Of a DNA stretch of 64,000 nucleotides, positions 1 to 64,000 are shown in pieces (position 1 is the stretch's first letter; the number at the start of each line of letters is the position of its first letter). The notes beneath the pieces were generated by a model. That model did no database searches. It had not been told where the DNA came from and saw only the letters and a list, made by a program, of their open reading frames with translations. Both the position numbers and the translations under genes were made by a program. This DNA is from Psychrosphaera sp. F3M07 (GTDB lineage Bacteria > Pseudomonadota > Gammaproteobacteria > Enterobacterales > Alteromonadaceae): positions 1 to 64,000 of the forward strand of contig NZ_JAHKPJ010000015.1 in NCBI RefSeq assembly GCF_018860345.1. The letters run 5' to 3'.

Positions 1-2
1 GT

Positions 3-98
3 GCAGTAGGTAATGAGCAGGTATTACAAAACTTCAGTGAGAACTTACAACTAAAACGACGACCAAACTTATCGAGTTGTAGAAGATTGCTAGCTTAA
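3..98 (+). CDS. possible 3' end of an unidentified gene
   Basis: The frame starting at base 3 is open from the window edge to a TAA at 96-98 and would give 31 C-terminal residues rich in Leu, Asn, Ser and Arg. I do not recognise the protein. The piece is too short to separate a real gene end from a chance open frame. Confidence 0.2.
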   Translation, partial: AVGNEQVLQNFSENLQLKRRPNLSSCRRLLA

Positions 99-355
99 CC
101 TCCAAAAAAGCCTGTAAAAAATTAACCAAAAAGACAAAATATCAAATCAGAATCCACTGAGATAAGTGCATATCTAGCATTCAACCCAAAAGTTAAACCA
201 AGCCAAAAAGACGAGTAAAAGCGTACAATTACACTCAATATTTCAAATTAAACGTCAATTTAAAATCTACACTTTATTTTAAATTTACAAATTGTTTAAG
301 TTTAATTTAAAGTGGGTGGCAATGTTATCTTATTAATTACCTTTCAGGAGGTTTT
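99..355. other. AT-rich intergenic leader of the acetyltransferase gene
   Basis: No gene is visible. Bases 306-320 carry a short motif (TTTAAAGTGGGTGGCA-like) that recurs in inverted orientation after the next gene at 861-877 and 909-925. A strong Shine-Dalgarno AGGAGG lies at 346-351 just before the GTG start at 356. Confidence 0.4.
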
Positions 356-850
356 GTGATTCGTAATGCCGTTGCTAAGGATGCAGCTTCTATTGCTGAA
401 ATATATAATCATTATATTTCAGATACTGTGGTTACATTCGAAACAGAGATGATCCGTTCTGAGGATATTCTCAGTCGTATATCTAAAGTTCAATCCGATG
501 GTTTACCTTGGTTAATAGCTGAAGATGCTTCAGGGAAATTAATTGGGTATGCTTATGCTACTAAATGGAGAGAGCGCTTTGCTTATCGCTTTTCTGTCGA
601 AGTTACTGTTTATTTAGCGCCAACATTTATAGGTAACGGCGTAGGTTCACAGCTTTATGATGCTTTATTCTCAGAGTTGAAATCGCGTTCAATTCATTCC
701 GTGATTGGCGGGATTACATTGCCTAATCCGGCGAGTGTCGCTCTTCATGAGAAATTTGGCTTAGAAAAAGTGGCTCACTTTAAAGAGGTAGGCTTTAAAT
801 TTGAACAATGGCAAGATGTGGGTTATTGGCAAGGCGTATTAAAAGCCTAA
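356..850 (+). CDS. GNAT N-acetyltransferase, phosphinothricin/methionine-sulfone acetyltransferase type
   Basis: A 164-aa single-domain GNAT protein that probably transfers acetyl from acetyl-CoA to an amino-acid-like amine in the cytoplasm. The N-terminus (IRNA..D...IAEIYNHY) and the following TVVTFE segment match the Pat/YncA (MnaT) branch. The acetyl-CoA loop lies near residues 96-100 (GNGVG) and the C-terminal NPASVALHEKFGF-like segment is conserved in the family. GTG is chosen as start because AGGAGG lies five bases upstream. It is monocistronic and flanked by short inverted intergenic repeats. The substrate is not determined by sequence; methionine sulfoximine-like compounds are typical for the branch. 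Confidence 0.85.
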   Translation: MIRNAVAKDAASIAEIYNHYISDTVVTFETEMIRSEDILSRISKVQSDGLPWLIAEDASGKLIGYAYATKWRERFAYRFSVEVTVYLAPTFIGNGVGSQLYDALFSELKSRSIHSVIGGITLPNPASVALHEKFGLEKVAHFKEVGFKFEQWQDVGYWQGVLKA

Positions 851-851
851 C

Positions 852-950
852 AAAAATAAAAGTACCACCCACCTTTAAAACCAAATAATAAGCCAACCAA
901 AAATAAAAGTGCCACCCACCTTTAAAACCCTTAAACCCTTAAACCCTTAA
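852..950. repeat. direct repeat (CCACCCACCTTTAAAA motif) followed by TTAAACCC repeats
   Basis: Two near-identical copies of about 30 bp (852-881 and 898-927) contain the CCACCCACCTTTAAAACC core and differ at one position before the core. They run into short TTAAACCC repeats up to about 950. The core is inverted at 306-320 on the other side of the acetyltransferase gene and appears in degraded form near 3183-3200. Confidence 0.6.
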
Positions 951-1118
951 AATTAGTACTTCCAACTGTTCTTTTTGATCTTGCTTTTACTTACCACTTA
1001 CAGCTTCCAGCTGATATAAAAGAGACAATCACTTTAAACCTAATAAAAAATCGAACTTCTTGGTTTGCTGTATTCTTGCTTAATGCCTTAAAGCTATTTT
1101 TGCCTAGATACTAATATA

Positions 1119-2123
1119 TTAATTTTCCAGATCCTGTGGATATATCACGCCAAGTTGCTTACGTGTGGCATCCAGTAGTTGTTGAATCGCGAGGCTTATT
1201 TGATGGCTGACTTTACATGGTAGCAAGGTCCCTGATTGCACGTCTTGGCAAAACGCCACAATTTGCGATCGCATGGCACCTACATGATCCACTCCCTCGA
1301 TGCTGGTATTTTCCCCTGTGATTAACTCAAGCTCAAGCCGTTCAAAGAGTGAGCTTGAGTGAACGGTTAATCTGCCATTTTCCCCTTGGATCTCAATGAT
1401 GTTTTGCCCCAGGGTGATTTTGGAATAGGCTATACTGGCAAGCATATCTGGGTAGTCAAATTGTATTTCCCCCATGCCATCAACGCCGGTGCTTAGCAGC
1501 TTGCCTTGTGCCTGTAGCTTCGTAGGTAATCCAAATAGGGCAACCATAGGTGCTAGTGGATAAATGCCTAAATCCATTAATGCACCGTTTGAGAATTCGG
1601 GATTAAAGGTATTAGGTAGTTCGCCCTTTAATAATAAATCTAGGCGAGAGCTACGTTGGCAGTATTCGCCGTGGTAGCGCTCAATTTTACCAAGTTTGTT
1701 TACACATTCTTTGAAGCGATCATAAATAGGCGAGCTAAAGGCCAAAATACCTTGAGCCAATAATTTCTTTTGCTGGTTGGCATGTTCAATGAGTTCACTG
1801 AGTTGCGCCTGATTACTGCAGGCGGGTTTTTCCAACAATACGTGTTTACCCGCGAGTAGACATTGTTTGCTTTGAGCAAAGTGTAAGCTGTTTGGCGAAG
1901 CAATATAGACTGCGTCTACATCTGAGCAAGCGCATAACGCTTCAAGGCTACCAAACGAGATACCGGCATCTGGCTGGCCGTAATGTTGAGTAAACTTGGC
2001 TTGAGCTTTTGCTGGATCGCGAGAATAAATACCTACTAAATTTGCTTCGCTGCATTGCTGTAGTCCCTTGATAAAGGTATCGGTAATAAAGTTTGAACCA
2101 ATAATTGCAAATCCTACGCTCAT
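1119..2123 (-). CDS. Gfo/Idh/MocA family NAD(P)-dependent oxidoreductase
   Basis: A predicted 334-aa cytoplasmic dehydrogenase of the Gfo/Idh/MocA family, which oxidises or reduces sugars, polyols and related compounds with NAD(P). The N-terminal Rossmann segment starts at SVGFAIIGS and the conserved LLEKPA motif holds the family Lys-Pro pair. The C-terminal part is the family's substrate-binding alpha/beta domain. ATG at 2123 is chosen because AGAGGACAAGG sits just upstream; an in-frame ATG 23 codons further up would add a tail unlike the family. The substrate is unknown. The gene is bounded on both sides by members of an intergenic repeat family. Confidence 0.85.
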   Translation of the reverse strand: MSVGFAIIGSNFITDTFIKGLQQCSEANLVGIYSRDPAKAQAKFTQHYGQPDAGISFGSLEALCACSDVDAVYIASPNSLHFAQSKQCLLAGKHVLLEKPACSNQAQLSELIEHANQQKKLLAQGILAFSSPIYDRFKECVNKLGKIERYHGEYCQRSSRLDLLLKGELPNTFNPEFSNGALMDLGIYPLAPMVALFGLPTKLQAQGKLLSTGVDGMGEIQFDYPDMLASIAYSKITLGQNIIEIQGENGRLTVHSSSLFERLELELITGENTSIEGVDHVGAMRSQIVAFCQDVQSGTLLPCKVSHQISLAIQQLLDATRKQLGVIYPQDLEN

Positions 2124-2246
2124 TGCCTTGTCCTCTTGTTGACTAGTTGCAAAGGTATACAATCTTAACTCTGTAAACAAGCTTGGAATCAATAAGGTTG
2201 AATCAATAGGGGGTTCAGATCACTTTGATTTTTAAACTTAATAAAA

Positions 2247-2276
2247 AAAGCGAACTAGATAGTTCGCTTTGTTTTT
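2247..2276. terminator. hairpin terminator shared by two convergent or sequential units
   Basis: AAAGCGAACT (2247-2256) pairs perfectly with AGTTCGCTTT (2261-2270) across a 4-base loop. T-rich tracts lie on both sides, so it can end leftward transcription from the GST gene. The same GCGAACTAGAT motif recurs without a full hairpin near 3211-3221. Confidence 0.7.
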
Positions 2277-2352
2277 CTATTTTTGCTTCCGGTTTTAAGC
2301 CTTCAAGCTTACGGCTTATGACTTACAGCTGCTTCCAAGCTTCCAGCTACCC

Positions 2353-3018
2353 TTATAAAGTTTGAAAAACGCCACCGCGTTCTACTGCTTTTTGATAGGC
2401 TGGAATAGCTTCTATTTGTTTGAGATAACGAGCTATATTGGGAAAAGCGGTTAAATCCATACGGTTGCTTGACGCTTGAATTGGAAAGCTCATTTGGATG
2501 TCTGCGCCGGTTAACTCATTGCCGGTTAACCAGATGTTATCGGCAAGTGTTTTTTCTATCAGTTCTATTTGTGGTGTTAGGCGAGGGGTGATGAACATAT
2601 CCTGTATTTTCTGGCTTAACGTTTTGGCTATGGGCTTTATAAAAAATGGCATTGGATTTTTTGGCATTTTCATCATAACTAGCTTCATCACTAATAATGG
2701 CATTAATGAACCTTCTGCAAAATGTAACCAGTAGCGGTAGTCTAATAACGCTTGCCCAGTTGTTGGACGTAAACGATTTTCTGAGTCGTAACTGTCTAAC
2801 AGATATTCAATGATCGCCCCTGATTCTGCAATGGTTAAGTTACCGTCAGTGATGACAGGTGACTTTCCTAATGGATGAATCGCTTTTAGTGACACCGGTG
2901 CGGCTGAAGTTTTAGGGTCTCGTTGGTATTCTTTTATTTCATACTCAAGCCTTAGCTCTTCTAATAACCATAAAATACGTTGAGAACGTGAATTATTTAA
3001 ATGATGTACTGTGATCAT
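2353..3018 (-). CDS. glutathione S-transferase
   Basis: A 221-aa cytosolic GST. The N-terminal thioredoxin-like domain (residues 1-80) shows the N.SRSQRILWLLEEL glutathione-site motif, the cis-proline region GKSPVI and the AESGAIIEYL motif that binds the gamma-glutamyl part. An all-helical C-terminal domain follows. It conjugates or reduces electrophilic substrates with glutathione; the exact substrate cannot be told. The ATG at 3018 is preceded by AAAAAGGACTAAGT; an upstream ATG would add 23 residues before the thioredoxin fold and is less likely. Confidence 0.9.
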   Translation of the reverse strand: MITVHHLNNSRSQRILWLLEELRLEYEIKEYQRDPKTSAAPVSLKAIHPLGKSPVITDGNLTIAESGAIIEYLLDSYDSENRLRPTTGQALLDYRYWLHFAEGSLMPLLVMKLVMMKMPKNPMPFFIKPIAKTLSQKIQDMFITPRLTPQIELIEKTLADNIWLTGNELTGADIQMSFPIQASSNRMDLTAFPNIARYLKQIEAIPAYQKAVERGGVFQTL

Positions 3019-3159
3019 ACTTAGTCCTTTTTCTGAAATACGAAAGATTGTTGATGGTATTAGGTTTAATTGATGTTCTGGTGGCACAAATGGTAACTGA
3101 CGAAATTAAACATACCTTTTGACTCATGATATCTTGTTTATCCATAAAAGAGACATGCA

Positions 3160-3342
3160 TATTTTAAATTTAATATAAAAGAGACACCCATCTTTAAAAT
3201 CTAATCAAAAGCGAACTAGATACTTGGCTTGATATTCTTTTCCTTCAATCCTTAAAGCCTTCAAGATTACTGCTCTCTTGGCTCTTGATTTTACTTACCG
3301 CTTAAATCTTACGGCTTAAAGCTTAAAGCTTAAAGCTGTTTT
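3160..3342. repeat. intergenic repeat module with AAGCTTA-type repeats
   Basis: The gap holds a degraded copy of the module also seen at about 1020-1095 and 2225-2350: an ACCCATCTTTAAAA segment, then CTAAT.AAAAGCGAACTAGAT, then a C/T-rich stretch ending in repeated CTTAAAG units (3313-3338). The order of sub-motifs is the same in all three copies. No gene is visible. Confidence 0.5.
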
Positions 3343-3410
3343 AAGTTGATTGTAAATACACCTACATTTACAGTGGTTACTCTGTTAGTCAGTATCGTTC
3401 GGAGAAGGAT

Positions 3411-4070
3411 ATGAAATTTTTAGTTTTTTTGGGTAGTGTGCGTAATAGTACGCCGCCAAGTCCTGCTCGGTTAGGAGAAAGGGTGACAAAAGCGATTATT
3501 GCTTGTTTGCAAAGTCGATATGGCGAACATGACATCGAGTTGATAGATGCTTTGGATTATCAATTGGAACCTGTATTTAAACCTCACTTTGCGTATGCCA
3601 AAAGCAAAGCGCCGGTTGAGCTTAATAATTTAGCGCAGAAAATAGATTCCGCAGATGCTTACATTATGGTGAGTCCTGAATATAACCATTCAATGAGTCC
3701 AGCGTTGGCGAATTTGTTAAATCACTTTGGTAGTTCGTTATTTGCTTATAAACCAAGTGCGATTGTTACTTATTCAGCTGGGCAGTGGGGCGGTTTGCGG
3801 GCTGCTATTGGCATGCGTTCATTTTTATCAGAGTTAGGCTGTTTGCCTGTTTCGGCAATGATACATGTGCCTAAGGCTCAAGATGTGTTTATTGAAAATG
3901 GTGATGTACAGAATGGTGAAGATCAATCATCTTGGTTTGATTACTTTGCTAGAACAATCAAACAGTTGATCTGGTGGGCTGATGCGACTAAAAAACAAAG
4001 AAATGAAGTTGACCCTCACACATTAATTACAAACTTTACGTCGGCGCCTTCACAGCGAAATACCCCTTGA
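3411..4070 (+). CDS. NADPH-dependent FMN reductase / NAD(P)H quinone reductase family flavoprotein
   Basis: A 219-aa flavodoxin-like reductase. The N-terminus FLVFLGSVRNST is the FMN phosphate-binding loop and VSPEYNHSMSPALANLL (about residues 83-99) is the classic PEYN motif of the family. A GQWGG segment near residue 124 completes the flavin site. It probably reduces quinones, azo compounds or free flavin with NADPH. A clear GGAGAAGG precedes the ATG. The gene is convergent with the TonB receptor gene. Confidence 0.85.
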   Translation: MKFLVFLGSVRNSTPPSPARLGERVTKAIIACLQSRYGEHDIELIDALDYQLEPVFKPHFAYAKSKAPVELNNLAQKIDSADAYIMVSPEYNHSMSPALANLLNHFGSSLFAYKPSAIVTYSAGQWGGLRAAIGMRSFLSELGCLPVSAMIHVPKAQDVFIENGDVQNGEDQSSWFDYFARTIKQLIWWADATKKQRNEVDPHTLITNFTSAPSQRNTP

Positions 4071-4073
4071 TTA

Positions 4074-4129
4074 GATTGCCGCGGATCTTTGTTTACGTTT
4101 ATTATTTTAAACAAGGGGGCGCGGCAATC
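4074..4129. terminator. large hairpin between convergent genes
   Basis: GATTGCCGCG (4074-4083) is the exact reverse complement of CGCGGCAATC (4120-4129). Inner arms around TTTGTTTA and TAAACAA extend the stem. It lies between the stops of two convergent genes and may end transcription in both directions, although no long T-tract follows. Confidence 0.5.
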
Positions 4130-4164
4130 AAGGCGTGCATTGTTAGTTTTCACTGGTGAGAGGT

Positions 4165-6081
4165 TTACCAGTTATAGGTCGCACTTATTGTGTACTGTTG
4201 GCCGCGTCCAGGTGTTCCAGGGATCTCTTCAAACGATTCATTCCAAAGGTTATCCGCAGCAAGAGTAATGCTTAAACCATCAATCTGAGTTGGGGTGTAT
4301 GTAAACGTTAGGTGAGTGAAAAATGCATCGTCATCACCGTTACGTAATGCGTTTTCTTGTTGTTGACGCCATTCATTATCAACACGAACTTCAAGCATAT
4401 CCATAGGATTCCAAATAGCACCTAATGTTACACGGTGATCTGGATAATTTAATGCGTAAAAACTCGCGTCTATGTTGTCACCCCCAAGGGCTTGATAATA
4501 GTCTTCTGATTTTTTCAAAAAGGTGTAACTAGTAATGACTTTAGCACTGTCCAGTTGATGAGTGGTCAATAACTCTAAACCAACACTATCTATATCAACA
4601 GGGTTTGCTGAACGAGCCGTGGTCGAATTATAATTGTAAGTCCAGTCGGTTAAGCCATTATCTTGACGATAAAATATTGCCGCATCTACAGTCCAACAAT
4701 CTTGCTCTAATGCAAAACCTAACTCTGTGTTCTTGGTACTTTCACGTTTAAGTTGACGATTACTTCTAAATAACCCGCCTGTTTCGCTACCACCAATGGC
4801 GGTGTAACCTGCCACTTGGCTTGCTTCGGCGTACGAGAAATAAAGGGTTTTAGAAGCGCCGTCACTTTCGAGTTTATTCCAAGTAACATCACTAATAACA
4901 GATACGTCAGAGTCATCACGGTTGGTATCATCAAAAGCAGCACCAAGACGTAAGGTTAACGTTTCGTTTTCTGCTAATGGCATATTATATTCCGGCAGTA
5001 CACTTATCTTGTAGTACTTACGTGAAGTGAAGCTGTTTTCAAGTGTCGTTGACTCAATAGAGTCTTCTATATATTGGGCTGAGTAATTCCATGCCAATAC
5101 ATTACTTTGTGCATGACGGCCTGACAAAGCGATAGATGTAACGTCGGTTTCATGGAACGCCTGAAAAGCCTCAGGGGCTTCGCGAGAAAATACATAATGA
5201 TCTTTAAGGTTACGAGTGTATGCCGTAACTTCAAATGCGCTTTCAGTTCCACCTTCAGTTAAAGAATAGGTTTGTTTATGATTAAGCATAAACAACTGAG
5301 CACTTAAGTCTTCAGTTTCATTGACATGAAATGGCGTATACATATTAGGCCAGCCAAAAAACTTATCTTGAGAGCCAAAGAATATATCGGTCTGTGAGTT
5401 TGAATTGGATAATTGCACTCGGCCAGAAATACGCTCAAAGTCGTGATCGCCATTTTCTATTGTACCGTCACTTTGTGATTGGGATATCTCACCTTCATAA
5501 CCCAGCGTCCAGTCATTAACACCATCAAGTGGCTTACTGTATGCTGCATGCACACTTTGTAAGTTAAAACCGTTATTACCTAAACCAATCGATACACTGC
5601 CTGCTGTGTAAATAGGTTTCCAACCAAAGTCAACCGTTCCCACAGAGCTGTTCATGCCAAATAAAGCGTTATCGGCACCAGTAAGGATATTGGGGCCGCT
5701 TAACATTTGGGGAGCAATAGGTATTTCTGAAAAATAATGGCCCGTCTGTGGATCAAATAAGGTAGCACTGCCCACCCTAAATCCGGTGTTTTCGAAAATA
5801 CCACCACGGATAGTGACATCGGCCTGTGCTTCAGCCATGTTGCGCGACTGTAAATCAACCCGAGGATCATATTCTAAATTTGATACCGGAGCATCAAAGG
5901 TGCCTACTGGTTTTTTATTGGCGGTTGCTGAAGATTCAACGGTAATTTTTTCAATGCTGTTTATGGAGTCTGATTGTTTTGTTTTTTGAAGATTAACGGC
6001 ATTGGCATCATCAGATGCAATTGAAAAGCTTGATACACCACACAATAAAATCGGTAAACTAACTTGTACTATTCGGGTCAT
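4165..6081 (-). CDS. TonB-dependent outer membrane receptor
   Basis: A 638-aa protein with a Sec signal peptide (residues about 1-22), a TonB-box-like segment (SIEKITVESS, about 41-50), a plug domain with the DVTIRGGIF...GFRVG motif (about 88-104), and a long C-terminal beta-barrel rich in alternating aromatic strands that ends in an aromatic residue (YNW). It should import a scarce ligand across the outer membrane using TonB-ExbBD energy. The ligand cannot be read from the sequence. It is short for siderophore receptors and nearer in size to BtuB-type receptors. A divergent gene encodes a periplasmic solute-binding protein, which could be linked. Confidence 0.88.
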   Translation of the reverse strand: MTRIVQVSLPILLCGVSSFSIASDDANAVNLQKTKQSDSINSIEKITVESSATANKKPVGTFDAPVSNLEYDPRVDLQSRNMAEAQADVTIRGGIFENTGFRVGSATLFDPQTGHYFSEIPIAPQMLSGPNILTGADNALFGMNSSVGTVDFGWKPIYTAGSVSIGLGNNGFNLQSVHAAYSKPLDGVNDWTLGYEGEISQSQSDGTIENGDHDFERISGRVQLSNSNSQTDIFFGSQDKFFGWPNMYTPFHVNETEDLSAQLFMLNHKQTYSLTEGGTESAFEVTAYTRNLKDHYVFSREAPEAFQAFHETDVTSIALSGRHAQSNVLAWNYSAQYIEDSIESTTLENSFTSRKYYKISVLPEYNMPLAENETLTLRLGAAFDDTNRDDSDVSVISDVTWNKLESDGASKTLYFSYAEASQVAGYTAIGGSETGGLFRSNRQLKRESTKNTELGFALEQDCWTVDAAIFYRQDNGLTDWTYNYNSTTARSANPVDIDSVGLELLTTHQLDSAKVITSYTFLKKSEDYYQALGGDNIDASFYALNYPDHRVTLGAIWNPMDMLEVRVDNEWRQQQENALRNGDDDAFFTHLTFTYTPTQIDGLSITLAADNLWNESFEEIPGTPGRGQQYTISATYNW

Positions 6082-6414
6082 TTAATTTTCTCTGTTTAGA
6101 AATTTGAGTATGTCACAGTCGATGTAAATAAGCGCTTTAACAAATAAGGGTAAAATATGGACTTAATTAATCTTTATGATAAACATTAACCCTTGGTTAA
6201 CGTTCATTTTTACAATTTTGGGGGATTATATAGTAACTGTTAAAATTTTATATAACTGAGACAGCTTGTCATCCATTTATCATAGGTAAATGATATATGC
6301 GTCTAGGTTCTTGGTTAGAAATATACTTTTAAAATTTAAGGGTTTAGATTGTTAATTGCCCTAATTGTTTGATATAAACTTAGGTCAATGTAAAAGGAGC
6401 TCGTTGTTAGCGGT
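6082..6414. other. divergent promoter region, no gene seen
   Basis: This AT-rich gap separates the TonB receptor start from the solute-binding protein start. It must hold the two divergent promoters. Small palindromic bits such as GGTTAAC are present, but I cannot assign an operator. A Shine-Dalgarno AAAAGGAG lies at about 6392-6399, rather far from the ATG at 6415. Confidence 0.5.
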
Positions 6415-7128
6415 ATGAAAAAAATAAAAATAATAATATTGATCCTAATAGGGCTCTCTTTTTCTATCTCATTTAACTGTAATGCATCGGATAAAATCAT
6501 CGTTGTTACCGAATTATCGCCTCCATATCAAACTATCAATGATAATCATATTGGTGGATTCGCCACTGAAAAAGTGAAACAGTATTTAGATAGCAAAAAC
6601 ATTAACTATGACATTCAAATGTACCCTTGGGCACGGGCGTATAAATTAGCATCTAGTAAAACCGATATGATGATTTACGGGATTGCAAAAACACCCAAAC
6701 GCGAGAAGATATTTGATTGGTTAATTCCTGTTTATGAGTTTAAACCTTATTTAGTCGGCCTTGGACATAGAACAGACTTAAATATTCGTAACTTAGAACA
6801 AGCCAAGTCATTTACGATTGCGGTGCAACGTAATGACTTTTCCCATGATTATTTGTTAGAAAAAGGCTTTATTGAAAATAAGAATATTATTTTAACTAAC
6901 TCCATCGTGGACTCATGGCGTTTAGTTAAAAATGGCAAAGTCGATTTTATTGTTGAAGACATTACCTATGTGCCAACTATTAATGGAGAAAAGATTGAGC
7001 TGAATCTTTTTTCTAAATACTTTCCTTTAGATGACTTAGAAACGGTGGCTTATTTGGCTGTGAATAAATCCATGTCAAAAGAGTTAAAATCCAAACTATT
7101 CCCAGCGGTTATAGACAAAAGCAAATGA
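6415..7128 (+). CDS. periplasmic solute-binding protein, SBP_bac_3 family (orphan)
   Basis: A 237-aa secreted protein with a signal peptide (Lys-rich start, hydrophobic stretch, cleavage near NCNA-SD). The mature part begins with IIVVTELSPPYQ and continues through GGFATEKVKQYL, MYPWARAY and KTDMMIYGIAKTPKREKIFDW, typical of the orphan SBP_bac_3 proteins common in Alteromonadales that bind amino acids or similar small molecules. No permease or ATPase gene is adjacent. Its stop overlaps the start of the sulfurtransferase gene by 4 bases, so the two are probably translated together. Confidence 0.8.
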   Translation: MKKIKIIILILIGLSFSISFNCNASDKIIVVTELSPPYQTINDNHIGGFATEKVKQYLDSKNINYDIQMYPWARAYKLASSKTDMMIYGIAKTPKREKIFDWLIPVYEFKPYLVGLGHRTDLNIRNLEQAKSFTIAVQRNDFSHDYLLEKGFIENKNIILTNSIVDSWRLVKNGKVDFIVEDITYVPTINGEKIELNLFSKYFPLDDLETVAYLAVNKSMSKELKSKLFPAVIDKSK

Positions 7129-7967
7129 CCTTATTATCAAACCTAGTCACTGTTGATTGGTTAAATACTCATAAACAGGACAAAGGCATTATTGTACTAG
7201 ATGCCAGCATGCATCATTCAGTACATAGTGATGTTTCCGCATCAAATACCGTGATCCCAGACGCACTCATATTCGATTTTGAAAACGTATTTGTGGATAA
7301 ACACAACAGATTACCGAACATGATGCCGCATCAAACAGAGTTTAATCGTCAAGCTCAATTATTGGGGATAAATAACGATTCAACGATTGTTGTTTATGAC
7401 AATAAAGGCATATTTTCTTCAGCACGTGCTTGGTACATGTTTCATGTGATGGGTCATAAAAATGTCAAAATCCTCGATGGGGGATTACCAGCTTGGTTAG
7501 CCGCGGGCTTTGTCACTGAGAATTGGTATGCAACGCCAAATGGCCACGGTAACTTTTGTGGTGAACTGGTACAAACGGCATTTTGTGATGCAGATTTTAT
7601 ATTAGATAACATTGATAATAGACAGGTTTCGATTATTGATGCACGCTCAGAAGGTCGTTTTACGGGGGCTGATACAGAGCCAAGAGCGGGAATGCGTTCT
7701 GGGCATATCCCCAATTCAATTAATCTGCCTTTTACTCGTTTATTAAATGGCAATCAATTCTGTTCACCAGAAACGTTGGCTCAAACAATACAGTCTTTGG
7801 GTATTAATCCTGATCAGCAATTGGTATTTAGTTGTGGTTCGGGTGTGACGGCTTGTATACCTCTGTTCGTATTTTATAATTTGGGATATAAAAACTTGAG
7901 AGTATATGACGGCTCTTGGAGTGAATGGGGAGCCGATGAACAACTCCCAATAGCAACAGGGAAATAA
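7125..7967 (+). CDS. sseA: 3-mercaptopyruvate / thiosulfate sulfurtransferase
   Basis: A 280-aa two-domain rhodanese. The inactive N-terminal rhodanese domain covers roughly residues 8-135 and the catalytic C-terminal domain 160-275. The active-site loop reads CGSGVTA, the form typical of mercaptopyruvate sulfurtransferases rather than thiosulfate-specific rhodaneses. It moves sulfur from 3-mercaptopyruvate to thiol acceptors or cyanide. The ATG at 7125 overlaps the upstream TGA (ATGA), indicating translational coupling with the solute-binding protein gene. Confidence 0.9.
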   Translation: MTLLSNLVTVDWLNTHKQDKGIIVLDASMHHSVHSDVSASNTVIPDALIFDFENVFVDKHNRLPNMMPHQTEFNRQAQLLGINNDSTIVVYDNKGIFSSARAWYMFHVMGHKNVKILDGGLPAWLAAGFVTENWYATPNGHGNFCGELVQTAFCDADFILDNIDNRQVSIIDARSEGRFTGADTEPRAGMRSGHIPNSINLPFTRLLNGNQFCSPETLAQTIQSLGINPDQQLVFSCGSGVTACIPLFVFYNLGYKNLRVYDGSWSEWGADEQLPIATGK

Positions 7968-8687
7968 TTACTTATTTTCTAATAGCTTTTCAATTTCTGG
8001 ACGCATGATGTCTCTAATTATGACTTGTGCATCAATGTTAGGGTGAAGATTATCACGTTGCATGTATTGAGGTTTTGACGCTATTTGTTCCATGAAAAAC
8101 GGCATTAAGGGTAACTTAAACTGCTCTGATAATTGTTGGTAATTACTTTCAAATAACTGAGTGTAGCGGAACCCATAATTAGGCGGGATTTTAATTTGCA
8201 TTAATGCCACGTTGATCCCTTTGTACTGTGCCGCTTCTATCATTCCTGACAAGTTTTGTTTGATGGTCTTAATAGGAAAACCTCTTAAACCATCGTTGCC
8301 ACCAAGTTCAATAATAATCCAATCGTTAGACGTAAGTTGATGACGTTTTAATACGTTTTCTATACGAGCTAAACCACCACCTGTGGTTTCACCACTAATG
8401 CTTTCGTTAATGATGGTTATGGATTTTTGCTCGGATTTAAAGGTTTCATTTAGTAAGTTAGGCCAACTTTCAGGCAAGGTCATGCCATAACCTGCGCTAA
8501 TGCTATCGCCATAGATCATGATCTTTGTTGGTTTAGCTAACGTACTAAAACAAGTAAATATTAAAAATGTAACAATTAAAGCCTTTATAAAAGTTTTAAT
8601 TCGAGTATTTTTGTAATCAGAAGAGCCACTTAATGAACTTATTACATTTGTTGGGTCAAACCAATTATTGTTAAGAACTGTATACAT
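7968..8687 (-). CDS. tesA: TesA-type GDSL esterase / acyl-CoA thioesterase I / lysophospholipase
   Basis: A 239-aa SGNH hydrolase. Block I reads IYGDSISAGYG (nucleophile Ser), block II has the GETTGGGLAR glycine, block III the LGGNDGLRG Asn, and block V DNLHPN with the catalytic Asp-His pair. A hydrophobic segment (about residues 34-50) ending at FSTLAKP looks like a signal peptide, implying periplasmic location as in E. coli TesA. An unusual 30-residue hydrophilic stretch precedes it if the only visible ATG is the start. It is divergent from ybbA-ybbP, the same arrangement as in E. coli. Confidence 0.88.
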   Translation of the reverse strand: MYTVLNNNWFDPTNVISSLSGSSDYKNTRIKTFIKALIVTFLIFTCFSTLAKPTKIMIYGDSISAGYGMTLPESWPNLLNETFKSEQKSITIINESISGETTGGGLARIENVLKRHQLTSNDWIIIELGGNDGLRGFPIKTIKQNLSGMIEAAQYKGINVALMQIKIPPNYGFRYTQLFESNYQQLSEQFKLPLMPFFMEQIASKPQYMQRDNLHPNIDAQVIIRDIMRPEIEKLLENK

Positions 8688-8706
8688 AAATTTAGAGAGC
8701 CTAGTT

Positions 8707-9522
8707 ATGAGTCAAAGTCGAATATCCGCTTTAGTTGCCACCAATGTATCAAAACAAGTTTCCTTGCCATCGGCCCCATCTTCATCCAGTGATGAAAAGC
8801 AATTAAGCATTTTAAACGACATAGAGTTAACTATTCAAGACGGCGAGTCAATTGCAATTGTCGGTGCGTCGGGATCAGGTAAATCCACTTTATTAGGTAT
8901 ATTGGCTGGTTTAGACTTACCTACTACTGGTGAAGTCCATTTTTATGAAAAACAAATTAATACCTTAAATGAAGAACAAAGAGCGCAAATTAGACGTACG
9001 GAAGTAGGTTTTATTTTTCAGCAGTTTTTATTAGTGCCAAGTTTAACGGCGTTAGAAAATGTGATGTTGCCGGCTGAATTGTCAGATGATCCGGAACTTA
9101 GAAATAACGCAAAAGTTAAAGCTGAGCAATGGTTAGATAAAGTTGGTTTGTCACACCGTTTGGATCATTTTCCAAATCAATTGTCAGGTGGTGAACAACA
9201 ACGAGTTGCTATTGCTCGTGCCTTTATCACTAACCCTAAACTGTTATTTGCTGATGAACCATCAGCAAACTTAGACACAGAAAACGGTAAGTTAGTTGAA
9301 GATCTATTGTTTGAGTTAAATGAAAAAGCCAACACAACATTGGTATTAGTCACACATGACTTAGAACTTGCTAAGCGATGTCAACGCAGAGTGTTACTAA
9401 CCAACGGTCACTTAGTGGAAAAACCAGCGGTCATTAATGAAGGTGGTGACAGTTCAACCTCTAATAACACAGATAAATCATTAGATGTTCAAGTTGCTGA
9501 GGCGATTTCCAATGCATTCTAA
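8707..9522 (+). CDS. ybbA: ABC transporter ATP-binding protein YbbA
   Basis: A 271-aa ABC ATPase of the LolD/MacB-like class. It has Walker A GASGSGKST, the Q-loop FIFQQF, signature LSGGEQQRVAIARAF, Walker B LLFADEPSANLD and the switch His in VTHD. It should energise the neighbouring YbbP permease-like protein in a mechanotransmission-type complex at the inner membrane. The ATG at 8707 gives the usual family start (MSQSRI); an earlier in-frame ATG would overlap tesA. The next gene overlaps it by 11 bases. The 30-odd residues after the switch region are Ser/Asn-rich and divergent. Confidence 0.9.
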   Translation: MSQSRISALVATNVSKQVSLPSAPSSSSDEKQLSILNDIELTIQDGESIAIVGASGSGKSTLLGILAGLDLPTTGEVHFYEKQINTLNEEQRAQIRRTEVGFIFQQFLLVPSLTALENVMLPAELSDDPELRNNAKVKAEQWLDKVGLSHRLDHFPNQLSGGEQQRVAIARAFITNPKLLFADEPSANLDTENGKLVEDLLFELNEKANTTLVLVTHDLELAKRCQRRVLLTNGHLVEKPAVINEGGDSSTSNNTDKSLDVQVAEAISNAF

Positions 9523-12181
9523 TTCACAATTAGCCAAACAAATTAATACAACAGACTCATCCGGTGCCTTTTTTACTTGGTTAAAAATAGCGTGGCGTTT
9601 ATTTGTTAGAGAGTTAGGCCGAGGTGAGTTAACCATCATTGCGCTGTCTATCATTCTTGCCGTGTCGTCCGTCATGGCATTAAGCAGTGTGACGGATCGG
9701 GTTGAACAAGCCATCATGAGTAAAAGTGCTGCCTTTATTGCCGCCGATAGAGATCTGCAAAGTTCACATCCTATCGATAATATCGTTATAGAAAAAGCCA
9801 ATGAATTAGGGCTACAAACTGACAAACACATTTATTTTTCGTCCATGGCATTTGCCGGAGACGAAATGAATATTGCCGTTGTTAAAGCGGTGACAGAAAC
9901 TTACCCATTACGAGGGGAATTATTTATATCGCAAGACTTAGTGACTAACCAAAGTGTCACTAAAAAGGGACCTAAACAAGGTGAAGCTTGGTTAAGTAAA
10001 AGATTGTTTTATGCCCTGTCTTTAGATGATGCTATGTTGTCGTCAGACACACCACCGGTTGTAGAAGTGGGTGAACTTGCGTTAAATGTTACCGGTATAA
10101 TTGAATCTGAACCGGATGCCCCTTTTCAAGTATTTGACTCAGGCACTCGATTGATCATGAATATTGGCGACGTACCAGCTACCAATGTGATCCAACCAGG
10201 CAGCCGAATATTTTATCGTGACTTGTTTGCAGGTGAAGCCGGTCAACTTGATGAACTTGTACAGTGGTTAGAACCGCAATTAAAACCAAATCAAGAAATT
10301 AGAGATGTTAAAGATGGTGAAACCGCCATGTCTAATGCGTTACAACGTGCGGAAAGCTTTTTGATGTTAGCCGGTGTATTGGGCTTATTATTGGCGGCAA
10401 CGGCGGTTGCGGTTGCCACACGACTTTATAGCCAAAGACACTTTGATTCTATTGCTATCTTTAAAACCTTAGGGGCAAGCGTTCAACAGGTTCGCGTTGT
10501 CTACCTATTTCAATTGGTGTTGATCACTATATTCAGTGTTTTAGTTGGCATCATTATCGGCTCTTTAATACAAGGTGTTGCTGTAGAAGCAATGGCCGGT
10601 CAATTACCGAAAGACTTACCGCCAGTTGGCTTTAAACCACTATTAATTGCCATCGCTACAGGCGCAGTTTGTGCGTTAATGTTCTCCATTCCTTCTTTGT
10701 TAAAGTTATTTTCAGTACCGCCACTTAGAGTGCTTCGTAGAAATTTAGGTGATAATTTTGCAACTTCTATCATGGCTAAAATTATCATGGCGATCACGAC
10801 TATTTTGTTGGTGTTGATTTACAGCCAAAATTTGAGGTTAACCGCTATTGTTATGGGAGCAGGGGCAGTACTGGTTGCGGTTATACTGGTGGTTTCTAAC
10901 ATAATGATCAGACTTAGTCGTAAGGTTGGTTCTAGTGTTGGTGGTAGTGCGATAAAAATTGCATTAGCGTCGTTAAAAAGGCGAGCCAGTGAAAACACTT
11001 CACAGTTAATCGGCTTTACCTTGGCCATTATGTTAATTCTTATTTTATATTCACTGGAAAACTCAATCATAAAAGAATGGCAGCAGCAGTTACCAGAAGG
11101 TACGCCAAATCACTTTGTTATAAATATTGCACAACACGAACTGGAACAAGTCAAACAAGAGTTTGAGCAGAAGGACATAGTGCTAGAGCAGTTTTATCCA
11201 ATTATTCGTGGTCGTCTCACGACCATCAACGATGAAGTATTGCTGCAAAACGACAGAGATAAAGATAAGTCAGGTGCTAAGCTGACGGATGGAGAAGAGA
11301 AAGCCAACAATGCACAAACAAAAGCCGAAAACCGCGCCAGTGATGAAGAGGAAGGTTCTGAATCAGAGGGACGAAAGGGCATTGGACGAGAGCTCAATTT
11401 AACCTTTACTGAGTTATTCCCTGAAAACAATACCTTGTTAGAAGGCGAATGGATGACAGAAGGTGTGTTAAACCAGGTATCGGTAGAAAAAGGCGTTGCT
11501 GAGCGCATGGAAATTAAACTCGGTGACAAGTTAGGTTTCTTGATTGGCGCAAGAGAAGTGGAAGTGAATGTTACCAGTATCCGTGATGTGAATTGGAACA
11601 GTTTCCAACCTAATTTCTTTATGATCTTCAGCAATGACGTGGTGGCGGATTTTCCTGCGACCTATATATCGGCTTTCTATTTATCTAAAGAAGACAAATT
11701 GTGGGTCAATCAATTAGTTAAACAGTTCCCGACCTTGAGCATCATTGATGTAGAGGCAATGATCAATGAGATTCAACAAGTAATCGAGCAAGTGTCAGTT
11801 TCAATCAGCTTTGTTTTGCTTGTTGTCGTGATGGCCGCCACATTAGTGTTATTAGCACAAGTTCAAAGCTCGCTGGATGAACGCCGTAAAGAAACCGTTA
11901 TTTATCGAACTTTAGGCGCTAAAGGGTCAATGATCCAAAATGCCATTACTTTTGAGTTCCTGAGTTTAGGGGCGATCGCCGGTATAATCGCCGCGTTAGT
12001 GGCTGAAGTCAGTTTATATTTATTGCAATCACTTATGTTTGATATGGACTGGGTACCGCATCCTGAACTTTGGCTAATTGGCCCAATATCAGGTGCCGTA
12101 TTTGTTGCGTTGGTGGGCACGTTAAGTACTCGTTCATTATTAAAAATGACGCCAAACGAGTTAATTCGCCAATTAAGTTAA
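9512..12181 (+). CDS. ybbP: ABC transporter permease YbbP (FtsX-like domains)
   Basis: An 889-aa inner-membrane protein with one N-terminal membrane helix, a large periplasmic domain, and two FtsX-type membrane blocks (roughly residues 280-440 and 755-885). The second ends with the family's ALVGTLSTRSLLKMTPNELIRQ tail. It partners YbbA. ATG at 9512 is preferred to one nine codons earlier because GAGG lies at the right distance upstream. A very acidic, low-complexity stretch (about residues 580-630, Asp/Glu/Ser/Lys/Asn-rich) interrupts the second periplasmic domain and makes the protein longer than the E. coli homologue. Confidence 0.88.
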   Translation: MHSNSQLAKQINTTDSSGAFFTWLKIAWRLFVRELGRGELTIIALSIILAVSSVMALSSVTDRVEQAIMSKSAAFIAADRDLQSSHPIDNIVIEKANELGLQTDKHIYFSSMAFAGDEMNIAVVKAVTETYPLRGELFISQDLVTNQSVTKKGPKQGEAWLSKRLFYALSLDDAMLSSDTPPVVEVGELALNVTGIIESEPDAPFQVFDSGTRLIMNIGDVPATNVIQPGSRIFYRDLFAGEAGQLDELVQWLEPQLKPNQEIRDVKDGETAMSNALQRAESFLMLAGVLGLLLAATAVAVATRLYSQRHFDSIAIFKTLGASVQQVRVVYLFQLVLITIFSVLVGIIIGSLIQGVAVEAMAGQLPKDLPPVGFKPLLIAIATGAVCALMFSIPSLLKLFSVPPLRVLRRNLGDNFATSIMAKIIMAITTILLVLIYSQNLRLTAIVMGAGAVLVAVILVVSNIMIRLSRKVGSSVGGSAIKIALASLKRRASENTSQLIGFTLAIMLILILYSLENSIIKEWQQQLPEGTPNHFVINIAQHELEQVKQEFEQKDIVLEQFYPIIRGRLTTINDEVLLQNDRDKDKSGAKLTDGEEKANNAQTKAENRASDEEEGSESEGRKGIGRELNLTFTELFPENNTLLEGEWMTEGVLNQVSVEKGVAERMEIKLGDKLGFLIGAREVEVNVTSIRDVNWNSFQPNFFMIFSNDVVADFPATYISAFYLSKEDKLWVNQLVKQFPTLSIIDVEAMINEIQQVIEQVSVSISFVLLVVVMAATLVLLAQVQSSLDERRKETVIYRTLGAKGSMIQNAITFEFLSLGAIAGIIAALVAEVSLYLLQSLMFDMDWVPHPELWLIGPISGAVFVALVGTLSTRSLLKMTPNELIRQLS

Positions 12182-12236
12182 TCACTTATAACACACGGTT
12201 AATCGGATGAATGAACCCGCCGAGTTAAGAAACGTA

Positions 12237-12953
12237 ATGAAAACTAAGGTATATCTACTACCTGGTACTATGTGTAATCAAAGGCTTTGGCACAAGCTCA
12301 TTGCTTGTGCTGAAGCGAATTTTGAGTTTATTCATATTCCAATACCGGCCAATAAAGACATTAGGCAGATAGCCCAGTGGTTAAATTCATATTTAATTGA
12401 AGATAAGGTGTGTTTGTTGGGTTTTTCACTTGGGGGTTATATAGCGTCTTATTTTGCCGTTAAGTATCCGCACAGAATTAAACAGCTTCTGGTGGTCGGT
12501 AATAGTCCATGCCGTTTAAGCTATCAAGAAGTAACTCAACGTCAACAACTGCTCAATTTTGTGTCAACCAATAAGTACAAAGGTGTCAGTCATCAACGAG
12601 CATCACAATTGTTAGACTCTAATAATGACGAGTTAGAACATATAAACACCATTAAACAGATGGATTCAGAGTTAGGTGTTGATGAGTTGGTAAGTCAAAT
12701 GACGTATACAACTGAAAGGGACGATCTTCTAGAGCCGTTATCCCAGTTTAAAAATGAAATAACGTTTTATTATAGTGAGCAAGACCCGTTAATTAATCTA
12801 GCTTGGTTACAACAGTTAGCAGATAGCAACACGCATTGCCGTTTGGTTGTTTCTAATGGCAACGGGCATATGTTGCCATTAGAAAAACCAGAAGCATTAG
12901 CACAGCTTATGGAACAAACATTTGGTGGTATTAGTTTGTGCTCAGTTCTTTAG
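12237..12953 (+). CDS. alpha/beta hydrolase
   Basis: A 238-aa cytoplasmic alpha/beta-hydrolase. The nucleophile elbow is GFSLGG (Ser), the acid is probably the Asp of YYSEQDPLI and the His is in GNGHMLPLEKPE. This is the BioH/RutD-like size class, but the substrate is not evident. The ATG at 12237 starts at the conserved KVYLLPGTM strand; an in-frame ATG at 12207 would add ten residues and cannot be excluded. Its 3' end overlaps the convergent CPBP gene by 23 bases. Confidence 0.8.
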   Translation: MKTKVYLLPGTMCNQRLWHKLIACAEANFEFIHIPIPANKDIRQIAQWLNSYLIEDKVCLLGFSLGGYIASYFAVKYPHRIKQLLVVGNSPCRLSYQEVTQRQQLLNFVSTNKYKGVSHQRASQLLDSNNDELEHINTIKQMDSELGVDELVSQMTYTTERDDLLEPLSQFKNEITFYYSEQDPLINLAWLQQLADSNTHCRLVVSNGNGHMLPLEKPEALAQLMEQTFGGISLCSVL

Positions 12954-13644
12954 TTTTGTTATCAGAAAAAATCATAAATGCAACAGCACCACCATACATA
13001 TCAATCATGATATGCAGCACGATTGGGATGATAATCGAATCCGTCACCAGATAGATAATCGCCATAACTAAACCTAGCACTGCGGTTCTAACTACATGCA
13101 CCATGCCTTGATAAATATGTCCTAATCCAAATAATACACAGGAAAGAATGACGGCAGCGTAGATAGGTAAATCTTTATCTAACAAATGGATGATGTACCC
13201 TCTAAATAACAACTCCTCACAAATGCCCGCCGTTACGGCTAAACCGAATATAAAGTAGTTGGACTCTGTTTTTGTGACGGGCAAAAACCAACGAATAAAC
13301 TCATATTGTGGCTTTATCTTAGCGTGTTCATCAGGATTGTTTTGCAACGACTTTAATGACGCTAAAAAGTAACCACCTAATAAAACTAAACAAAATAAAC
13401 CTATGTTATTGGTCATATTCCATTGCCATCTTAAACCTAAGTCATGCAGTGTTAATTCAGTGTTTACCACTAAAACCATCAATATGCCCAATGGAACCCA
13501 TAGGTATAACATGGTTTTGCAATACACACTGACTCTCGACTCTTGTTGATTGACTACTCTTTGTTTCTCGGCTTTATGGCTGAACAAAATGTATAAGGGA
13601 TACAGGATAAAATAGGACATTAAGATGTATTCTAAATATTTCAT
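12931..13644 (-). CDS. CPBP family intramembrane glutamic endopeptidase (CAAX protease-like)
   Basis: A 237-aa polytopic membrane protein. It has the three CPBP (PF02517) motifs: EELLFRGY near residue 163, GLGHIYQG near 193 and HIMIDMYGG near 217. Several hydrophobic segments surround these. The family includes Rce1-like proteases and bacterial immunity or self-protection proteins; the target here is unknown. It is convergent with, and overlaps, the hydrolase gene. It is divergent from the LysR gene, which could regulate it. Confidence 0.85.
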   Translation of the reverse strand: MKYLEYILMSYFILYPLYILFSHKAEKQRVVNQQESRVSVYCKTMLYLWVPLGILMVLVVNTELTLHDLGLRWQWNMTNNIGLFCLVLLGGYFLASLKSLQNNPDEHAKIKPQYEFIRWFLPVTKTESNYFIFGLAVTAGICEELLFRGYIIHLLDKDLPIYAAVILSCVLFGLGHIYQGMVHVVRTAVLGLVMAIIYLVTDSIIIPIVLHIMIDMYGGAVAFMIFSDNKTKELSTN

Positions 13645-13753
13645 TATGATCTGCTTGTAATAGTTAAGGTATGAACATCATAGTGTTAATACATTAATAA
13701 AAATATAGTATATAATTTTATTAATAATAAACTTAAAGTTTACAGTTGCCGTT

Positions 13754-14662
13754 ATGTTTAAAACCGAATCGTTAATCGCTTTTGTATTGGTTGCTAAATA
13801 CAAGAGTTTTACACTTGCAGCCAAAGAACAACAACAAAGTACCATGGCGATAAGTAAACAGATCTCACAATTAGAATCTCGCTTACAAGAGCCGTTATTT
13901 ATTCGAACCACCCGTATCATTAAATTGACCGAATTTGGCGAAAACTTCTTATTGCGTGCTAAAGAAATATTAGCGCAACATGATGCGCTAGATATTTGGT
14001 TAGATTCCAGAAAAGGATATTTAGAAGGCACGATAAAAGTGGTGGCGCAAGATGTACAAACTTATGAAGAAACTATCTTTCCTTGGGTTGGTGAGTTTCA
14101 GCGGTTATATCCAGATATAAAATTGGTGTTTGAAGTAAATGAATCGCCTTTGGATCTCAACCAACACCACCATGATATTTATTGGGGAATAGGTGAGTAT
14201 TTAGGCATTCAGTCCCCGTCACTTAAACGTCGTTCTTTATGGCAAGCTCAGTTGGGTATTTTTGCCTCCCCTGACTACTTAAAAAAACATGGCATGCCTA
14301 AAAATATTGATGAGTTAAGAGGGCATAAAATGATAGGCCACCCACAATCTAACCCTAATAACATATTGGTTATAAAATCCAAATCAGATCCCACAGGAAT
14401 GGATGTGGTTGAAGTGGACGCGCCAATATTAACTGTGAGTAACCAATCTAATTTTGCAGTGCAGGGATTGGGGTTAATAAATGCTTTGGTCGATAACCAT
14501 GACATTAAAGATTACCTAGCCAAAAAGCAGTTAATCCCTGTTTTAGAAGAACATTGGTTATCGTCGGCAGAGATATATATCTATTACCAACACGCTAAAA
14601 TTGAACAGGTAAAAATTAGAGCCTTTATCGACTTCTTTTTATCAAAGCGACAGTTCTGGTGA
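13754..14662 (+). CDS. LysR family transcriptional regulator
   Basis: A 302-aa LTTR. The N-terminal winged helix-turn-helix (residues 1-60: LIAFVLVAKYKSFTLAAKE, then the recognition helix ISKQISQLESRL and the wing ending in TEFGENFL) is followed by the LysR substrate-binding domain. It probably senses a small effector and acts on divergent or nearby genes. The divergent CPBP gene is the obvious candidate target, with about 109 bases between the two starts. The effector is unknown. Confidence 0.88.
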   Translation: MFKTESLIAFVLVAKYKSFTLAAKEQQQSTMAISKQISQLESRLQEPLFIRTTRIIKLTEFGENFLLRAKEILAQHDALDIWLDSRKGYLEGTIKVVAQDVQTYEETIFPWVGEFQRLYPDIKLVFEVNESPLDLNQHHHDIYWGIGEYLGIQSPSLKRRSLWQAQLGIFASPDYLKKHGMPKNIDELRGHKMIGHPQSNPNNILVIKSKSDPTGMDVVEVDAPILTVSNQSNFAVQGLGLINALVDNHDIKDYLAKKQLIPVLEEHWLSSAEIYIYYQHAKIEQVKIRAFIDFFLSKRQFW

Positions 14663-14773
14663 TCATTCACAGAATCGTCAGTTAAGTGTTTTAAACTGTT
14701 AAAACGCAGGTATAATGCAGCATTCTTAATCAGTCTATTTTGATGATTTAATTAGTAAAAGACAGAGAGTTTA

Positions 14774-15136
14774 ATGAAAATTATAAGAGTAATACTAGGC
14801 GCATTGATTTTATTTTTAGATTGGATAACTACACCTAGAGGTGTAAAACGAGAGGCTAAGGTTCAAACTGAAATAGATAAAAAAACACAGAAATTAGCCC
14901 TGTATCAATACAAAGCGTGTCCTTTCTGTGTAAAAGTACGCCGTAGTATGAAACGTAATTCGTTAAAAATTGCCACTCATGACGCAAAACGCAATGAGCA
15001 GAGTCGCCAAGAGTTAGTCAATGGTGGTGGTCAATTAAAAGTCCCTTGTTTACGTATCGAAAAAGACTCAGGTGAGGTGCAATGGATGTACGAATCATCT
15101 GATATTATCAATTACTTAGAGCAAGAGTTCTGTTAA
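14774..15136 (+). CDS. membrane-anchored glutaredoxin-like protein
   Basis: A 120-aa protein with an N-terminal hydrophobic anchor (residues about 4-18) and a glutaredoxin/GST-N thioredoxin fold from residue 40. The redox motif is CPFC (residues 53-56), the cis-Pro segment is KVPCL and the C-terminal YESSDIINYLE matches the glutathione-binding end. It probably reduces disulfides or glutathione adducts at the inner membrane face. AGAGAG precedes the ATG. A well-placed TATAAT lies upstream at 14711-14716. Confidence 0.82.
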   Translation: MKIIRVILGALILFLDWITTPRGVKREAKVQTEIDKKTQKLALYQYKACPFCVKVRRSMKRNSLKIATHDAKRNEQSRQELVNGGGQLKVPCLRIEKDSGEVQWMYESSDIINYLEQEFC

Positions 15137-15167
15137 TAAAGATAATCAACGCAGTGAAAGTAGGTTT

Positions 15168-15201
15168 ATTAGCAAATTTCACAAATGTGTTATTTGCTAA
15201 T
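15168..15201 (+). terminator. hairpin after the glutaredoxin-like gene
   Basis: ATTAGCAAAT (15168-15177) pairs exactly with ATTTGCTAAT (15192-15201), followed by a T-rich but mixed tract. The stem is AT-rich, so termination may be weak. Confidence 0.45.
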
Positions 15202-15363
15202 TATTTAATTTCCAGTTTAAGTAACTAATAATTAACTAGAAATCAATATCGCTACTTTACATATCAAGGTTTCAATCTACACTTACGTTGAGCTAATTTA
15301 TAAAACGCTAATTTATTAATTGCTAATGTTAAATGTTCGATGATTTTGTAGTAGGAGCACCTT

Positions 15364-17235
15364 ATTAACATCCAAAAAAATATAGACAGCCATCAATATT
15401 TCCAAACCAAACGTCTTATTCAAATATTTTGGGCTGTTGAGCTGACGTTAGCTATTATCTTTTTTCATCGGATATTTTTACAACAATATCTCCAGTGTGG
15501 ATTAGTATTAATCGCGGGTCTTTTATTGATACCGGTTTACCATCTAGCCAAAAACAATAAAATTACACAAGCCGCGACAATTCTACTTTATGTTCTCACC
15601 ATATTAGTAACCCAATTTATGTGGCGACATGGCGGCTTGTATGACGAAAGTGTACTTGCCTATCCCTGTATATTGATCATGGCTGCTATGGTAGGGGATA
15701 AGTCATTATTTATTAACTTACTCGTAGTTATCTCTGCGTCTATTGGCTTAAACGGTCTAGTCAATAGCCAATCATGGTATATAAATTCCAGTTCGACAAT
15801 TTCGTTAGGCAATACATTTTTAGTTTTAATTACCATATATCTCATCAGCTATATCATATGGATAATGGTTGAGGACTTCCGCGAGTTAGTGAATAAACTT
15901 AACATCGAAAATTCCAATGTTATTAAATCAAAACAAGAAATAGAAAACTTATTACATCATGACTTATTAACGGGTTTACCCAATAAAATAATGGCAAAAG
16001 AGTTATTTGCTAAAGCAAGATCTAACACGGACAGCAGTAAGAATATTTATTTAATGTTTTTAGATTTAGATAATTTTAAAGTAATTAATGATGCACTTGG
16101 ACATCAAGCTGGCGATGCATTATTAATTGAGTTATCACAGCGTATGTTTCAATTGCTGCAAACTCGGGATTCAGTTTGTCGTTACATTGGAGATGAATTT
16201 GTAGTGATTGTTGAGTCCACTGAATCTGAAGAATATGTGGCGAGTTTAGCGCAACAGATCATCGAACAGATAAGTAAGCCATTTTATTATCTGAGTAATG
16301 AATTTATATGCGGCTGTTCAATAGGTATTAGTACCACAGCTACGGATGGTGAAGATTTTGATACCTTATTAAAACATGCCGACGCGGCTATGTATTATTC
16401 CAAATCTCAAGGTGGCAATAGTTTCCATTTTTATAATAAAGAAATGAACATTCATGGTCATGAGTATATAAGTGTTGTTTCTGATCTGCGCAAGGCCATC
16501 GTACAAGACGAACTGGTTTTAACTTACCAACCTAAAATTGATATTCAAAACAATAAAATTATTGGTGCTGAAGCGTTAATCCGCTGGCAACATCCTGAAA
16601 AAGGGCTAATTTATCCAGACGAATTTATTCCCCAAGCTGAAAAATCCGGTTTAATTATTGAGATTGGGGATTGGGTGCTAAGTGCTGCGTGTAGACAATG
16701 TAAGCAGTGGCTTAACAGTGGGTATTCTGATTTTACAATGGCGGTAAACGTATCGTCAAAACAGTTCGCTAAAAAAGACTTTTATACAAAAGTAGAAAAA
16801 ACGTTAAGCGAATATCAGTTAAATGCTTCATCTTTAGAGTTAGAAATGACGGAGTCTCTGTTAATTGATAATAGTGATGAATTAAAATCGACACTTAAAA
16901 ACTTACATGATCTTGGTGTGCACCTTTCAATTGATGATTTTGGTACTGGTTATTCTAATTTAGGTTATTTAAAAGCGTTTGATATTGAATACTTAAAAAT
17001 AGACCGATCGTTTATCAGTGATTTAGTCACCAATCCAAAAAACAAAACCTTAGTAAAGGCGATAGTTCAAATGTCTCATGGCTTGGAGATTCAAAATATA
17101 GCTGAAGGAGTTGAAGATCAAAAAACCGTGCGTGTTTTACAACAATTACAGTGTGAAATAGGGCAAGGATATTATTGGTCTAAGCCTATATTTGCGGAAC
17201 AATTTGAAGTGTTTGCTGCGGAATATAACAAGTAA
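15364..17235 (+). CDS. membrane GGDEF/EAL protein, probable c-di-GMP phosphodiesterase, likely AUU start
   Basis: About 623 aa. The N-terminal half is a membrane sensor with several helices (to about residue 170), then a GGDEF domain whose signature reads YIGDEF (first Gly replaced, residues about 275-279), then an EAL domain with the intact EAL at 403-405 and DDFGTGYSNL loop. It is therefore more likely a c-di-GMP hydrolase than a synthase. The frame is open and membrane-like from a TAG at 15352. There is no ATG/GTG/TTG before a TTG at 15526, which would delete two helices. AGGAG at 15353-15357 points to ATT at 15364. A strong terminator follows. Confidence 0.78.
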   Translation: MNIQKNIDSHQYFQTKRLIQIFWAVELTLAIIFFHRIFLQQYLQCGLVLIAGLLLIPVYHLAKNNKITQAATILLYVLTILVTQFMWRHGGLYDESVLAYPCILIMAAMVGDKSLFINLLVVISASIGLNGLVNSQSWYINSSSTISLGNTFLVLITIYLISYIIWIMVEDFRELVNKLNIENSNVIKSKQEIENLLHHDLLTGLPNKIMAKELFAKARSNTDSSKNIYLMFLDLDNFKVINDALGHQAGDALLIELSQRMFQLLQTRDSVCRYIGDEFVVIVESTESEEYVASLAQQIIEQISKPFYYLSNEFICGCSIGISTTATDGEDFDTLLKHADAAMYYSKSQGGNSFHFYNKEMNIHGHEYISVVSDLRKAIVQDELVLTYQPKIDIQNNKIIGAEALIRWQHPEKGLIYPDEFIPQAEKSGLIIEIGDWVLSAACRQCKQWLNSGYSDFTMAVNVSSKQFAKKDFYTKVEKTLSEYQLNASSLELEMTESLLIDNSDELKSTLKNLHDLGVHLSIDDFGTGYSNLGYLKAFDIEYLKIDRSFISDLVTNPKNKTLVKAIVQMSHGLEIQNIAEGVEDQKTVRVLQQLQCEIGQGYYWSKPIFAEQFEVFAAEYNK

Positions 17236-17268
17236 ACCAGATAGGTTTTGGCTATCTGGTTTTCTTTT
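17236..17268 (+). terminator. rho-independent terminator
   Basis: ACCAGATAG (17236-17244) and CTATCTGGT (17252-17260) form a perfect 9-bp stem with a 7-base loop, followed by TTTCTTTT. It begins right after the stop of the GGDEF/EAL gene. Confidence 0.85.
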
Positions 17269-17270
17269 AT

Positions 17271-17696
17271 CTAATCGACATAAAACATCTGAGTGAAGTT
17301 TATGGTTTCGGTTCTTTCGCCTTGTTGAATATCAATTGTAAACTTATAGACTTCGCGGTCGTGATAGTTTAATTGAGCGAGATAATAAGTGGCTTCGCCT
17401 TCGGTCACTTTTACAAAATCCAATTCGCTGCTTTGCCCTAATAACGTTTCAGCTTTACCAGACACGTAGACATTTTGAGCTTTGTCGTCGTTGGTATTAT
17501 CTAACACCGAAATATTGATAATTGACAAGTACTTACTGCGTTGCAGTTGGTATTGCTTGGCAATTTCTGGCTGAATAAAAGAGCTAGGGAAAGCAATATA
17601 ATGAATATCCCAATTCCCTTTAGTGAACTTTTGCTCAGCATTACTGTTAAACGAGAACAGTATTAATATAAAAACTATGTGTTTTAATAAAGTCAT
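17271..17696 (-). CDS. DUF4426 domain-containing secreted protein
   Basis: A 141-aa protein with a signal peptide (residues 1-20, cleavage near SNA-EQ) followed by the DUF4426 domain (NWDIHYIAFPSSFIQPEIAKQY..., ending in INFTQMFYV). The function is unknown. It is the last gene of the yggS-proC-yggT group, a placement typical of marine gammaproteobacteria, so it is probably co-transcribed with these. The mature protein should be periplasmic. Confidence 0.82.
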   Translation of the reverse strand: MTLLKHIVFILILFSFNSNAEQKFTKGNWDIHYIAFPSSFIQPEIAKQYQLQRSKYLSIINISVLDNTNDDKAQNVYVSGKAETLLGQSSELDFVKVTEGEATYYLAQLNYHDREVYKFTIDIQQGERTETINFTQMFYVD

Positions 17697-17708
17697 ATTG
17701 AGTGCCTT

Positions 17709-18251
17709 TTATATAAAAGAACGTAACAAGTCTTGGAACAAGATTTCGACAAACTTCAATCCAATCAAAAACACCATAATGCTAAGGTCAAACCCGCCCA
17801 TATCCGGTAATAAACGTCTAATCGGATTTAACATTGGTTCTGTTAACTGATGTAACAATGCTTCTATTGGATTGTAACCTTGACTTATCCAGCTCAAAAT
17901 TACGCGGATTAACATTACCCAGAAGATAAGGTTTAACACTTCTTTAACGATAGAGATGCTACTGGCAACTAAAATTTGCACAACTGGAAAACTGGCGCCA
18001 TATAACACTTGTAATAGGGCAACTTTAGCAAAGCCAACTAACAATAATAATACAATCCCAGCCCAATCAACCCCGGCAAACCCTGGGATTATTCTTCTAA
18101 GTGGGACTAATATCGGATTGGTTGCTTTTACAACAAATTGGCTAACTGGATTATAAAAATCAGCGCGGGTCAGTTGTAACCAAATTCGTAAAATAACGAC
18201 CATCATATAGAGATCAAATAGGGTGGATATTAAAAATTGAGTTGCTTGCAT
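17709..18251 (-). CDS. yggT: YggT family membrane protein
   Basis: A 180-aa inner-membrane protein built of two YggT repeats, each with two hydrophobic segments and the NP..RR(I/L)(I/L)P motif (NPILVPLRRIIPG near residue 45 and NPIRRLLPDMGGFD near 141). The family is linked to membrane protein or division functions and to osmotic tolerance, but its precise role is unsettled. It follows proC and yggS in the same orientation, the classic order. Confidence 0.9.
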   Translation of the reverse strand: MQATQFLISTLFDLYMMVVILRIWLQLTRADFYNPVSQFVVKATNPILVPLRRIIPGFAGVDWAGIVLLLLVGFAKVALLQVLYGASFPVVQILVASSISIVKEVLNLIFWVMLIRVILSWISQGYNPIEALLHQLTEPMLNPIRRLLPDMGGFDLSIMVFLIGLKFVEILFQDLLRSFI

Positions 18252-18337
18252 AACGTGTCTATTTCCAGTTCAATTTAAGTTTAAAGCTAAATTTCAGTGT
18301 TGACGCGTTATATGCGGTAACACTGACTTACCTATAT

Positions 18338-19183
18338 TTAAAGTTTACTCATTTCTTTCGCTCTAGACACTGCTGCGTCTAATGCGGATGCCACAATGTC
18401 GTCTAAATTATTTTCGTTAAAAGTTCTTATCGCTTCAGCGGTAGAACCTCCTGGAGAAGTAACATTAACTCTTAATTGTTCAAAGCTGTCAGGACTTTGA
18501 GCGGCCATTTCAGCAGAGCCTAGCGCAGTTTGTAATACAATGGTATTGGCCGTGTCTTGATCAAAGCCCAATTGAACAGCTTTGTCAGCCATATGCTGCA
18601 TAAATAAGAAGAAATAAGCTGGGCCCGAACCTGACACTGCCGCTATGTCATCAATTTGAGACTCTTGTTCTAACCATACTGTTTTGCCAACGGCATCAAA
18701 CATAGTAGACGTAACCTCTTTATCCTGTTGGATAACGTCAGCTGAAAATGAACCTTCATCTGTGCCACAAAATAAACCTGAAACACCTAAGCCAACTAAA
18801 GAAGGGGTGTTTGGCATGCAACGAATAATTCGAACGTTACCGATAATGTCAGTATAACGGTTAACAGTTAAACCAGCCGCAACAGTAATAATAAGCTTTT
18901 GGCTAAAATCGATACCTTGTTGCACTAAGTCGGCTAACATAGCCAACATCATTTGTGGTTTAACACCAAGAATGATCACATCAGCTTGGGTAATGGCAGA
19001 CTTATTATCTAAGTCAGTTTTAATGCCAAACTTTTGCTTAAGCGCTTGTTGTTTTTCAACGGTTCTGTTGGTCGCAATAATATTGTCTGGGTTAATGCCA
19101 CTATTAACCATGCCACCGAGAATAGCGCCAGACATGTTGCCTGCGCCGATAAATGCGTATGTTAACTGCTTATTATTTGTCAT
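18338..19183 (-). CDS. proC: pyrroline-5-carboxylate reductase
   Basis: A 281-aa cytosolic enzyme that reduces 1-pyrroline-5-carboxylate to L-proline with NAD(P)H, the last step of proline synthesis. The Rossmann motif AFIGAGNMSGAI is at residues 10-21. The substrate-binding AVSGSGPAYFFLF segment lies near 174 and the family signature VTSPGGSTAEAI near 246. The length is normal. It sits between yggS and yggT and is probably co-transcribed with both. Confidence 0.95.
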   Translation of the reverse strand: MTNNKQLTYAFIGAGNMSGAILGGMVNSGINPDNIIATNRTVEKQQALKQKFGIKTDLDNKSAITQADVIILGVKPQMMLAMLADLVQQGIDFSQKLIITVAAGLTVNRYTDIIGNVRIIRCMPNTPSLVGLGVSGLFCGTDEGSFSADVIQQDKEVTSTMFDAVGKTVWLEQESQIDDIAAVSGSGPAYFFLFMQHMADKAVQLGFDQDTANTIVLQTALGSAEMAAQSPDSFEQLRVNVTSPGGSTAEAIRTFNENNLDDIVASALDAAVSRAKEMSKL

Positions 19184-19206
19184 TTATTTCCTTTAGTTAC
19201 GTTTAT

Positions 19207-19926
19207 TTATTTTCGCTTACCAAATATTGCTGTGCCTAATCTCACCATAGTAGACCCACATTCAATAGCAGTGTCTAAGTCGCCGCTCATACCCAAAGAG
19301 AGCGTATCTACACTAGGATATTGCTGCTGCAACTGTGAATAACAAGTGAACATTAAATTAAATTCAGCCTTTAATTGTGGTCTTTGACCATCGGCATTTG
19401 GTTCATAATTGTCAGGGATAGCCATCAGCCCCCTTAAACTAACATGTTTTAACTCATTAATGGACTCTGCCAACTCATTTACCTGGTCTAAACTGACACC
19501 TGACTTTTGTGGTGAGTTTGAAATATTCACTTGGATTAACAGGTTTATCGTCTTGTTTAACGCTTTGGCGTGTTGATCGATACGTTTAATTATTTTTAAC
19601 CGATCGACACTATCTATCCAATCTGCACTTTGGCTAATGATTTTGGTTTTATTACTCTGGATTGGTCCAATGTAATGCCACTGTATGTCTTTAAGATGAC
19701 TTAATGTTTGTTGTTTATCAAATAACTCTTGTGCGTAATTTTCACCAAAAACACGTTGTCCTGCAGCGTAAGCGGCTTCAATATCTGCAATTGGTTTTGT
19801 TTTACTCACCGCCATCAAAACAATCGAATTGGTGTTTCGATTAAATTTAGTTGCGACATTGTTAATATTGTCTTGGGCGTTTAACAATTGATTTGCTATG
19901 GTATTTATATCTTTGTTTTCCGACAT
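19207..19926 (-). CDS. yggS: YggS family PLP homeostasis protein
   Basis: A 239-aa PLP-binding single-domain TIM barrel (PLPBP/YggS). The PLP lysine lies in LMAVSKTKP near residue 40. GENYAQEL, WHYIGPIQSNK and the C-terminal LSMGMS-like segment (LSLGMSGDLDTAIECGSTMVRLGTAIFG) are conserved. It buffers pyridoxal phosphate and affects amino-acid balance; no catalytic reaction is established. It is the first gene of a leftward group and is divergent from pilT with only 32 bases between starts. Confidence 0.95.
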   Translation of the reverse strand: MSENKDINTIANQLLNAQDNINNVATKFNRNTNSIVLMAVSKTKPIADIEAAYAAGQRVFGENYAQELFDKQQTLSHLKDIQWHYIGPIQSNKTKIISQSADWIDSVDRLKIIKRIDQHAKALNKTINLLIQVNISNSPQKSGVSLDQVNELAESINELKHVSLRGLMAIPDNYEPNADGQRPQLKAEFNLMFTCYSQLQQQYPSVDTLSLGMSGDLDTAIECGSTMVRLGTAIFGKRK

Positions 19927-19958
19927 AAAATTGTCTTTAACTTACCTAGGTTACATTT

Positions 19959-21074
19959 ATGGATATTACTGAATTACTCGCTTTTAGTGTGCAACATAAT
20001 GCATCAGATTTACATTTGTCAGCTGCAACACCACCCATGATCAGAGTTGATGGCGATGTTAGAAGGATCAACATACCTGAGTTAGATGCAAAACAAGTTC
20101 AGTCACTTATTTATGACATTATGAACGATAAACAAAGGAAAGAATACGAAGAAAACTTAGAAACCGACTTTTCCTTTGAAGTGCCAGATTTAGCTCGTTT
20201 CCGTGTTAATGTGTTTAATACCGAACGTGGCGCAGCTGCGGTATTCAGAACTATCCCATCAGAAGTTTTAACACTGGATCAGCTTGGCGCACCTAATATC
20301 TTTAAAGAAATTTCAAATAAGCCGAGAGGGCTAGTTTTAGTTACAGGACCAACGGGGTCAGGTAAATCAACAACGCTTGCCGCTATGATTGATTATATCA
20401 ATGCCAGTCGACACGATCATATTTTGACCATTGAAGACCCAATAGAATTTGTACACAAAAGCAAACAAAGCCTTATTAGCCAACGTGAAGTGCACAGAGA
20501 CACGTTAAGTTTTTCTAACGCATTGCGTTCGGCGTTACGTGAAGATCCAGATGTAATTTTAGTGGGTGAACTACGTGACTTAGAAACCATCCGATTAGCC
20601 ATGACCGCTGCAGAAACTGGACATTTGGTATTTGGTACATTGCATACCACCTCAGCACCTAAAACCATTGACCGAATCATTGACGTATTCCCAGGCGATG
20701 AGAAGTCTATGGTGCGTTCCATGTTGTCGGAATCATTACAGGCAGTAATATCTCAAACCTTATGTAAAAAACAAGGTGGGGGACGGGTTGCTGCACATGA
20801 AATTATGATAGGCATTCCTGCTATTCGTAACTTGATCAGAGAAGATAAAGTGGCACAAATGTACTCTTCTATCCAAACTGGTGCGAGTTACGGAATGCAA
20901 ACTCTTGATCAGTGTTTAACGGAATTAAAAGGCAAAGGATTAATATCTAACGATGAAGCTGCCAGTAAAGCCGTTGATAAAAAAGCATTTGGTGGCGGTT
21001 CCACGTCCACACCACCGCCAGTGAGCACACCACCACAAACGCCACCTTCAAGTGATTTTGGAAGTGGTTTTTAA
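19959..21074 (+). CDS. pilT: type IV pilus retraction ATPase PilT
   Basis: A 371-aa hexameric ATPase that drives type IV pilus retraction from the cytoplasmic side of the inner membrane. It has a PAS-like N-terminal domain (residues 1-100), Walker A GPTGSGKST, the Asp box (LTIEDPIEFVH), Walker B VILVGELRD, the His box (GTLHTTSA) and the AIRNLIRE retraction motif near residue 288. The last ~30 residues are a Gly/Pro/Thr/Ser-rich tail, longer than in standard PilT of about 345 aa. It is followed at 22 bases by pilU. Confidence 0.95.
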   Translation: MDITELLAFSVQHNASDLHLSAATPPMIRVDGDVRRINIPELDAKQVQSLIYDIMNDKQRKEYEENLETDFSFEVPDLARFRVNVFNTERGAAAVFRTIPSEVLTLDQLGAPNIFKEISNKPRGLVLVTGPTGSGKSTTLAAMIDYINASRHDHILTIEDPIEFVHKSKQSLISQREVHRDTLSFSNALRSALREDPDVILVGELRDLETIRLAMTAAETGHLVFGTLHTTSAPKTIDRIIDVFPGDEKSMVRSMLSESLQAVISQTLCKKQGGGRVAAHEIMIGIPAIRNLIREDKVAQMYSSIQTGASYGMQTLDQCLTELKGKGLISNDEAASKAVDKKAFGGGSTSTPPPVSTPPQTPPSSDFGSGF

Positions 21075-21096
21075 CTAATAAACAGTCAAAGGATAA

Positions 21097-22212
21097 ATGA
21101 TGAGTAACATGAGTGATATTTTTGGTCAAATGGTTGCCAAGCAAGCGTCTGATTTATTTGTTACGGCAGGTTTGCCAGTGAGTGTTAAGTTAAATGGTGA
21201 ACTAGTGCCTTTAGTTGGTGACAAGTTATCAGCAGATGATGCTAAACAACTGGTATTGTCTTGCATGTCAGAAAAACAAAAAGCAGAATTTGAGCTAGAC
21301 CGTGAGTGTAATTTTGCGGTTGCAAATGAATCAGGACGTTTTCGTGTATCGGCTTTTTGGCAACGTGATAAAGTAGGTATGGTTGTCCGTCGAATAGTGA
21401 CAGAAATTCCAGATCCGGATGATTTGGGTTTACCACAAACGCTAAAAGACGTGATCATGACCAAACGTGGTTTAGTGTTATTTGTCGGTGGCACAGGAAC
21501 CGGTAAATCAACCAGCTTAGCTGCACTGTTAGGTTATCGTAATGAAAATTCAAAAGGTCATATATTAACGATTGAAGACCCAATTGAATTTGTCCATGAA
21601 CACAGAAATTGCATTGTTACCCAAAGAGAAGTGGGATTAGATACCCCATCGTTTGACTCGGCATTAAAAACCTCATTACGCCAAGCTCCAGATGTTATAT
21701 TAATTGGGGAAATACGCTCACAAGAAATAATGGAATATGCATTGTCTTTTGCTGAAACTGGCCATTTGTGTGTCGCTACATTACATGCAAATAATGCTAA
21801 TCAGGCCATTGATAGGATCATGCATTTAGTGCCAAAAGAACAACAAGATAAACTTAAATATGAATTAGCCCTTAACTTAAAAGCCATTGTTGCACAGCAA
21901 TTAATACCAACCGTTGATGGCAATGGGCGCGTAGCAGCAATTGAGATTTTATTATCCTCCCCTATGATAGCGGAGTTGATAAAAAGAGGTGATATTTCAG
22001 GAATTAAGGAAACCATGGCTAAGTCTAGAGAGTTAGGTATGCAAACCTTTGATTTGGCATTATATGATTTATATACCGCAGGCAAGATAAGTTATGACGA
22101 TGCGATACATCATGCTGATGCGCCAAATGATCTCAGATTAATGATTAAATTGGACTCTAAAGATAAAGCACCAAGTAGCTTGTTATCTGGAGTGACAGTT
22201 GATGGGTTGTAG
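21097..22212 (+). CDS. pilU: PilT/PilU family type IV pilus ATPase PilU
   Basis: A 371-aa paralogue of PilT that assists retraction under load. Walker A GGTGTGKST is at about residues 131-139. The Asp box TIEDPIEFVHEH, Walker B VILIGEIRS and His box ATLHANNANQAIDRI follow. The C-terminus lacks the AIRNLIRE motif and has LSSPMIAELIKRGDI instead, as expected for PilU. AAAGGATAA precedes the start. It ends the pilus operon; repeat DNA and the cassette array follow. Confidence 0.93.
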   Translation: MMSNMSDIFGQMVAKQASDLFVTAGLPVSVKLNGELVPLVGDKLSADDAKQLVLSCMSEKQKAEFELDRECNFAVANESGRFRVSAFWQRDKVGMVVRRIVTEIPDPDDLGLPQTLKDVIMTKRGLVLFVGGTGTGKSTSLAALLGYRNENSKGHILTIEDPIEFVHEHRNCIVTQREVGLDTPSFDSALKTSLRQAPDVILIGEIRSQEIMEYALSFAETGHLCVATLHANNANQAIDRIMHLVPKEQQDKLKYELALNLKAIVAQQLIPTVDGNGRVAAIEILLSSPMIAELIKRGDISGIKETMAKSRELGMQTFDLALYDLYTAGKISYDDAIHHADAPNDLRLMIKLDSKDKAPSSLLSGVTVDGL

Positions 22213-22310
22213 TTTTTGGTATTTTACTCAAAGCTCATGACTCGTGGCTACAGCCTTTTCCCCCTCGGCGGCCATCAATAATACATCCCTCTATTGATGG
22301 CATCCCTTCA

Positions 22311-22408
22311 TCCATGAAGTGGCAGGTTGTCAGTTCCCGACACAACCTAAGCGAGTACATCCATGAAGTGGCAGGTTGTCAGTTCCCGACACAACCTAAG
22401 CGAGTACA
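22311..22408. repeat. 49-bp tandem duplication
   Basis: Two identical 49-bp units (22311-22359 and 22360-22408) begin TCCATGAAGTGGCAGG and end AAGCGAGTACA. A third unit starts but breaks off after TCCATG. Each contains GGTTGTC...GACACAACC, an inverted repeat. Confidence 0.9.
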
Positions 22409-22652
22409 TCCATGTACTCGACAATATCTTTTTCATCAGACCCAAAGGCGTGCGGCTTTTTGTTTTTACTCAAAGCTCGTGACTCGACACTCGTGGCTAC
22501 AGCCGTTTCGGCCCTCGGCGAGTTACCTTTTTCAACAGCCAAAAAAGGTAGGCGGCTTTTTATATTTTCAAAGATTAAAAGACTATTTCACCTTCGGCGA
22601 CCATACCTTTTTCAACAGCCAAAAAGGTAGGCCAAAAGGCCGCCCGTCACCA

Positions 22653-22780
22653 AATATCTAATTGTATTGAATATTAACTTTTATCATCAAATACGGAAAA
22701 ACATTCGTCCCTGAATACTTTCCTCAATCGGGCATCCATGCCCTCTCGATTTGAGAAAAGTTATATTTAATACAGATATT
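22653..22780. repeat. MITE-like element, copy A
   Basis: The ends AATATCTAATTGTATTG and TTTAATACAGATATT are imperfect inverted repeats of about 35 bp, each continuing into an AACTTTT..TCAAAT motif. The middle holds CGGGCATCCATGCCC, a short palindrome. Almost the whole unit recurs in reverse orientation at 56946-57122. It carries no coding capacity. Confidence 0.75.
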
Positions 22781-22796
22781 TTAAAGTGGGACTTAT

Positions 22797-22830
22797 AAAG
22801 CAAAAGCAAAAGCAAAAGCAAAAGCAAAAA
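22797..22830. repeat. hexanucleotide CAAAAG repeat
   Basis: Four perfect CAAAAG units plus one variant (CAAAAA) form a short simple repeat in an AT-rich gap. It could vary in length by slippage. Confidence 0.85.
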
Positions 22831-23113
22831 CGAGATTAACAGTCCGTATTTTAATTTTAATATTTGCGAAAACTGACGCGATGCTTTTTTATTAATAACC
22901 CCTTCCTATTAAATAAATACTCAAGTCTCACTTTGTTTTTCAGTAACTAACTAAGTTATTAATTAAACAATGGAAAATAGCATTCATTTAGTTTTTAATA
23001 GGAAGTGAAAAAGTCGCGTTAAAGTCAGGCTCGTTTTGTTTTTGATTATTTAGCAATTTATGAAATAAATTTATTGAAAATAGCTAATAAAATCAATTGG
23101 TAATGTCTGGCAG

Positions 23114-23177
23114 TAACATGAATTAATAAAGAATTGAGCAATTACATATACGAAATGCTCGATAATAAGCGTTAGCA
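23114..23177 (+). repeat. short attC-like site at the left end of the cassette array
   Basis: TAACATG at 23114 and GCGTTAG ending at 23175 resemble the outer boxes of an attC site. GAGCA and TGCTC inside can pair. The right core GCGTTAGCA directly precedes the first cassette gene. At about 64 bp it is shorter than the other sites and the outer boxes pair poorly, so it might be a decayed attC. Confidence 0.45.
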
Positions 23178-23188
23178 GTACAGGAAAT

Positions 23189-23485
23189 ATGGCACTAGAT
23201 TTACACATACTGGAAAATGGCCAACCAAAGGAATGGATTTACGCAATTGATTCTGAAAAATGGTCATTATTTAATGAAGCGTTCGAGATATTTAAAGCTA
23301 AAACAGGCTTAGTCATAGATCAATATTCCGATACCAAATTCTCATCAGGGCTTCAAAATTTAATAGATATACTTAACTCTGTTGCTCCACAGTACGGTAA
23401 AAGTGCGGCTCTATTTTCAGAGTTTATCTCTGTTTTGGAGTCAGCTGAAAGCAATGGTAAAAACGTAATTTTTGTCGGCGACTAA
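23189..23485 (+). CDS. cassette 1: hypothetical protein
   Basis: A 98-aa cytoplasmic protein (acidic to neutral, no membrane segment or signal peptide) starting MALDLHILENGQP. CAGGAAAT gives a usable ribosome site. It lies just after a GCGTTAG core and ends nine bases before the next attC, as cassette genes do. I recognise no functional domain. Similar small globular proteins are common in chromosomal integrons. Confidence 0.75.
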   Translation: MALDLHILENGQPKEWIYAIDSEKWSLFNEAFEIFKAKTGLVIDQYSDTKFSSGLQNLIDILNSVAPQYGKSAALFSEFISVLESAESNGKNVIFVGD

Positions 23486-23493
23486 TGTACTGC

Positions 23494-23590
23494 TAACAAG
23501 TTACTCAAAAGGACGCAAAACGCTTGGCTTGTGCTCCTTCGTCGCTAATTTTAGCCAAGCATTTATGCGCCCATTAGTAAGGCGTTATAT
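23494..23590 (+). repeat. attC site 1
   Basis: Left core TAACAAG (23494) and right core GCGTTATAT (to 23590). Inner arms GCTTGGCT and AGCCAAGC are complementary, as are GGACGC and GCGCCC approximately, giving the imperfect cruciform of an attC. Confidence 0.88.
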
Positions 23591-23832
23591 ACCGCAACTA
23601 ATTCCAGTAAAAATAGCTACGTACCAAGGCGTTAAATCCCCTATTCCTTTCGTTGCATTCTTTTGGTCTGGGTGTTGTTGCAAGTACGGCTTTTCAAAGC
23701 AAACAATTACGTAAGTTCAGTAATATCCACGTTCAGGTTTACGTTTGCGGTGGGTAAAGGTTGCTAGCTCTCTTAGCTTGCTAACTTCGGTAAAGGCTTG
23801 TAAATTAAGTTTAAAACCTTAGCCAGTTTATA
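23591..23832 (-). pseudogene. cassette 2: no intact gene; possible reverse-oriented gene remnant
   Basis: This cassette of about 240 bp has no credible forward gene; a forward 80-codon frame here begins inside cassette 1 and runs through attC1. On the minus strand two stretches in one frame look protein-like: one ends GYY at a TGA near 23721, and the other reads ...YVIVCFEKPYLQQHPDQ... and ends at a stop near 23587. No start codon is seen. It may be a decayed gene in reverse orientation or a non-coding cassette. Confidence 0.35.
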
Positions 23833-23934
23833 TAACAAGGCAATAAAGCATGGGACTGTTAAAGCTTGGCTCGGTTCCGCTTCGCTTCACATTATAGCCA
23901 AGCATTTATCAGCCTCTTATTAGGGGCGTTATAT
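23833..23934 (+). repeat. attC site 2
   Basis: Left core TAACAAG at 23833 and right core GGCGTTATAT ending 23934. The arms AAGCTTGGCT and AGCCAAGC pair, with an unpaired TCGGTTCCGCTTCGCTT loop. It has the same general class as attC 1 and 4. Confidence 0.88.
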
Positions 23935-23967
23935 TGCAAAGCAGTTTTGTGAAAGGAATCGAGTTAA

Positions 23968-24219
23968 GTGATCTATCTAGCCTATTTTTTTTGGTTCATT
24001 ATGCTTTCATTTGCCATTCCAAATATTTGGTCTGGTTTAGCTGCAATCAGTTTTTTAGCGTGTGTTGTAGCCGTAATTAATTACTCCATTAAAAGTTATA
24101 AAATCTACCGTAATGGTTACGACTCAATAATTGGTAAATGGTTGGTATATTCATATTCGCCTTTGGTCATCGTTTCTATGGGAGGAATTATGTTTTATTA
24201 TGGTGTAGTTGCAATATAA
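23968..24219 (+). CDS. cassette 3: small membrane protein
   Basis: An 83-aa protein with three hydrophobic segments (about residues 4-20, 22-40 and 61-82), predicted in the inner membrane. It starts at GTG 23968 with AAAGGA upstream at the right distance. Its stop TAA is also the first base triplet of attC 3. I recognise no family. Confidence 0.72.
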   Translation: MIYLAYFFWFIMLSFAIPNIWSGLAAISFLACVVAVINYSIKSYKIYRNGYDSIIGKWLVYSYSPLVIVSMGGIMFYYGVVAI

Positions 24220-24311
24220 CAAGCTAATAAATAAGGACAAAAAACAGTTGGCTGTTTTCGTTCCTCAACATTTTAGCCAACAATTTTTTGCCCATTATTA
24301 GGGCGTTATAT
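24217..24311 (+). repeat. attC site 3
   Basis: Left core TAACAAG at 24217, right core GCGTTATAT ending 24311. Arms CAGTTGGCTG and AGCCAAC pair. It differs at only one position up to the right core from attC 5 at 25855-25949. Confidence 0.92.
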
Positions 24312-24341
24312 ACCCTAAACCAACTACAGAGTTTTGTTTCA

Positions 24342-24617
24342 ATGCAAGGTGAATTAAAATATAAGAGTTACCTTAAGCAATTCTTTCTTAATTTGTTTTT
24401 TGGTCCATTAGGTCTGTTTTATTCTAGTAAACTACTCGGCATTGTATTTTCGATCACAATTATTCCAACAATAGGTGCGTTTGGATTTGGCCTTATAATT
24501 GGTTGGCCAATATCAATTCTAGTTGGAATAATGTCAGTTGCTGATTATAACCGTAATATACTTTCATATTCGCTAAGAAGAGAAAGAATAAAGTCGAAAT
24601 ACGCATCGGGTAAATAA
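24342..24617 (+). CDS. cassette 4: small membrane protein, TM2-like
   Basis: A 91-aa protein starting MQGELKYKSYLKQF with two hydrophobic helices separated by a short polar turn (FFLNLFFGPLGLFYSSKLLG... and IGWPISILVGIMSVADYN). The FFGPLGLFY segment resembles the TM2-domain pattern of small membrane proteins. The ATG at 24342 is chosen because the frame upstream of it lies in attC 3. The stop codon overlaps the left core of attC 4. The function is unknown. Confidence 0.7.
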   Translation: MQGELKYKSYLKQFFLNLFFGPLGLFYSSKLLGIVFSITIIPTIGAFGFGLIIGWPISILVGIMSVADYNRNILSYSLRRERIKSKYASGK

Positions 24618-24712
24618 CAAGTCAATTAAGTCGGACGCCTTACGCTTGGCTGGTGTTCGTTCCTCACAAAGTATAGCCAAGCATAATTCGGCCTCTTATT
24701 GAGGCGTTATGT
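24615..24712 (+). repeat. attC site 4
   Basis: Left core TAACAAG at 24615, right core GGCGTTATGT ending 24712. Arms GCTTGGCT and AGCCAAGC pair. The TCGGACGCC and GGCCTC parts near the cores are partly complementary. Confidence 0.9.
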
Positions 24713-24728
24713 TTTAAAGGATTATCCA

Positions 24729-25838
24729 TTGGCAAATCAAGCATACGAAAACCAAAAAGTTACACTTATTTATTCAAAAAAATCTATCGATAAGGCAGCT
24801 AGAAGTATTCGTCATGGTTGCGAAGGTGAAGTTCGAGATGATGCTATAAATAAAATTCAAAACTTTCGTGAATTACACATGTATCCGCTAATGTTAATCA
24901 AAAACCATCTAGCGAGAACTGCAAAAAAAATAAATAAGGATATTGTTATCGCAAGACGATTAAAGCGTCTACCTACAATAATTAATAAACTTGAGAGGCC
25001 AACACTTGATGGGACTCAAGGTAATGCTATTAAACTCACTAGGATGCAGGATATTGGAGGATGCAGAGCGATTGTAAAAAATTTAAGTGAACTTACTGCT
25101 CTTCAACTTAGACTTGAGAAAAGTAAATCAGTCCATAAAGTTATTCATAAATCTAATTATCTCACTCCAAAAGAAAGTGGTTATGGTGGAGTTCATTTAG
25201 TTTATAGTTGTTTTGATGAAGATGATACTGGGAATAATTGGAAAAAAACTAAGATAGAAGTTCAACTTAGGACTAAGTTGCAGCATGCTTGGGCTACTAG
25301 TCTTGAGATAATTGATACTTTAGAAAAAATCGAATTAAAAACAAGTATAACTGGGCATGAAAAGTGGAGGCATTTTTTTAAGGTTTCAGGAAGGCTTGTC
25401 GCTCATGATGAATCAGCTTGTATCTTAAATGATCAAGAACTAGTTGAAGCTAAAAAGGAGCTGAAAACTCTAGAGGCTGAATTAGAAGTCACAGGTAAGC
25501 TTGCTCATTTTTCTTTTGCTATAAAAGCAGCAACAAACTCTTCAAAAAAATTATCTTACAGTAAAAATATAGGTATGTGTTTAGTAATACTGAGAAAAGA
25601 CGAATTGTTTGACCCAAAGCATACAAGTATTAACGATCTAAAGTTTGAGACTAAACAGTTTAAAAATAGTGACACTAAAATTGCCTTGAGTGAGTTAAAT
25701 GAAAGTGAAAAAGATGAAGATATTTCACTATCAGTTCTGTTAGCAACAACAGATGCTAGAACATTGAAGAAAGCTTATCCAAACTACTTTGGTGACACAT
25801 TCGACTTCCGAAGCTTCATAAGAAAGCACATTGAGTAA
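24729..25838 (+). CDS. cassette 5: RelA/SpoT-domain alarmone synthetase-like protein
   Basis: A 369-aa protein with a RelA/SpoT (PF04607) nucleotidyltransferase domain at about residues 50-200. Family motifs are seen in order: RRLKRLPTIINKLER (about 76-90), RMQDIGGCRAIV with the Mg-binding Asp (105-116), GYGGVH (151-156), EVQLRT with the catalytic Glu (177-182) and QHAWATSLE (185-193). No HD hydrolase domain is present. Residues 215-369 form a polar, Lys/Glu-rich C-terminal part of unknown role. It likely transfers pyrophosphate from ATP to a nucleotide or RNA, as do small alarmone synthetases and toxSAS toxins. Start TTG 24729 has AAAGGA at 24716; upstream in-frame codons lie in attC 4. Confidence 0.82.
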   Translation: MANQAYENQKVTLIYSKKSIDKAARSIRHGCEGEVRDDAINKIQNFRELHMYPLMLIKNHLARTAKKINKDIVIARRLKRLPTIINKLERPTLDGTQGNAIKLTRMQDIGGCRAIVKNLSELTALQLRLEKSKSVHKVIHKSNYLTPKESGYGGVHLVYSCFDEDDTGNNWKKTKIEVQLRTKLQHAWATSLEIIDTLEKIELKTSITGHEKWRHFFKVSGRLVAHDESACILNDQELVEAKKELKTLEAELEVTGKLAHFSFAIKAATNSSKKLSYSKNIGMCLVILRKDELFDPKHTSINDLKFETKQFKNSDTKIALSELNESEKDEDISLSVLLATTDARTLKKAYPNYFGDTFDFRSFIRKHIE

Positions 25839-25854
25839 AGAGTTGCTTAAAACA

Positions 25855-25949
25855 TAACAAGCTAATTAATAAGGACAAAAAACAGTTGGCTGTTTTCGTT
25901 CCTCAACATTTTAGCCAACAATTTTTTGCCCATTATTAGGGCGTTATGC
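25855..25949 (+). repeat. attC site 5
   Basis: Left core TAACAAG at 25855, right core GCGTTATGC ending 25949. It is almost identical to attC 3 (one base differs in the left arm), pointing to a recent common origin of the two sites. Confidence 0.92.
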
Positions 25950-26359
25950 GTAAAGGACGATCGTTGAAGCATTTAGTTATCGCTACAGCCAAAACACTTT
26001 TAGTCGTTTTTGTTGTCTGCTTTGTATTAACCTTTGTTGATTCTTATGGCGGTGACTTTGATCACTGGCTAATAACCTTATCCATTTCCGTGGTTACAAC
26101 CTTTGTTGTAGGTATAACTATGCTTGTGTGGGGGATTCCAACACATATTTATATGCGCTGTAAAAATCTAAAATCATGGACATATTACTTACTATCAGGA
26201 TTTGTCCCTGGTATTGTTTTTGTTTATGTTTTTAAGCCGTTTGGCCATGAAGCGCCATATGATTTATTTTTACAAGCAATGCAATGTGGTGCAATTGGTA
26301 GTTTTATAGCTGTTGTGTTTTGGCTATCGTATTATAAATTACGCATAACAAGTCGTTAA
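25946..26359 (+). CDS. cassette 6: membrane protein
   Basis: A 137-aa protein with four hydrophobic segments (about residues 12-30, 42-64, 80-98 and 112-130), predicted inner-membrane. The ATG at 25946 lies in the attC 5 right core. A TTG at 25964, six bases after AAAGGA, fits the style of neighbouring cassettes and may be the real start. The stop lies inside attC 6. I recognise no family. Confidence 0.7.
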   Translation: MRKGRSLKHLVIATAKTLLVVFVVCFVLTFVDSYGGDFDHWLITLSISVVTTFVVGITMLVWGIPTHIYMRCKNLKSWTYYLLSGFVPGIVFVYVFKPFGHEAPYDLFLQAMQCGAIGSFIAVVFWLSYYKLRITSR

Positions 26360-26443
26360 AGCAGGACAAATAACAGTTGGCTTTTGCTCCTGCGTCGCTT
26401 ATTTTAGCCAACATATTATTTGCCTCTTAACGAAGCGTTAGGT
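26346..26443 (+). repeat. attC site 6
   Basis: Left core TAACAAG at 26346, right core GCGTTAGGT ending 26443. Arms CAGTTGGCT and AGCCAAC pair. Confidence 0.9.
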
Positions 26444-26458
26444 GGAAAGAGACTCCGA

Positions 26459-26860
26459 ATGAAACGTGTACTATTTATTGTTCTTTTTTTATTGCCGCTC
26501 AAGTCCTACGCGGTAAATGATTTTGAATGCACTGTGAAAGAGGTGTATAAACTGAACGATGCAGGCTTACTTACTCCAGGTAAGGGGTTTGTTACACCTG
26601 AAGTAGGAAGCAAGTTTGTAGTAAACCGACAGTCTGGGAAAATTACGGGCAAAAAAATTACAAATACTATGTCTGGCTATATGCCCACAGTCTATAGTCA
26701 TCAACCTTCGGAAAATTCATATTCAGCTTTAACGATTTATAAACCTAATTATACAATCGACCTCCTTCAAATTCAGGAGCATGTCGAGCAAAAATTAAAG
26801 CCTTTTATTTATAAGGGCGCTTTCGGCGAGGTCGTAACTGGTCTATGCACAATTTACTAA
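26459..26860 (+). CDS. cassette 7: secreted hypothetical protein
   Basis: A 133-aa protein with a Sec signal peptide (MKRVLFIVLFLLPLKSYA, cleavage before VNDFEC) and a mature part starting FECTVKEVYKLNDAG. One Cys pair may form a disulfide. GGAAAGAG precedes the ATG at 26459. The frame is open further upstream only through attC 6. Similar secreted proteins of unknown function are frequent integron cargo. No domain assigned. Confidence 0.75.
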   Translation: MKRVLFIVLFLLPLKSYAVNDFECTVKEVYKLNDAGLLTPGKGFVTPEVGSKFVVNRQSGKITGKKITNTMSGYMPTVYSHQPSENSYSALTIYKPNYTIDLLQIQEHVEQKLKPFIYKGAFGEVVTGLCTIY

Positions 26861-26870
26861 CTCAATCACC

Positions 26871-26982
26871 TAACAAGGTTGTCATAGAGACATTTTTTGC
26901 TTCGCTCCGTTTTGGGGGGGATTCGCCACTTTACCCCAAAACTACACTACACAAAAAAATGCCCCATACAACGGCGTTATAT
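26871..26982 (+). repeat. attC site 7 (divergent, long)
   Basis: Left core TAACAAGGTTGT at 26871, right core ACAACGGCGTTATAT ending 26982. Arms GTTGT/ACAAC, CATTTTTTG/CAAAAAAATG and GTTTTGGGG/CCCCAAAAC pair. At 112 bp, and without the GTTGGCT arm of its neighbours, it belongs to a different attC subtype. Confidence 0.85.
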
Positions 26983-26997
26983 TTACAAAGGAAGTCA

Positions 26998-27279
26998 ATG
27001 CTAGTTCTTCAACTCAAGGCTAAATATCAAGGAAATGATGGCGCATATAAACAAGACGAGTCATATCCTGTTCTCGCTATTACAAAAAGTGACGATATTG
27101 ATGTTGCCACTGAATGTGCTAGTGATTTAATGTCAGAAAATGGTTGGGGAGATTTTGATTTCTTGCGATATGGAACAATAAAGGGTTCAAACGATGCACC
27201 TAAATCTTTTGGTGAGCCTAAAGAGTGGCAACAGACACTTGATGAGAATGGTGCAATTTATATCGTCTATACAACGTAA
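26998..27279 (+). CDS. cassette 8: hypothetical protein
   Basis: A 93-aa soluble protein starting MLVLQLKAKYQGND, with acidic stretches (SDDIDVATECASDLM) and no membrane segment. AAAGGAAGTCA before the ATG at 26998 fixes the start; a longer frame from 26845 runs through attC 7 and the end of cassette 7. The function is unknown. Confidence 0.72.
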   Translation: MLVLQLKAKYQGNDGAYKQDESYPVLAITKSDDIDVATECASDLMSENGWGDFDFLRYGTIKGSNDAPKSFGEPKEWQQTLDENGAIYIVYTT

Positions 27280-27281
27280 AC

Positions 27282-27378
27282 ATACAAGCTGTTAAAGCGG
27301 GACAAATTACAGTTGGCTGGTTCCGCTTCGATTCACATTTTAGCCAACTACAATTTGCCCCTTAACAGGGCGTTATAA
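27282..27378 (+). repeat. attC site 8
   Basis: Left core degenerate (TACAAG in place of TAACAAG) at about 27282, right core GCGTTATAA ending 27378. Arms CAGTTGGCTG and TAGCCAAC pair. Confidence 0.85.
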
Positions 27379-27402
27379 ACCAAATAGAGGCTCTGCAAAT
27401 AA

Positions 27403-27732
27403 ATGGAATTATCTGAAGAACGTAAAAGAGAAGTAAGAGCCAATTTAAGTGGTTCAACTGTTGAAGAAGAGCGTAACCTTTTGAAGTTAGGTGCTTACGA
27501 AGATACGCCAGAAATAAAAGAGATTGTGGAAAGCTGGGTTCTCACACACGAAAAAATGTCAGACATCGAAAGGAAAGACGAAACGTTGGCACTGTTAAGA
27601 GAAACCAGTAAATTAGCACAAGAAGCAAATGATATTTCGTCAAAAGCTAACACCAGATCGTTGATAGCCCTGACCGTTTCAACTGTTATGTTGCTTATTT
27701 CTGCTCTTACGTATTTAAAGAGTCTGAGTTAA
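27403..27732 (+). CDS. cassette 9: coiled-coil protein with C-terminal membrane helix
   Basis: A 109-aa protein. Residues 1-85 are highly charged and helical (EERKREVRANL, HEKMSDIERKDETLALLRETSKLAQEAN), likely coiled coil. Residues 86-106 are one hydrophobic helix (SLIALTVSTVMLLISALTYL), so it should be tail-anchored in the inner membrane. AGAGG precedes the ATG. The function is unknown; the layout resembles accessory proteins that sense or multimerise at the membrane. Confidence 0.74.
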   Translation: MELSEERKREVRANLSGSTVEEERNLLKLGAYEDTPEIKEIVESWVLTHEKMSDIERKDETLALLRETSKLAQEANDISSKANTRSLIALTVSTVMLLISALTYLKSLS

Positions 27733-27739
27733 TGGTTTA

Positions 27740-27849
27740 TAACAAGTTGCTCAAGTTCGTTCGTAAACTCACTGGGACAATTAACAGTTGGTTTGGCGCT
27801 TCGCGCAAGTATAGCCAACAGCCAATTGCCCCTTAGCAAAGCGTTATGT
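27740..27849 (+). repeat. attC site 9
   Basis: Left core TAACAAG at 27740, right core GCGTTATGT ending 27849. Arms CAGTTGGTTTGGC and TAGCCAAC pair imperfectly. An extra TTCGTTCG..AAACTCAC stretch lengthens the left side to give 110 bp. Confidence 0.86.
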
Positions 27850-28157
27850 TGCATATGGATATTGTCGAAAAAATCAAAAAAATTAACTTCGGAGTAGTTT
27901 TAGTAGCATTAGCAATAATGTTCATTTTACTACTCGGGGATGTGGAATATTATGGGCTTTTAAGCGTATATGTTTTTATGGCTTTATGGAGCTTAGATAA
28001 AGTGTTCTTGTGGTCCTTTAATTTTGATTTTGGTATTGCGAATCAGCTGGAAATAAAAAAAGATGCACCTAAAATAGTAAGATTTATTGGTTTACTATTT
28101 GTATTGTTCGTTTTGTACATTTCGCTAGCTGGGGTTTTCGAGCTAGTTGCAACATAA
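27846..28157 (+). CDS. cassette 10: small membrane protein
   Basis: A 103-aa protein with three hydrophobic segments (about residues 15-30, 37-55 and 79-101). ATG at 27846 lies in the attC 9 right core; a second in-frame ATG at 27855 may be the start, with no clear ribosome site for either. The stop TAA overlaps the left core of attC 10. I recognise no family. Confidence 0.66.
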   Translation: MLHMDIVEKIKKINFGVVLVALAIMFILLLGDVEYYGLLSVYVFMALWSLDKVFLWSFNFDFGIANQLEIKKDAPKIVRFIGLLFVLFVLYISLAGVFELVAT

Positions 28158-28255
28158 CAAGAAATTCAACAAGGACAAAAAACAGTTGGCTTTTTGTTCA
28201 CTACGTTCACTTATTTTAGCTAAGCATTTATGCGCCCATTAGTAAGGCGTTAGGT
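28155..28255 (+). repeat. attC site 10 (hybrid arms)
   Basis: Left core TAACAAG at 28155, right core GGCGTTAGGT ending 28255. The left arm (GGACAAAAAACAGTTGGCT) is that of attC 3 and 5. The right arm (AAGCATTTATGCGCCCATTAG) is that of attC 1, so the two arms pair less well than in other sites. Confidence 0.86.
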
Positions 28256-28265
28256 AACCCAAAGC

Positions 28266-28520
28266 ATGGATAGCTCTCGAATAAATGGTTATATGAAAAA
28301 ATGCAGTATCTACTTTGCTGTAATTTATTTGATCACGTTTTTAACTTCTAGTTTATTCATACAAGCTTTTGACTACATTCATGGTCTAATCATCGGCGCT
28401 AAAATCGTCGATGGTTGGTCACTTGGAATTATGGTTTGGTTTGGGTTAATCTTTGTTATTCCAATTGTTTATTGTTTAATAATTGGGTTTTTACTATTTA
28501 AAAAGCATGCACAAACATAG
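28266..28520 (+). CDS. cassette 11: small membrane protein
   Basis: An 84-aa protein with two long hydrophobic segments (about residues 14-34 and 52-78), starting at ATG 28266; an in-frame ATG at 28293 is possible. It lies just after the attC 10 core and is the last cassette-like gene. No clear attC follows; only a CCTAACA near 28538 resembles a left core. The function is unknown. Confidence 0.65.
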   Translation: MDSSRINGYMKKCSIYFAVIYLITFLTSSLFIQAFDYIHGLIIGAKIVDGWSLGIMVWFGLIFVIPIVYCLIIGFLLFKKHAQT

Positions 28521-28585
28521 CTTATGGGTACAGGTTACCTAACACATATGAACCTTCTGCCGTCAAATAAGCAATAACATCTTTT

Positions 28586-28614
28586 TTAGCTGCCGTTAGG
28601 CAGCTAATTTTTAT
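28586..28614 (+). terminator. rho-independent terminator at the right end of the array
   Basis: TTAGCTGCC (28586-28594) and GGCAGCTAA (28599-28607) pair perfectly around GTTA, followed by TTTTTAT. The GTTAGGC in the loop resembles an attC right core, but the inner arms needed for an attC are not found. Confidence 0.8.
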
Positions 28615-29070
28615 CGTCAATCAGCAAAAACATCTACTTCATTCTGTCACGGTCGCTGTTAATAAATTGTTTACAGCAAACACATATTGAGGCTCTCTTA
28701 ATGTGATCTCATCACTGCCTGAATTCGTTAATCCATTGGTTGTTCAGGGGCACTACGACTAAATGGATTTAGGAGGTAGAGCGACGCAGGAAGCCAAAGC
28801 CGAGACATTTATCGGTTAACCTTAATCTGGCACTACTCAAGCAAATGACTACTAATTAATAACTAGGTTCAGTTAGTTTCAGGCTCAGCTAAGGTGTAAA
28901 CAATTTTGCTCATTGTTAATGCGCACCAGCGGGATGTCTAATCAAGACCAACGAGCTTATACAGCGACTATATTTACCTGCAATAAGTTACTTAATGAAA
29001 ATAGACCACAAATAACACGCGATAGTTCTTTTTTATCTAGTTAGACGTTCAGCTCATCCCACTGTGCGAC
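28615..29070. other. decayed intergenic flank of the array and IS remnant
   Basis: No gene is visible. Bases 28765-28805 match, in reverse orientation, a stretch at 57024-57068 (shared core GGAGGTAGAGCGA.GCAGGA.GCC). The rest lies downstream of the IS110-type transposase fragment and could include the former right end of that element. Confidence 0.45.
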
Positions 29071-29298
29071 TTAAGGTTTTAAAAATCGTTCATCATCAAA
29101 CACCGTTTTATTCTTTAACATGAAGTAAACACTGCGGCCGAGTTTATGCGCCAACGCAGATAAGGCTTTGGCTTTACTCATTCGTTTTTGTAGTTTGTTG
29201 AGATAACGTCGAGCTTTGTCATTCCCTCGTAAATACAACACCGCCGCTTCACTGAATGCCCACTTTAAATGACCGTTCCCTGAAAATAACAAGGCCAT
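29071..29298 (-). pseudogene. IS110-family transposase, C-terminal fragment
   Basis: 75 codons match the C-terminal end of IS110/IS1111 transposases: GNGHLKWAFSEAAVLYLRG, then KALSALAHKLGRSVYFMLK and FDDERFL, the conserved IS116/IS110/IS902 C-terminal domain. The N-terminal DEDD catalytic part is missing. Upstream of 29298 the frame is lost, so this is a truncated relic, not an active element. Confidence 0.82.
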
Positions 29299-29384
29299 CC
29301 ACTAAAGCTTGGTGGTTTCAATATTTGATTTAAAGTTGCAGCTTATATAAACGCGAGTTATACACAATAAACAAGGAGGTTGGT

Positions 29385-29675
29385 GTGAAGGTAATGGTTT
29401 TGGATTTTTTACTATTCTTCTTTTAAGTGGATGTATGGCTAATCCGCGTGACAGTCTTTTGTATGAGCTTTTGTATGAGCTTTTGCATGAGCCAAAACTG
29501 AAAAATTGTATTTATGCTACTCCTGCAGATAAAAGTGATTGTGAAGGCGTGTCAATAACCGTAAGAGTGTGAAGTTTGGGGAATATGAAGAAGAACGCGA
29601 GGTTATTCGTAGCACTGCTATTCCCAAAAAACGGTTGATGAATTTTTAAAGAAAAAACTTTCTAAAAAGTCGTAA
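29385..29675 (+). pseudogene. lipoprotein gene broken by frameshifts
   Basis: A strong AAGGAGGT precedes GTG 29385 / ATG 29394. The frame starts VKVMVLDFL and runs out at a TAA. A shift gives TILLLSGCMANPRDS, a perfect lipobox, then a 12-bp in-frame repeat (LLYE LLYE LLHE) and CEGVSITVRV before a stop. A second shift gives KFGEYEEEREVIRSTAIP and a third KTVDEFLKKKLSKKS with a final stop. Joined, these give a lipoprotein of about 95 residues. Three shifts mark it as a decayed gene. Confidence 0.72.
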
Positions 29676-29717
29676 ACATAAACATCACTTTTATTTTTTA
29701 GATGTATTCAAACAACA

Positions 29718-29749
29718 AAGCCAGTTAGCGTAAGTTAATTGGCTTTTTC
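29718..29749 (+). terminator. hairpin with T-tract
   Basis: AAGCCAGTTA (29718-29727) pairs with TAATTGGCTT (29736-29745) with one mismatch, followed by TTTC. It may be the old terminator of the lipoprotein pseudogene. Confidence 0.6.
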
Positions 29750-29885
29750 ATTCTTATTAAACTTGTAATGGGTTTAAACTTATATTTAGCCTTTCTTTAG
29801 TAATAATTAAATGTCACTCGTTTTGCTACGAGCAGCAAGCATTGCTATTATGTTGCACTTCATTAAAAATTAAGTATTGAATTTT

Positions 29886-30560
29886 ATGCCAACAACGTTA
29901 CTTGAACGAATTACTATTGAACCAAAATCTCCAGCTACTTCCTGTGTAATATGGTTACATGGACTAGGAGATTCAGGCGCTGGCTTTGCTCCTATTGTGC
30001 CAGTATTAGCTTTACCGGAAAATCATGGGATTCGTTTTGTTTTCCCTCACGCCCCAGAGCAAGCGGTTACGATTAATCAAGGTTATGTAATGCGTTCTTG
30101 GTATGACATTAAAAGTATGGATTTACATAATCGTGCTGATCTAGAAGGTGTGTTAGCGTCTGAGAAACTGGTCAAAGGCTTAATTCAAGAGCAAATTGAC
30201 TCAGGTATACCTGCAGAAAAGATTATTTTAGCTGGTTTTAGTCAAGGTGGGGTTTTGAGTTTATTTACTGCTTTACGTTTTGAGCATAGCTTGGCAGGTA
30301 TTTTAGCATTGTCGTGTTATTTACCGACTGCGGATAAACTACCAGAGCAATGTCATAGTGCTAACGCTGATACTCCTATTTTACAAAATCATGGGGAGCG
30401 TGACGGTGTTGTTCCTATAAGTGCAGGTAAAATTGCAAACGATTTACTTAATGCTGCTAAATATAATGTGACTTGGAAAAGCTACCCAATGGAACATTCT
30501 GTATTACCAGAGCAACTCGCGGATATTTCAGTGTGGTTACAAGCTAGGTTGCTTGCTTAA
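29886..30560 (+). CDS. carboxylesterase / phospholipase family alpha/beta hydrolase
   Basis: A 224-aa PF02230 esterase (EstB / acyl-protein thioesterase fold). The oxyanion motif is IWLHGLGDSG, the nucleophile elbow GFSQGG, the acid Asp in GERDGVVP and the His in PMEHSV. It should hydrolyse short-chain esters in the cytoplasm. ATG 29886 gives the usual short N-terminus; a TTG three codons earlier is less likely. It stands alone after the decayed flank of the cassette array. Confidence 0.9.
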   Translation: MPTTLLERITIEPKSPATSCVIWLHGLGDSGAGFAPIVPVLALPENHGIRFVFPHAPEQAVTINQGYVMRSWYDIKSMDLHNRADLEGVLASEKLVKGLIQEQIDSGIPAEKIILAGFSQGGVLSLFTALRFEHSLAGILALSCYLPTADKLPEQCHSANADTPILQNHGERDGVVPISAGKIANDLLNAAKYNVTWKSYPMEHSVLPEQLADISVWLQARLLA

Positions 30561-30642
30561 GATTTGTATAAACGGACAGCAATATTTGTTTATCTAAAAT
30601 GAATATACCGTTTGGCTGAAATCTTATCTGCACCAATCATTA

Positions 30643-30686
30643 CCTAAAGCCCTAAAGCCCTAAAGCCCTAAAGCCCTAAAGCCCTA
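30643..30686. repeat. 8-bp TAAAGCCC tandem repeat overlapping a stop codon
   Basis: Five perfect TAAAGCCC units (30645-30684) plus partial ends. The right end includes the stop codon of the leftward membrane gene (CTA at 30684-30686), so the repeat abuts coding sequence. Confidence 0.9.
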
Positions 30687-31061
30687 TGCCTTTTTGCTTC
30701 TAGGTGCACCTAGTAGAATAAATATGTGGCAAATACAGACAGATAAAAATGCGCTCATACCTAGTGCGCCGCCGTAACCATCAAATACTGGAACAAGGTA
30801 TTCAAATAGGATTGAGAAAATAATGGATGCGCTGCTTATGGTATAAACACCAAAGCGGTGCGGGGCGCTCATGCCAATAAAGGTTCCGCCAAAAAACACG
30901 ATTGCGTATAGGTCAGGGGTCATGTCTACGGCATATAATATTAAATACGCCACTATGGATAGCAAAGCGGAGGCACTGATACCGTCAAAACGATGGTGTC
31001 TTGCTAGATAAAATGTTGAAAACGCGCCCAGTAGCGCGAGGATTGGGTATTCAATACTCAA
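30684..31061 (-). CDS. small membrane protein, second of a paralogous pair
   Basis: A 125-aa inner-membrane protein with about four hydrophobic segments. It shares with the upstream gene product a GGTFIGMSA segment near residue 58 and FDGYGGALGMSAFLSV near 95, so the two are paralogues. The C-terminus is basic (RSKKA). Its start overlaps the upstream stop (ATGA), implying coupled translation and perhaps a heteromeric complex. I recognise no family. Confidence 0.72.
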   Translation of the reverse strand: MSIEYPILALLGAFSTFYLARHHRFDGISASALLSIVAYLILYAVDMTPDLYAIVFFGGTFIGMSAPHRFGVYTISSASIIFSILFEYLVPVFDGYGGALGMSAFLSVCICHIFILLGAPRSKKA

Positions 31062-31426
31062 AGTATAATACCTCTGACAATAACAAAAAGGGTTACGCTG
31101 GCAAAAGCGACACCACCCAACTTACCACCAAAGCCATCAAACATATCCATGGTCAGTACATATAAACTGGCACCAATACACGAAATTATAGCGATTTCCC
31201 AGTAACTGGTAATAAGGTTTGCGGAGCACATCCCGGCAAAACTCCCAGCATAAATAGCAGCGTATGGATGGTTGTTATATTCTTGAGGGAAGGGGATAAC
31301 TTTACCAATCAAACCTGTTAACGCGGCAGATATGACTAATGGCAGTGCCAAGGTTGTGTGCATTGCAAAGCAGGCGATAAATCCCAAAAAGAAAGTAATG
31401 AATTTTAAAAGTAAAAATTTAATCAT
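31058..31426 (-). CDS. small membrane protein, first of a paralogous pair
   Basis: A 122-aa inner-membrane protein with four hydrophobic segments. The AGSFAGMCSA segment near residue 62 and FDGFGGKLGGVAFASV near 95 correspond to conserved spots in the following gene product. The polar Gly-rich FDG(F/Y)GG loop between helices may be functional. The pair is transcribed leftward with a 4-base overlap. The function is unknown; transport is possible but not shown. Confidence 0.72.
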   Translation of the reverse strand: MIKFLLLKFITFFLGFIACFAMHTTLALPLVISAALTGLIGKVIPFPQEYNNHPYAAIYAGSFAGMCSANLITSYWEIAIISCIGASLYVLTMDMFDGFGGKLGGVAFASVTLFVIVRGIIL

Positions 31427-31718
31427 AGAGTATCTATTCTAAACTATTCTTTTTTTGCTTTCTAATAGTCAATGCGTAGGTTGTTATTTAAAGTAGGTTA
31501 CTCTGTAATTTGGTATGTTGTTCAACATGTCGATATTTCAATTAATGTGATACACATTTTTTTATATGCCAACCAAAGTCACAAACTATTTTAATGTGAT
31601 GATTATTTCCAGTGTTTATTTGGCTTGGTAGAAAATTATATAAATAGTTTTATGATCCTGTTTACTATCAGTTATAGTCAAACAGTTAATCAGTGTTACC
31701 AACAAGGAGAAGGTTTTT

Positions 31719-32084
31719 ATGGTTAAATCAACCATGTTAGTTTTATTATCAAGTTTATATATCGCTGGGTGCAGCTCAACTAATTGGGTAAAAGTAGATA
31801 ACTCTGACTTTAGCTCAGCGGAGTTGGAAAGCGCATTAAAAGCGTGTAACTATCGTGAAGCAATGAAAAAAAGCAATAAGGCAATGTTAGGCACTAGCCA
31901 ACAAGTGAGATCGAGTAGTAATGTTAGCCACCATGAGCTTGATCAAATCACTGAGCAGGAAGTTAACAAAGCGAAAGATGATGCTATGCAAAAAGCCAAC
32001 AGTGATGTGATGCATAAAAATATGAACTTGGCGAAAGACGCGTATAAATGTGTTGAGAACAAAGGGTTTATCATTAAATCTTGA
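31719..32084 (+). CDS. small lipoprotein
   Basis: A 121-aa protein with a lipoprotein signal peptide (lipobox IAGC, Cys at residue 18). The mature part is polar and mostly helical, with two further Cys (near 43 and 114) that may form a disulfide. AAGGAGAAGG lies upstream of the ATG. A strong terminator follows. I do not recognise a domain; it should sit in the outer or inner membrane facing the periplasm. Confidence 0.78.
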   Translation: MVKSTMLVLLSSLYIAGCSSTNWVKVDNSDFSSAELESALKACNYREAMKKSNKAMLGTSQQVRSSSNVSHHELDQITEQEVNKAKDDAMQKANSDVMHKNMNLAKDAYKCVENKGFIIKS

Positions 32085-32100
32085 TAAAAATTAAATATAA

Positions 32101-32128
32101 AAAAACCGCTCATTGAGCGGTTTTTTTG
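32101..32128. terminator. bidirectional rho-independent terminator
   Basis: AAAAACCGC (32101-32109) pairs with GCGGTTTTT around TCATTGA. T-tracts exist in both directions, suiting the convergent lipoprotein and rne genes. Confidence 0.85.
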
Positions 32129-32169
32129 TTTGTAGACTATGAATGAACATAGCCTACATAACAAAACAC

Positions 32170-35004
32170 TTATAGTGTTTTAGTTGTACCAGAGGTTGCA
32201 CTGCTTGTAGCAGATGCAGAACCACCTGTTCTAGCCGATATAACAACAGCTGTTCTATCAGCGTCAGCCATCGCTGTAGGAACCCCTACAGATACCATTT
32301 CAACAGGAGCCGGTTTAGTCATAGGAGCACTTGAAAAGCCAACATGTTTAGCAGAACTCGTTTTTTCTTTAACGATTTCTTTTTTCACTGGTGTTTCTTT
32401 TGCAACTTTAGCTTTGGCTTTTGCAGCAGGCTTCTTCTCTTTAGCAGGAGTGGCCTTAGCAGGTTTAGCTTCTTCAACGTCTGCCGTTTCAGCTACGACG
32501 TCATCTTTAACTGTTTCTACTGGCGTTTCTGTTGCTACTTTTTCTACAACTGCTTCAGTTTCAACTTTTTGTTCTACGGTATTGTTCTCGGCCTTAGTTT
32601 CAACAACTTCAACCGGAGCGGTAGTTGTTTCTTTTTCTAGCTGGTCATTATTGTCTTGAGGTTTAGCTTCAATTTCAACTTCAACTTTAGCCGCTGACTT
32701 AACACCGCTAGCTGTGTTTACAATCGCTTTACGCTTTTGTTGCACAGATTCACCTGACTTATTACGAATAGTACGTTTAGACTTGATTACTTTTTTCTCA
32801 GTAACCTCGGCTTTAACTTCTGCAACAGGCTGGGTAACTTCAGCTTTTGTTTCAGCAACTGGTTTATTAACGTCTATGTTTACGTCAACAACTGGACTTT
32901 CCGATTTTTTAGCAACAACTTGTTCATTAACCGCTTCTACCTTTTGTGAGGCATTTTCTGATTTTTGAACTCGTACACGTTTACGATTACTACGACGTTG
33001 TCTACGTTCAGCTACATGCTCTTCTTTTTTTGCCGGAGAGGCATTGTCAGCATTTGCATGGGCTGTCTTTTTACGGTTGTCATTACGATTTTCATCGCGG
33101 TTATCGTTATTACGACGTGTGTCTTTTTGATTACCACGTTTAGTATCTTTTTGATCCGTACGTGTGTTATCACGTTTTTCGTTACGTTCATTTGGCTTTT
33201 TATCACCAGTACGAGCATTACGAGCACGACCTTTTTGCGGGCCACGACGGTTTTCGTTTTTACCTTTGTAATTTTTATTACGAGCAGGTTCAACTTTTTT
33301 CGGTTTTTCTTCTTTCGCAAATAATGAACTAATCCATTTAACGGCTTTCTCAAGCAACGTTGGTTGTTTAGGTTCATCAGCAACTACGGCTTTTGGTGCA
33401 GGCGCTTTAGGAGATGCAAAACCTTTTAGTACAGGCTCTTCAATATCTTTTTTGACCGTTGAAACAACATTTGATGTTACTTCTTTTTCTTCAGGGCGTG
33501 TAACTAGTTTAAAGCTAGAGTCGGCAATATCTTCATCGATACGTACACGTACAACATCATAATGAGGTGTATCCAAATGAATATTTGGAATAACCATGAT
33601 GTTAACTTTATTGTTGTTTTCAATGTGACGAATAGAATCACGTTTTTCATTCAACAAGTACGAAGACACTGGCACTGGTACTTGTGCTTGAATTTGAGCT
33701 GTATTGTCTTTAATCGCTTCTTCTTCAATTAGACGAAGGATAGATAACGCTAACGACTCATTACTTCTTACTGTACCTTGTCCGTCACAACGAGGACAAG
33801 TATGTTGACTTGCATCACCTAGTGAAGGACGTAGACGTTGACGAGACATTTCAAGCAGACCAAAACGGCTGATTTTGCCAATTTGTACTCGAGCTCTGTC
33901 TTGTTTGATACTGTCTTTTAAACGGTTCTCAACATCACGTTGGTGTTTTGGCGGTGTCATATCGATAAAGTCGATAACTAATAAACCACCTAAATCACGT
34001 AAACGTAATTGACGTGCAATTTCTTCAGCAGCTTCTAGGTTTGTATTTAAAGCTGTCTCTTCAATGTCGCCACCTTTGGTTGCTTTTGAAGAGTTAATGT
34101 CAATTGATACCAATGCTTCTGTTGGGTCAATTACAATTGAACCACCAGATGGCAATCTCACTTCACGTTGGAAAGCAGATTCAATTTGGCTTTCAATTTG
34201 GTAATGAGTGAATAGTGGTACTTCACCTTGATACATTTTTACACGTTCAATGAAATCCGGTCTGAATAATTCAATGTGACCACGAGCTTCGTTATAAACG
34301 TTTTGGTTATCAATTAAGATTTCACCAACATCACGTTTTAAGTAGTCGCGGATAGCTCGGAAAACAACGTTACTTTCTTGGTGAATTAAGAAAGGTGCAG
34401 GCATAGTTTCTGATGCTTGCTGAATAGCTTCCCAATGTAACAGTAGGGCGCCTAAGTCATACTCTAATTCTTCATAAGATTTACCAACACCAGCGGTACG
34501 AACAATTAAGCCCATGCCTTTTGGTAATTCTAATTTATTTAAAGCCGATTTTAGCTGCGTTCTTTCATCACCTTCAATACGACGAGAAATACCACCGGCA
34601 CGAGGATTATTTGGCATTAATACCAAGTAACTACCTGCAACGCTGATAAATGTGGTTAAGGCTGCGCCTTTTTGACCACGTTCTTCTTTGTCAATTTGAA
34701 CGATTACTTCTTGTCCTTCCTTTATCACTTCTTTGATATTTGGACGGCCAGAAAATTTGTAATCTGATGGGAAATAGTTACGCGCTATTTCTTTGAGAGG
34801 TAGGAATCCATGACGGTCTGCACCGTAATTGACGAAAGCCGCTTCTAAACTTGGCTCTACTCTTGTAATTATTCCTTTGTAGATGTTGGCCTTTTTTTGT
34901 TCATGACCAGGACTTTCTATGTCCAAATCATATAACTTTTGACCATCAACCAATGCAACACGCATCTCTTCTTGTTGCGTGGCATTAATTAACATGCGTT
35001 TCAT
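32170..35004 (-). CDS. rne: ribonuclease E
   Basis: A 944-aa endoribonuclease, core of the RNA degradosome and maker of tRNA/rRNA/sRNA ends. The catalytic half has the S1 domain (about residues 38-125), the 5'-sensor region, the DNase-I-like part with the catalytic Asp residues (VSIDINS and LLVIDFIDM), and the Zn-link CPRCDGQG. From about residue 510 the sequence is disordered, with an Arg/Asn/Lys-rich RNA-binding block (about 580-680) and low-complexity Glu/Val/Ala/Lys repeats. It ends in a conserved [11 protein letters not shown] tail. The start [10 protein letters not shown] matches the family; the upstream ATG adds 11 residues and is rejected. The inhibitor rraB lies at 58.4 kb. Confidence 0.96.
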
Positions 35005-35330
35005 TATATGTAACTCTTCTTTTATCAAAGGCCACAATTCGCACGTTTATAGCTGCACTTTCTAAACACCTCGGCGCGGTATAGTTTCCCAACTAGTTGC
35101 TTGCTGTATTTCAATCATCTCGACTGTAATCAAGGATACTGGATTCTAATTTTCAGAATTCTTCGGTGCCTTTAGCATATAAACGCTATTGGAATTCGTG
35201 GCACTGGTTAAGTTAACGCCTCTTATATTTCGACTGGTCTGAACGGTTAAAATAGAGGGTAATATGATACTCGCATTACCTTACTTAGATGGCGTGGAGG
35301 TCTGAAGTCTTTTTGTCTAGCTAGTACTAT
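35005..35330 (-). promoter_or_regulatory. putative rne 5' leader (autoregulatory)
   Basis: A long non-coding stretch precedes rne, and the whole 543-base gap to rluC holds no gene. In enteric bacteria the rne leader folds into hairpins that RNase E cuts to control its own level. Here a leader of similar length with several inverted repeats (for example GGATTCTAATTTTCAGAATTC around 35151-35161) is present. The assignment rests on position and length, not on a recognised motif. Confidence 0.35.
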
Positions 35331-35548
35331 TCTTATATATGTACATAGCTTTATCTATTAACTCTGATATGATCGTGTCTTCAAACCCTGCTCCGTTACA
35401 TGACTCTTATGTTCATTACCTGAGGCAGTTCAATCAGTTGCTTTATATTTTAAAGCGCCGTTATTATCAGTCGCAAACGCAGATATAGCAACTGAATTAA
35501 TAGTTTATTTAAATAAATGTTCAATTAAACACTAGTGAAAGCCAAAAA

Positions 35549-36520
35549 ATGCCTGAAAATGAAATAAATTATCCAAAAGTGCAACAAGTCGAAATAGATG
35601 AAACATATGTTGGTCAGCGAATTGATAATTTTTTAATCACCAAATTAAAAGGTGTGCCTAAAAGTGTAATCTATCGAATTCTGCGCAAAGGTGAAGTTCG
35701 TGTTAATAAAGGCAGAATTAAACAAACTTATAAATTGCAGATGAATGACACCGTCAGAATTCCACCTGTGAGAGTGAGTCAGGATACACAACCTGCCATT
35801 TCAGATAAGTTACAAGCGGTACAAGATCTTGAAAAAGCCATTATTTACGAAGACAAAACCTTAATAGTGTTAAACAAACCATCTGGGATCGCCGTGCATG
35901 GTGGTAGTGGTTTAAAGTTTGGTGTGATTGAAGCGTTAAGAGCGTTGCGTCCACGTGAGAAAATGTTGGAGTTAGTTCACCGACTGGATAGAGATACGTC
36001 TGGCATACTGCTAATAGCCAAACGTCGTTCGGTTTTAGTGTCATTACACGAGCAGTTACGTATTAAAACGATGAACAAAGTGTATTGGGCATTAGTAAAA
36101 GGGCAGTGGAGTGCAAGTCAACGTTCTGTGCAAGAGCCATTACTGAAAATTAATACTAAATCTGGTGAGCGACTGGTGGTGGTTAATCGTGAAGAGGGCA
36201 AAAAGTCTTGTACTTTATTTGATGTAATAGAAGAGTTTGATGGCGCGACGTTAATTGAAGCAAGACCACAAACTGGCCGAACACATCAGATACGTGTGCA
36301 TACCGCGTGTAAAGAACATCCTATTGCTTGTGATGATAAATACGGTGACCGAGAATTTGATAAATTAGCAAAAAAAGCAGGTATTAATCGCTTATTTTTG
36401 CACGCTAAAGAAATCTCATTTTATCATCCCGTTTCGGAAACTACGGTGCACTTTGAAGCGCCACTTGATCCTGTGTTAGAACAAGGGTTAAAAAAACTAC
36501 CTAAATTAACGACAGAGTAA
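35549..36520 (+). CDS. rluC: 23S rRNA pseudouridine synthase RluC
   Basis: A 323-aa enzyme that makes pseudouridine at positions 955, 2504 and 2580 of 23S rRNA (E. coli numbering). It has an N-terminal S4 RNA-binding domain (residues about 16-75: RIDNFL...GVPKSVIYRILRKGEVRVN) and the RluA-type catalytic domain with HRLDRDTSGILL, whose Asp is the nucleophile, plus GRTHQIRVH. It is divergent from rne, the same arrangement as in E. coli. Confidence 0.95.
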   Translation: MPENEINYPKVQQVEIDETYVGQRIDNFLITKLKGVPKSVIYRILRKGEVRVNKGRIKQTYKLQMNDTVRIPPVRVSQDTQPAISDKLQAVQDLEKAIIYEDKTLIVLNKPSGIAVHGGSGLKFGVIEALRALRPREKMLELVHRLDRDTSGILLIAKRRSVLVSLHEQLRIKTMNKVYWALVKGQWSASQRSVQEPLLKINTKSGERLVVVNREEGKKSCTLFDVIEEFDGATLIEARPQTGRTHQIRVHTACKEHPIACDDKYGDREFDKLAKKAGINRLFLHAKEISFYHPVSETTVHFEAPLDPVLEQGLKKLPKLTTE

Positions 36521-36699
36521 GCAATATTAGGTGTAATGGCTTTTGTAAAGCCGTTACGCCGCATACTGATGAAAGTACATGACCTCAACACTTTGTAAAA
36601 AACACTGTCAAATTCCTGCAACCTATTAGTAACAAAACTGACACAATCTAATGCTACATTGCAGATAAATGTCCTTTTATCTTTATAACGTAGGTTAAT

Positions 36700-38496
36700 G
36701 TGTCGTATACAACCTCTTTGCTAGAAGAAATAACTCGATTAATATTAGATCGCAGTTTAACTATCGTATTTCAGCCTATATTTGATGTGAGCCAAGAAGC
36801 TATATTAGGTTATGAAGCATTAACTCGCTTACCAGCAGATTCAAGTATTAAAAGCCCCGATCACCTTTTTAGCACAGCAAACCAAGTGGGAATGTTGTCT
36901 GAATTAGAGTTACATTGTCGTCAACAAGCCATTAACCGTTTTGCTCAGCTTAAGTTAACGGGGTTGTTGTTTTTAAATGTGAGTCCTTGCACTTTATCGC
37001 AAGCCGATCACCCAAAAGGCGAAACATTAAACTTACTCAAATGTGCGGGTATTTCGCCAGATAGAGTAGTGATTGAGATCACCGAACAATTTGAAGCAAA
37101 CGATAATCAAATCCTGAAACAAAGTTTGGAACATTACCGAGAGCTAGGTTTTAAAATTGCGATAGATGATTTAGGCACAGGGCATTCTGGTTTGAAACAG
37201 TGGTCAGAACTAAGACCGGATATAGTTAAAATCGACCGTTATTTTATTAGTGGTTGTCACAAAAACATTGTTAAACGTGAACTACTAAGAACTATCTTTG
37301 AATTGGGAACCGCAACTGGCGTTTCAATTATTGCTGAGGGTATTGAGCATAATGAAGAGTTTTTATTATTAGAAAAAATGGGTATGCAGTTTGCTCAAGG
37401 GTTTTTACTTTCCAGACCGGCAGAATTCCCAGACACCAAATTACCTGACAGTCTCAGTTTAAGACAGATAGGCCCAAATACTCTGTCTAATGATCATAAT
37501 GTGTTTGAGTTAGAAAAATTACTTACCTATAGTCAACCCGTTTCAATCAACGAGATGTGTTCCGAGGTATATCAACTATTTAAAAAGTCACCCAAAATGC
37601 AGTCAATTGCGGTGATTGATAAAGATGAAAAACCGATAGGAGTTATATACCGAGATACATTAGCTGAGATGTTTTCATCAGACTATGGTCACGCTCTGTA
37701 CGACAAAAAACCAATTACCAATTTAATGGAAAATGTCCCTTTTACTGCGGACATATCGGCTTCTATCGATGATGTTAGCAGTTTGGTGACGGACAACACC
37801 CATTTTGACTTAAGGCCTGAGTTTATCGTTGTTGATAAAGGCAAGTATGTTGGCGTTGCTAGTATTCGTTCTTTGTTAAAAATAATGACAGAACAAAAAA
37901 TTCAGCATGCCCAACATGCCAACCCATTAACTATGTTACCGGGCAACATTATTATTGAGCAAAAAATAATGCATTTATTAGCCAATAAGAAAAACTTCTC
38001 AATGGCCTATTTTGATCTCAACCACTTTAAACCCTTTAACGACTTATACGGTTATGCCGAAGGAGATGTGGTCATTCGTTTAGTAGCAGATGTATTGTCC
38101 AAGGTGTGTAGTGATGCATTTGTAGGCCATGTGGGCGGCGATGATTTTGTGGTGTTGTTCCAGCATTCAGAACCAGAATTTGCGTGCACTAAAGTGTTAG
38201 AGATATTTGGCCAACGTATTACCAGTATTTTTAAGCCGGAACATTTAAAACAAGGCGGTTATTACGCGGTTAGCCGCAAAGGCAATAAAGAGTGGTTTTC
38301 ACTCATGTCTTTATCTTGTGGCATTATTCATCCAAACGTGAGTATTGTACGCTCTCATTTAGATGTGGCTAATTTAGCTTCTGAAGCGAAAAAAATGGCA
38401 AAGAAAATGGTGGATGGCGAAATATACATTCAACCTAAATTTAATATGGATTTTACCAACGAGTTTGTTGAAAGGTCATTGGTGACCGAATCCTAA
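36700..38496 (+). CDS. EAL-CBS-GGDEF domain c-di-GMP signalling protein
   Basis: A 598-aa cytoplasmic protein with an N-terminal EAL domain (about 10-245, EAL at 39-41, IDDLGTGHSGL loop present), a CBS-pair region (about 275-395), and a C-terminal GGDEF domain (about 405-575) whose signature reads GGDDF at 479-483. The EAL residues look complete, so phosphodiesterase activity is likely. The Glu-to-Asp change makes cyclase activity uncertain. CBS domains suggest control by adenine nucleotides. GTG 36700 is the start; the upstream TAGG is a weak ribosome site. Confidence 0.88.
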   Translation: MSYTTSLLEEITRLILDRSLTIVFQPIFDVSQEAILGYEALTRLPADSSIKSPDHLFSTANQVGMLSELELHCRQQAINRFAQLKLTGLLFLNVSPCTLSQADHPKGETLNLLKCAGISPDRVVIEITEQFEANDNQILKQSLEHYRELGFKIAIDDLGTGHSGLKQWSELRPDIVKIDRYFISGCHKNIVKRELLRTIFELGTATGVSIIAEGIEHNEEFLLLEKMGMQFAQGFLLSRPAEFPDTKLPDSLSLRQIGPNTLSNDHNVFELEKLLTYSQPVSINEMCSEVYQLFKKSPKMQSIAVIDKDEKPIGVIYRDTLAEMFSSDYGHALYDKKPITNLMENVPFTADISASIDDVSSLVTDNTHFDLRPEFIVVDKGKYVGVASIRSLLKIMTEQKIQHAQHANPLTMLPGNIIIEQKIMHLLANKKNFSMAYFDLNHFKPFNDLYGYAEGDVVIRLVADVLSKVCSDAFVGHVGGDDFVVLFQHSEPEFACTKVLEIFGQRITSIFKPEHLKQGGYYAVSRKGNKEWFSLMSLSCGIIHPNVSIVRSHLDVANLASEAKKMAKKMVDGEIYIQPKFNMDFTNEFVERSLVTES

Positions 38497-38614
38497 TGTA
38501 TTTACCTATATAATGTAGCTGATATTGGAAACAGGTTAATGTGTCAATATCAGCAGCATTTGTTATTAGTTATATAAAGTATACTGAGGCCACTTATTTA
38601 TTTAGCTTTGTGAA

Positions 38615-39229
38615 TTAGCTTTGTGCTTTTGTCACTTGCTGTTGTAAAACAGAAAAGCCAAACTTTTCAAACAGTCCAACCAGTTTTATCAATGGCAATC
38701 CAACTAAAGTGTTTGGATCATCTCCAACCAACTTTTCAAATAAACAGATACCTAACGCTTCGCTTTTAAAGCTACCAGCGCACTTGTACGGCTTTTCAGC
38801 TAATAAGTAAGCTTCGATGCTGTCCAAGGTTAGTTGTTTAAAGTAAACCTCAAATGGCTCGACTAAAGCGTGTGTTTCACCGGTTTCACTATTAATAACC
38901 GCTAAACCGGTTAAAAAGGTGACTTTATTACCAGAAAAAGACGAAAGTTGCTTAATTGCATTCTCATGCGTATGTGGTTTGCCTAGTATAGTGTCGTTAA
39001 ATAAAGCAACTTGATCTGAGCCTATAACTAACGCATTATTGTGTTTGTTTGCAACCGCTTGTGCTTTTGCTACTGCCAAACGTTCAACTAACTGATGTGC
39101 AGTTTCATTAGGCAAGGGCGTTTCGTCAACTTCAGGTTTGGCTGTTTGGAAATCTAAATTTAGTTTTTCTAAGATTTGTTTTCTAAATGGAGAGGTGGAA
39201 CCGAGAATGATAGTAGGGTTTTTAGTCAT
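38615..39229 (-). CDS. maf: Maf family nucleotide pyrophosphatase (YceF-type)
   Basis: A 204-aa house-cleaning pyrophosphatase. The N-terminal LGSTSPFRKQIL motif, the PEVDETPLP segment, and GSDQVALF with the catalytic Asp define the Maf family. The position next to yceD-rpmF matches E. coli YceF, which hydrolyses modified nucleotides such as m7GTP. The length is normal. It is divergent from the yceD operon. Confidence 0.92.
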   Translation of the reverse strand: MTKNPTIILGSTSPFRKQILEKLNLDFQTAKPEVDETPLPNETAHQLVERLAVAKAQAVANKHNNALVIGSDQVALFNDTILGKPHTHENAIKQLSSFSGNKVTFLTGLAVINSETGETHALVEPFEVYFKQLTLDSIEAYLLAEKPYKCAGSFKSEALGICLFEKLVGDDPNTLVGLPLIKLVGLFEKFGFSVLQQQVTKAQS

Positions 39230-39316
39230 GAGTCGCTCAAAAAAATAGCAAAATGGTTAATAAATAAATAAAGTCGACTAAGTTTAGCTTTTTTTACATA
39301 TTCATACTATTTTCTT

Positions 39317-39343
39317 TTGACTATGTTGCTCAGTAACTATAAT
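39317..39343 (+). promoter_or_regulatory. promoter of the yceD-rpmF operon
   Basis: TTGACT (39317-39322) and a perfect TATAAT (39338-39343) are separated by 15 bases; TTTTGA two bases earlier would give a 17-base spacer. The start point would fall near 39350, only about five bases before the yceD ATG at 39355. Confidence 0.65.
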
Positions 39344-39354
39344 ATGCGCGCCCT

Positions 39355-39888
39355 ATGCAAAAGTTGAAAATTCCAATCTCGATCAACCCAGCGAATGCTG
39401 CGTTAAAACGAATGACCATTGACGGTATTATCGTTAAAGGTGATCTGTCGCGTTTAGCTGAAGTGGCTGATGTGTTAGATGAATATCTGGACGTTACTTT
39501 TGAATGTGGTATTGATCCACAGAATTTAGTATTTGTTCAAGGCTCTACGTCAGTCAATCTTGAATTGAGCTGTCAGCGTTGCGGTGGTGGTATAAAAACA
39601 AATGTTTCGGCAGAATTTTTATATACTCCTGTACGTCGAGCTGCGAAAGAGAGCGAAGAGCCGATACCGGATGCATATGAAGAAATCGAATTAAATGAAG
39701 AGGGTGAAATTAACCTGATTCAATTAGTCGAAGACGAATTAATGCTGGCGTTGCCAATTGTAGCAATGCATGAACCAGAAGACTGTTCTATTACTGAAGA
39801 GGACATGACTTTTGGGGAGTTAGCGCCAGAAGCAATGGATGAAGAAAAATCTAATCCATTTGATATATTGAAAAAATTAAAGAAATAA
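39355..39888 (+). CDS. yceD: YceD (DUF177), 23S rRNA accumulation protein
   Basis: A 177-aa DUF177 protein. The start MQKLKIPISINP, the central Cys motif LSCQRCGG, and the C-terminal FGELAPEA....NPFDILKKLKK match E. coli YceD, which affects 23S rRNA accumulation. The ATG has no visible Shine-Dalgarno and lies a few bases from the predicted transcription start, so the mRNA may be almost leaderless. It is followed at 21 bases by rpmF. Confidence 0.93.
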   Translation: MQKLKIPISINPANAALKRMTIDGIIVKGDLSRLAEVADVLDEYLDVTFECGIDPQNLVFVQGSTSVNLELSCQRCGGGIKTNVSAEFLYTPVRRAAKESEEPIPDAYEEIELNEEGEINLIQLVEDELMLALPIVAMHEPEDCSITEEDMTFGELAPEAMDEEKSNPFDILKKLKK

Positions 39889-39909
39889 TTAAAGAACTAG
39901 GAGACGGCA

Positions 39910-40074
39910 ATGGCAGTTCAAAAAAGTAAGAAATCCCGTGCTAGACGTGGCATGCGTCGCTCACATGATGCATTAACTACAGAGCATTTATCTGTAGATC
40001 AAACGACTGGTGAAACTCACCGTCGTCATCATATGACAGCAGACGGCTACTACAAAGGTCGTAAAATAATATAA
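39910..40074 (+). CDS. rpmF: 50S ribosomal protein L32
   Basis: A 54-aa basic protein starting [19 protein letters not shown], the hallmark of L32, and ending [10 protein letters not shown]. It lacks the zinc-binding Cys residues, as is usual in gammaproteobacteria. AGGAGACGG precedes the ATG. It lies between yceD and plsX in the standard operon that couples ribosome and lipid synthesis. Confidence 0.97.
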
Positions 40075-40096
40075 AGTAAGTTAAGGCTGCTTTATT

Positions 40097-41125
40097 ATGC
40101 GTGATATCAGAATCGCGCTAGATATGATGGGGGGCGATTATGGCCCCCGATCTACTATTCCTGCAGCGATCAGAGCTGTAGATAAATATCCCAATTTACA
40201 CCTGTTCCTTTGTGGTCACTCACAGAGTATTCACACCTTTCTGAATAAACATAATGCACTTGCACATCCAAGATTAACCATTGTCCATGCTGAACAAGTG
40301 GTCAATCAAGATGAACGTCCTGATCTTGCATTACGTCGTAAACCTCAATCATCCATGCGTAAAGCCCTTGAACTTGTTGAACAAGAACAAGCAGATGCTT
40401 GTGTTTCCTCTGGAAATACCGGTGCTTTATTAGCAATAGCTCGTTATGTTTTAAAAACATTACCTGGTATAAAAAGACCCGCATTAATTAGCGCACTCCC
40501 TACCTATGAAAACGAAAAAGTATTTTTGTTAGATTTAGGTGCCAATATTCATCAATGCTCCGACACCTTATTTCAATTTGCCGTTATGGGATCTGTAATG
40601 GCTACCGAAGTTGAACAAATTGAGTCACCTCGTGTTGCTCTGTTAAATGTTGGCTCTGAAGATATAAAAGGCAGTGCACACTTAAAAGAAGCAGCACTAA
40701 AACTAACCAACTGCAAAGAAATTAATTATGTAGGTTTTGCAGAAGGGAATGAAATATTCTCTGGCAAAGCAGACGTCATCGTTTGTGATGGATTTGTTGG
40801 CAATGTGGCTTTAAAGACCATCGAAGGGGTAGCTAAGCTTATTCTGTCGAAAATTAAAGCACTTAGTGAAAGGTCTTTTTTAAGCAAAATCCTAGCAGGA
40901 ATACTGCTTCCAGGGATAAAAAAGCTATTTTCTAAAATGAACCCCGACCAGTATAACGGTGCGAGTCTGGTAGGATTGCGCGGAATTGTGGTCAAAAGCC
41001 ATGGAAACGCCTCTTCCCAAGCATTTTTTAGTGCTATAAAAGAGGCGGTTAAAGAGGCGCAACGTCAAGTTCCCCATAAGATAAAAGATAAGGTGGAACA
41101 AGTTCTCAGTGATGAGAAAAAATAA
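40097..41125 (+). CDS. plsX: phosphate acyltransferase PlsX
   Basis: A 342-aa enzyme that converts acyl-ACP to acyl-phosphate for phospholipid synthesis; peripheral at the inner membrane. The N-terminal ALDMMGGDYGP motif, SSGNTGALLA and the C-terminal GLRGIVVKSHGNAS are signatures. It lies 22 bases after rpmF and 29 before fabH, in the usual order. Confidence 0.96.
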   Translation: MRDIRIALDMMGGDYGPRSTIPAAIRAVDKYPNLHLFLCGHSQSIHTFLNKHNALAHPRLTIVHAEQVVNQDERPDLALRRKPQSSMRKALELVEQEQADACVSSGNTGALLAIARYVLKTLPGIKRPALISALPTYENEKVFLLDLGANIHQCSDTLFQFAVMGSVMATEVEQIESPRVALLNVGSEDIKGSAHLKEAALKLTNCKEINYVGFAEGNEIFSGKADVIVCDGFVGNVALKTIEGVAKLILSKIKALSERSFLSKILAGILLPGIKKLFSKMNPDQYNGASLVGLRGIVVKSHGNASSQAFFSAIKEAVKEAQRQVPHKIKDKVEQVLSDEKK

Positions 41126-41154
41126 GAATAGTCTAAAAGACGCAGAGAGGGTGC

Positions 41155-42117
41155 ATGTATTCAAGAATAGTAGGAACCGGTAGTTATTTTCCTAAACAAG
41201 TTCGTACCAATAAAGATCTAGAAAAGATGGTTGATACCAACGACGAATGGATCCAAGAACGTACGGGCATGAAAGAGCGTCGCATTCTCGGTAAAGATGA
41301 GTCCGTTGCAACTATGTCAGTAGAAGCCGCTAAAAAAGCCATTGAAGCTGCTGGAATAGACCCAAGCGAAATCGATTTTGTCATAGTTGGCACAACAAGC
41401 CATTCACGTGCATTGCCAAGTGCAGCATGTGAAGTACAACGTGATCTAGGTTTAACATCAGGCGTACCAGCTATGGATGTTGCTGCAGCTTGTTCAGGCT
41501 TTTGTTATGCGTTAAGTATTGCTGATACTTATATACAAGCAGGCAAAGCTAAAAAAGCGTTAGTTATAGGCGCTGACTGTTTAAGTCAAATGATGAGCCC
41601 TGACGATCGTTCAATGGTGATTTTATTTGGCGATGCTGCTGGCGCAGTCATCTTAGAAGCGTCGGAAGAACCTGGCGTATTATCTACCCATATCCACTCA
41701 GATGGTAATTACACTGAATTGTTACAAGTCGGCATGCCTGTGCGTGGCGATGAAGCTTCGGTACATAATGCGTGGGGAACAATGGAAGGTAACAAAGTAT
41801 TTAAAGTTGCCGTAACTAAATTATCCCAAGTTGCAGATGAAACATTACTTGCCAATAACATTGAAAAATCAGATATTGATTGGCTAGTGCCACATCAAGC
41901 TAATTTACGAATCATTTCAGCGGTTGCTAAAAAACTAGATATGTCGATGGACCAAGTGGTGATTAACCTCGATAAATTTGGTAACACATCTGCAGCTACT
42001 GTACCAACCGCTTTGGATGAAGCCATCCGTGATGGTCGAATTCAACGTGGTCAAAACATATTATTAAATGCATTTGGCGGTGGTTTCACTTGGTCGTCTG
42101 CATTAATTAAATATTAA
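41155..42117 (+). CDS. fabH: beta-ketoacyl-ACP synthase III
   Basis: A 320-aa enzyme that starts fatty acid synthesis by condensing acetyl-CoA with malonyl-ACP. The catalytic triad is visible: Cys in DVAAACSGF, His in VPHQANLRI and Asn in KFGNTSAAT. The [11 protein letters not shown] motif near residue 32 binds CoA/ACP. The length is normal. Part of the fab cluster. Confidence 0.97.
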
Positions 42118-42142
42118 TAAATTTTCTATAGAGTAATAAATA

Positions 42143-43063
42143 ATGACTAAAGCAATTGTTTTCCCTGGTCAGGGTTCTCAAGCCGTTGGCATGTTAGCTG
42201 ACCTTTACGAAAACCATCAAGTAGTTAAAGATACTTTCGCTGAAGCAAGCGATGCACTGGGTTATGACTTATGGGCACTAGTGAGCGAAGATGCAGAAGG
42301 TAAATTAAATAAGACTGAGTTTACCCAACCGGCATTATTAACAAGTTCGGTCGCGGTTTGGCGTGCATATTTAGATAATGGCGGTGAAAAACCAACATTT
42401 TTAGCCGGACACAGTTTAGGTGAATACTCAGCATTAGTATGTGCCAATGTTATCTCGTTAGCCGATGGTGTTAAGTTAGTTGAAAAGCGTGGTCAATACA
42501 TGCAACAAGCCGTTCCTGCTGGAACCGGTGCCATGGCTGCCATTATTGGGTTAGCGGACGACTTAATTGCCAAAGCATGTGAAGACGCAGCACAAGGGCA
42601 AGTTGTTTCATCTGTTAACTTTAATTCTCCAGGCCAAGTGGTTATTGCGGGTAATAAAGAAGCAGTAGAACGCGCAATGGAATTATGTAAAGAAGCGGGA
42701 GCTAAACGAGCACTTCCTTTACCAGTATCTGTGCCTTCTCATTGTGCTTTAATGAAACCAGCAGCTGAACAGTTAGCTAAAGACTTAGAAGAATTAGTAT
42801 TTAATAAACCAGAAATTGCGGTTGTTAATAATGTTGACGTGACGGCTGAGCAATCGCCTGAAGCAATAAAACAAGCTTTAATTAAACAGCTTTATAGTCC
42901 AGTTCGTTGGACCGAAACTATTCAGCACTTTGCGGTTGAAGGTATTACAGAATGTTATGAGTTTGGCCCAGGTAAAGTGTTATCTGGTTTATCAAAACGC
43001 ATAGACAAAACAGTGAGTTGTGTTTCTATTGGCGATAGCGCTGCGTTAGAAGCAATACTTTAA
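42143..43063 (+). CDS. fabD: malonyl-CoA:ACP transacylase
   Basis: A 306-aa enzyme that loads malonyl groups onto ACP. The FPGQGSQ N-terminal motif, the nucleophile in GHSLGE (Ser about residue 92), and the catalytic His in VPSHCALM (about 200) are all present. Located between fabH and fabG with 25- and 19-base gaps, so probably co-transcribed. Confidence 0.97.
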   Translation: MTKAIVFPGQGSQAVGMLADLYENHQVVKDTFAEASDALGYDLWALVSEDAEGKLNKTEFTQPALLTSSVAVWRAYLDNGGEKPTFLAGHSLGEYSALVCANVISLADGVKLVEKRGQYMQQAVPAGTGAMAAIIGLADDLIAKACEDAAQGQVVSSVNFNSPGQVVIAGNKEAVERAMELCKEAGAKRALPLPVSVPSHCALMKPAAEQLAKDLEELVFNKPEIAVVNNVDVTAEQSPEAIKQALIKQLYSPVRWTETIQHFAVEGITECYEFGPGKVLSGLSKRIDKTVSCVSIGDSAALEAIL

Positions 43064-43082
43064 AAATAGTTAAATTATAGGA

Positions 43083-43832
43083 ATGACAATGTCTTTATTT
43101 AGTTTAGAGGGTAAAGTTGTTTTAGTTACTGGAGCCTCTAGAGGAATTGGTAAAGCGGTTGCTGAAAAATTAGTTGGTATGGGTGCTAAAGTTGCTGGTA
43201 CAGCAACATCAGACAATGGTGCTGAAAACATATCTGCTTATTTAGGTGAAAATGGTAAAGGTTATGCACTGAACGTAACTAACCCAGATTCAATTACCGA
43301 AGTTTTAGCCGCGATTAAAGCGGATCTTGGTGATATCGATATTTTAGTAAATAATGCTGGTATAACTCGTGATAACTTAATGATGCGTATGAAAGACGAC
43401 GAGTGGAATGACATTATTGACACTAACTTAACGTCTATCTTCCGTTTGAGTAAAGCCGTGTTAAGACCTATGATGAAAAAGCGCCATGGCCGTATTATAA
43501 ACATAGGTTCTGTAGTAGGGACTATGGGTAATGGCGGACAAGCAAATTATGCTGCAGCGAAAGCCGGTGTTATAGGTTTTTCTAAATCACTTGCAAGAGA
43601 AGTTGCATCTCGTGGTATTACCGTTAATGTAGTAGCGCCAGGATTTATTGATACAGATATGACAAAAGCATTGGACGATGGCCAACGTAAAGCGATAGCA
43701 GATCAAGTTCCTGCTAATCGTTTAGGTGACCCAGATGAAATTGCATCTACTGTGGTATTTCTAGCAAGTAACGAAGCTGCGTACATTACAGGTGAAACGA
43801 TTCACGTAAATGGCGGCATGTATATGGTATAA
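43083..43832 (+). CDS. fabG: 3-oxoacyl-ACP reductase
   Basis: A 249-aa NADPH-dependent short-chain dehydrogenase that reduces beta-ketoacyl-ACP. The cofactor motif VTGASRGIGKA, NNAGITRDNL, and the Ser-Tyr-Lys triad (IGSVVGTMGNGGQANYAAAK) are present. An ATG two codons downstream could be the true start. A 163-base gap follows before acpP, holding a hairpin and a likely promoter. Confidence 0.97.
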   Translation: MTMSLFSLEGKVVLVTGASRGIGKAVAEKLVGMGAKVAGTATSDNGAENISAYLGENGKGYALNVTNPDSITEVLAAIKADLGDIDILVNNAGITRDNLMMRMKDDEWNDIIDTNLTSIFRLSKAVLRPMMKKRHGRIINIGSVVGTMGNGGQANYAAAKAGVIGFSKSLAREVASRGITVNVVAPGFIDTDMTKALDDGQRKAIADQVPANRLGDPDEIASTVVFLASNEAAYITGETIHVNGGMYMV

Positions 43833-43863
43833 CCGTCGAAATCACATTGATTTTGATGGAAAA

Positions 43864-43895
43864 GTGGTCGAATTTGCTTTGTGAGGTTCGACCAC
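43864..43895 (+). terminator. hairpin between fabG and acpP
   Basis: GTGGTCGAA (43864-43872) pairs with TTCGACCAC (43887-43895) around a 14-base loop. No T-tract follows, so it is more likely an mRNA processing or attenuation hairpin than a full terminator. Confidence 0.45.
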
Positions 43896-43995
43896 AGATA
43901 TAATGAAAATTATTACTTGAATACGTCGGACGCAATAATTAAACTAGGCGCATTCAAAATTTGAAATTTATCTTTTTATTGATAAGGAAAATAAG

Positions 43996-44229
43996 ATGAG
44001 CATTGAAGATCGCGTAACTAAGATCGTAATAGAACAACTAGGTGTTAAAGAAGAAGAAGTAAAATCAGAAGCATCTTTTGTTGATGATCTAGGCGCTGAT
44101 TCTCTAGACACTGTTGAATTAGTAATGGCTCTTGAAGAAGAGTTCGATACAGAAATTCCAGATGATGAAGCAGAAAAAATTACAACTGTTCAATCAGCTG
44201 TTGATTACATCAAAGCACACGCAGAATAA
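43996..44229 (+). CDS. acpP: acyl carrier protein
   Basis: A 77-aa acidic four-helix protein carrying growing acyl chains. The phosphopantetheine Ser lies in [10 protein letters not shown] (near residue 37). The sequence is near the gammaproteobacterial consensus and very acidic. GATAAGGAAAATAAG lies upstream of the ATG. A strong terminator follows, so acpP can be expressed as its own abundant transcript. Confidence 0.98.
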
Positions 44230-44245
44230 TTTTATAATTGTTCTA

Positions 44246-44273
44246 AAAAGGCAGCTTTGGCTGCCTTTTTTTT
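44246..44273 (+). terminator. rho-independent terminator after acpP
   Basis: AAAAGGCAGC (44246-44255) pairs with GCTGCCTTTT around TTTG, followed by a T-run. It would limit read-through into fabF. Confidence 0.88.
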
Positions 44274-44327
44274 CATCTTGTATTTGCTTAATTAAACTGA
44301 TCTTAGATAGTCGTTTAGGAGAGAATT

Positions 44328-45566
44328 GTGTCAAAGCGTAGAGTAGTTGTTACTGGTATGGGGATGTTATCTCCGCTGGGGAATAATGTAGAGTCATCGT
44401 GGGCAAATTTGTTGGAAGGTAAAAGTGGTGTAGATCTTATTACCCATTTTGATACAACAAACTTCGGTACCAAATTTGCGGCAATGGTTAAAGATTTAGA
44501 TACTGCAGATTATATTGAACGTAAAGAAGCCAAAAAAATGGATCTGTTCATTCAATACGGGATCATTGCTGCTATCCAAGCTATTAGAGATTCAGGCATT
44601 GAAATTACAGAAGAAAATGCTTATAGAATCGGTGTTGCTATTGGTTCTGGTATTGGTGGTTTAGGTTTAATCGAAGAAAACCACACTAAGTTAATGAATT
44701 CTGGCCCTCGAAAGTTATCACCATTTTTTGTTCCTTCTACCATTATCAATATGATCTCTGGTCACCTTTCTATCATGTATGGTTTAAAAGGCCCTAATAT
44801 CTCTATCACAACAGCTTGTACTACTGGTGTTCATAATATTGGACAAGCAGCACGAATGATTGCTTATGGTGATGCAGATGTAATGGTTGCCGGAGGTGCT
44901 GAAAAAGCATCAACGCAACTTGGTATTGGTGGTTTTGGCGCTGCACGTGCCTTATCTTCAAGAAATGACGATCCACAAGCGGCAAGCCGACCATGGGATA
45001 AAGACCGTGATGGGTTTGTGTTAGGTGATGGTGCTGGTGTTATGGTTGTTGAAGATTATGAACATGCAAAAGCTCGTGGTGCTAAAATTTATGCTGAGAT
45101 CGTTGGTTTTGGCATGAGTGGTGATGCTTATCACATGACGTCACCGCCAGCCGATGGTGACGGTGCTGCACGTTCAATGTTAAATGCAATTAACGATGCA
45201 CAAATTAATCCTGAGCAAATTGGTTATATCAATGCCCATGGAACATCTACCCCAACTGGCGATAAAGCTGAAACGGCCGCGGTAAAACGTGTGTTTGGCC
45301 ATCACGCTGGTAAAGTCATGGTTTCGTCTTCTAAGTCAATGATAGGCCACTTATTAGGTGCTGCTGGGTCAGTTGAATCTATCATTACGGCTATGAGCTT
45401 GGTGGATCAAAAAGTATCTCCAACCATTAACTTAGATAATCCAGATGAAGGCTGTGATTTAGATTACGTACCGCATGTTGCTCGTGATGTTCAATTAGAA
45501 TATGCACTGTGTAATTCATTTGGATTTGGTGGCACTAACGGCACATTACTGTTCAAAAAGATGTAG
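44328..45566 (+). CDS. fabF: beta-ketoacyl-ACP synthase II
   Basis: A 412-aa condensing enzyme that elongates acyl-ACP and controls cis-vaccenate content at low temperature in relatives. The catalytic Cys lies in [11 protein letters not shown], with His residues in [11 protein letters not shown] and [14 protein letters not shown] 44328 with TAGGAGAGAA upstream is the start. A terminator separates it from pabC. Confidence 0.97.
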
Positions 45567-45646
45567 CTATTAGTAAAATCTGAAATTAAAAACGCTAATT
45601 AAATGAATTATTAAGATGATAATTAGCGCCTAATTTGATACAAAAG

Positions 45647-45673
45647 CCTAACAAAACTGTTAGGTTTTTTTTT
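45647..45673 (+). terminator. rho-independent terminator after fabF
   Basis: CCTAACA (45647-45653) and TGTTAGG (45658-45664) pair, followed by nine T. It ends 11 bases before the pabC start. Confidence 0.82.
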
Positions 45674-45684
45674 ATGGGTTTTAT

Positions 45685-46503
45685 ATGTCTTTTTTGTGCT
45701 TTGATCACAAGTTAAATGAACTATCTATCGACAAAGAGTTTCAATACCAACGAAGTTTTTTGTATGGCGACGGCCATTTTTCGACAGCGAAAGTAATAGA
45801 CGGTGAGATTCAGTATTTAACAAGCCATATTGCTAGATTACAAAACGCTAATGACAAGTTGAAATTCAGCCAAGTTGATTGGCTCAAATTAGAAACTATA
45901 TTAAAACAAACAGCAAAACGGTTAACTTTGGGTTTTATAAAAATTCATTTTAGTCGAGGTCAATCATTACGAGGTTACGGTCAGTGTGCTCAAATAAAGA
46001 CCACTGTTTTTGTCTCTTTTGGCGAGCTAACATCGCCTTTTGTTAAAACCCTGTCCCACCCCAATACAATAAAGTTAACTCAGTTAACAACGCAATTAGG
46101 GTTACAACCTTTATTAGCGGGTCTTAAACATTGCAATCGATTAGAGCAAGTTTTAGCGAGTGCGGAGTTAGAACACACTGAGTTCCCTGATGGTTTAATC
46201 GCGGATATTCAAGGTAATGTTATTGAGACAACCAAAGCCAATATTATTTGGTATCACCAAGGTGCGTGGTATACACCTTCGTTAATTAACTCTGGTGTTC
46301 GCGGTGTTATGCTTGAGCAGCTATTAGACCAGAAGTTAAATATAATCCAAGCCGACACCAGCATGGCATTTGTTAGCCAACAAGCAGAAGCAATGATTGT
46401 TTGTAATTGTTTAATTGGTTTACAGGCAGTTTCTTCTATTGATGATAGAATGTTAGATGTCGAATTAAGTCAAAAATTTATGAAAGAAGTATCGAGTGCC
46501 TAG
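45685..46503 (+). CDS. pabC: aminodeoxychorismate lyase
   Basis: A 272-aa PLP enzyme of the fold-type IV class that releases pyruvate from 4-amino-4-deoxychorismate to give p-aminobenzoate for folate. The Lys of GLKHCNRLEQVLA binds PLP; HFSRGQSLRGYG and the Glu-Thr-Thr segment VIETTKANI bind the cofactor. The ATG has no clear Shine-Dalgarno. Its end overlaps mltG by 8 bases. Confidence 0.92.
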   Translation: MSFLCFDHKLNELSIDKEFQYQRSFLYGDGHFSTAKVIDGEIQYLTSHIARLQNANDKLKFSQVDWLKLETILKQTAKRLTLGFIKIHFSRGQSLRGYGQCAQIKTTVFVSFGELTSPFVKTLSHPNTIKLTQLTTQLGLQPLLAGLKHCNRLEQVLASAELEHTEFPDGLIADIQGNVIETTKANIIWYHQGAWYTPSLINSGVRGVMLEQLLDQKLNIIQADTSMAFVSQQAEAMIVCNCLIGLQAVSSIDDRMLDVELSQKFMKEVSSA

Positions 46504-47530
46504 TCTTTTTAGTTTACATACATTTAAATTCACCAATAAAACCATTTTAAGTGTCATTATATTATTTATTGTATGCATGACGGTTATATTATTTGGTGTG
46601 TTAAGGGTGAGTTATACTCAACCGATCAATTTGGACAGTCCTAAATTAATTCAATTAAAAAAAGGGGATTCACTTTATACGGTGTGCAACCGTTTAATTG
46701 AGCATGATTATATAAATGACTGTTTGGGGGTTAAAGTTTTTTCTAAAATTAACCCTGTCGTAGGTAAAGTTAAAACCGGTGTGTACGCGTTAACACCTGG
46801 TCTCGCGCTAAATCAGTTTGTTGCCAATTTAAATGAAGGGAAAGAGCAACAATTTTCGTTTACCTTACTCGAAGGCGACAATATTTATCAGGTATTAGAT
46901 AAGTTAAAACACGCTACTTTTTTAGTAAACGACATCAAAACCATGCCTTTGCCTCAATTATCCCAAAAATTGTTACTTACATCGGATACACCGGAAGGGT
47001 GGTTATACCCAGATACTTATTATTATTCTGCATACACAGATGCGTCCGCACTTCTTTTACGCGCGGTTAATAAACAGCAAGAAATATTAGCCAAGTTATG
47101 GCAACAAAAACAAGCTGGGCTGCCAATCAGTACACCTTATGAAGCATTGATCTTAGCGTCAATTGTTGAGAAAGAGTCTGCCGTTGCTACTGAGCGAGAA
47201 ATCATTGCTTCTGTGTTCCACAATAGATTAAATAAAAAGATGCGTTTACAAACAGACCCGACCGTAATCTACGGAGTTTGGGATGAGTACAAAGGTGATA
47301 TAACACGTAAACATTTAAAACAAACAACGCCATATAATACGTATCGTATAAATGGGTTGCCACCAACACCAATTGCAAACCCAAGTAAAGCGTCGATTGA
47401 AGCCGTCTTACATCCAGCCTCTACTGAGTATTATTACTTTGTTGCTTCGGGTAATGGTGGACATGTTTTTAATAAAACGTTGGCAGATCACAATAAGTCA
47501 GTACAGGACTATTTAAATAAATCCAAATGA
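46496..47530 (+). CDS. mltG: endolytic murein transglycosylase MltG
   Basis: A 344-aa inner-membrane lytic transglycosylase that cleaves nascent glycan strands and sets their length. It has one N-terminal membrane helix (about 18-38), a LysM-like region ([16 protein letters not shown]), and the YceG catalytic domain with the Glu of [10 protein letters not shown] and the [16 protein letters not shown] motif. GTG 46496 overlaps pabC. It is followed 19 bases later by tmk. Confidence 0.94.
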
Positions 47531-47549
47531 TAATTGGAAAAGGTTATTA

Positions 47550-48173
47550 ATGAGCAAGTTTATCGTAGTTGAAGGATTAGAAGGTGCAGGAAAAACTACT
47601 GCACAGGAGCTAATCAAAGCAATATTAACAAAACAAAATATTGAATTTGTGACCACTAGAGAACCCGGTGGCACACCATTAGCAGAAAAGATGCGTGATA
47701 TTGTTAAGTCTGAAACCGATGAAATACTAACACCAGAAGCCGAATTGTTATTAATGTATGCAAGTCGAATTCAATTGATTGAAAATGTAATAAAACCCGC
47801 ATTAGACTCTGGGAAATGGGTATTAGGTGATAGGCATGATATGTCATCATTGGCTTACCAAGGTGGCGGTCGTCAACTTGATCAAAACTTGATTATGCCA
47901 ATCAGGAATGCGGTATTAAAAGGCTTTGAACCTGACTTAACCATATTAATGGACTTAGATCCTAAAATTGGCTTAGCTCGAGCAGCAGCTCGTGGTGCAT
48001 TAGATAGAATCGAACGTGAACAAATAGAATTTTTCGAGCGTACCAGAGCCGTGTATTTATCATTGGCCGACCAAAACCCGAAAGTGGTGGTGATTGATGC
48101 CTCAAAAGACATCGACAATGTACAAACACAAATCACCGATAAATTAACAGCTTGGTTAACAACAAACTTATGA
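47550..48173 (+). CDS. tmk: thymidylate kinase
   Basis: A 207-aa kinase making dTDP from dTMP. The P-loop is [12 protein letters not shown], followed by TREPGGTP and the DR motif in [17 protein letters not shown]. The lid carries the basic residues expected of the enterobacterial type. The TGA overlaps the holB ATG. Confidence 0.96.
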
Positions 48174-49060
48174 ATAACAGCTTAGATATATTATCACTGC
48201 CGAAACACCAAGATAATTTGGCTCACGCCTATATTGTTGAAGGCATTGATATAAAAAAGCGACTTATTAATATTCAGGGTTTAACCCGCAGTTTATTGTG
48301 CCAAACGGAACAAACCATCGTTGGTGATTTTTGTGGTCATTGCCATAGTTGTAATTTATTAAACGCAGACACACACCCAGACTTTATGATGGTTAATGCC
48401 GATGAAGGTACGATTGGTGTGGACGATGTGCGCGCAATTTCTCAATTCCTTTCAAACATGTCGCACTTATCTGGCAATCAGGTTGTGGTAATAGAACACG
48501 CTGAAAATATGACAGAAAACGCCAGTAATGCCTTGTTAAAAACATTGGAAGAGCCGACTAATAAGTGTTTTATATTTTTGTTATGTAAAACAAAATCGGT
48601 TTTACTGCCAACCATTCTAAGTCGTTGTCAGTTTATTCAAATAAACAATAAAACAAAAGATGAACTAAAACTGACCTATCCCGAGTTAGCGGATTACATC
48701 ATTGGTTTTTCTAATAATTCAGAAAGTGAGTTGGCAAAGTGGGTTGAAGAGCAAAAAGTTGAAGAGTTTACTGAGGTCTATCAGTTATTTATTCAGTGGT
48801 TAAAAAAACAAATACCAAACTTTGTGATCAGTAATAAAGTCTTGTCTAACCCATTAATGTCGTCATTTTTACTTTATTTAATTGAAAAGCGTATTCGACA
48901 ATTAATGTTAAAGTCAGCCAAAACCGGCAATTCAACCTCAGCATTAACGGCGTCCAAACTACTGACTAAATATAATCAAACATCGAACCTTATTAAAGGG
49001 CAAAACAAAGCCTTAGCCATGTCCCAGTTATTAACCTCGGTAGAACCTTTAATCAGTTAG
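48170..49060 (+). CDS. holB: DNA polymerase III delta' subunit
   Basis: A 296-aa clamp-loader subunit. The N-terminal AAA+ fold has a degenerate ATP site, a four-Cys zinc module (LLC...[10 protein letters not shown]), the [14 protein letters not shown] segment and the SRC sensor (TILSRCQFI). The ATG at 48170 overlaps the tmk stop (ATGA). In relatives a PilZ gene and tatD often follow; here the next gene is convergent, so the group ends. Confidence 0.94.
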
Positions 49061-49087
49061 ACCAGGTATTGGCTCAACAGTCTTGAG

Positions 49088-50563
49088 TTAATTAATAGGG
49101 GCTAACTTAAGTCGTCTACTGGTTAGTTTTGTTATCGCTGCTTGAATTGTTTGCAAATCTAATGGTTCTATTACAGGTTTTTCATTTGAAAATGAAAGAT
49201 TAGAAACCAATTGTCCGTGTTCAAATAACATGCTTTTGTCTTTGTAAACTATGCTAAATAACCCTTCATGAAAGTTAGTGAATATATAATCATCTTCGAT
49301 ATCACTAATCGCACTGTCGATAAGATTCAATTCGTTATATTCGTCACATTGCAATTCGTCTTTCATATAGGAGGCAATAATGTTTTGAGGGGCCATTGGC
49401 GAACTATTAATGGTGTTAAAGCCCACTAATATAACCTTGCTGCGATAAAACGGAGATGGATTGGTTTTATCATAAAAAACATAAACACGACTGGTATCCG
49501 AATTAGCCGATTGTTGTTCCACATCGTAAGTGCCAGAGTGAAGTTCTATGGCAATTTTGTTAGCACTTAGCTGGTAGTTTATTTCAAGTTGAGTTTGGCT
49601 GCCCATATGGCTATATAGGCCAGGTAAACCGGTGCTAAAGTTGAATATTGCAGTATCAAAGTCGCTAGGAATGATCAGCTGATCGGAGGTTTGATAATTA
49701 ATATTAAAGCGTGTTAACCAGTGAGTGATGGACGTGATATTAGATATATCGACCAAGTGAACCGATAAGTTACGTTTATCAGCAACATCACAACTAATCA
49801 TAGTAAAAGGCTTAATGGTAAAACCTGATTGTGAAACGTCAGTTTGTTGTGTTTTAACTAATTGATACTTTTTAAGGTCAATCAACTCATATTTAGCTAA
49901 TAAAGTTTTTGCCGTTAACGGATAAGAAACGGGAAATAGATTGTTTTGTTTTGCGATATCGGAATTAAGGGTAGCGTCAGACCACATATGCATTAAGTGG
50001 CTGATAAAAAATACCGACACTAAGGTGGTCGCAATCACGTTTTTATATTTAAAGTTTTGTAATTGGGTGATCCGCTTCCAAGTTAAATTACTGACAACAA
50101 ATTGGTAAGCCAAAATAGCGACAAGGACAAACAAGAGTAAAAACCAATAGCCATTTCCCATATGAGCAATATAAAAGTCTTCCACTTCACGTAATTGCAA
50201 CAAGGATGTCGCAGATAAGTGATAACCCAAACTTCTAAACGACAAAACATCTAAAAATAAGAGTAACTGAAAGAAGGTCGCCATAATGGAGGAAATACCT
50301 CGGATATGATGACGATGGGGAAACAGGGTAATAATTGGGAATATGGTGAGAATAAAACAGCTAATAGCTAAAAAAGAAAAATGCCCTAGCCAATTAACGA
50401 TTAAATACATCCAACCCAAAAAGGTGGCTGGTAACTGTGAAGTTGAGAGATAGAAAAATGAAAATAACAGAGCCAAAATAATATTAGCAAAGGTGAACCA
50501 ATGTCCCCATGATAATAAGTTAAACGGGCGCTCTATCTCCTGTTGACTACGAATTTTAATCAA
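49088..50563 (-). CDS. yejM: YejM-like DUF3413 membrane protein with reduced periplasmic domain
   Basis: A 491-aa inner-membrane protein. The N-terminal five-helix DUF3413 domain (residues 1-about 190, starting RPFNLLSWGHWFTFANI and including the SLLQLREVEDFY region) matches YejM/PbgA, the sensor that couples lipopolysaccharide synthesis to outer membrane state via LapB. The periplasmic part (about 210-491) is much shorter than in E. coli (586 aa total) and I cannot find the usual sulfatase-fold signatures. Gene order yejM-yejL / yejK supports orthology. Confidence 0.82.
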   Translation of the reverse strand: MIKIRSQQEIERPFNLLSWGHWFTFANIILALLFSFFYLSTSQLPATFLGWMYLIVNWLGHFSFLAISCFILTIFPIITLFPHRHHIRGISSIMATFFQLLLFLDVLSFRSLGYHLSATSLLQLREVEDFYIAHMGNGYWFLLLFVLVAILAYQFVVSNLTWKRITQLQNFKYKNVIATTLVSVFFISHLMHMWSDATLNSDIAKQNNLFPVSYPLTAKTLLAKYELIDLKKYQLVKTQQTDVSQSGFTIKPFTMISCDVADKRNLSVHLVDISNITSITHWLTRFNINYQTSDQLIIPSDFDTAIFNFSTGLPGLYSHMGSQTQLEINYQLSANKIAIELHSGTYDVEQQSANSDTSRVYVFYDKTNPSPFYRSKVILVGFNTINSSPMAPQNIIASYMKDELQCDEYNELNLIDSAISDIEDDYIFTNFHEGLFSIVYKDKSMLFEHGQLVSNLSFSNEKPVIEPLDLQTIQAAITKLTSRRLKLAPIN

Positions 50564-50592
50564 TTGTTCAATCTCTCACTGTCACAACTAAA

Positions 50593-50808
50593 TTAACTAG
50601 CCATAGATGCTAATAGGGCATCAGAAAAACTTTTAGCAATCGCCATTTTTTGTTTTTCAGATACATTGTCGTCAATTACGTTGCTAACTGTGTTTCCTAA
50701 GGCGATTAAAGCGAGATCTACCGGGGCTTTATTGGCTTGTATTATAGAAATGATTTCTTCGACTAAATTATTAATCTCATCGTTAGAGTATTTTGATATG
50801 ATTGGCAT
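50593..50808 (-). CDS. yejL: YejL family protein (DUF1414)
   Basis: A 71-aa small helical protein starting MPIISKYSNDEINNLVEEI and ending AKSFSDALLASM, the YejL pattern. The function is unknown. It precedes yejM on the same strand and is divergent from yejK, as in E. coli. Confidence 0.92.
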   Translation of the reverse strand: MPIISKYSNDEINNLVEEIISIIQANKAPVDLALIALGNTVSNVIDDNVSEKQKMAIAKSFSDALLASMAS

Positions 50809-50877
50809 ATAATTTTCTAGCTGCGTTGTATTTTAATTAACGCAGATGCTAACACAATATAATGATTAGGAAAAACC

Positions 50878-51891
50878 ATGTCAGTAACGGTTAACCAATT
50901 TTCAATCGCTTTTTATGAAAAAAGAGAAGATACCGACTTTTCTACCAAATGGGCGGTAATGACAGACACTAGCTTAGACAAATCGAATATGTTTGTTGAG
51001 CAGTTACATAATATTTATAACGGTAAACCAAGTAAAAGTTATGCTGCGTTTAGTGAAGAAAAAAACACGGCGTTTTCGCAACAGTTACACAGTTATTTGA
51101 ACCAAGAAATTGCCTTTGACCATGTATCAAAAGAAACACTTCAATTATTTCAAGCTGAGTTAGAAAAGTATGAGTTTGATGATACCGGCTATTTATTACT
51201 GATTGATTATGAGTACGTGGCGACACGTTATTTTATGGTTGGCGTGGTTAACCTAACAGAGCATTTTGCAATAGACACCGAGTTTGGCATTCAAAGCTCT
51301 CGTCATTTGGATTTAAATAAAATTCAATTAGCGGCCAGAATTGACGTGAGTAATTTGTTGCATGCCAAAGAAGATTTAAAAACAATTTCTTTTATTAAAG
51401 GCCGAGCTGGTAGACAAGTAAATGACTTTTTTATGGACTTGTTAGGTTGCACAGAAACCATTAATGCCAAAACGCAAAGTAAAGAGTTGTTAACCGCGAT
51501 TGATGACTTTATGTCAACTGAATCTATGGCACAAAACGAGAAGTCAGATACGCGTGAAAAAGTATTTGAGTATTGCAGTGAAAAAATATCAAGCGGTGAA
51601 GATGCGGACTTAACTGAATTAAACGAAACGCTGTCGGTATTGTCAGACAGTGAATTTAAAGACTTCATACAACAACAAGAATACAGTTTTGATGACAAAG
51701 TTACGTTAGATAAAAGTACGGTGCGTAAATTAGTTAAGTTATCTGGCGCGGGTGGTGGTGTTTCCATATCATTTGATCGTATATTGTTGGGAGACAGAGT
51801 TAACTATAATCCAGGTTCTGATACGTTAACCATTAAAGGTGTGCCGGCGTCATTAAAAGCTCACCTGTTAGATGAATTTGGTTTGGAATAA
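50878..51891 (+). CDS. yejK: nucleoid-associated protein YejK
   Basis: A 337-aa NdpA/YejK protein found on the bacterial nucleoid. The family segments FYEKREDTDFSTKW (N-terminal), SSRHLDLNKIQLAARIDV, FIKGRAGRQVNDFFMDLLGC and SFDRILLGDRVNYNP are recognisable. The length matches the family (335 in E. coli). It is followed by two small genes of unknown function in the same direction with a gap of 11 bases, probably one operon. Confidence 0.93.
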   Translation: MSVTVNQFSIAFYEKREDTDFSTKWAVMTDTSLDKSNMFVEQLHNIYNGKPSKSYAAFSEEKNTAFSQQLHSYLNQEIAFDHVSKETLQLFQAELEKYEFDDTGYLLLIDYEYVATRYFMVGVVNLTEHFAIDTEFGIQSSRHLDLNKIQLAARIDVSNLLHAKEDLKTISFIKGRAGRQVNDFFMDLLGCTETINAKTQSKELLTAIDDFMSTESMAQNEKSDTREKVFEYCSEKISSGEDADLTELNETLSVLSDSEFKDFIQQQEYSFDDKVTLDKSTVRKLVKLSGAGGGVSISFDRILLGDRVNYNPGSDTLTIKGVPASLKAHLLDEFGLE

Positions 51892-51902
51892 AGACAGAAG
51901 TT

Positions 51903-52130
51903 ATGAAACGAATCCCCAATCTTAAAGATAAGTTAAATCAAAAGATCCGAGACAAGGCTATCTCGCGCGCTAAAACACGTATTGTTTTAGCGGGCAAGGT
52001 GCCAGAAGATTTTAACGAAGAACAACTGGAAGTAATTGTTAAAGAGGAAGAAGAAAAGATCTTAAGTGGCGCGAAAGAAAAAGGCCTTTTGGTATTAGCG
52101 TCCCTGTTGGGCTTATCACTGTGGGGCTAA
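51903..52130 (+). CDS. conserved hypothetical protein with hydrophobic C-terminus
   Basis: A 75-aa protein. Residues 1-55 are highly charged (Lys/Arg/Glu), and residues 58-75 are hydrophobic and could insert in the membrane. It lies 11 bases after yejK and directly before the next small gene. I do not recognise a family. Confidence 0.7.
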   Translation: MKRIPNLKDKLNQKIRDKAISRAKTRIVLAGKVPEDFNEEQLEVIVKEEEEKILSGAKEKGLLVLASLLGLSLWG

Positions 52131-52139
52131 TTGTTCGTT

Positions 52140-52586
52140 ATGTTTAATCAATTATTAAAATGGACGTTATTAATTTCCATTTGGCGTAAATACAAACAAC
52201 ACATAGGCATCACGATTGCCTTGATATTGGCATTAATGTTAACGTCATTTTTGCATCAGGACTTTGTAAACTACAGTTTGGCTGCAAACAATGACAGTTT
52301 GGGTTTATCTTATGTTATCAAATGGTTAGTGTATTTAGGTTTAGTCACCGTTTATTGGTTCAGTGTCACAAAAGTTAAATCAAAAAGTGATAAAGATTCA
52401 GACTTACACCGAAAAATGAAAGTAGCAAAAGAGCAAACGGTGAACCAAAGTGCAAATATGACCTCTGAGAATCATCCGGATCCTTTTGCTAATATCCGTG
52501 AAAAAAAATCACTTAGGTCAAAAGCCGACTTTTTTATAGAAAAAGCGGAAATTGAAAAAGCTAAAAAGTCTGCAGGTAAGGAATAA
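52140..52586 (+). CDS. hypothetical membrane protein
   Basis: A 148-aa protein with two membrane helices (about 23-42 and 60-80) and a charged cytoplasmic tail containing NHPDPFANIREKKSLRSKADFFIEKAEIEKAKK. ATG 52140 is chosen; a TTG three codons earlier lies at the previous stop. Together with the previous gene it appears to form the end of the yejK operon. The function is unknown. Confidence 0.7.
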   Translation: MFNQLLKWTLLISIWRKYKQHIGITIALILALMLTSFLHQDFVNYSLAANNDSLGLSYVIKWLVYLGLVTVYWFSVTKVKSKSDKDSDLHRKMKVAKEQTVNQSANMTSENHPDPFANIREKKSLRSKADFFIEKAEIEKAKKSAGKE

Positions 52587-52622
52587 GTAACACATATCAG
52601 CAAACATTAATTAGGAGAGTGG

Positions 52623-53144
52623 ATGCAAACCTTTATAGTTTTATTAAGAGGAATAAATGTAGGTGGTCATAATAAATTGCCAATGAAAGACTTGGTTCCC
52701 CTCCTAAAATCCAATCATTACCAAGACATTTCTACCTATATCCAAACCGGCAATATCGTATTAAGTGCCAAGCACAATCCAGAACAAGACATTAAAAAAT
52801 TGATCACATTAAACTTTGGATTTACGCCAAGTGTTTTTGTTATCTCTGTGTCTGATTTTTCCACCGCCGTTACTAATAATCCTTATCAAAATTTTGATGG
52901 CAAGTTGGTGCACTTATACTTCTGTCAGGCGCCAATTCAATTAAATTTGGAAAAGACCCAAAAATGGCAAAGCAGCACTGAGTCGTATCATATTGCAGAT
53001 AATGTATTTTATTTGCATGCACCGGATGGGATTGGTCGGTCTAAGTTAGTGGCCAATATTGAGTCATGTTTAGGCCAAGCGGGCACCGGACGAAACTTAA
53101 ATACTATTAATAAAATAACCATGATGTTAGAGGATAATAAATAA
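52623..53144 (+). CDS. DUF1697 domain-containing protein
   Basis: A 173-aa protein matching DUF1697: FIVLLRGINVGGHNKLPMKDLV at the start, YIQTGNIVLS, and a C-terminal GRSKL.......GTGRNLNT motif. The function of the family is unknown. TAGGAGAG precedes the ATG. It ends two bases before the oxidoreductase gene, so the two are probably co-transcribed. Confidence 0.9.
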   Translation: MQTFIVLLRGINVGGHNKLPMKDLVPLLKSNHYQDISTYIQTGNIVLSAKHNPEQDIKKLITLNFGFTPSVFVISVSDFSTAVTNNPYQNFDGKLVHLYFCQAPIQLNLEKTQKWQSSTESYHIADNVFYLHAPDGIGRSKLVANIESCLGQAGTGRNLNTINKITMMLEDNK

Positions 53145-53146
53145 CA

Positions 53147-54124
53147 ATGGATACAACTAATCAAACAATACGTTGGGGCATCATAGGTTGTGGTAATGTA
53201 ACAGAAGTAAAAAGCGGACCTGCTTATCAAAAAGTAAAAAACTTTAAACTAGCAGCGGTAATGAGACGTAATGAGGCGTTAGCTAAAGATTATGCTCAAA
53301 GACATGGCGTTGAAAAATATTACGCCAATGCGGATGATTTGATCAATGATCAAGATATCGACGCGGTTTATATTGCTACGCCGCCTGACTCCCATAAAGA
53401 ATATGCTGTTAAAGTCGCTCAGGCGGGCAAAATTTGTTGCGTTGAAAAACCGTTAGCACCAAGTTTACAAGATAGTCAGGCAATATTAGATGCGTTCAAA
53501 GCCGCAGATGTACCTTTATTTGTGGCCTATTATCGACGTTCACTACCAAGGTTTACTAAAGTTAAATACTTAATTGATTCTGGCAAGATTGGAAAAGTTA
53601 GGCATATATCTTGGTCACTTTATAAATCCACTAGCGAACTAGATTTGTCAAAACAGTATAACTGGCGCACTGATAAAAAAGTGGCGTTAGGTGGCTATTT
53701 TGATGACTTGGCCAGTCACGGTTTAGATTTATTTGCGTACTTGTTAGGTGATTATCATAAGGTATGTGGTATGGGGAATAATCAACAAGACTTATATACT
53801 GCCTTTGATACGGTAACAGCGTGTTGGCAACATAAAACAGGTGTTACAGGCACAGGAAATTGGAACTTTGGAAGTTATTCCAATAGCGATAAAGTGTCGA
53901 TTGTTGGTAGTAAAGGTGAGCTTAATTTTTCTGTATTTGATGAAACATCAATTAAAATTAAAACAGCGACAAGCGAATCTAAAATATTTATCGAACACCC
54001 AGAAAACGTGCAGTTGCATCATGTTGAAAATATGCAGAAACATTTATTACACGGTGAGAAGCACCCATCGAGTGGTGAGACAGCAACACACACAAGTTGG
54101 GTGATGGATCAAATTTTACTTTGA
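53147..54124 (+). CDS. Gfo/Idh/MocA family NAD(P)-dependent oxidoreductase
   Basis: A 325-aa dehydrogenase. Rossmann motif WGIIGCGNVTEVKSGPAY (residues 9-26), conserved CCVEKPLAPS (about 94-103) and a C-terminal substrate domain with the GGYFDDLASHGLDL segment, where Asp and His form the catalytic pair typical of the family. The substrate is unknown. It is distinct in sequence from the paralogue at 1.1-2.1 kb, which has a shorter EKP context. Confidence 0.9.
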   Translation: MDTTNQTIRWGIIGCGNVTEVKSGPAYQKVKNFKLAAVMRRNEALAKDYAQRHGVEKYYANADDLINDQDIDAVYIATPPDSHKEYAVKVAQAGKICCVEKPLAPSLQDSQAILDAFKAADVPLFVAYYRRSLPRFTKVKYLIDSGKIGKVRHISWSLYKSTSELDLSKQYNWRTDKKVALGGYFDDLASHGLDLFAYLLGDYHKVCGMGNNQQDLYTAFDTVTACWQHKTGVTGTGNWNFGSYSNSDKVSIVGSKGELNFSVFDETSIKIKTATSESKIFIEHPENVQLHHVENMQKHLLHGEKHPSSGETATHTSWVMDQILL

Positions 54125-54150
54125 ACATGAGAGTCTGTTTATGAGGAATA

Positions 54151-54381
54151 ATGATGGAGTTTGATAAGTTTAGAAATAAATCAATTACAACAGGCAAAGG
54201 CATTTTAGGTGTGTTTTCTATTTGTGTTATTGCCGTGGCATTATTTATTTTAGTGGCAACTTTTATTAATAAAAGTGAATTTAACTTCAGTGCCTTGTTA
54301 GCGATGTTTGCTGGAGCGGTTTGTTTTTACGTGGCTATGACCAGAAAAGTAAAAAGTGATCATAAAGATATGAGTGAGTGA
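54151..54381 (+). CDS. small membrane protein
   Basis: A 76-aa protein with two hydrophobic segments (about 18-38 and 47-64) and polar ends. GAGGAATA precedes ATG 54151; a second ATG follows at once. It lies downstream of the oxidoreductase with a 26-base gap. The function is unknown. Confidence 0.68.
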   Translation: MMEFDKFRNKSITTGKGILGVFSICVIAVALFILVATFINKSEFNFSALLAMFAGAVCFYVAMTRKVKSDHKDMSE

Positions 54382-54413
54382 AAAAATAAAGGTGCCTAAA
54401 GGATAACTCTCAT

Positions 54414-54445
54414 AAAAAAACCGATACTAAAACAAAGTATCGGTT
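54414..54445 (-). terminator. rho-independent terminator for the LprI-like gene
   Basis: AACCGATAC (54419-54427) pairs with GTATCGGTT (54437-54445). The run of A at 54414-54420 is a T-run on the minus strand, so it ends leftward transcription. Confidence 0.82.
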
Positions 54446-54469
54446 CATTCTCACAAGACAATAGTCAGT

Positions 54470-54919
54470 TTAAAAGAACTCAAACTGACTAAGTTGTTTT
54501 AACTCATTGGTGCGTTGAATCGTCATATAAATATGACACTCTTTAGACATATTGGCAGCGATACTTGCATCCGGTAACATAGACAAGTACTGCCATTTGC
54601 AGTTTTTATTTTTAAACTGTTCAAACTCTTTACTGGTAGACTTAAACAAAGTAATGGCATCTCTACGGCCATTAATTTCTGCCACTTCCTGCAATTTAAA
54701 AACAATATTTTTTTGCCAGATCTCTAATTCTCTTACCTTGCTAGTATGAACCGTATCTAAGCAGGCCGAGTAATTAACCTTGTCATCAAACTTGGTTTTA
54801 CAAACGTTAACTTCTGGTACGCCAAAACGATCTACATATTCAGCGTCTATCTTGTTAGCTAATAGTCCTTCGCTGACAAATAAGAGCAAATACACTAGTA
54901 AAAACTTTTTATTTAACAA
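54470..54919 (-). CDS. LprI/DUF1311-like periplasmic protein
   Basis: A 149-aa protein with a signal peptide (LLNKKFLLVYLLLFVSEGLLA) and a Cys-containing domain resembling the lysozyme-inhibitor LprI N-terminal family (PF07007), with four Cys. TTG 54919 is chosen as start because AGGA lies eight bases upstream; a longer frame would run into the YciI gene. The role is uncertain; inhibition of host or rival lysozyme is possible for the family but not shown. Confidence 0.65.
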   Translation of the reverse strand: MLNKKFLLVYLLLFVSEGLLANKIDAEYVDRFGVPEVNVCKTKFDDKVNYSACLDTVHTSKVRELEIWQKNIVFKLQEVAEINGRRDAITLFKSTSKEFEQFKNKNCKWQYLSMLPDASIAANMSKECHIYMTIQRTNELKQLSQFEFF

Positions 54920-54950
54920 GGTTATTTTCCTAATAATTGGTGTTAAATGT

Positions 54951-55250
54951 TTACGGCAACACCTTTTTAAATGGTTTAACGACGGAGTTTTGATAAACAC
55001 CAGCGGCAAGGTAAGGGTCGGCATCTGCCCATTTTTGAGCGTCTTCTAACGAGTCAAATTCGGCTACGACTAATGAGCCAGTAAATCCAGCTTCACCAGG
55101 GTTCTCTGCATCAACCGCCGGTAGAGGGCCTGCTAATAACAAACGCCCCTGAGACGTTAACGCTTGTAGACGCGCTAAATGTTTTTCTCTGGTTTGTAAC
55201 CTTAAGGCTAAGCTATTTTCTACGTCTTGTGAACAAATCATGTAATACAT
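54951..55250 (-). CDS. YciI family protein
   Basis: A 99-aa ferredoxin-like small protein. [37 protein letters not shown] and the conserved [10 protein letters not shown] (Asp-Pro-Tyr) motif are typical of YciI. The exact reaction is unknown; some members are dechlorinase-like or muconolactone-isomerase-like. It is followed by the LprI-like gene in the same direction. Confidence 0.9.
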
Positions 55251-55409
55251 TTTACGAGTATTCCTGTTTGAAAAAATTCATTTTTATTATTTCACTGGAT
55301 CTTGCAACATTTGAGTTAAAAATCAAGTGGAAAGGAAGACAGCGTATAAATTACTTGCTAGCATGCGGTGCAGAAAAATTTAACAATAATAATTATAAAG
55401 GAAGTACAT

Positions 55410-56831
55410 ATGAGTGCTGAAAGAGAGCATTTTTCCTCAAAACTAGGTTTTATTTTGGCCGCAGCTGGTTCGGCTGTTGGTATCGGTAATCTTGTAGGAT
55501 TTCCTGTTGCTGCCGCAAAAAATGGCGGCGGTGCATTTCTATTTATCTACGCGATGTTCGTCATCTTAATTTGTTTACCTGTGATGATGGCTGAAATGTC
55601 ATTTGGTCGACATACCAATAAAGATCCACTTGGCGCTTATAATTCAATATCGAACAACGATAAAAAATGGAAACTAGCTGGTTTATTAGGTGTGTTAACG
55701 CCATTTATGATTGCTGTATTTTATATGGTGATCACCGTATGGATATTTGGATACCTATATAATGCAGTAACAGGCAACTTAGCGGCTCTCGCTGACCCTA
55801 AGATGTTTGGTGAGTTTATTACCAGTAATTCACTGTTTGTTTACATGATTGTGGTAGTGGCTATCACAGGCGTAATTTTAATGAGCGGTGTAAAAGAGGG
55901 CATTGAAAGGGCAGCTAAAATATTAATGCCTTCATTATTCGTCTTACTTATTTTATTAGTTATCTACGTATTAACTTTAGATAATGCATTCTCTGGTGTT
56001 GCATTTTACTTAGTCCCTGACTTTTCTAAAATCAATGGCAGCGTGATCAATGCGGCGTTATCACAAGCGTTTTTCTCCCTATCATTAGGTATGGGTATCT
56101 TAGTTACTTACGGTTCTTACATCAGTAAAAAACAAGATATTGCAGACTCATCTAAGTTAGTAGCATTAACAGATACCGGCGTGGCATTTATCGCAGGTTT
56201 GATGATCATGCCAGCTATCTTTAGCTTTAACCCTATGGTTGAACCGGACAAGTTAAATGAGTCGTCTATTAACTTAATCTTTGTTTTATTACCTAAGATC
56301 TTCTTATCACTTCAAATGGATATCGGTTACTTTGGCGCAAGCGCGATAGCATCACTGTTTTTCTTATTGGTATTTTTTGCTGCAATTACGTCTTTAGTGT
56401 CAATCATTGAAGTACCAAATGCAGCTGTGATGGATGGCATGAAAGTAAGCCGTAAAAAGTCACTTACTTACTTAGCCATATTGATGGTGTTTTTAACCGT
56501 ATTAACGTCTATGTCGTTTGGTATGTCTGATACCTTAACGGGCTTAACGCATTATGCAGGCGCTTCCAAGTCGCTATTTGATGTTATCTATGATGTATTT
56601 TACGACACCATATTGCCGTTAAATGGTTTACTGATCTGTTTATTTGTTATTTCTCGTTGGAAGATGATTAACTTCAAGAAAGAACTAGATGAAGGGCTAG
56701 AAAAGGGTAAACACGGTTTCTTATTACGTTACTCAGAAATTGCGCTTAAAACTTATATCCCAGTGATCTTAGCGTTAGTATTCTTAAATACAGTAGCAAT
56801 GAAGTTCTTTGGTTATAAATTGTTGTTCTAG
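55410..56831 (+). CDS. sodium-dependent transporter, SNF (neurotransmitter:sodium symporter) family
   Basis: A 473-aa inner-membrane symporter of about 11-12 helices. The start FSSKLGFILAAAGSAVGIGNLVGFPVAAAKNGGGAF is the SNF signature for sodium and substrate binding. It probably takes up an amino acid with Na+, as expected in a marine bacterium. AAAGGAAG precedes ATG 55410; an in-frame ATG 14 codons upstream is rejected. A strong terminator follows. Confidence 0.93.
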   Translation: MSAEREHFSSKLGFILAAAGSAVGIGNLVGFPVAAAKNGGGAFLFIYAMFVILICLPVMMAEMSFGRHTNKDPLGAYNSISNNDKKWKLAGLLGVLTPFMIAVFYMVITVWIFGYLYNAVTGNLAALADPKMFGEFITSNSLFVYMIVVVAITGVILMSGVKEGIERAAKILMPSLFVLLILLVIYVLTLDNAFSGVAFYLVPDFSKINGSVINAALSQAFFSLSLGMGILVTYGSYISKKQDIADSSKLVALTDTGVAFIAGLMIMPAIFSFNPMVEPDKLNESSINLIFVLLPKIFLSLQMDIGYFGASAIASLFFLLVFFAAITSLVSIIEVPNAAVMDGMKVSRKKSLTYLAILMVFLTVLTSMSFGMSDTLTGLTHYAGASKSLFDVIYDVFYDTILPLNGLLICLFVISRWKMINFKKELDEGLEKGKHGFLLRYSEIALKTYIPVILALVFLNTVAMKFFGYKLLF

Positions 56832-56857
56832 TTTTGGCTTAACTCCAATTTTAGTGA

Positions 56858-56890
56858 TTAAAAACCTTAACGAATGTTAAGGTTTTTTTT
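56858..56890 (+). terminator. rho-independent terminator after the SNF symporter gene
   Basis: AAAACCTTAAC pairs with GTTAAGGTTTT around GAAT, followed by a run of T. Confidence 0.88.
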
Positions 56891-56945
56891 TGAGTTTTAT
56901 TTATCTTGTTATCTTATTTAACTCTTAATCTAATTCCCGGTTCAA

Positions 56946-57122
56946 AATATCTGTATTAAATATAACTTTTCTCAAATCGATAGGGCATGGATGCCCGATT
57001 GAGGAAAATTTTCATGGACGAATGTTATTTCGGCACTGGCATCCTGCTTCGCTCTACCTCCTCCATCCATGGAGTCGTCCGTATTTGATGACAAAAGTTA
57101 GTATTTAATACAAATAGATATT
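56946..57122. repeat. MITE-like element, copy B (inverted relative to copy A)
   Basis: AATATCTGTATTAAATA at the left and TTTAATACAAATAGATATT at the right are imperfect inverted ends. The body matches 22653-22780 in reverse complement, except for an extra segment (57024-57068, CGGCACTGGCATCC...CTCCATCC) that is missing there but related to 28765-28805. Flanking bases up to about 57200 also match the region left of copy A. The gap holds no gene. Confidence 0.75.
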
Positions 57123-57301
57123 TGTTTACGGGCTGCGCTCTTTTTCATTATAAGAGCGCCTACCTTTTTTGGCTGTTGAAAAAAGGTTTTGATGACCACC
57201 GTCAAGGTGAAACCTTAGCGTACATAGGGGCACTATGTTAAAGCTAATATTCAACATAAGAATATTAAACTATAAACCTAACCAACTTTTTGGCCTAAAA
57301 G

Positions 57302-58192
57302 TCACAATCCCCGTTGCCACTCTTGCCTTAAGGGAATCATCTGCGGTGTATTGATGGCAGCTTGCACTTTAGCTAACAAGGAGGCTTTGTCTTTGCCTAA
57401 TATGCCTTTTAATACTAAGTAGTTTGAGGCGTGATCTGAGCGGAATATGGTTTTATCTAACTCTAAGCGCGTTAATAAGGTTTCCATCTCTTTAAATAAA
57501 CCAAGCTGGTTGGGGAGTTCAAAGCCATTAGGGAATTCTTTAGCAAAACGCTCTTGGCCTAGTGGAAAGGAAACTACTAAAGTTGATAGGTATTCTGGTT
57601 GGGTTTCGTTCATTAATTTGGCGGAATTAATGGCATGTTGTTGACTGAATTCGTTGCCACCTAAACCATTTAAGATCATAACCGAACGTTTAATGCCGGC
57701 CTGTTGTAACTTGTCTAACGCGATTTTTGAGGATTCGTAACTTTCGCCTTTTTTGATCAATTGTAAAACATGATCATCACCACTTTCACAACCTACATAA
57801 ACTAAACTGAGTTTTAATTGTTGTAGCGATTGCAGTTGCTCAACGGTTTTATTGGTTAAATTTCTAGGTAAACAATAAGAGGAGATACGTTGTATATCTG
57901 GAAAGTACTTGTTTATCAGCTCACAGATCTCTTGTAAGCGTCTAAATGGCAATGTTAGGGCATCACCATCGGCTAAAAATACACGATGAACCGGCATGCC
58001 TGAGCGTTTTATTGCAATAAGCTCTTGTTCAATGTCTTCTAGCTTCTTAGGTTTAAACTTTTTATTGTCTTGAGTGTACATGTCACAGAAAGTGCATTGA
58101 TTCCAAGAGCAGCCATTAGTGACTTGTAATATAAGAGATTTCCACTCACTAGGTGGACGGAATACCGGTTCAATATATTTTAATGGATACAT
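57302..58192 (-). CDS. radical SAM protein
   Basis: A 296-aa radical SAM enzyme. The cluster-binding motif reads GCSWNQCTFCDMY, that is Cys-x4-Cys-x2-Cys rather than the usual x3 spacing, followed by the GDALTLPF and VYVGCESGDD segments expected at the SAM site. The B12-type N-terminal domain is absent. Members of this NGCSWN-type family are widespread, but the reaction is not established. It is a single gene with repeat-rich DNA on both sides. Confidence 0.85.
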   Translation of the reverse strand: MYPLKYIEPVFRPPSEWKSLILQVTNGCSWNQCTFCDMYTQDNKKFKPKKLEDIEQELIAIKRSGMPVHRVFLADGDALTLPFRRLQEICELINKYFPDIQRISSYCLPRNLTNKTVEQLQSLQQLKLSLVYVGCESGDDHVLQLIKKGESYESSKIALDKLQQAGIKRSVMILNGLGGNEFSQQHAINSAKLMNETQPEYLSTLVVSFPLGQERFAKEFPNGFELPNQLGLFKEMETLLTRLELDKTIFRSDHASNYLVLKGILGKDKASLLAKVQAAINTPQMIPLRQEWQRGL

Positions 58193-58240
58193 GTTTAACC
58201 CTAATATTACTTTCTCAAAACAAACTTTTTGTAGCTCAAA

Positions 58241-58382
58241 ACTCGAAACTCGTCACTCGAAACTCGTCACTCGAAACTCATCACTCGAAACTCGTCACTC
58301 GAAACTCGTCACTCGAAACTCATCACTCGAAACCCGTCACCCGAAACTCGTCACTCGTAACCCGAAACCCGAAACTCATAAC
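58241..58382. repeat. 14-bp tandem array with a 42-bp higher-order period
   Basis: Eight units of ACTCGAAACTC(G/A)TC occupy 58241-58352; three more degenerate half-units run to 58382. Units end GTC, GTC, ATC, GTC, GTC, ATC, so blocks of three form a 42-bp period. The array ends at the stop codon of rraB. Long open frames crossing it (58119-58634 and 58153-58386) are artefacts of the repeat. Confidence 0.92.
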
Positions 58383-58769
58383 TTAAGTATAAGAATCTTC
58401 TTCATCAGGCTCGTTTTCGTCGCCCATGAATACACCCCAACCATCAGAGTAACCTTTATTTTTTTCAGCGATTTTTTTGAATTCTTTTTCAAATGCAACA
58501 ATGTTTTCGTAAGTAACGTCCATTACTTTAGATACTTGCAGTTCGATGGCAATACTCGATGCACCCCCATGGTCGTATTTACGGCTTTCAACTTTGACAA
58601 ACGGCTCTTCGTTTTCAATCCTAGCGATAAATAACTTTGCAACAGTATCGGCATCGGATTCTTGATCAAATAAAGCAAAAAAGTCGACGACGTATTGCTC
58701 ACTAAAATCAAATCCTGCATTGGCCATGTCTTGTAATATTTGGCCGGTATCATCATTTGGAAAATTCAT
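58383..58769 (-). CDS. rraB: ribonuclease E inhibitor RraB
   Basis: A 128-aa acidic protein matching RraB: FPNDDTGQILQDMANAG at the start, VVDFFALFDQESDA, and the family-typical SDGWGVFMG near the C-terminus. It binds the RNase E C-terminal half and changes degradosome activity. Its partner rne is in the same window at 32.2-35.0 kb. The stop codon adjoins the tandem array. Confidence 0.93.
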   Translation of the reverse strand: MNFPNDDTGQILQDMANAGFDFSEQYVVDFFALFDQESDADTVAKLFIARIENEEPFVKVESRKYDHGGASSIAIELQVSKVMDVTYENIVAFEKEFKKIAEKNKGYSDGWGVFMGDENEPDEEDSYT

Positions 58770-58910
58770 TGTTATCCATTATCACTGGTGGTTATGGGCC
58801 AATTGTAGCTAAGTTATCAATTTGACCCAAGTACTATTATGGTAAGCGTAGAAGTAATATTTAGGTTAAAAATAACTCTGCATTTTTTACATTTACGCCA
58901 CATTATTGGA

Positions 58911-59759
58911 CTATTGCCTGTTTATTCGCATACGTTTTGGAATAAAGTCAACTAAGGTGGTTCTTACTGGATTAATGTCTAATCCGCCACGTCGGGTATA
59001 TCTTGCATAAACGGTTAATTCGCTTGGGTTGGCAAGGGTCATGATGTCGGTGAAAATTCGCTCCACACATTGTTCGTGGAATTCGTTATGCATTCTAAAT
59101 GAAATCAAATAACGCAATAATGATTCATGGTCTATTTGTAATCCAGTATAAGAAATAACAATACTGGCCCAATCTGGCTGACTGGTAATTAAACAATTTG
59201 ACTTTAACAAGTGGCTATTTAATTGCTCGGTAACTGTGTTACCAGATTTATCTAATTTTAATAACTGATTATTAAAGTCGTAATTGTCTATTTCAATATC
59301 TATATCATCTATATTAACGCCATCTAGCGGCGTTACTTGAAATGGGGCTTCTTGTTCAACGGATAACAAACGAACATCTACCGTCTCACCTGCACAGTCG
59401 GTTAAGTCTTTTTCCATTGCTTCTTGCACATCTGTCCAAGAAGTAAACTTGGTTTGATTAAAGCTATTTAAATACAGCTTAAATGATTTACTTTCTATTA
59501 AGTTGGTACTTGTTGCAGGCACAACAAACTCAGCAATGGCCACCACAGGTTTGCCTTTGGCATTTAACCAGCTTACTTCATAACCTGTCCATAAATCGTG
59601 ACCATAAAAAGGTAATGGATCAGATAGGTTTAAATCGTCTCTGTTAAGACTACGAGGAACGGGTTGCAGTAGATTTGGATTATATTTTGTCTCATAGGCG
59701 GTTTGTTTGCCAAGAGTCAGTTCATCTAACGCGCCACTTTCTGTATACTTTGAAGTCAT
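58911..59759 (-). CDS. queF: NADPH-dependent 7-cyano-7-deazaguanine reductase QueF
   Basis: A 282-aa two-domain tunnelling-fold enzyme that reduces preQ0 to preQ1 in queuosine synthesis. The N-terminal half has [19 protein letters not shown] and [13 protein letters not shown]; the C-terminal half carries the catalytic Cys in [11 protein letters not shown] and ends [10 protein letters not shown]. The long type is normal for gammaproteobacteria. Divergent from syd. Confidence 0.95.
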
Positions 59760-59824
59760 AGGGTAAACAATATCTAGTTTGAATGTGGGTATTGTAAAGA
59801 ATATAAATTTAAGTGGAAGTGGAT

Positions 59825-60367
59825 ATGACTAAAATTGAATTATTAAATCAGGCTTGGGTTAAGTTTGTTTCAAATTGGAGCAAACTTGCTGAGCAAAATG
59901 GATATCCTGAAATTGAGTCCGATCCTGAATGGCCTTCGCCGTGTGAATTTAGTGCTAATAACAAAACGTATTGGAAACCGGTTGAAATTGAACAAGCGTT
60001 AGAATTTGATAATGTTGGTCGGGCAATGGATTTAATCATAGATCCGCAATACTCTGCATTGTTTTGTAAGTATTATGCCGACAACATCAATGCTGAACAT
60101 AACGCTGGTCCATTACAATTTTTACAAGCGTGGTCGTATACAGATTTCGAACGACTGCAGCAAAACCTTATTGGTCATTTGATGATGAAAGCCAAATTAA
60201 AACAATCACCTACGTTGTTTTTTGCGCTAACGGATGAAGATGATCTTAATTTGGTTGTGGTTAATGAAACAGGAGAGGTGTGGTTGGAATATGTCGGTAA
60301 AGAACCACATAAAAAAGTCGCCAACAGTTTAGCTGACTTTATCGAACAGTGTTCGCCGGTTTTATAA
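59825..60367 (+). CDS. syd: SecY-interacting protein Syd
   Basis: A 180-aa cytoplasmic protein that binds SecY and may test translocon integrity. The start of the family, [27 protein letters not shown], is clear, followed by the conserved C-terminal SLADFIEQC end. ATG 59825 follows GGAAGTGGAT. It is divergent from queF, as in other gammaproteobacteria. Confidence 0.93.
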
Positions 60368-60379
60368 ATTTTATACCGA

Positions 60380-60404
60380 GTAACCCTAACCAGATTAGGG
60401 TTAC
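60380..60404. terminator. hairpin between convergent genes
   Basis: GTAACCCTAA (60380-60389) pairs exactly with TTAGGGTTAC (60395-60404). No T-tract follows in either direction, so termination is only possible. Confidence 0.5.
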
Positions 60405-60424
60405 TAAATTAGGGGTGTTGAGTC

Positions 60425-60694
60425 TTATTTGAGCAGCAAGGACTTTAACAATGCAACTTCCTGTTCCAACATTTCCACTCTTTGCTCTAATGTTTTCTTT
60501 TCATCAGTGCTGGTCAGTTTATTTTGTTTCTTTGGAATTACGACATCAGGATTCGAACGCCATTGCTGTAGGCCAGAGATTAATGTTGGCATTGGCGTAT
60601 TTTTATCCGCCCTAGCTTTTATTAAAGCAATCGAGGGCTCTTTCCCTTCATTTTTTAATACTTGGCAAATGTTAATAATATCTGAAATATTCAT
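60425..60694 (-). CDS. hypothetical protein with helix-turn-helix-like start and coiled coil
   Basis: An 89-aa protein. Residues 5-47 (IINICQVLKNEGKEPSIALI, then TPMPTLISGLQQW) look like a small helical DNA-binding module of the KfrA-N type. Residues 65-89 are a leucine-zipper-like coiled coil (LEQRVEMLEQEVALLKSLL). A DNA-binding dimer is a reasonable guess but not established. Confidence 0.65.
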   Translation of the reverse strand: MNISDIINICQVLKNEGKEPSIALIKARADKNTPMPTLISGLQQWRSNPDVVIPKKQNKLTSTDEKKTLEQRVEMLEQEVALLKSLLLK

Positions 60695-60865
60695 ATTCTC
60701 TATAATTTGGTTAATTTAACTATTAAATTGTATTTATGACGATTAGTGGTGCTCTACTTAGATGTTATATTAATAATTCTCCTTATATAACAACTGTTTA
60801 CCATGTTGGAACTGATTTTGCCTTATAGGTGCATCGTTAATATAAATAATAAAGTTGAGATGACA

Positions 60866-61261
60866 ATGAATCAAACACTTAATAAAACAATTAAAACATT
60901 AATTTTAACACTTCCATTAACATTTGCGTTAACTGGCTGTGTTGTCGTTGTAGGTGATGATGAAGGAAGAGGATGGAATAACTCTAACTCAAGTAGTGAA
61001 TGGAAAGAAGTACAGAGAACGAATAAAGCGAAGATAGCGCAATTAGAAGTTGGTGAAACCATTTCACAAGTAAAAACAACGTTTGGCTCTGCTGACTTTA
61101 ATGAAGCGTTTACAGATAATGACAAACAATACCAAGTGTTATTTTATCGAACTCGTCACAAACACTCAGACGGTGAAACAACTAAAGATGAATGTACACC
61201 TCTCATTTTTGTTGACGGTGTATTACAATCTTGGGGTCAAAAAGCGTATAAAAAGCTTTAA
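60866..61261 (+). CDS. DUF3192 family lipoprotein
   Basis: A 131-aa lipoprotein. The lipobox LTGC follows a hydrophobic stretch, then VVVVGDDEG, a Ser/Asn-rich linker and a BamE/SmpA-like small domain (IAQLEVGETISQVKTTFGSADF, then VLFYRTR...CTPLIFVDGVLQSWGQKA). The domain resembles proteins that help outer-membrane assembly, but the role of DUF3192 is unknown. ATG 60866 is used; an in-frame ATG two codons earlier is equally possible. Confidence 0.85.
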   Translation: MNQTLNKTIKTLILTLPLTFALTGCVVVVGDDEGRGWNNSNSSSEWKEVQRTNKAKIAQLEVGETISQVKTTFGSADFNEAFTDNDKQYQVLFYRTRHKHSDGETTKDECTPLIFVDGVLQSWGQKAYKKL

Positions 61262-61284
61262 CCAAGGCAAAATATATAATCAAT

Positions 61285-61317
61285 AAAAAAAACCGAGTTA
61301 TTAAACTCGGTTTTTTT
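61285..61317. terminator. bidirectional rho-independent terminator
   Basis: AACCGAGTT (61291-61299) pairs with AACTCGGTT (61304-61312), with A-run before and T-run after, serving both convergent genes. Confidence 0.88.
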
Positions 61318-61336
61318 GTGGATTAACTAAATTGAG

Positions 61337-62683
61337 TTACGATTTTAGTTTATCAAAATCAACATTTTCAATTTCAGTACCGGCATCTTCGTTAGCGAAC
61401 ATCTCATGGTCAAATTCTTTTTCAGATGAAGCAACAATACAACTCACCATACAATCACCCGTAACGTTAACGGCGGTACGAGTCATATCCAATAATCGGT
61501 CGACACCAATAATTAACGCTATGCCTTCAACAGGTAGACCAACTTGCTGTAATACCATCGCCAACATAATTAAACCTACACCCGGAACGGCAGCTGTACC
61601 AATAGAGGCTAATGTTGCCGTTAATACCACCATTAGGTAATCACTTAAGGCTAAATCAACCGCAAATACTTGAGCGATGAATACCGTAGCAACCCCTTGC
61701 ATGATGGCCGTACCATCCATGTTAAGTGTGGCACCCATAGGTAATGTAAATGAAGCGATAGAGTTTTTAACGCCTAGCTTTTTAGTAGCCGTTTCCATGG
61801 TAACAGGTAGGGTTGCACCTGAGCTTGATGTACTAAAAGCGAACAAAGCAGCATCGCGCATTTTCTTGAAGAAGATGACAGGGCTTAAACCAGTGAAGGC
61901 TTTTAATAACGAGCCGTAAACCACAAACGCATGTAACAACAATACAAAAATTACTAAGAAGAAGTACTTAATTAAACTACCAATGGTTTCATATTCAAGG
62001 GTAGTGAATAATTTAGCTAATAAGAAGAACACGCCATAAGGGGCGACATTCATTAGAATAACCACTAAGCGCATAATTACGGCGTTTAAATCCACAAACA
62101 AGGCCGCTAAACGTTCACCTGATTTACCCGCAAGTGCCATAGACACACCAAACAAGAGTGCAAATACAATGACTTGCAACATATTACCTTGCGCCATTGA
62201 GCTAATAGGGTTAGTTGGGAACATATTGATAATAACTTGAGCAAACCCTGGCGCTTCTTTAGCTACAAAGTTTTGATCCGTTGGTAAATTTAACCCTTGT
62301 CCTGGCCCAACAACTAAAGCTAATAGAATGGCTAATGTGATGGCAATTGCGGTTGTCATTAAGTACAACGCAATTGATTTCCCACCTAGGCGAGCTAACT
62401 TACTGGTGTCGTTTAAACTGCAAGTGCCAACGACCAATGAAACAAATACCAGCGGAACCACGATCATTTTCAAACTAGCAACAAATATACTGCCGCCAAC
62501 ATGAAACAATCCGTTCACAAAAAAGTCATTAATAGAAAGGGTAGTGATGCCTAATGGGATTAAAATGTCGCCGGAAGTACCAAATAGTTCTTGTAAGATC
62601 ACACCGGTAAGAATACCGGAGATCATCCCGATTAAAATGCGAGCCGTGAGCCCAAACTTTTGATTGGATGGTTGTTTTGTCAT
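61337..62683 (-). CDS. dicarboxylate/amino acid:cation symporter (DAACS family)
   Basis: A 448-aa inner-membrane secondary transporter. It has the FSTSSSGATLPVTM serine-rich hairpin loop, the NMDGTAIMQG motif, and DRLLDMTRTAVNVTGD near the end, all core to glutamate/aspartate/C4-dicarboxylate symporters. It takes up acidic amino acids or dicarboxylates with H+ or Na+. The NMDGT motif suggests sodium or proton coupling; the substrate is not fixed by sequence. Confidence 0.94.
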   Translation of the reverse strand: MTKQPSNQKFGLTARILIGMISGILTGVILQELFGTSGDILIPLGITTLSINDFFVNGLFHVGGSIFVASLKMIVVPLVFVSLVVGTCSLNDTSKLARLGGKSIALYLMTTAIAITLAILLALVVGPGQGLNLPTDQNFVAKEAPGFAQVIINMFPTNPISSMAQGNMLQVIVFALLFGVSMALAGKSGERLAALFVDLNAVIMRLVVILMNVAPYGVFFLLAKLFTTLEYETIGSLIKYFFLVIFVLLLHAFVVYGSLLKAFTGLSPVIFFKKMRDAALFAFSTSSSGATLPVTMETATKKLGVKNSIASFTLPMGATLNMDGTAIMQGVATVFIAQVFAVDLALSDYLMVVLTATLASIGTAAVPGVGLIMLAMVLQQVGLPVEGIALIIGVDRLLDMTRTAVNVTGDCMVSCIVASSEKEFDHEMFANEDAGTEIENVDFDKLKS

Positions 62684-62807
62684 TTTTATTTATTCTTATT
62701 TTATGAATTCGATTCGAGTATAAACAAGTCAGCTAAAAATGTAGAGCTTTCTGACGATAAGTGAACAAAACTCATACAAATACGGATTCTATTAAAAGTT
62801 TTAACTA

Positions 62808-62834
62808 TAAAAAAAGCGACCCTAAGGTCGCTTT
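62808..62834 (-). terminator. rho-independent terminator after astB
   Basis: AAAGCGACC (62813-62821) pairs with GGTCGCTTT (62826-62834). An A-run just left gives a T-run on the minus strand, so it ends astB transcription. Confidence 0.82.
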
Positions 62835-62854
62835 AATCAATAGTTATAACGTAA

Positions 62855-64000
62855 TTATCGTTGGAATGGATAAACTGAACCAAGGTTTAAAATTTGAGTG
62901 AGTTCATCGAGTGCAGCTCGAGTTTCAATTACTAACATAGGATCTCTTAGATCTGATTCCGATAATTCATCACGGTAATGTTTATCTACCCAGGTATTTA
63001 ATGTTGAAAATAACTGTTCTGACATCAGAACATTTTGATTGGTTGCGGCTAGTTCTTGTTCATTTAACGCAACTCGTAATCGTAAACATGCCGGTCCGCC
63101 ACCATTTCTCATACTTTGTTTAACGTCAAAGTAGTTTACTTGTTTAATCGGTGTGTTTTGCGTAATTAAATTGTCTAAATACGCCGATACCGACGGGTTT
63201 TCTTTACATTCCATTGGCGCAATGATGGCCATTTGACCATTACCGATATCAACCAACTGAGTATTAAATAAGTAAGTTTTAACCGCTTGTTCAACACTGA
63301 CTTGATCTGTGGCAACTTTAATAAAGTGGAATTCTTTATCTGATTTTTTAGCAAATTTAGATTGGATTTCTTTAAACTTTTCAGCGGTATTTAAAAAGGC
63401 TTGTTCGTGATAGAACAATACATTTTGATTACCCACAGATATAACGTCATTGTGGAATACACCTTGGTCAATGACATCAGGATTTTGCTGCATGTAAACA
63501 ACACCTGACTCATCTAATTGATGCAAACGTGAAACCGCTTCACAGGCTTCATAGGTGTGACGTGCAGGATATTTAACGGGTGCTGGCTTTGAAGAATCGA
63601 ATGCGTGTCTGCCATAGACAAATAATTCCACACCTGCTTGATCGTATTCACCGCACAAACGAGTATGATTTGCTGCGCCTTCATCACCAAAATGATCGTT
63701 ATCTGGTAAATGCTGGTGGTGTGCAAAATGCTGTTCGTTATTAAACATGGCTTTTAATATACGGCCGCTGGTTTCAGGCTCTAACGAACGGTGGAATTTA
63801 TTAGTTAAATTAGCCGGGGTAAAATGCACTTTTTTGTCAGCAGTATCCGCACTTGGTGAAACGGTTGCGGCGTTGGCTGTCCACATACTTGAAGCCGAAT
63901 ATACAGCTCTTAACACTTGTGGGGCTTGTTTAGCGGCTTGCTCTAAAACCGAAGTATCGCTACCACTGAAGCCTAAACGACGTAATGCATCTAAGTCAGG
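62855..64000 (-). CDS. astB: N-succinylarginine dihydrolase, 5' end beyond the window
   Basis: At least 381 C-terminal residues of AstB, which hydrolyses N2-succinylarginine to N2-succinylornithine, second step of the arginine succinyltransferase catabolic pathway. The family's [11 protein letters not shown] (catalytic Glu), the His of [10 protein letters not shown], and the Cys of [14 protein letters not shown] are present. The frame stays open to base 64000, so the N-terminal about 60 residues lie outside. A strong terminator follows the stop. Other ast genes may continue to the right. Confidence 0.95.

Follow-up and report, generated by a model that had tools for sequence, protein, structure and literature searches.

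A probable AUU start codon, conserved in three Psychrosphaera species, for a membrane GGDEF-EAL protein

Described AUU-start genes and the GGDEF-EAL locus

AUU is known as the start codon of only a few bacterial genes. One of them is infC, which encodes IF3 and regulates itself through this factor; its ATT follows a well-placed Shine-Dalgarno (SD) sequence and is conserved between species. The AUU start of E. coli pcnB was described as limiting expression (Binns and Masters 2002). In S. aureus, cvfC1 (AUU) and ccpN (AUA), which encode a 61-residue protein and a transcriptional repressor, respectively, have non-canonical starts with an extended SD that were mapped by profiling and reporters, and the start and SD of cvfC1 were reported to be conserved among staphylococci (PMC13009471). 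Y. pestis RcsD-Hpt was described as having a functional AUU start with an SD, internal to a frameshifted gene, and its pathway affects biofilm (PMC10191623). Streptomyces sigR, a sigma factor gene, starts at GTC, and its control by IF3 was demonstrated (PMC5472188). Gene callers that assume ATG, GTG or TTG were noted in the same report to miss non-canonical starts (PMC5472188).

We analysed a 64,000-nucleotide stretch of the genome of Psychrosphaera sp. F3M07 (the window), in which a GGDEF-EAL gene very likely joins this small class, judging from its sequence and that of its relatives (Table 1). Three features by which AUU-start genes are recognised were found here: a conserved coding region without a usable ATG, GTG or TTG, an SD at normal spacing from the ATT, and an SD and ATT unchanged in three of three species. 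The locus thus resembles infC in having a well-placed SD before a conserved ATT, but its product is a membrane GGDEF-EAL protein and not a factor that regulates its own gene, and its SD duplex is weaker (-6.5 versus -9.3 kcal/mol for infC). It shares the AUU start with E. coli pcnB, from which it differs in function; in all five Psychrosphaera genomes read, pcnB has a GTG ahead of the conserved N-terminus. With cvfC1 and ccpN it has in common a non-canonical start with an SD, although those genes differ in their extended SD, their products and their Gram-positive host. Y. pestis RcsD-Hpt likewise pairs AUU with an SD, but it is an internal start and yields no GGDEF/EAL protein. The likeness to sigR is that of a non-canonical start on a regulatory gene; sigR differs in start codon, product and demonstrated control, and it provides the precedent for an IF3 mechanism. 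No c-di-GMP enzyme with an AUU start was found in the literature searched, which covered few subscription journals. A conserved AUU on a c-di-GMP gene would offer a testable start-codon regulatory element outside the translation genes.

Table 1. Features of the GGDEF-EAL locus, with positions counted in the window
Feature	Position	Strand	Remarks
Possible sigma-70-type promoter, TTTACA-16 nt-TACACT	15256..15283	+	ATCTACACTTA part conserved in all three species
In-frame stop TAG closing the frame upstream	15352..15354	+	Same place in both orthologs
Shine-Dalgarno TAGGAG	15352..15357	+	Identical in three species; six bases ahead of ATT; computed duplex -6.5 kcal/mol
Probable ATT start codon	15364..15366	+	ATTAACAT identical in three species
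Whole gene, 623 codons plus stop	15364..17235	+	Six-helix membrane domain (predicted), GGDEF, EAL
N-terminal membrane domain (predicted)	15364..15936	+	Predicted helices 3-38, 42-63, 67-88, 96-110, 113-136, 148-190
First canonical codon TTG, residue 55	15526..15528	+	TTA in both orthologs; not likely the start
GGDEF domain (PF00990), residues 198-352	15955..16419	+	Variant motif IGDEF at 16186-16200
EAL domain (PF00563), residues 374-608	16483..17187	+	EALIRW and DDFGTG motifs intact

Both C-terminal domains were recognised by Pfam, with 251.7 bits for PF00563 (cut-off 31.3) and 145.9 bits for PF00990 (cut-off 23.8). The N-terminal 190 residues gave no Pfam match at E 0.001, hence no known MASE-type domain. 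A PDB fold search with the membrane domain also returned no match at E 0.001, a result that carries little weight since the structure model, based on an alignment of 3 sequences, had a mean pLDDT of 69. The GGDEF motif, which reads IGDEF here, is TGDEF in the orthologs from genomes G003 and G001 (Psychrosphaera saromensis and an uncultured Psychrosphaera) and AGDEF in the three next relatives. Given the variant IGDEF/TGDEF, cyclase activity may be altered or lost; together with the intact EAL motifs, this would make phosphodiesterase the more likely net activity.

Start region and its conservation

The frame of the GGDEF-EAL gene is open from 15355, directly after the in-frame TAG that precedes TTG 15526 and overlaps the SD. 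It runs for 57 codons ahead of this TTG, or 54 counted from ATT 15364, and none of the 57 codons is ATG, GTG or TTG. The first-pass annotation of this DNA had claimed an open frame of 54 codons up to the first TTG, devoid of canonical starts, and an AGGAG six bases before ATT 15364. Each of these claims was borne out by the sequence, in which AGGAG (15353-15357) and ATT (15364-15366) are separated by the six bases CACCTT. A canonical codon was present within the first 20 codons of 29 out of 30 window frames (stop-to-stop frames of at least 200 codons that were matched by the fetched G003 and G001 sequence), and the first one in the GGDEF-EAL frame is codon 58. The scan of window frames flagged many rows, many of which were short, lay on the strand opposite a longer conserved frame, or had a few conserved leader codons ahead of a normal start, as at 43948 upstream of acpP, which has its own ATG.

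We then considered the SD itself. Among the 8398 stop triplets on both strands of the window, taken in all contexts, 5 have an in-frame ATT in the next 12 codons with AGGAG or GGAGG 5-8 nt before it. For duplex energies, we used an anti-SD tail that we take to have the E. coli form. The SD reaches -6.5 kcal/mol, and 56 window ORFs have a median of -4.35. This median is rough since the ORFs were picked mechanically (one is a truncated form of the GGDEF-EAL gene itself) and each was represented by its best start within the first 25 codons; 23% of these 56 ORFs reach -6.5. The SD of the AUU gene is good, not exceptional.

An ortholog was present in 2 of the 7 other genus genomes, namely, G003 and G001, with about 71% identity over the whole protein and 62% over the N-terminal 191 residues in each case, and the other 5 genomes had none at such identity. 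A search with the N-terminal 191 residues matched 6 of the 8 genus genomes at E <= 0.001 and left 2 without a match; matches were strong in 3 of the 8 (own genome, G003 and G001), and the three further ones were at 22-35%. Among the genus loci, L036 (G004:C1:1907399-1907608) is a short 35% match with an internal stop, which may represent an N-terminal domain copy that has decayed. In both G003 and G001, we observed TAGGAG, six bases and ATTAACAT (ATT AAC AT), after which the next codons have diverged; 2 of the 6 spacer bases are kept, and the SD duplex is -6.8 in both. Neither ortholog has a canonical start before codon 50. Indeed, the first canonical in-frame codons, at residue 55 (TTG) here, 82 (ATG) in G003 and 50 (ATG) in G001, do not correspond to one another. 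G003 is close to G001 (48 of 54 codons identical), and conservation thus amounts to two independent lineages. Moreover, residues 1-190 contain 13 conserved Ile positions, and at 3 of these, counting the start, every one of the three species has ATT, so that an unchanged ATT says little by itself and it is its place after a conserved SD that counts.

Codons 1-54 show the pattern of a sequence that evolves as coding DNA. Differences from G003 number 22, 10 and 29 at codon positions 1, 2 and 3, and dN is 0.35 (G003) and 0.37 (G001) against dS of 3.5 (G003, near saturation) and 2.3 (G001). In each of the three species, both other frames of 15364-15525 are interrupted by stops. Alignments to the best homologs from other genera begin at residues 2-15. 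The earlier annotation had placed two hydrophobic helices before the TTG; in the predicted structure, this holds for the whole of helix 1 and for over half of helix 2. Taken together, the coding nature of residues 1-54, the homolog alignment and the predicted helices place the start between the TAG and roughly residue 12, a stretch in which the comparison identifies ATT 15364 as the only near-cognate codon with a normally spaced SD that is unchanged in three species. We therefore hold it to be highly probable that the gene starts at AUU 15364, where the TAGGAG six bases upstream would direct initiation, and that it makes a 623-residue inner-membrane GGDEF-EAL protein. The AUU start proposed in the first-pass annotation is well supported by the three-species comparison and by the exclusion of conserved alternatives; we infer from sequence both that the AUU is used in the cell and how strong it is. 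A caller limited to ATG, GTG and TTG would set the start 54 codons late here and elsewhere in each relative, and comparison of close relatives can reveal AUU starts.

Evolution of the start and possible control by IF3

In a further step, relatives outside the genus were compared. The family search gave matches in 126 of 395 family genomes, the best 30 of which were taken as loci; with L034-L036 from the genus search this made 33 loci, two of which (L036 and L057) were without a usable alignment. The 31 loci read comprised the 3 ATT orthologs and 28 others, all 28 of which have an ATG, GTG or TTG in reach, indicating that its lack is peculiar to the ATT clade. In a tree of 25 homologs among those loci, the ATT clade (100/100) stood beside a trio formed by G262, G068 and G107 (86/67), the six together being supported at 100/100, and G019 came next (97/94). 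TTG was the first in-frame start in all three members of the trio, and G019 has an ATG. Two of the trio, G068 and G107, have their TTG 9 nt past an in-frame TAG, the same distance as the ATT here. The TTG and ATT sites can be equated only approximately, given small indels close to the N-terminus. With TTG in the trio and ATT in the clade, a weak start seems to be common to this six-member group. The start regions of seven rows were compared from an ungapped print; the DNA alignment was misaligned for distant rows. The best SD duplexes of the canonical-start relatives were -3.8 in G068, -3.9 in G262, -4.0 in G019 and -6.2 in G107, the last at 3 nt from the start. Stronger SDs have been described in general terms as compensating for weak starts (PMC5622118), and the stronger SD of the ATT clade would be in line with such compensation in these few sequences. 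That the AUU and its ribosome-binding site were kept in two related species suggests that a weak start is useful to them.

We also read the start of infC within the genus. The start region GGAGGATTTTGCCATT, with an ATT after GGAGG, was present in 5 of 5 Psychrosphaera genomes read (L068, G000:C26 near 220715, and L066, L067, L069 and L070). A TTG (4 genomes) or GTG (1 genome) is found five codons before this ATT, where it overlaps the SD and has no SD of its own, and the ATT is thus the likely start of infC in this genus, by analogy with known infC genes. The overlapping TTG/GTG could mislead gene callers.

In both E. coli and Streptomyces, repression of non-canonical starts by IF3 has been reported (PMC5472188). 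In S. aureus, such starts were described as supporting, in poor medium, expression at about 10% of the AUG level, and the AUU of cvfC1 as unaffected by the medium (PMC13009471). An AUU start would most likely hold synthesis of the GGDEF-EAL enzyme low, and output would rise as free IF3 falls relative to ribosomes, since IF3 rejects non-canonical starts. Synthesis of the protein is probably low and IF3-sensitive. An IF3 control that links c-di-GMP turnover to the translation state, as proposed in the first-pass annotation, is plausible in view of the IF3 effect in E. coli and Streptomyces and of the likely ATT start of infC in this genus. A weak start would be explained equally well by a need for constant low expression. 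On that reading, towards which we lean slightly, the AUU would be real and would do no more than hold expression at a steady low level, with neither IF3 nor the translation state regulating it. The TTG of the nearest relatives, another weak start, and the S. aureus results fit this reading; the action of IF3 in E. coli and Streptomyces speaks against it, in that some sensitivity of a non-canonical start would be expected. A more far-reaching proposal is that in Psychrosphaera c-di-GMP turnover is coupled to how the translation apparatus stands, the membrane GGDEF-EAL protein being gated by IF3 alongside infC; this appears doubtful. If it were true, a change in free IF3 or ribosomes would directly shift c-di-GMP, and the lineage would have exchanged a weak UUG for a weaker, IF3-sensitive AUU with the SD kept or strengthened.

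Competing starts and the upstream region

Initiation could occur at another near-cognate codon close to the ATT, such as ATC 15370, the position of which is an Ile codon in all three species. This codon is ATT in the orthologs, so that its third base is not conserved, and it lies 12 bases from AGGAG compared with 6 for ATT 15364; we regard such a start as quite improbable. A start at TTG 15526, with the upstream conservation due to another cause such as regulatory DNA, has in its favor that this is the first canonical in-frame codon, which (or a later one) a caller limited to ATG, GTG and TTG would pick. However, the TTG is replaced by TTA in both orthologs, whose first canonical codons are at residues 82 and 50, and residues 1-54 evolve as protein. 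Moreover, a protein begun here would lack the first helix and more than half of the second in the predicted membrane domain, and the region before the TTG is also present in homologs from other genera. The TTG was rejected as a nonconserved codon, and we judge a start there to be very improbable.

The third possibility was an out-of-frame ATG with programmed frameshifting or, alternatively, translational coupling to an upstream ORF. G003 and G001 indeed have an out-of-frame ATG between SD and ATT, and the window has a mini-ORF, ATG ATT TTG TAG, at 15340. But the ATG is missing from the window, on which ground frameshifting was rejected. Stops interrupt the alternative frames in each of the three species, and the mini-ORF is absent from both orthologs. 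The upstream neighbour, a glutaredoxin gene, has its stop 227 bp before the ATT here (15136-15364) compared with about 6.0 kb in G003 (G003:C6:2280621-2286615) and 11.5 kb in G001 (G001:C12:94190-105706), showing that the spot upstream of the GGDEF-EAL gene varies. Since the start region is conserved despite this distant neighbour in the relatives, coupling to the glutaredoxin gene is unlikely and was rejected; frameshifting and coupling together strike us as highly improbable. Downstream, the genes that follow, DUF4426 among them, are the same in all three species; we take the others to be yggT, proC and pilT.

Transcription of the gene probably begins at a promoter of its own and yields a leader of some 70-75 nt. 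The -35 part of the possible promoter is kept in G003 but not in G001, and a promoter scan found 1 such site versus 1.9 in shuffles, so that conservation is the main support for it. An RNA element in the leader was rejected: at E <= 1, Rfam gave for the leader a single match, RAGATH-13, on the other strand and with 18.2 bits against a gathering score of 80, and the leader folded no better than shuffles (z of +1.03 in the window and -0.30 in G003). Finally, a sequencing error, or a gene decaying after loss of its ATG, which one genome alone could not exclude, is barely credible and, as to error, was rejected, with the same ATT in the same context and an intact frame in three separate assemblies.

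Two other observations were made in the window. The 16 codons before the acpP ATG (43948-43995) are conserved together with the gene in the two relatives G003 and G001, which suggests a constrained leader. The fetched parts of G003 and G001 match little of the region 22200-31000, which is possibly mobile or inserted; an exception is a 228-codon frame (29874-30557) with 99% identity to a G003 frame.
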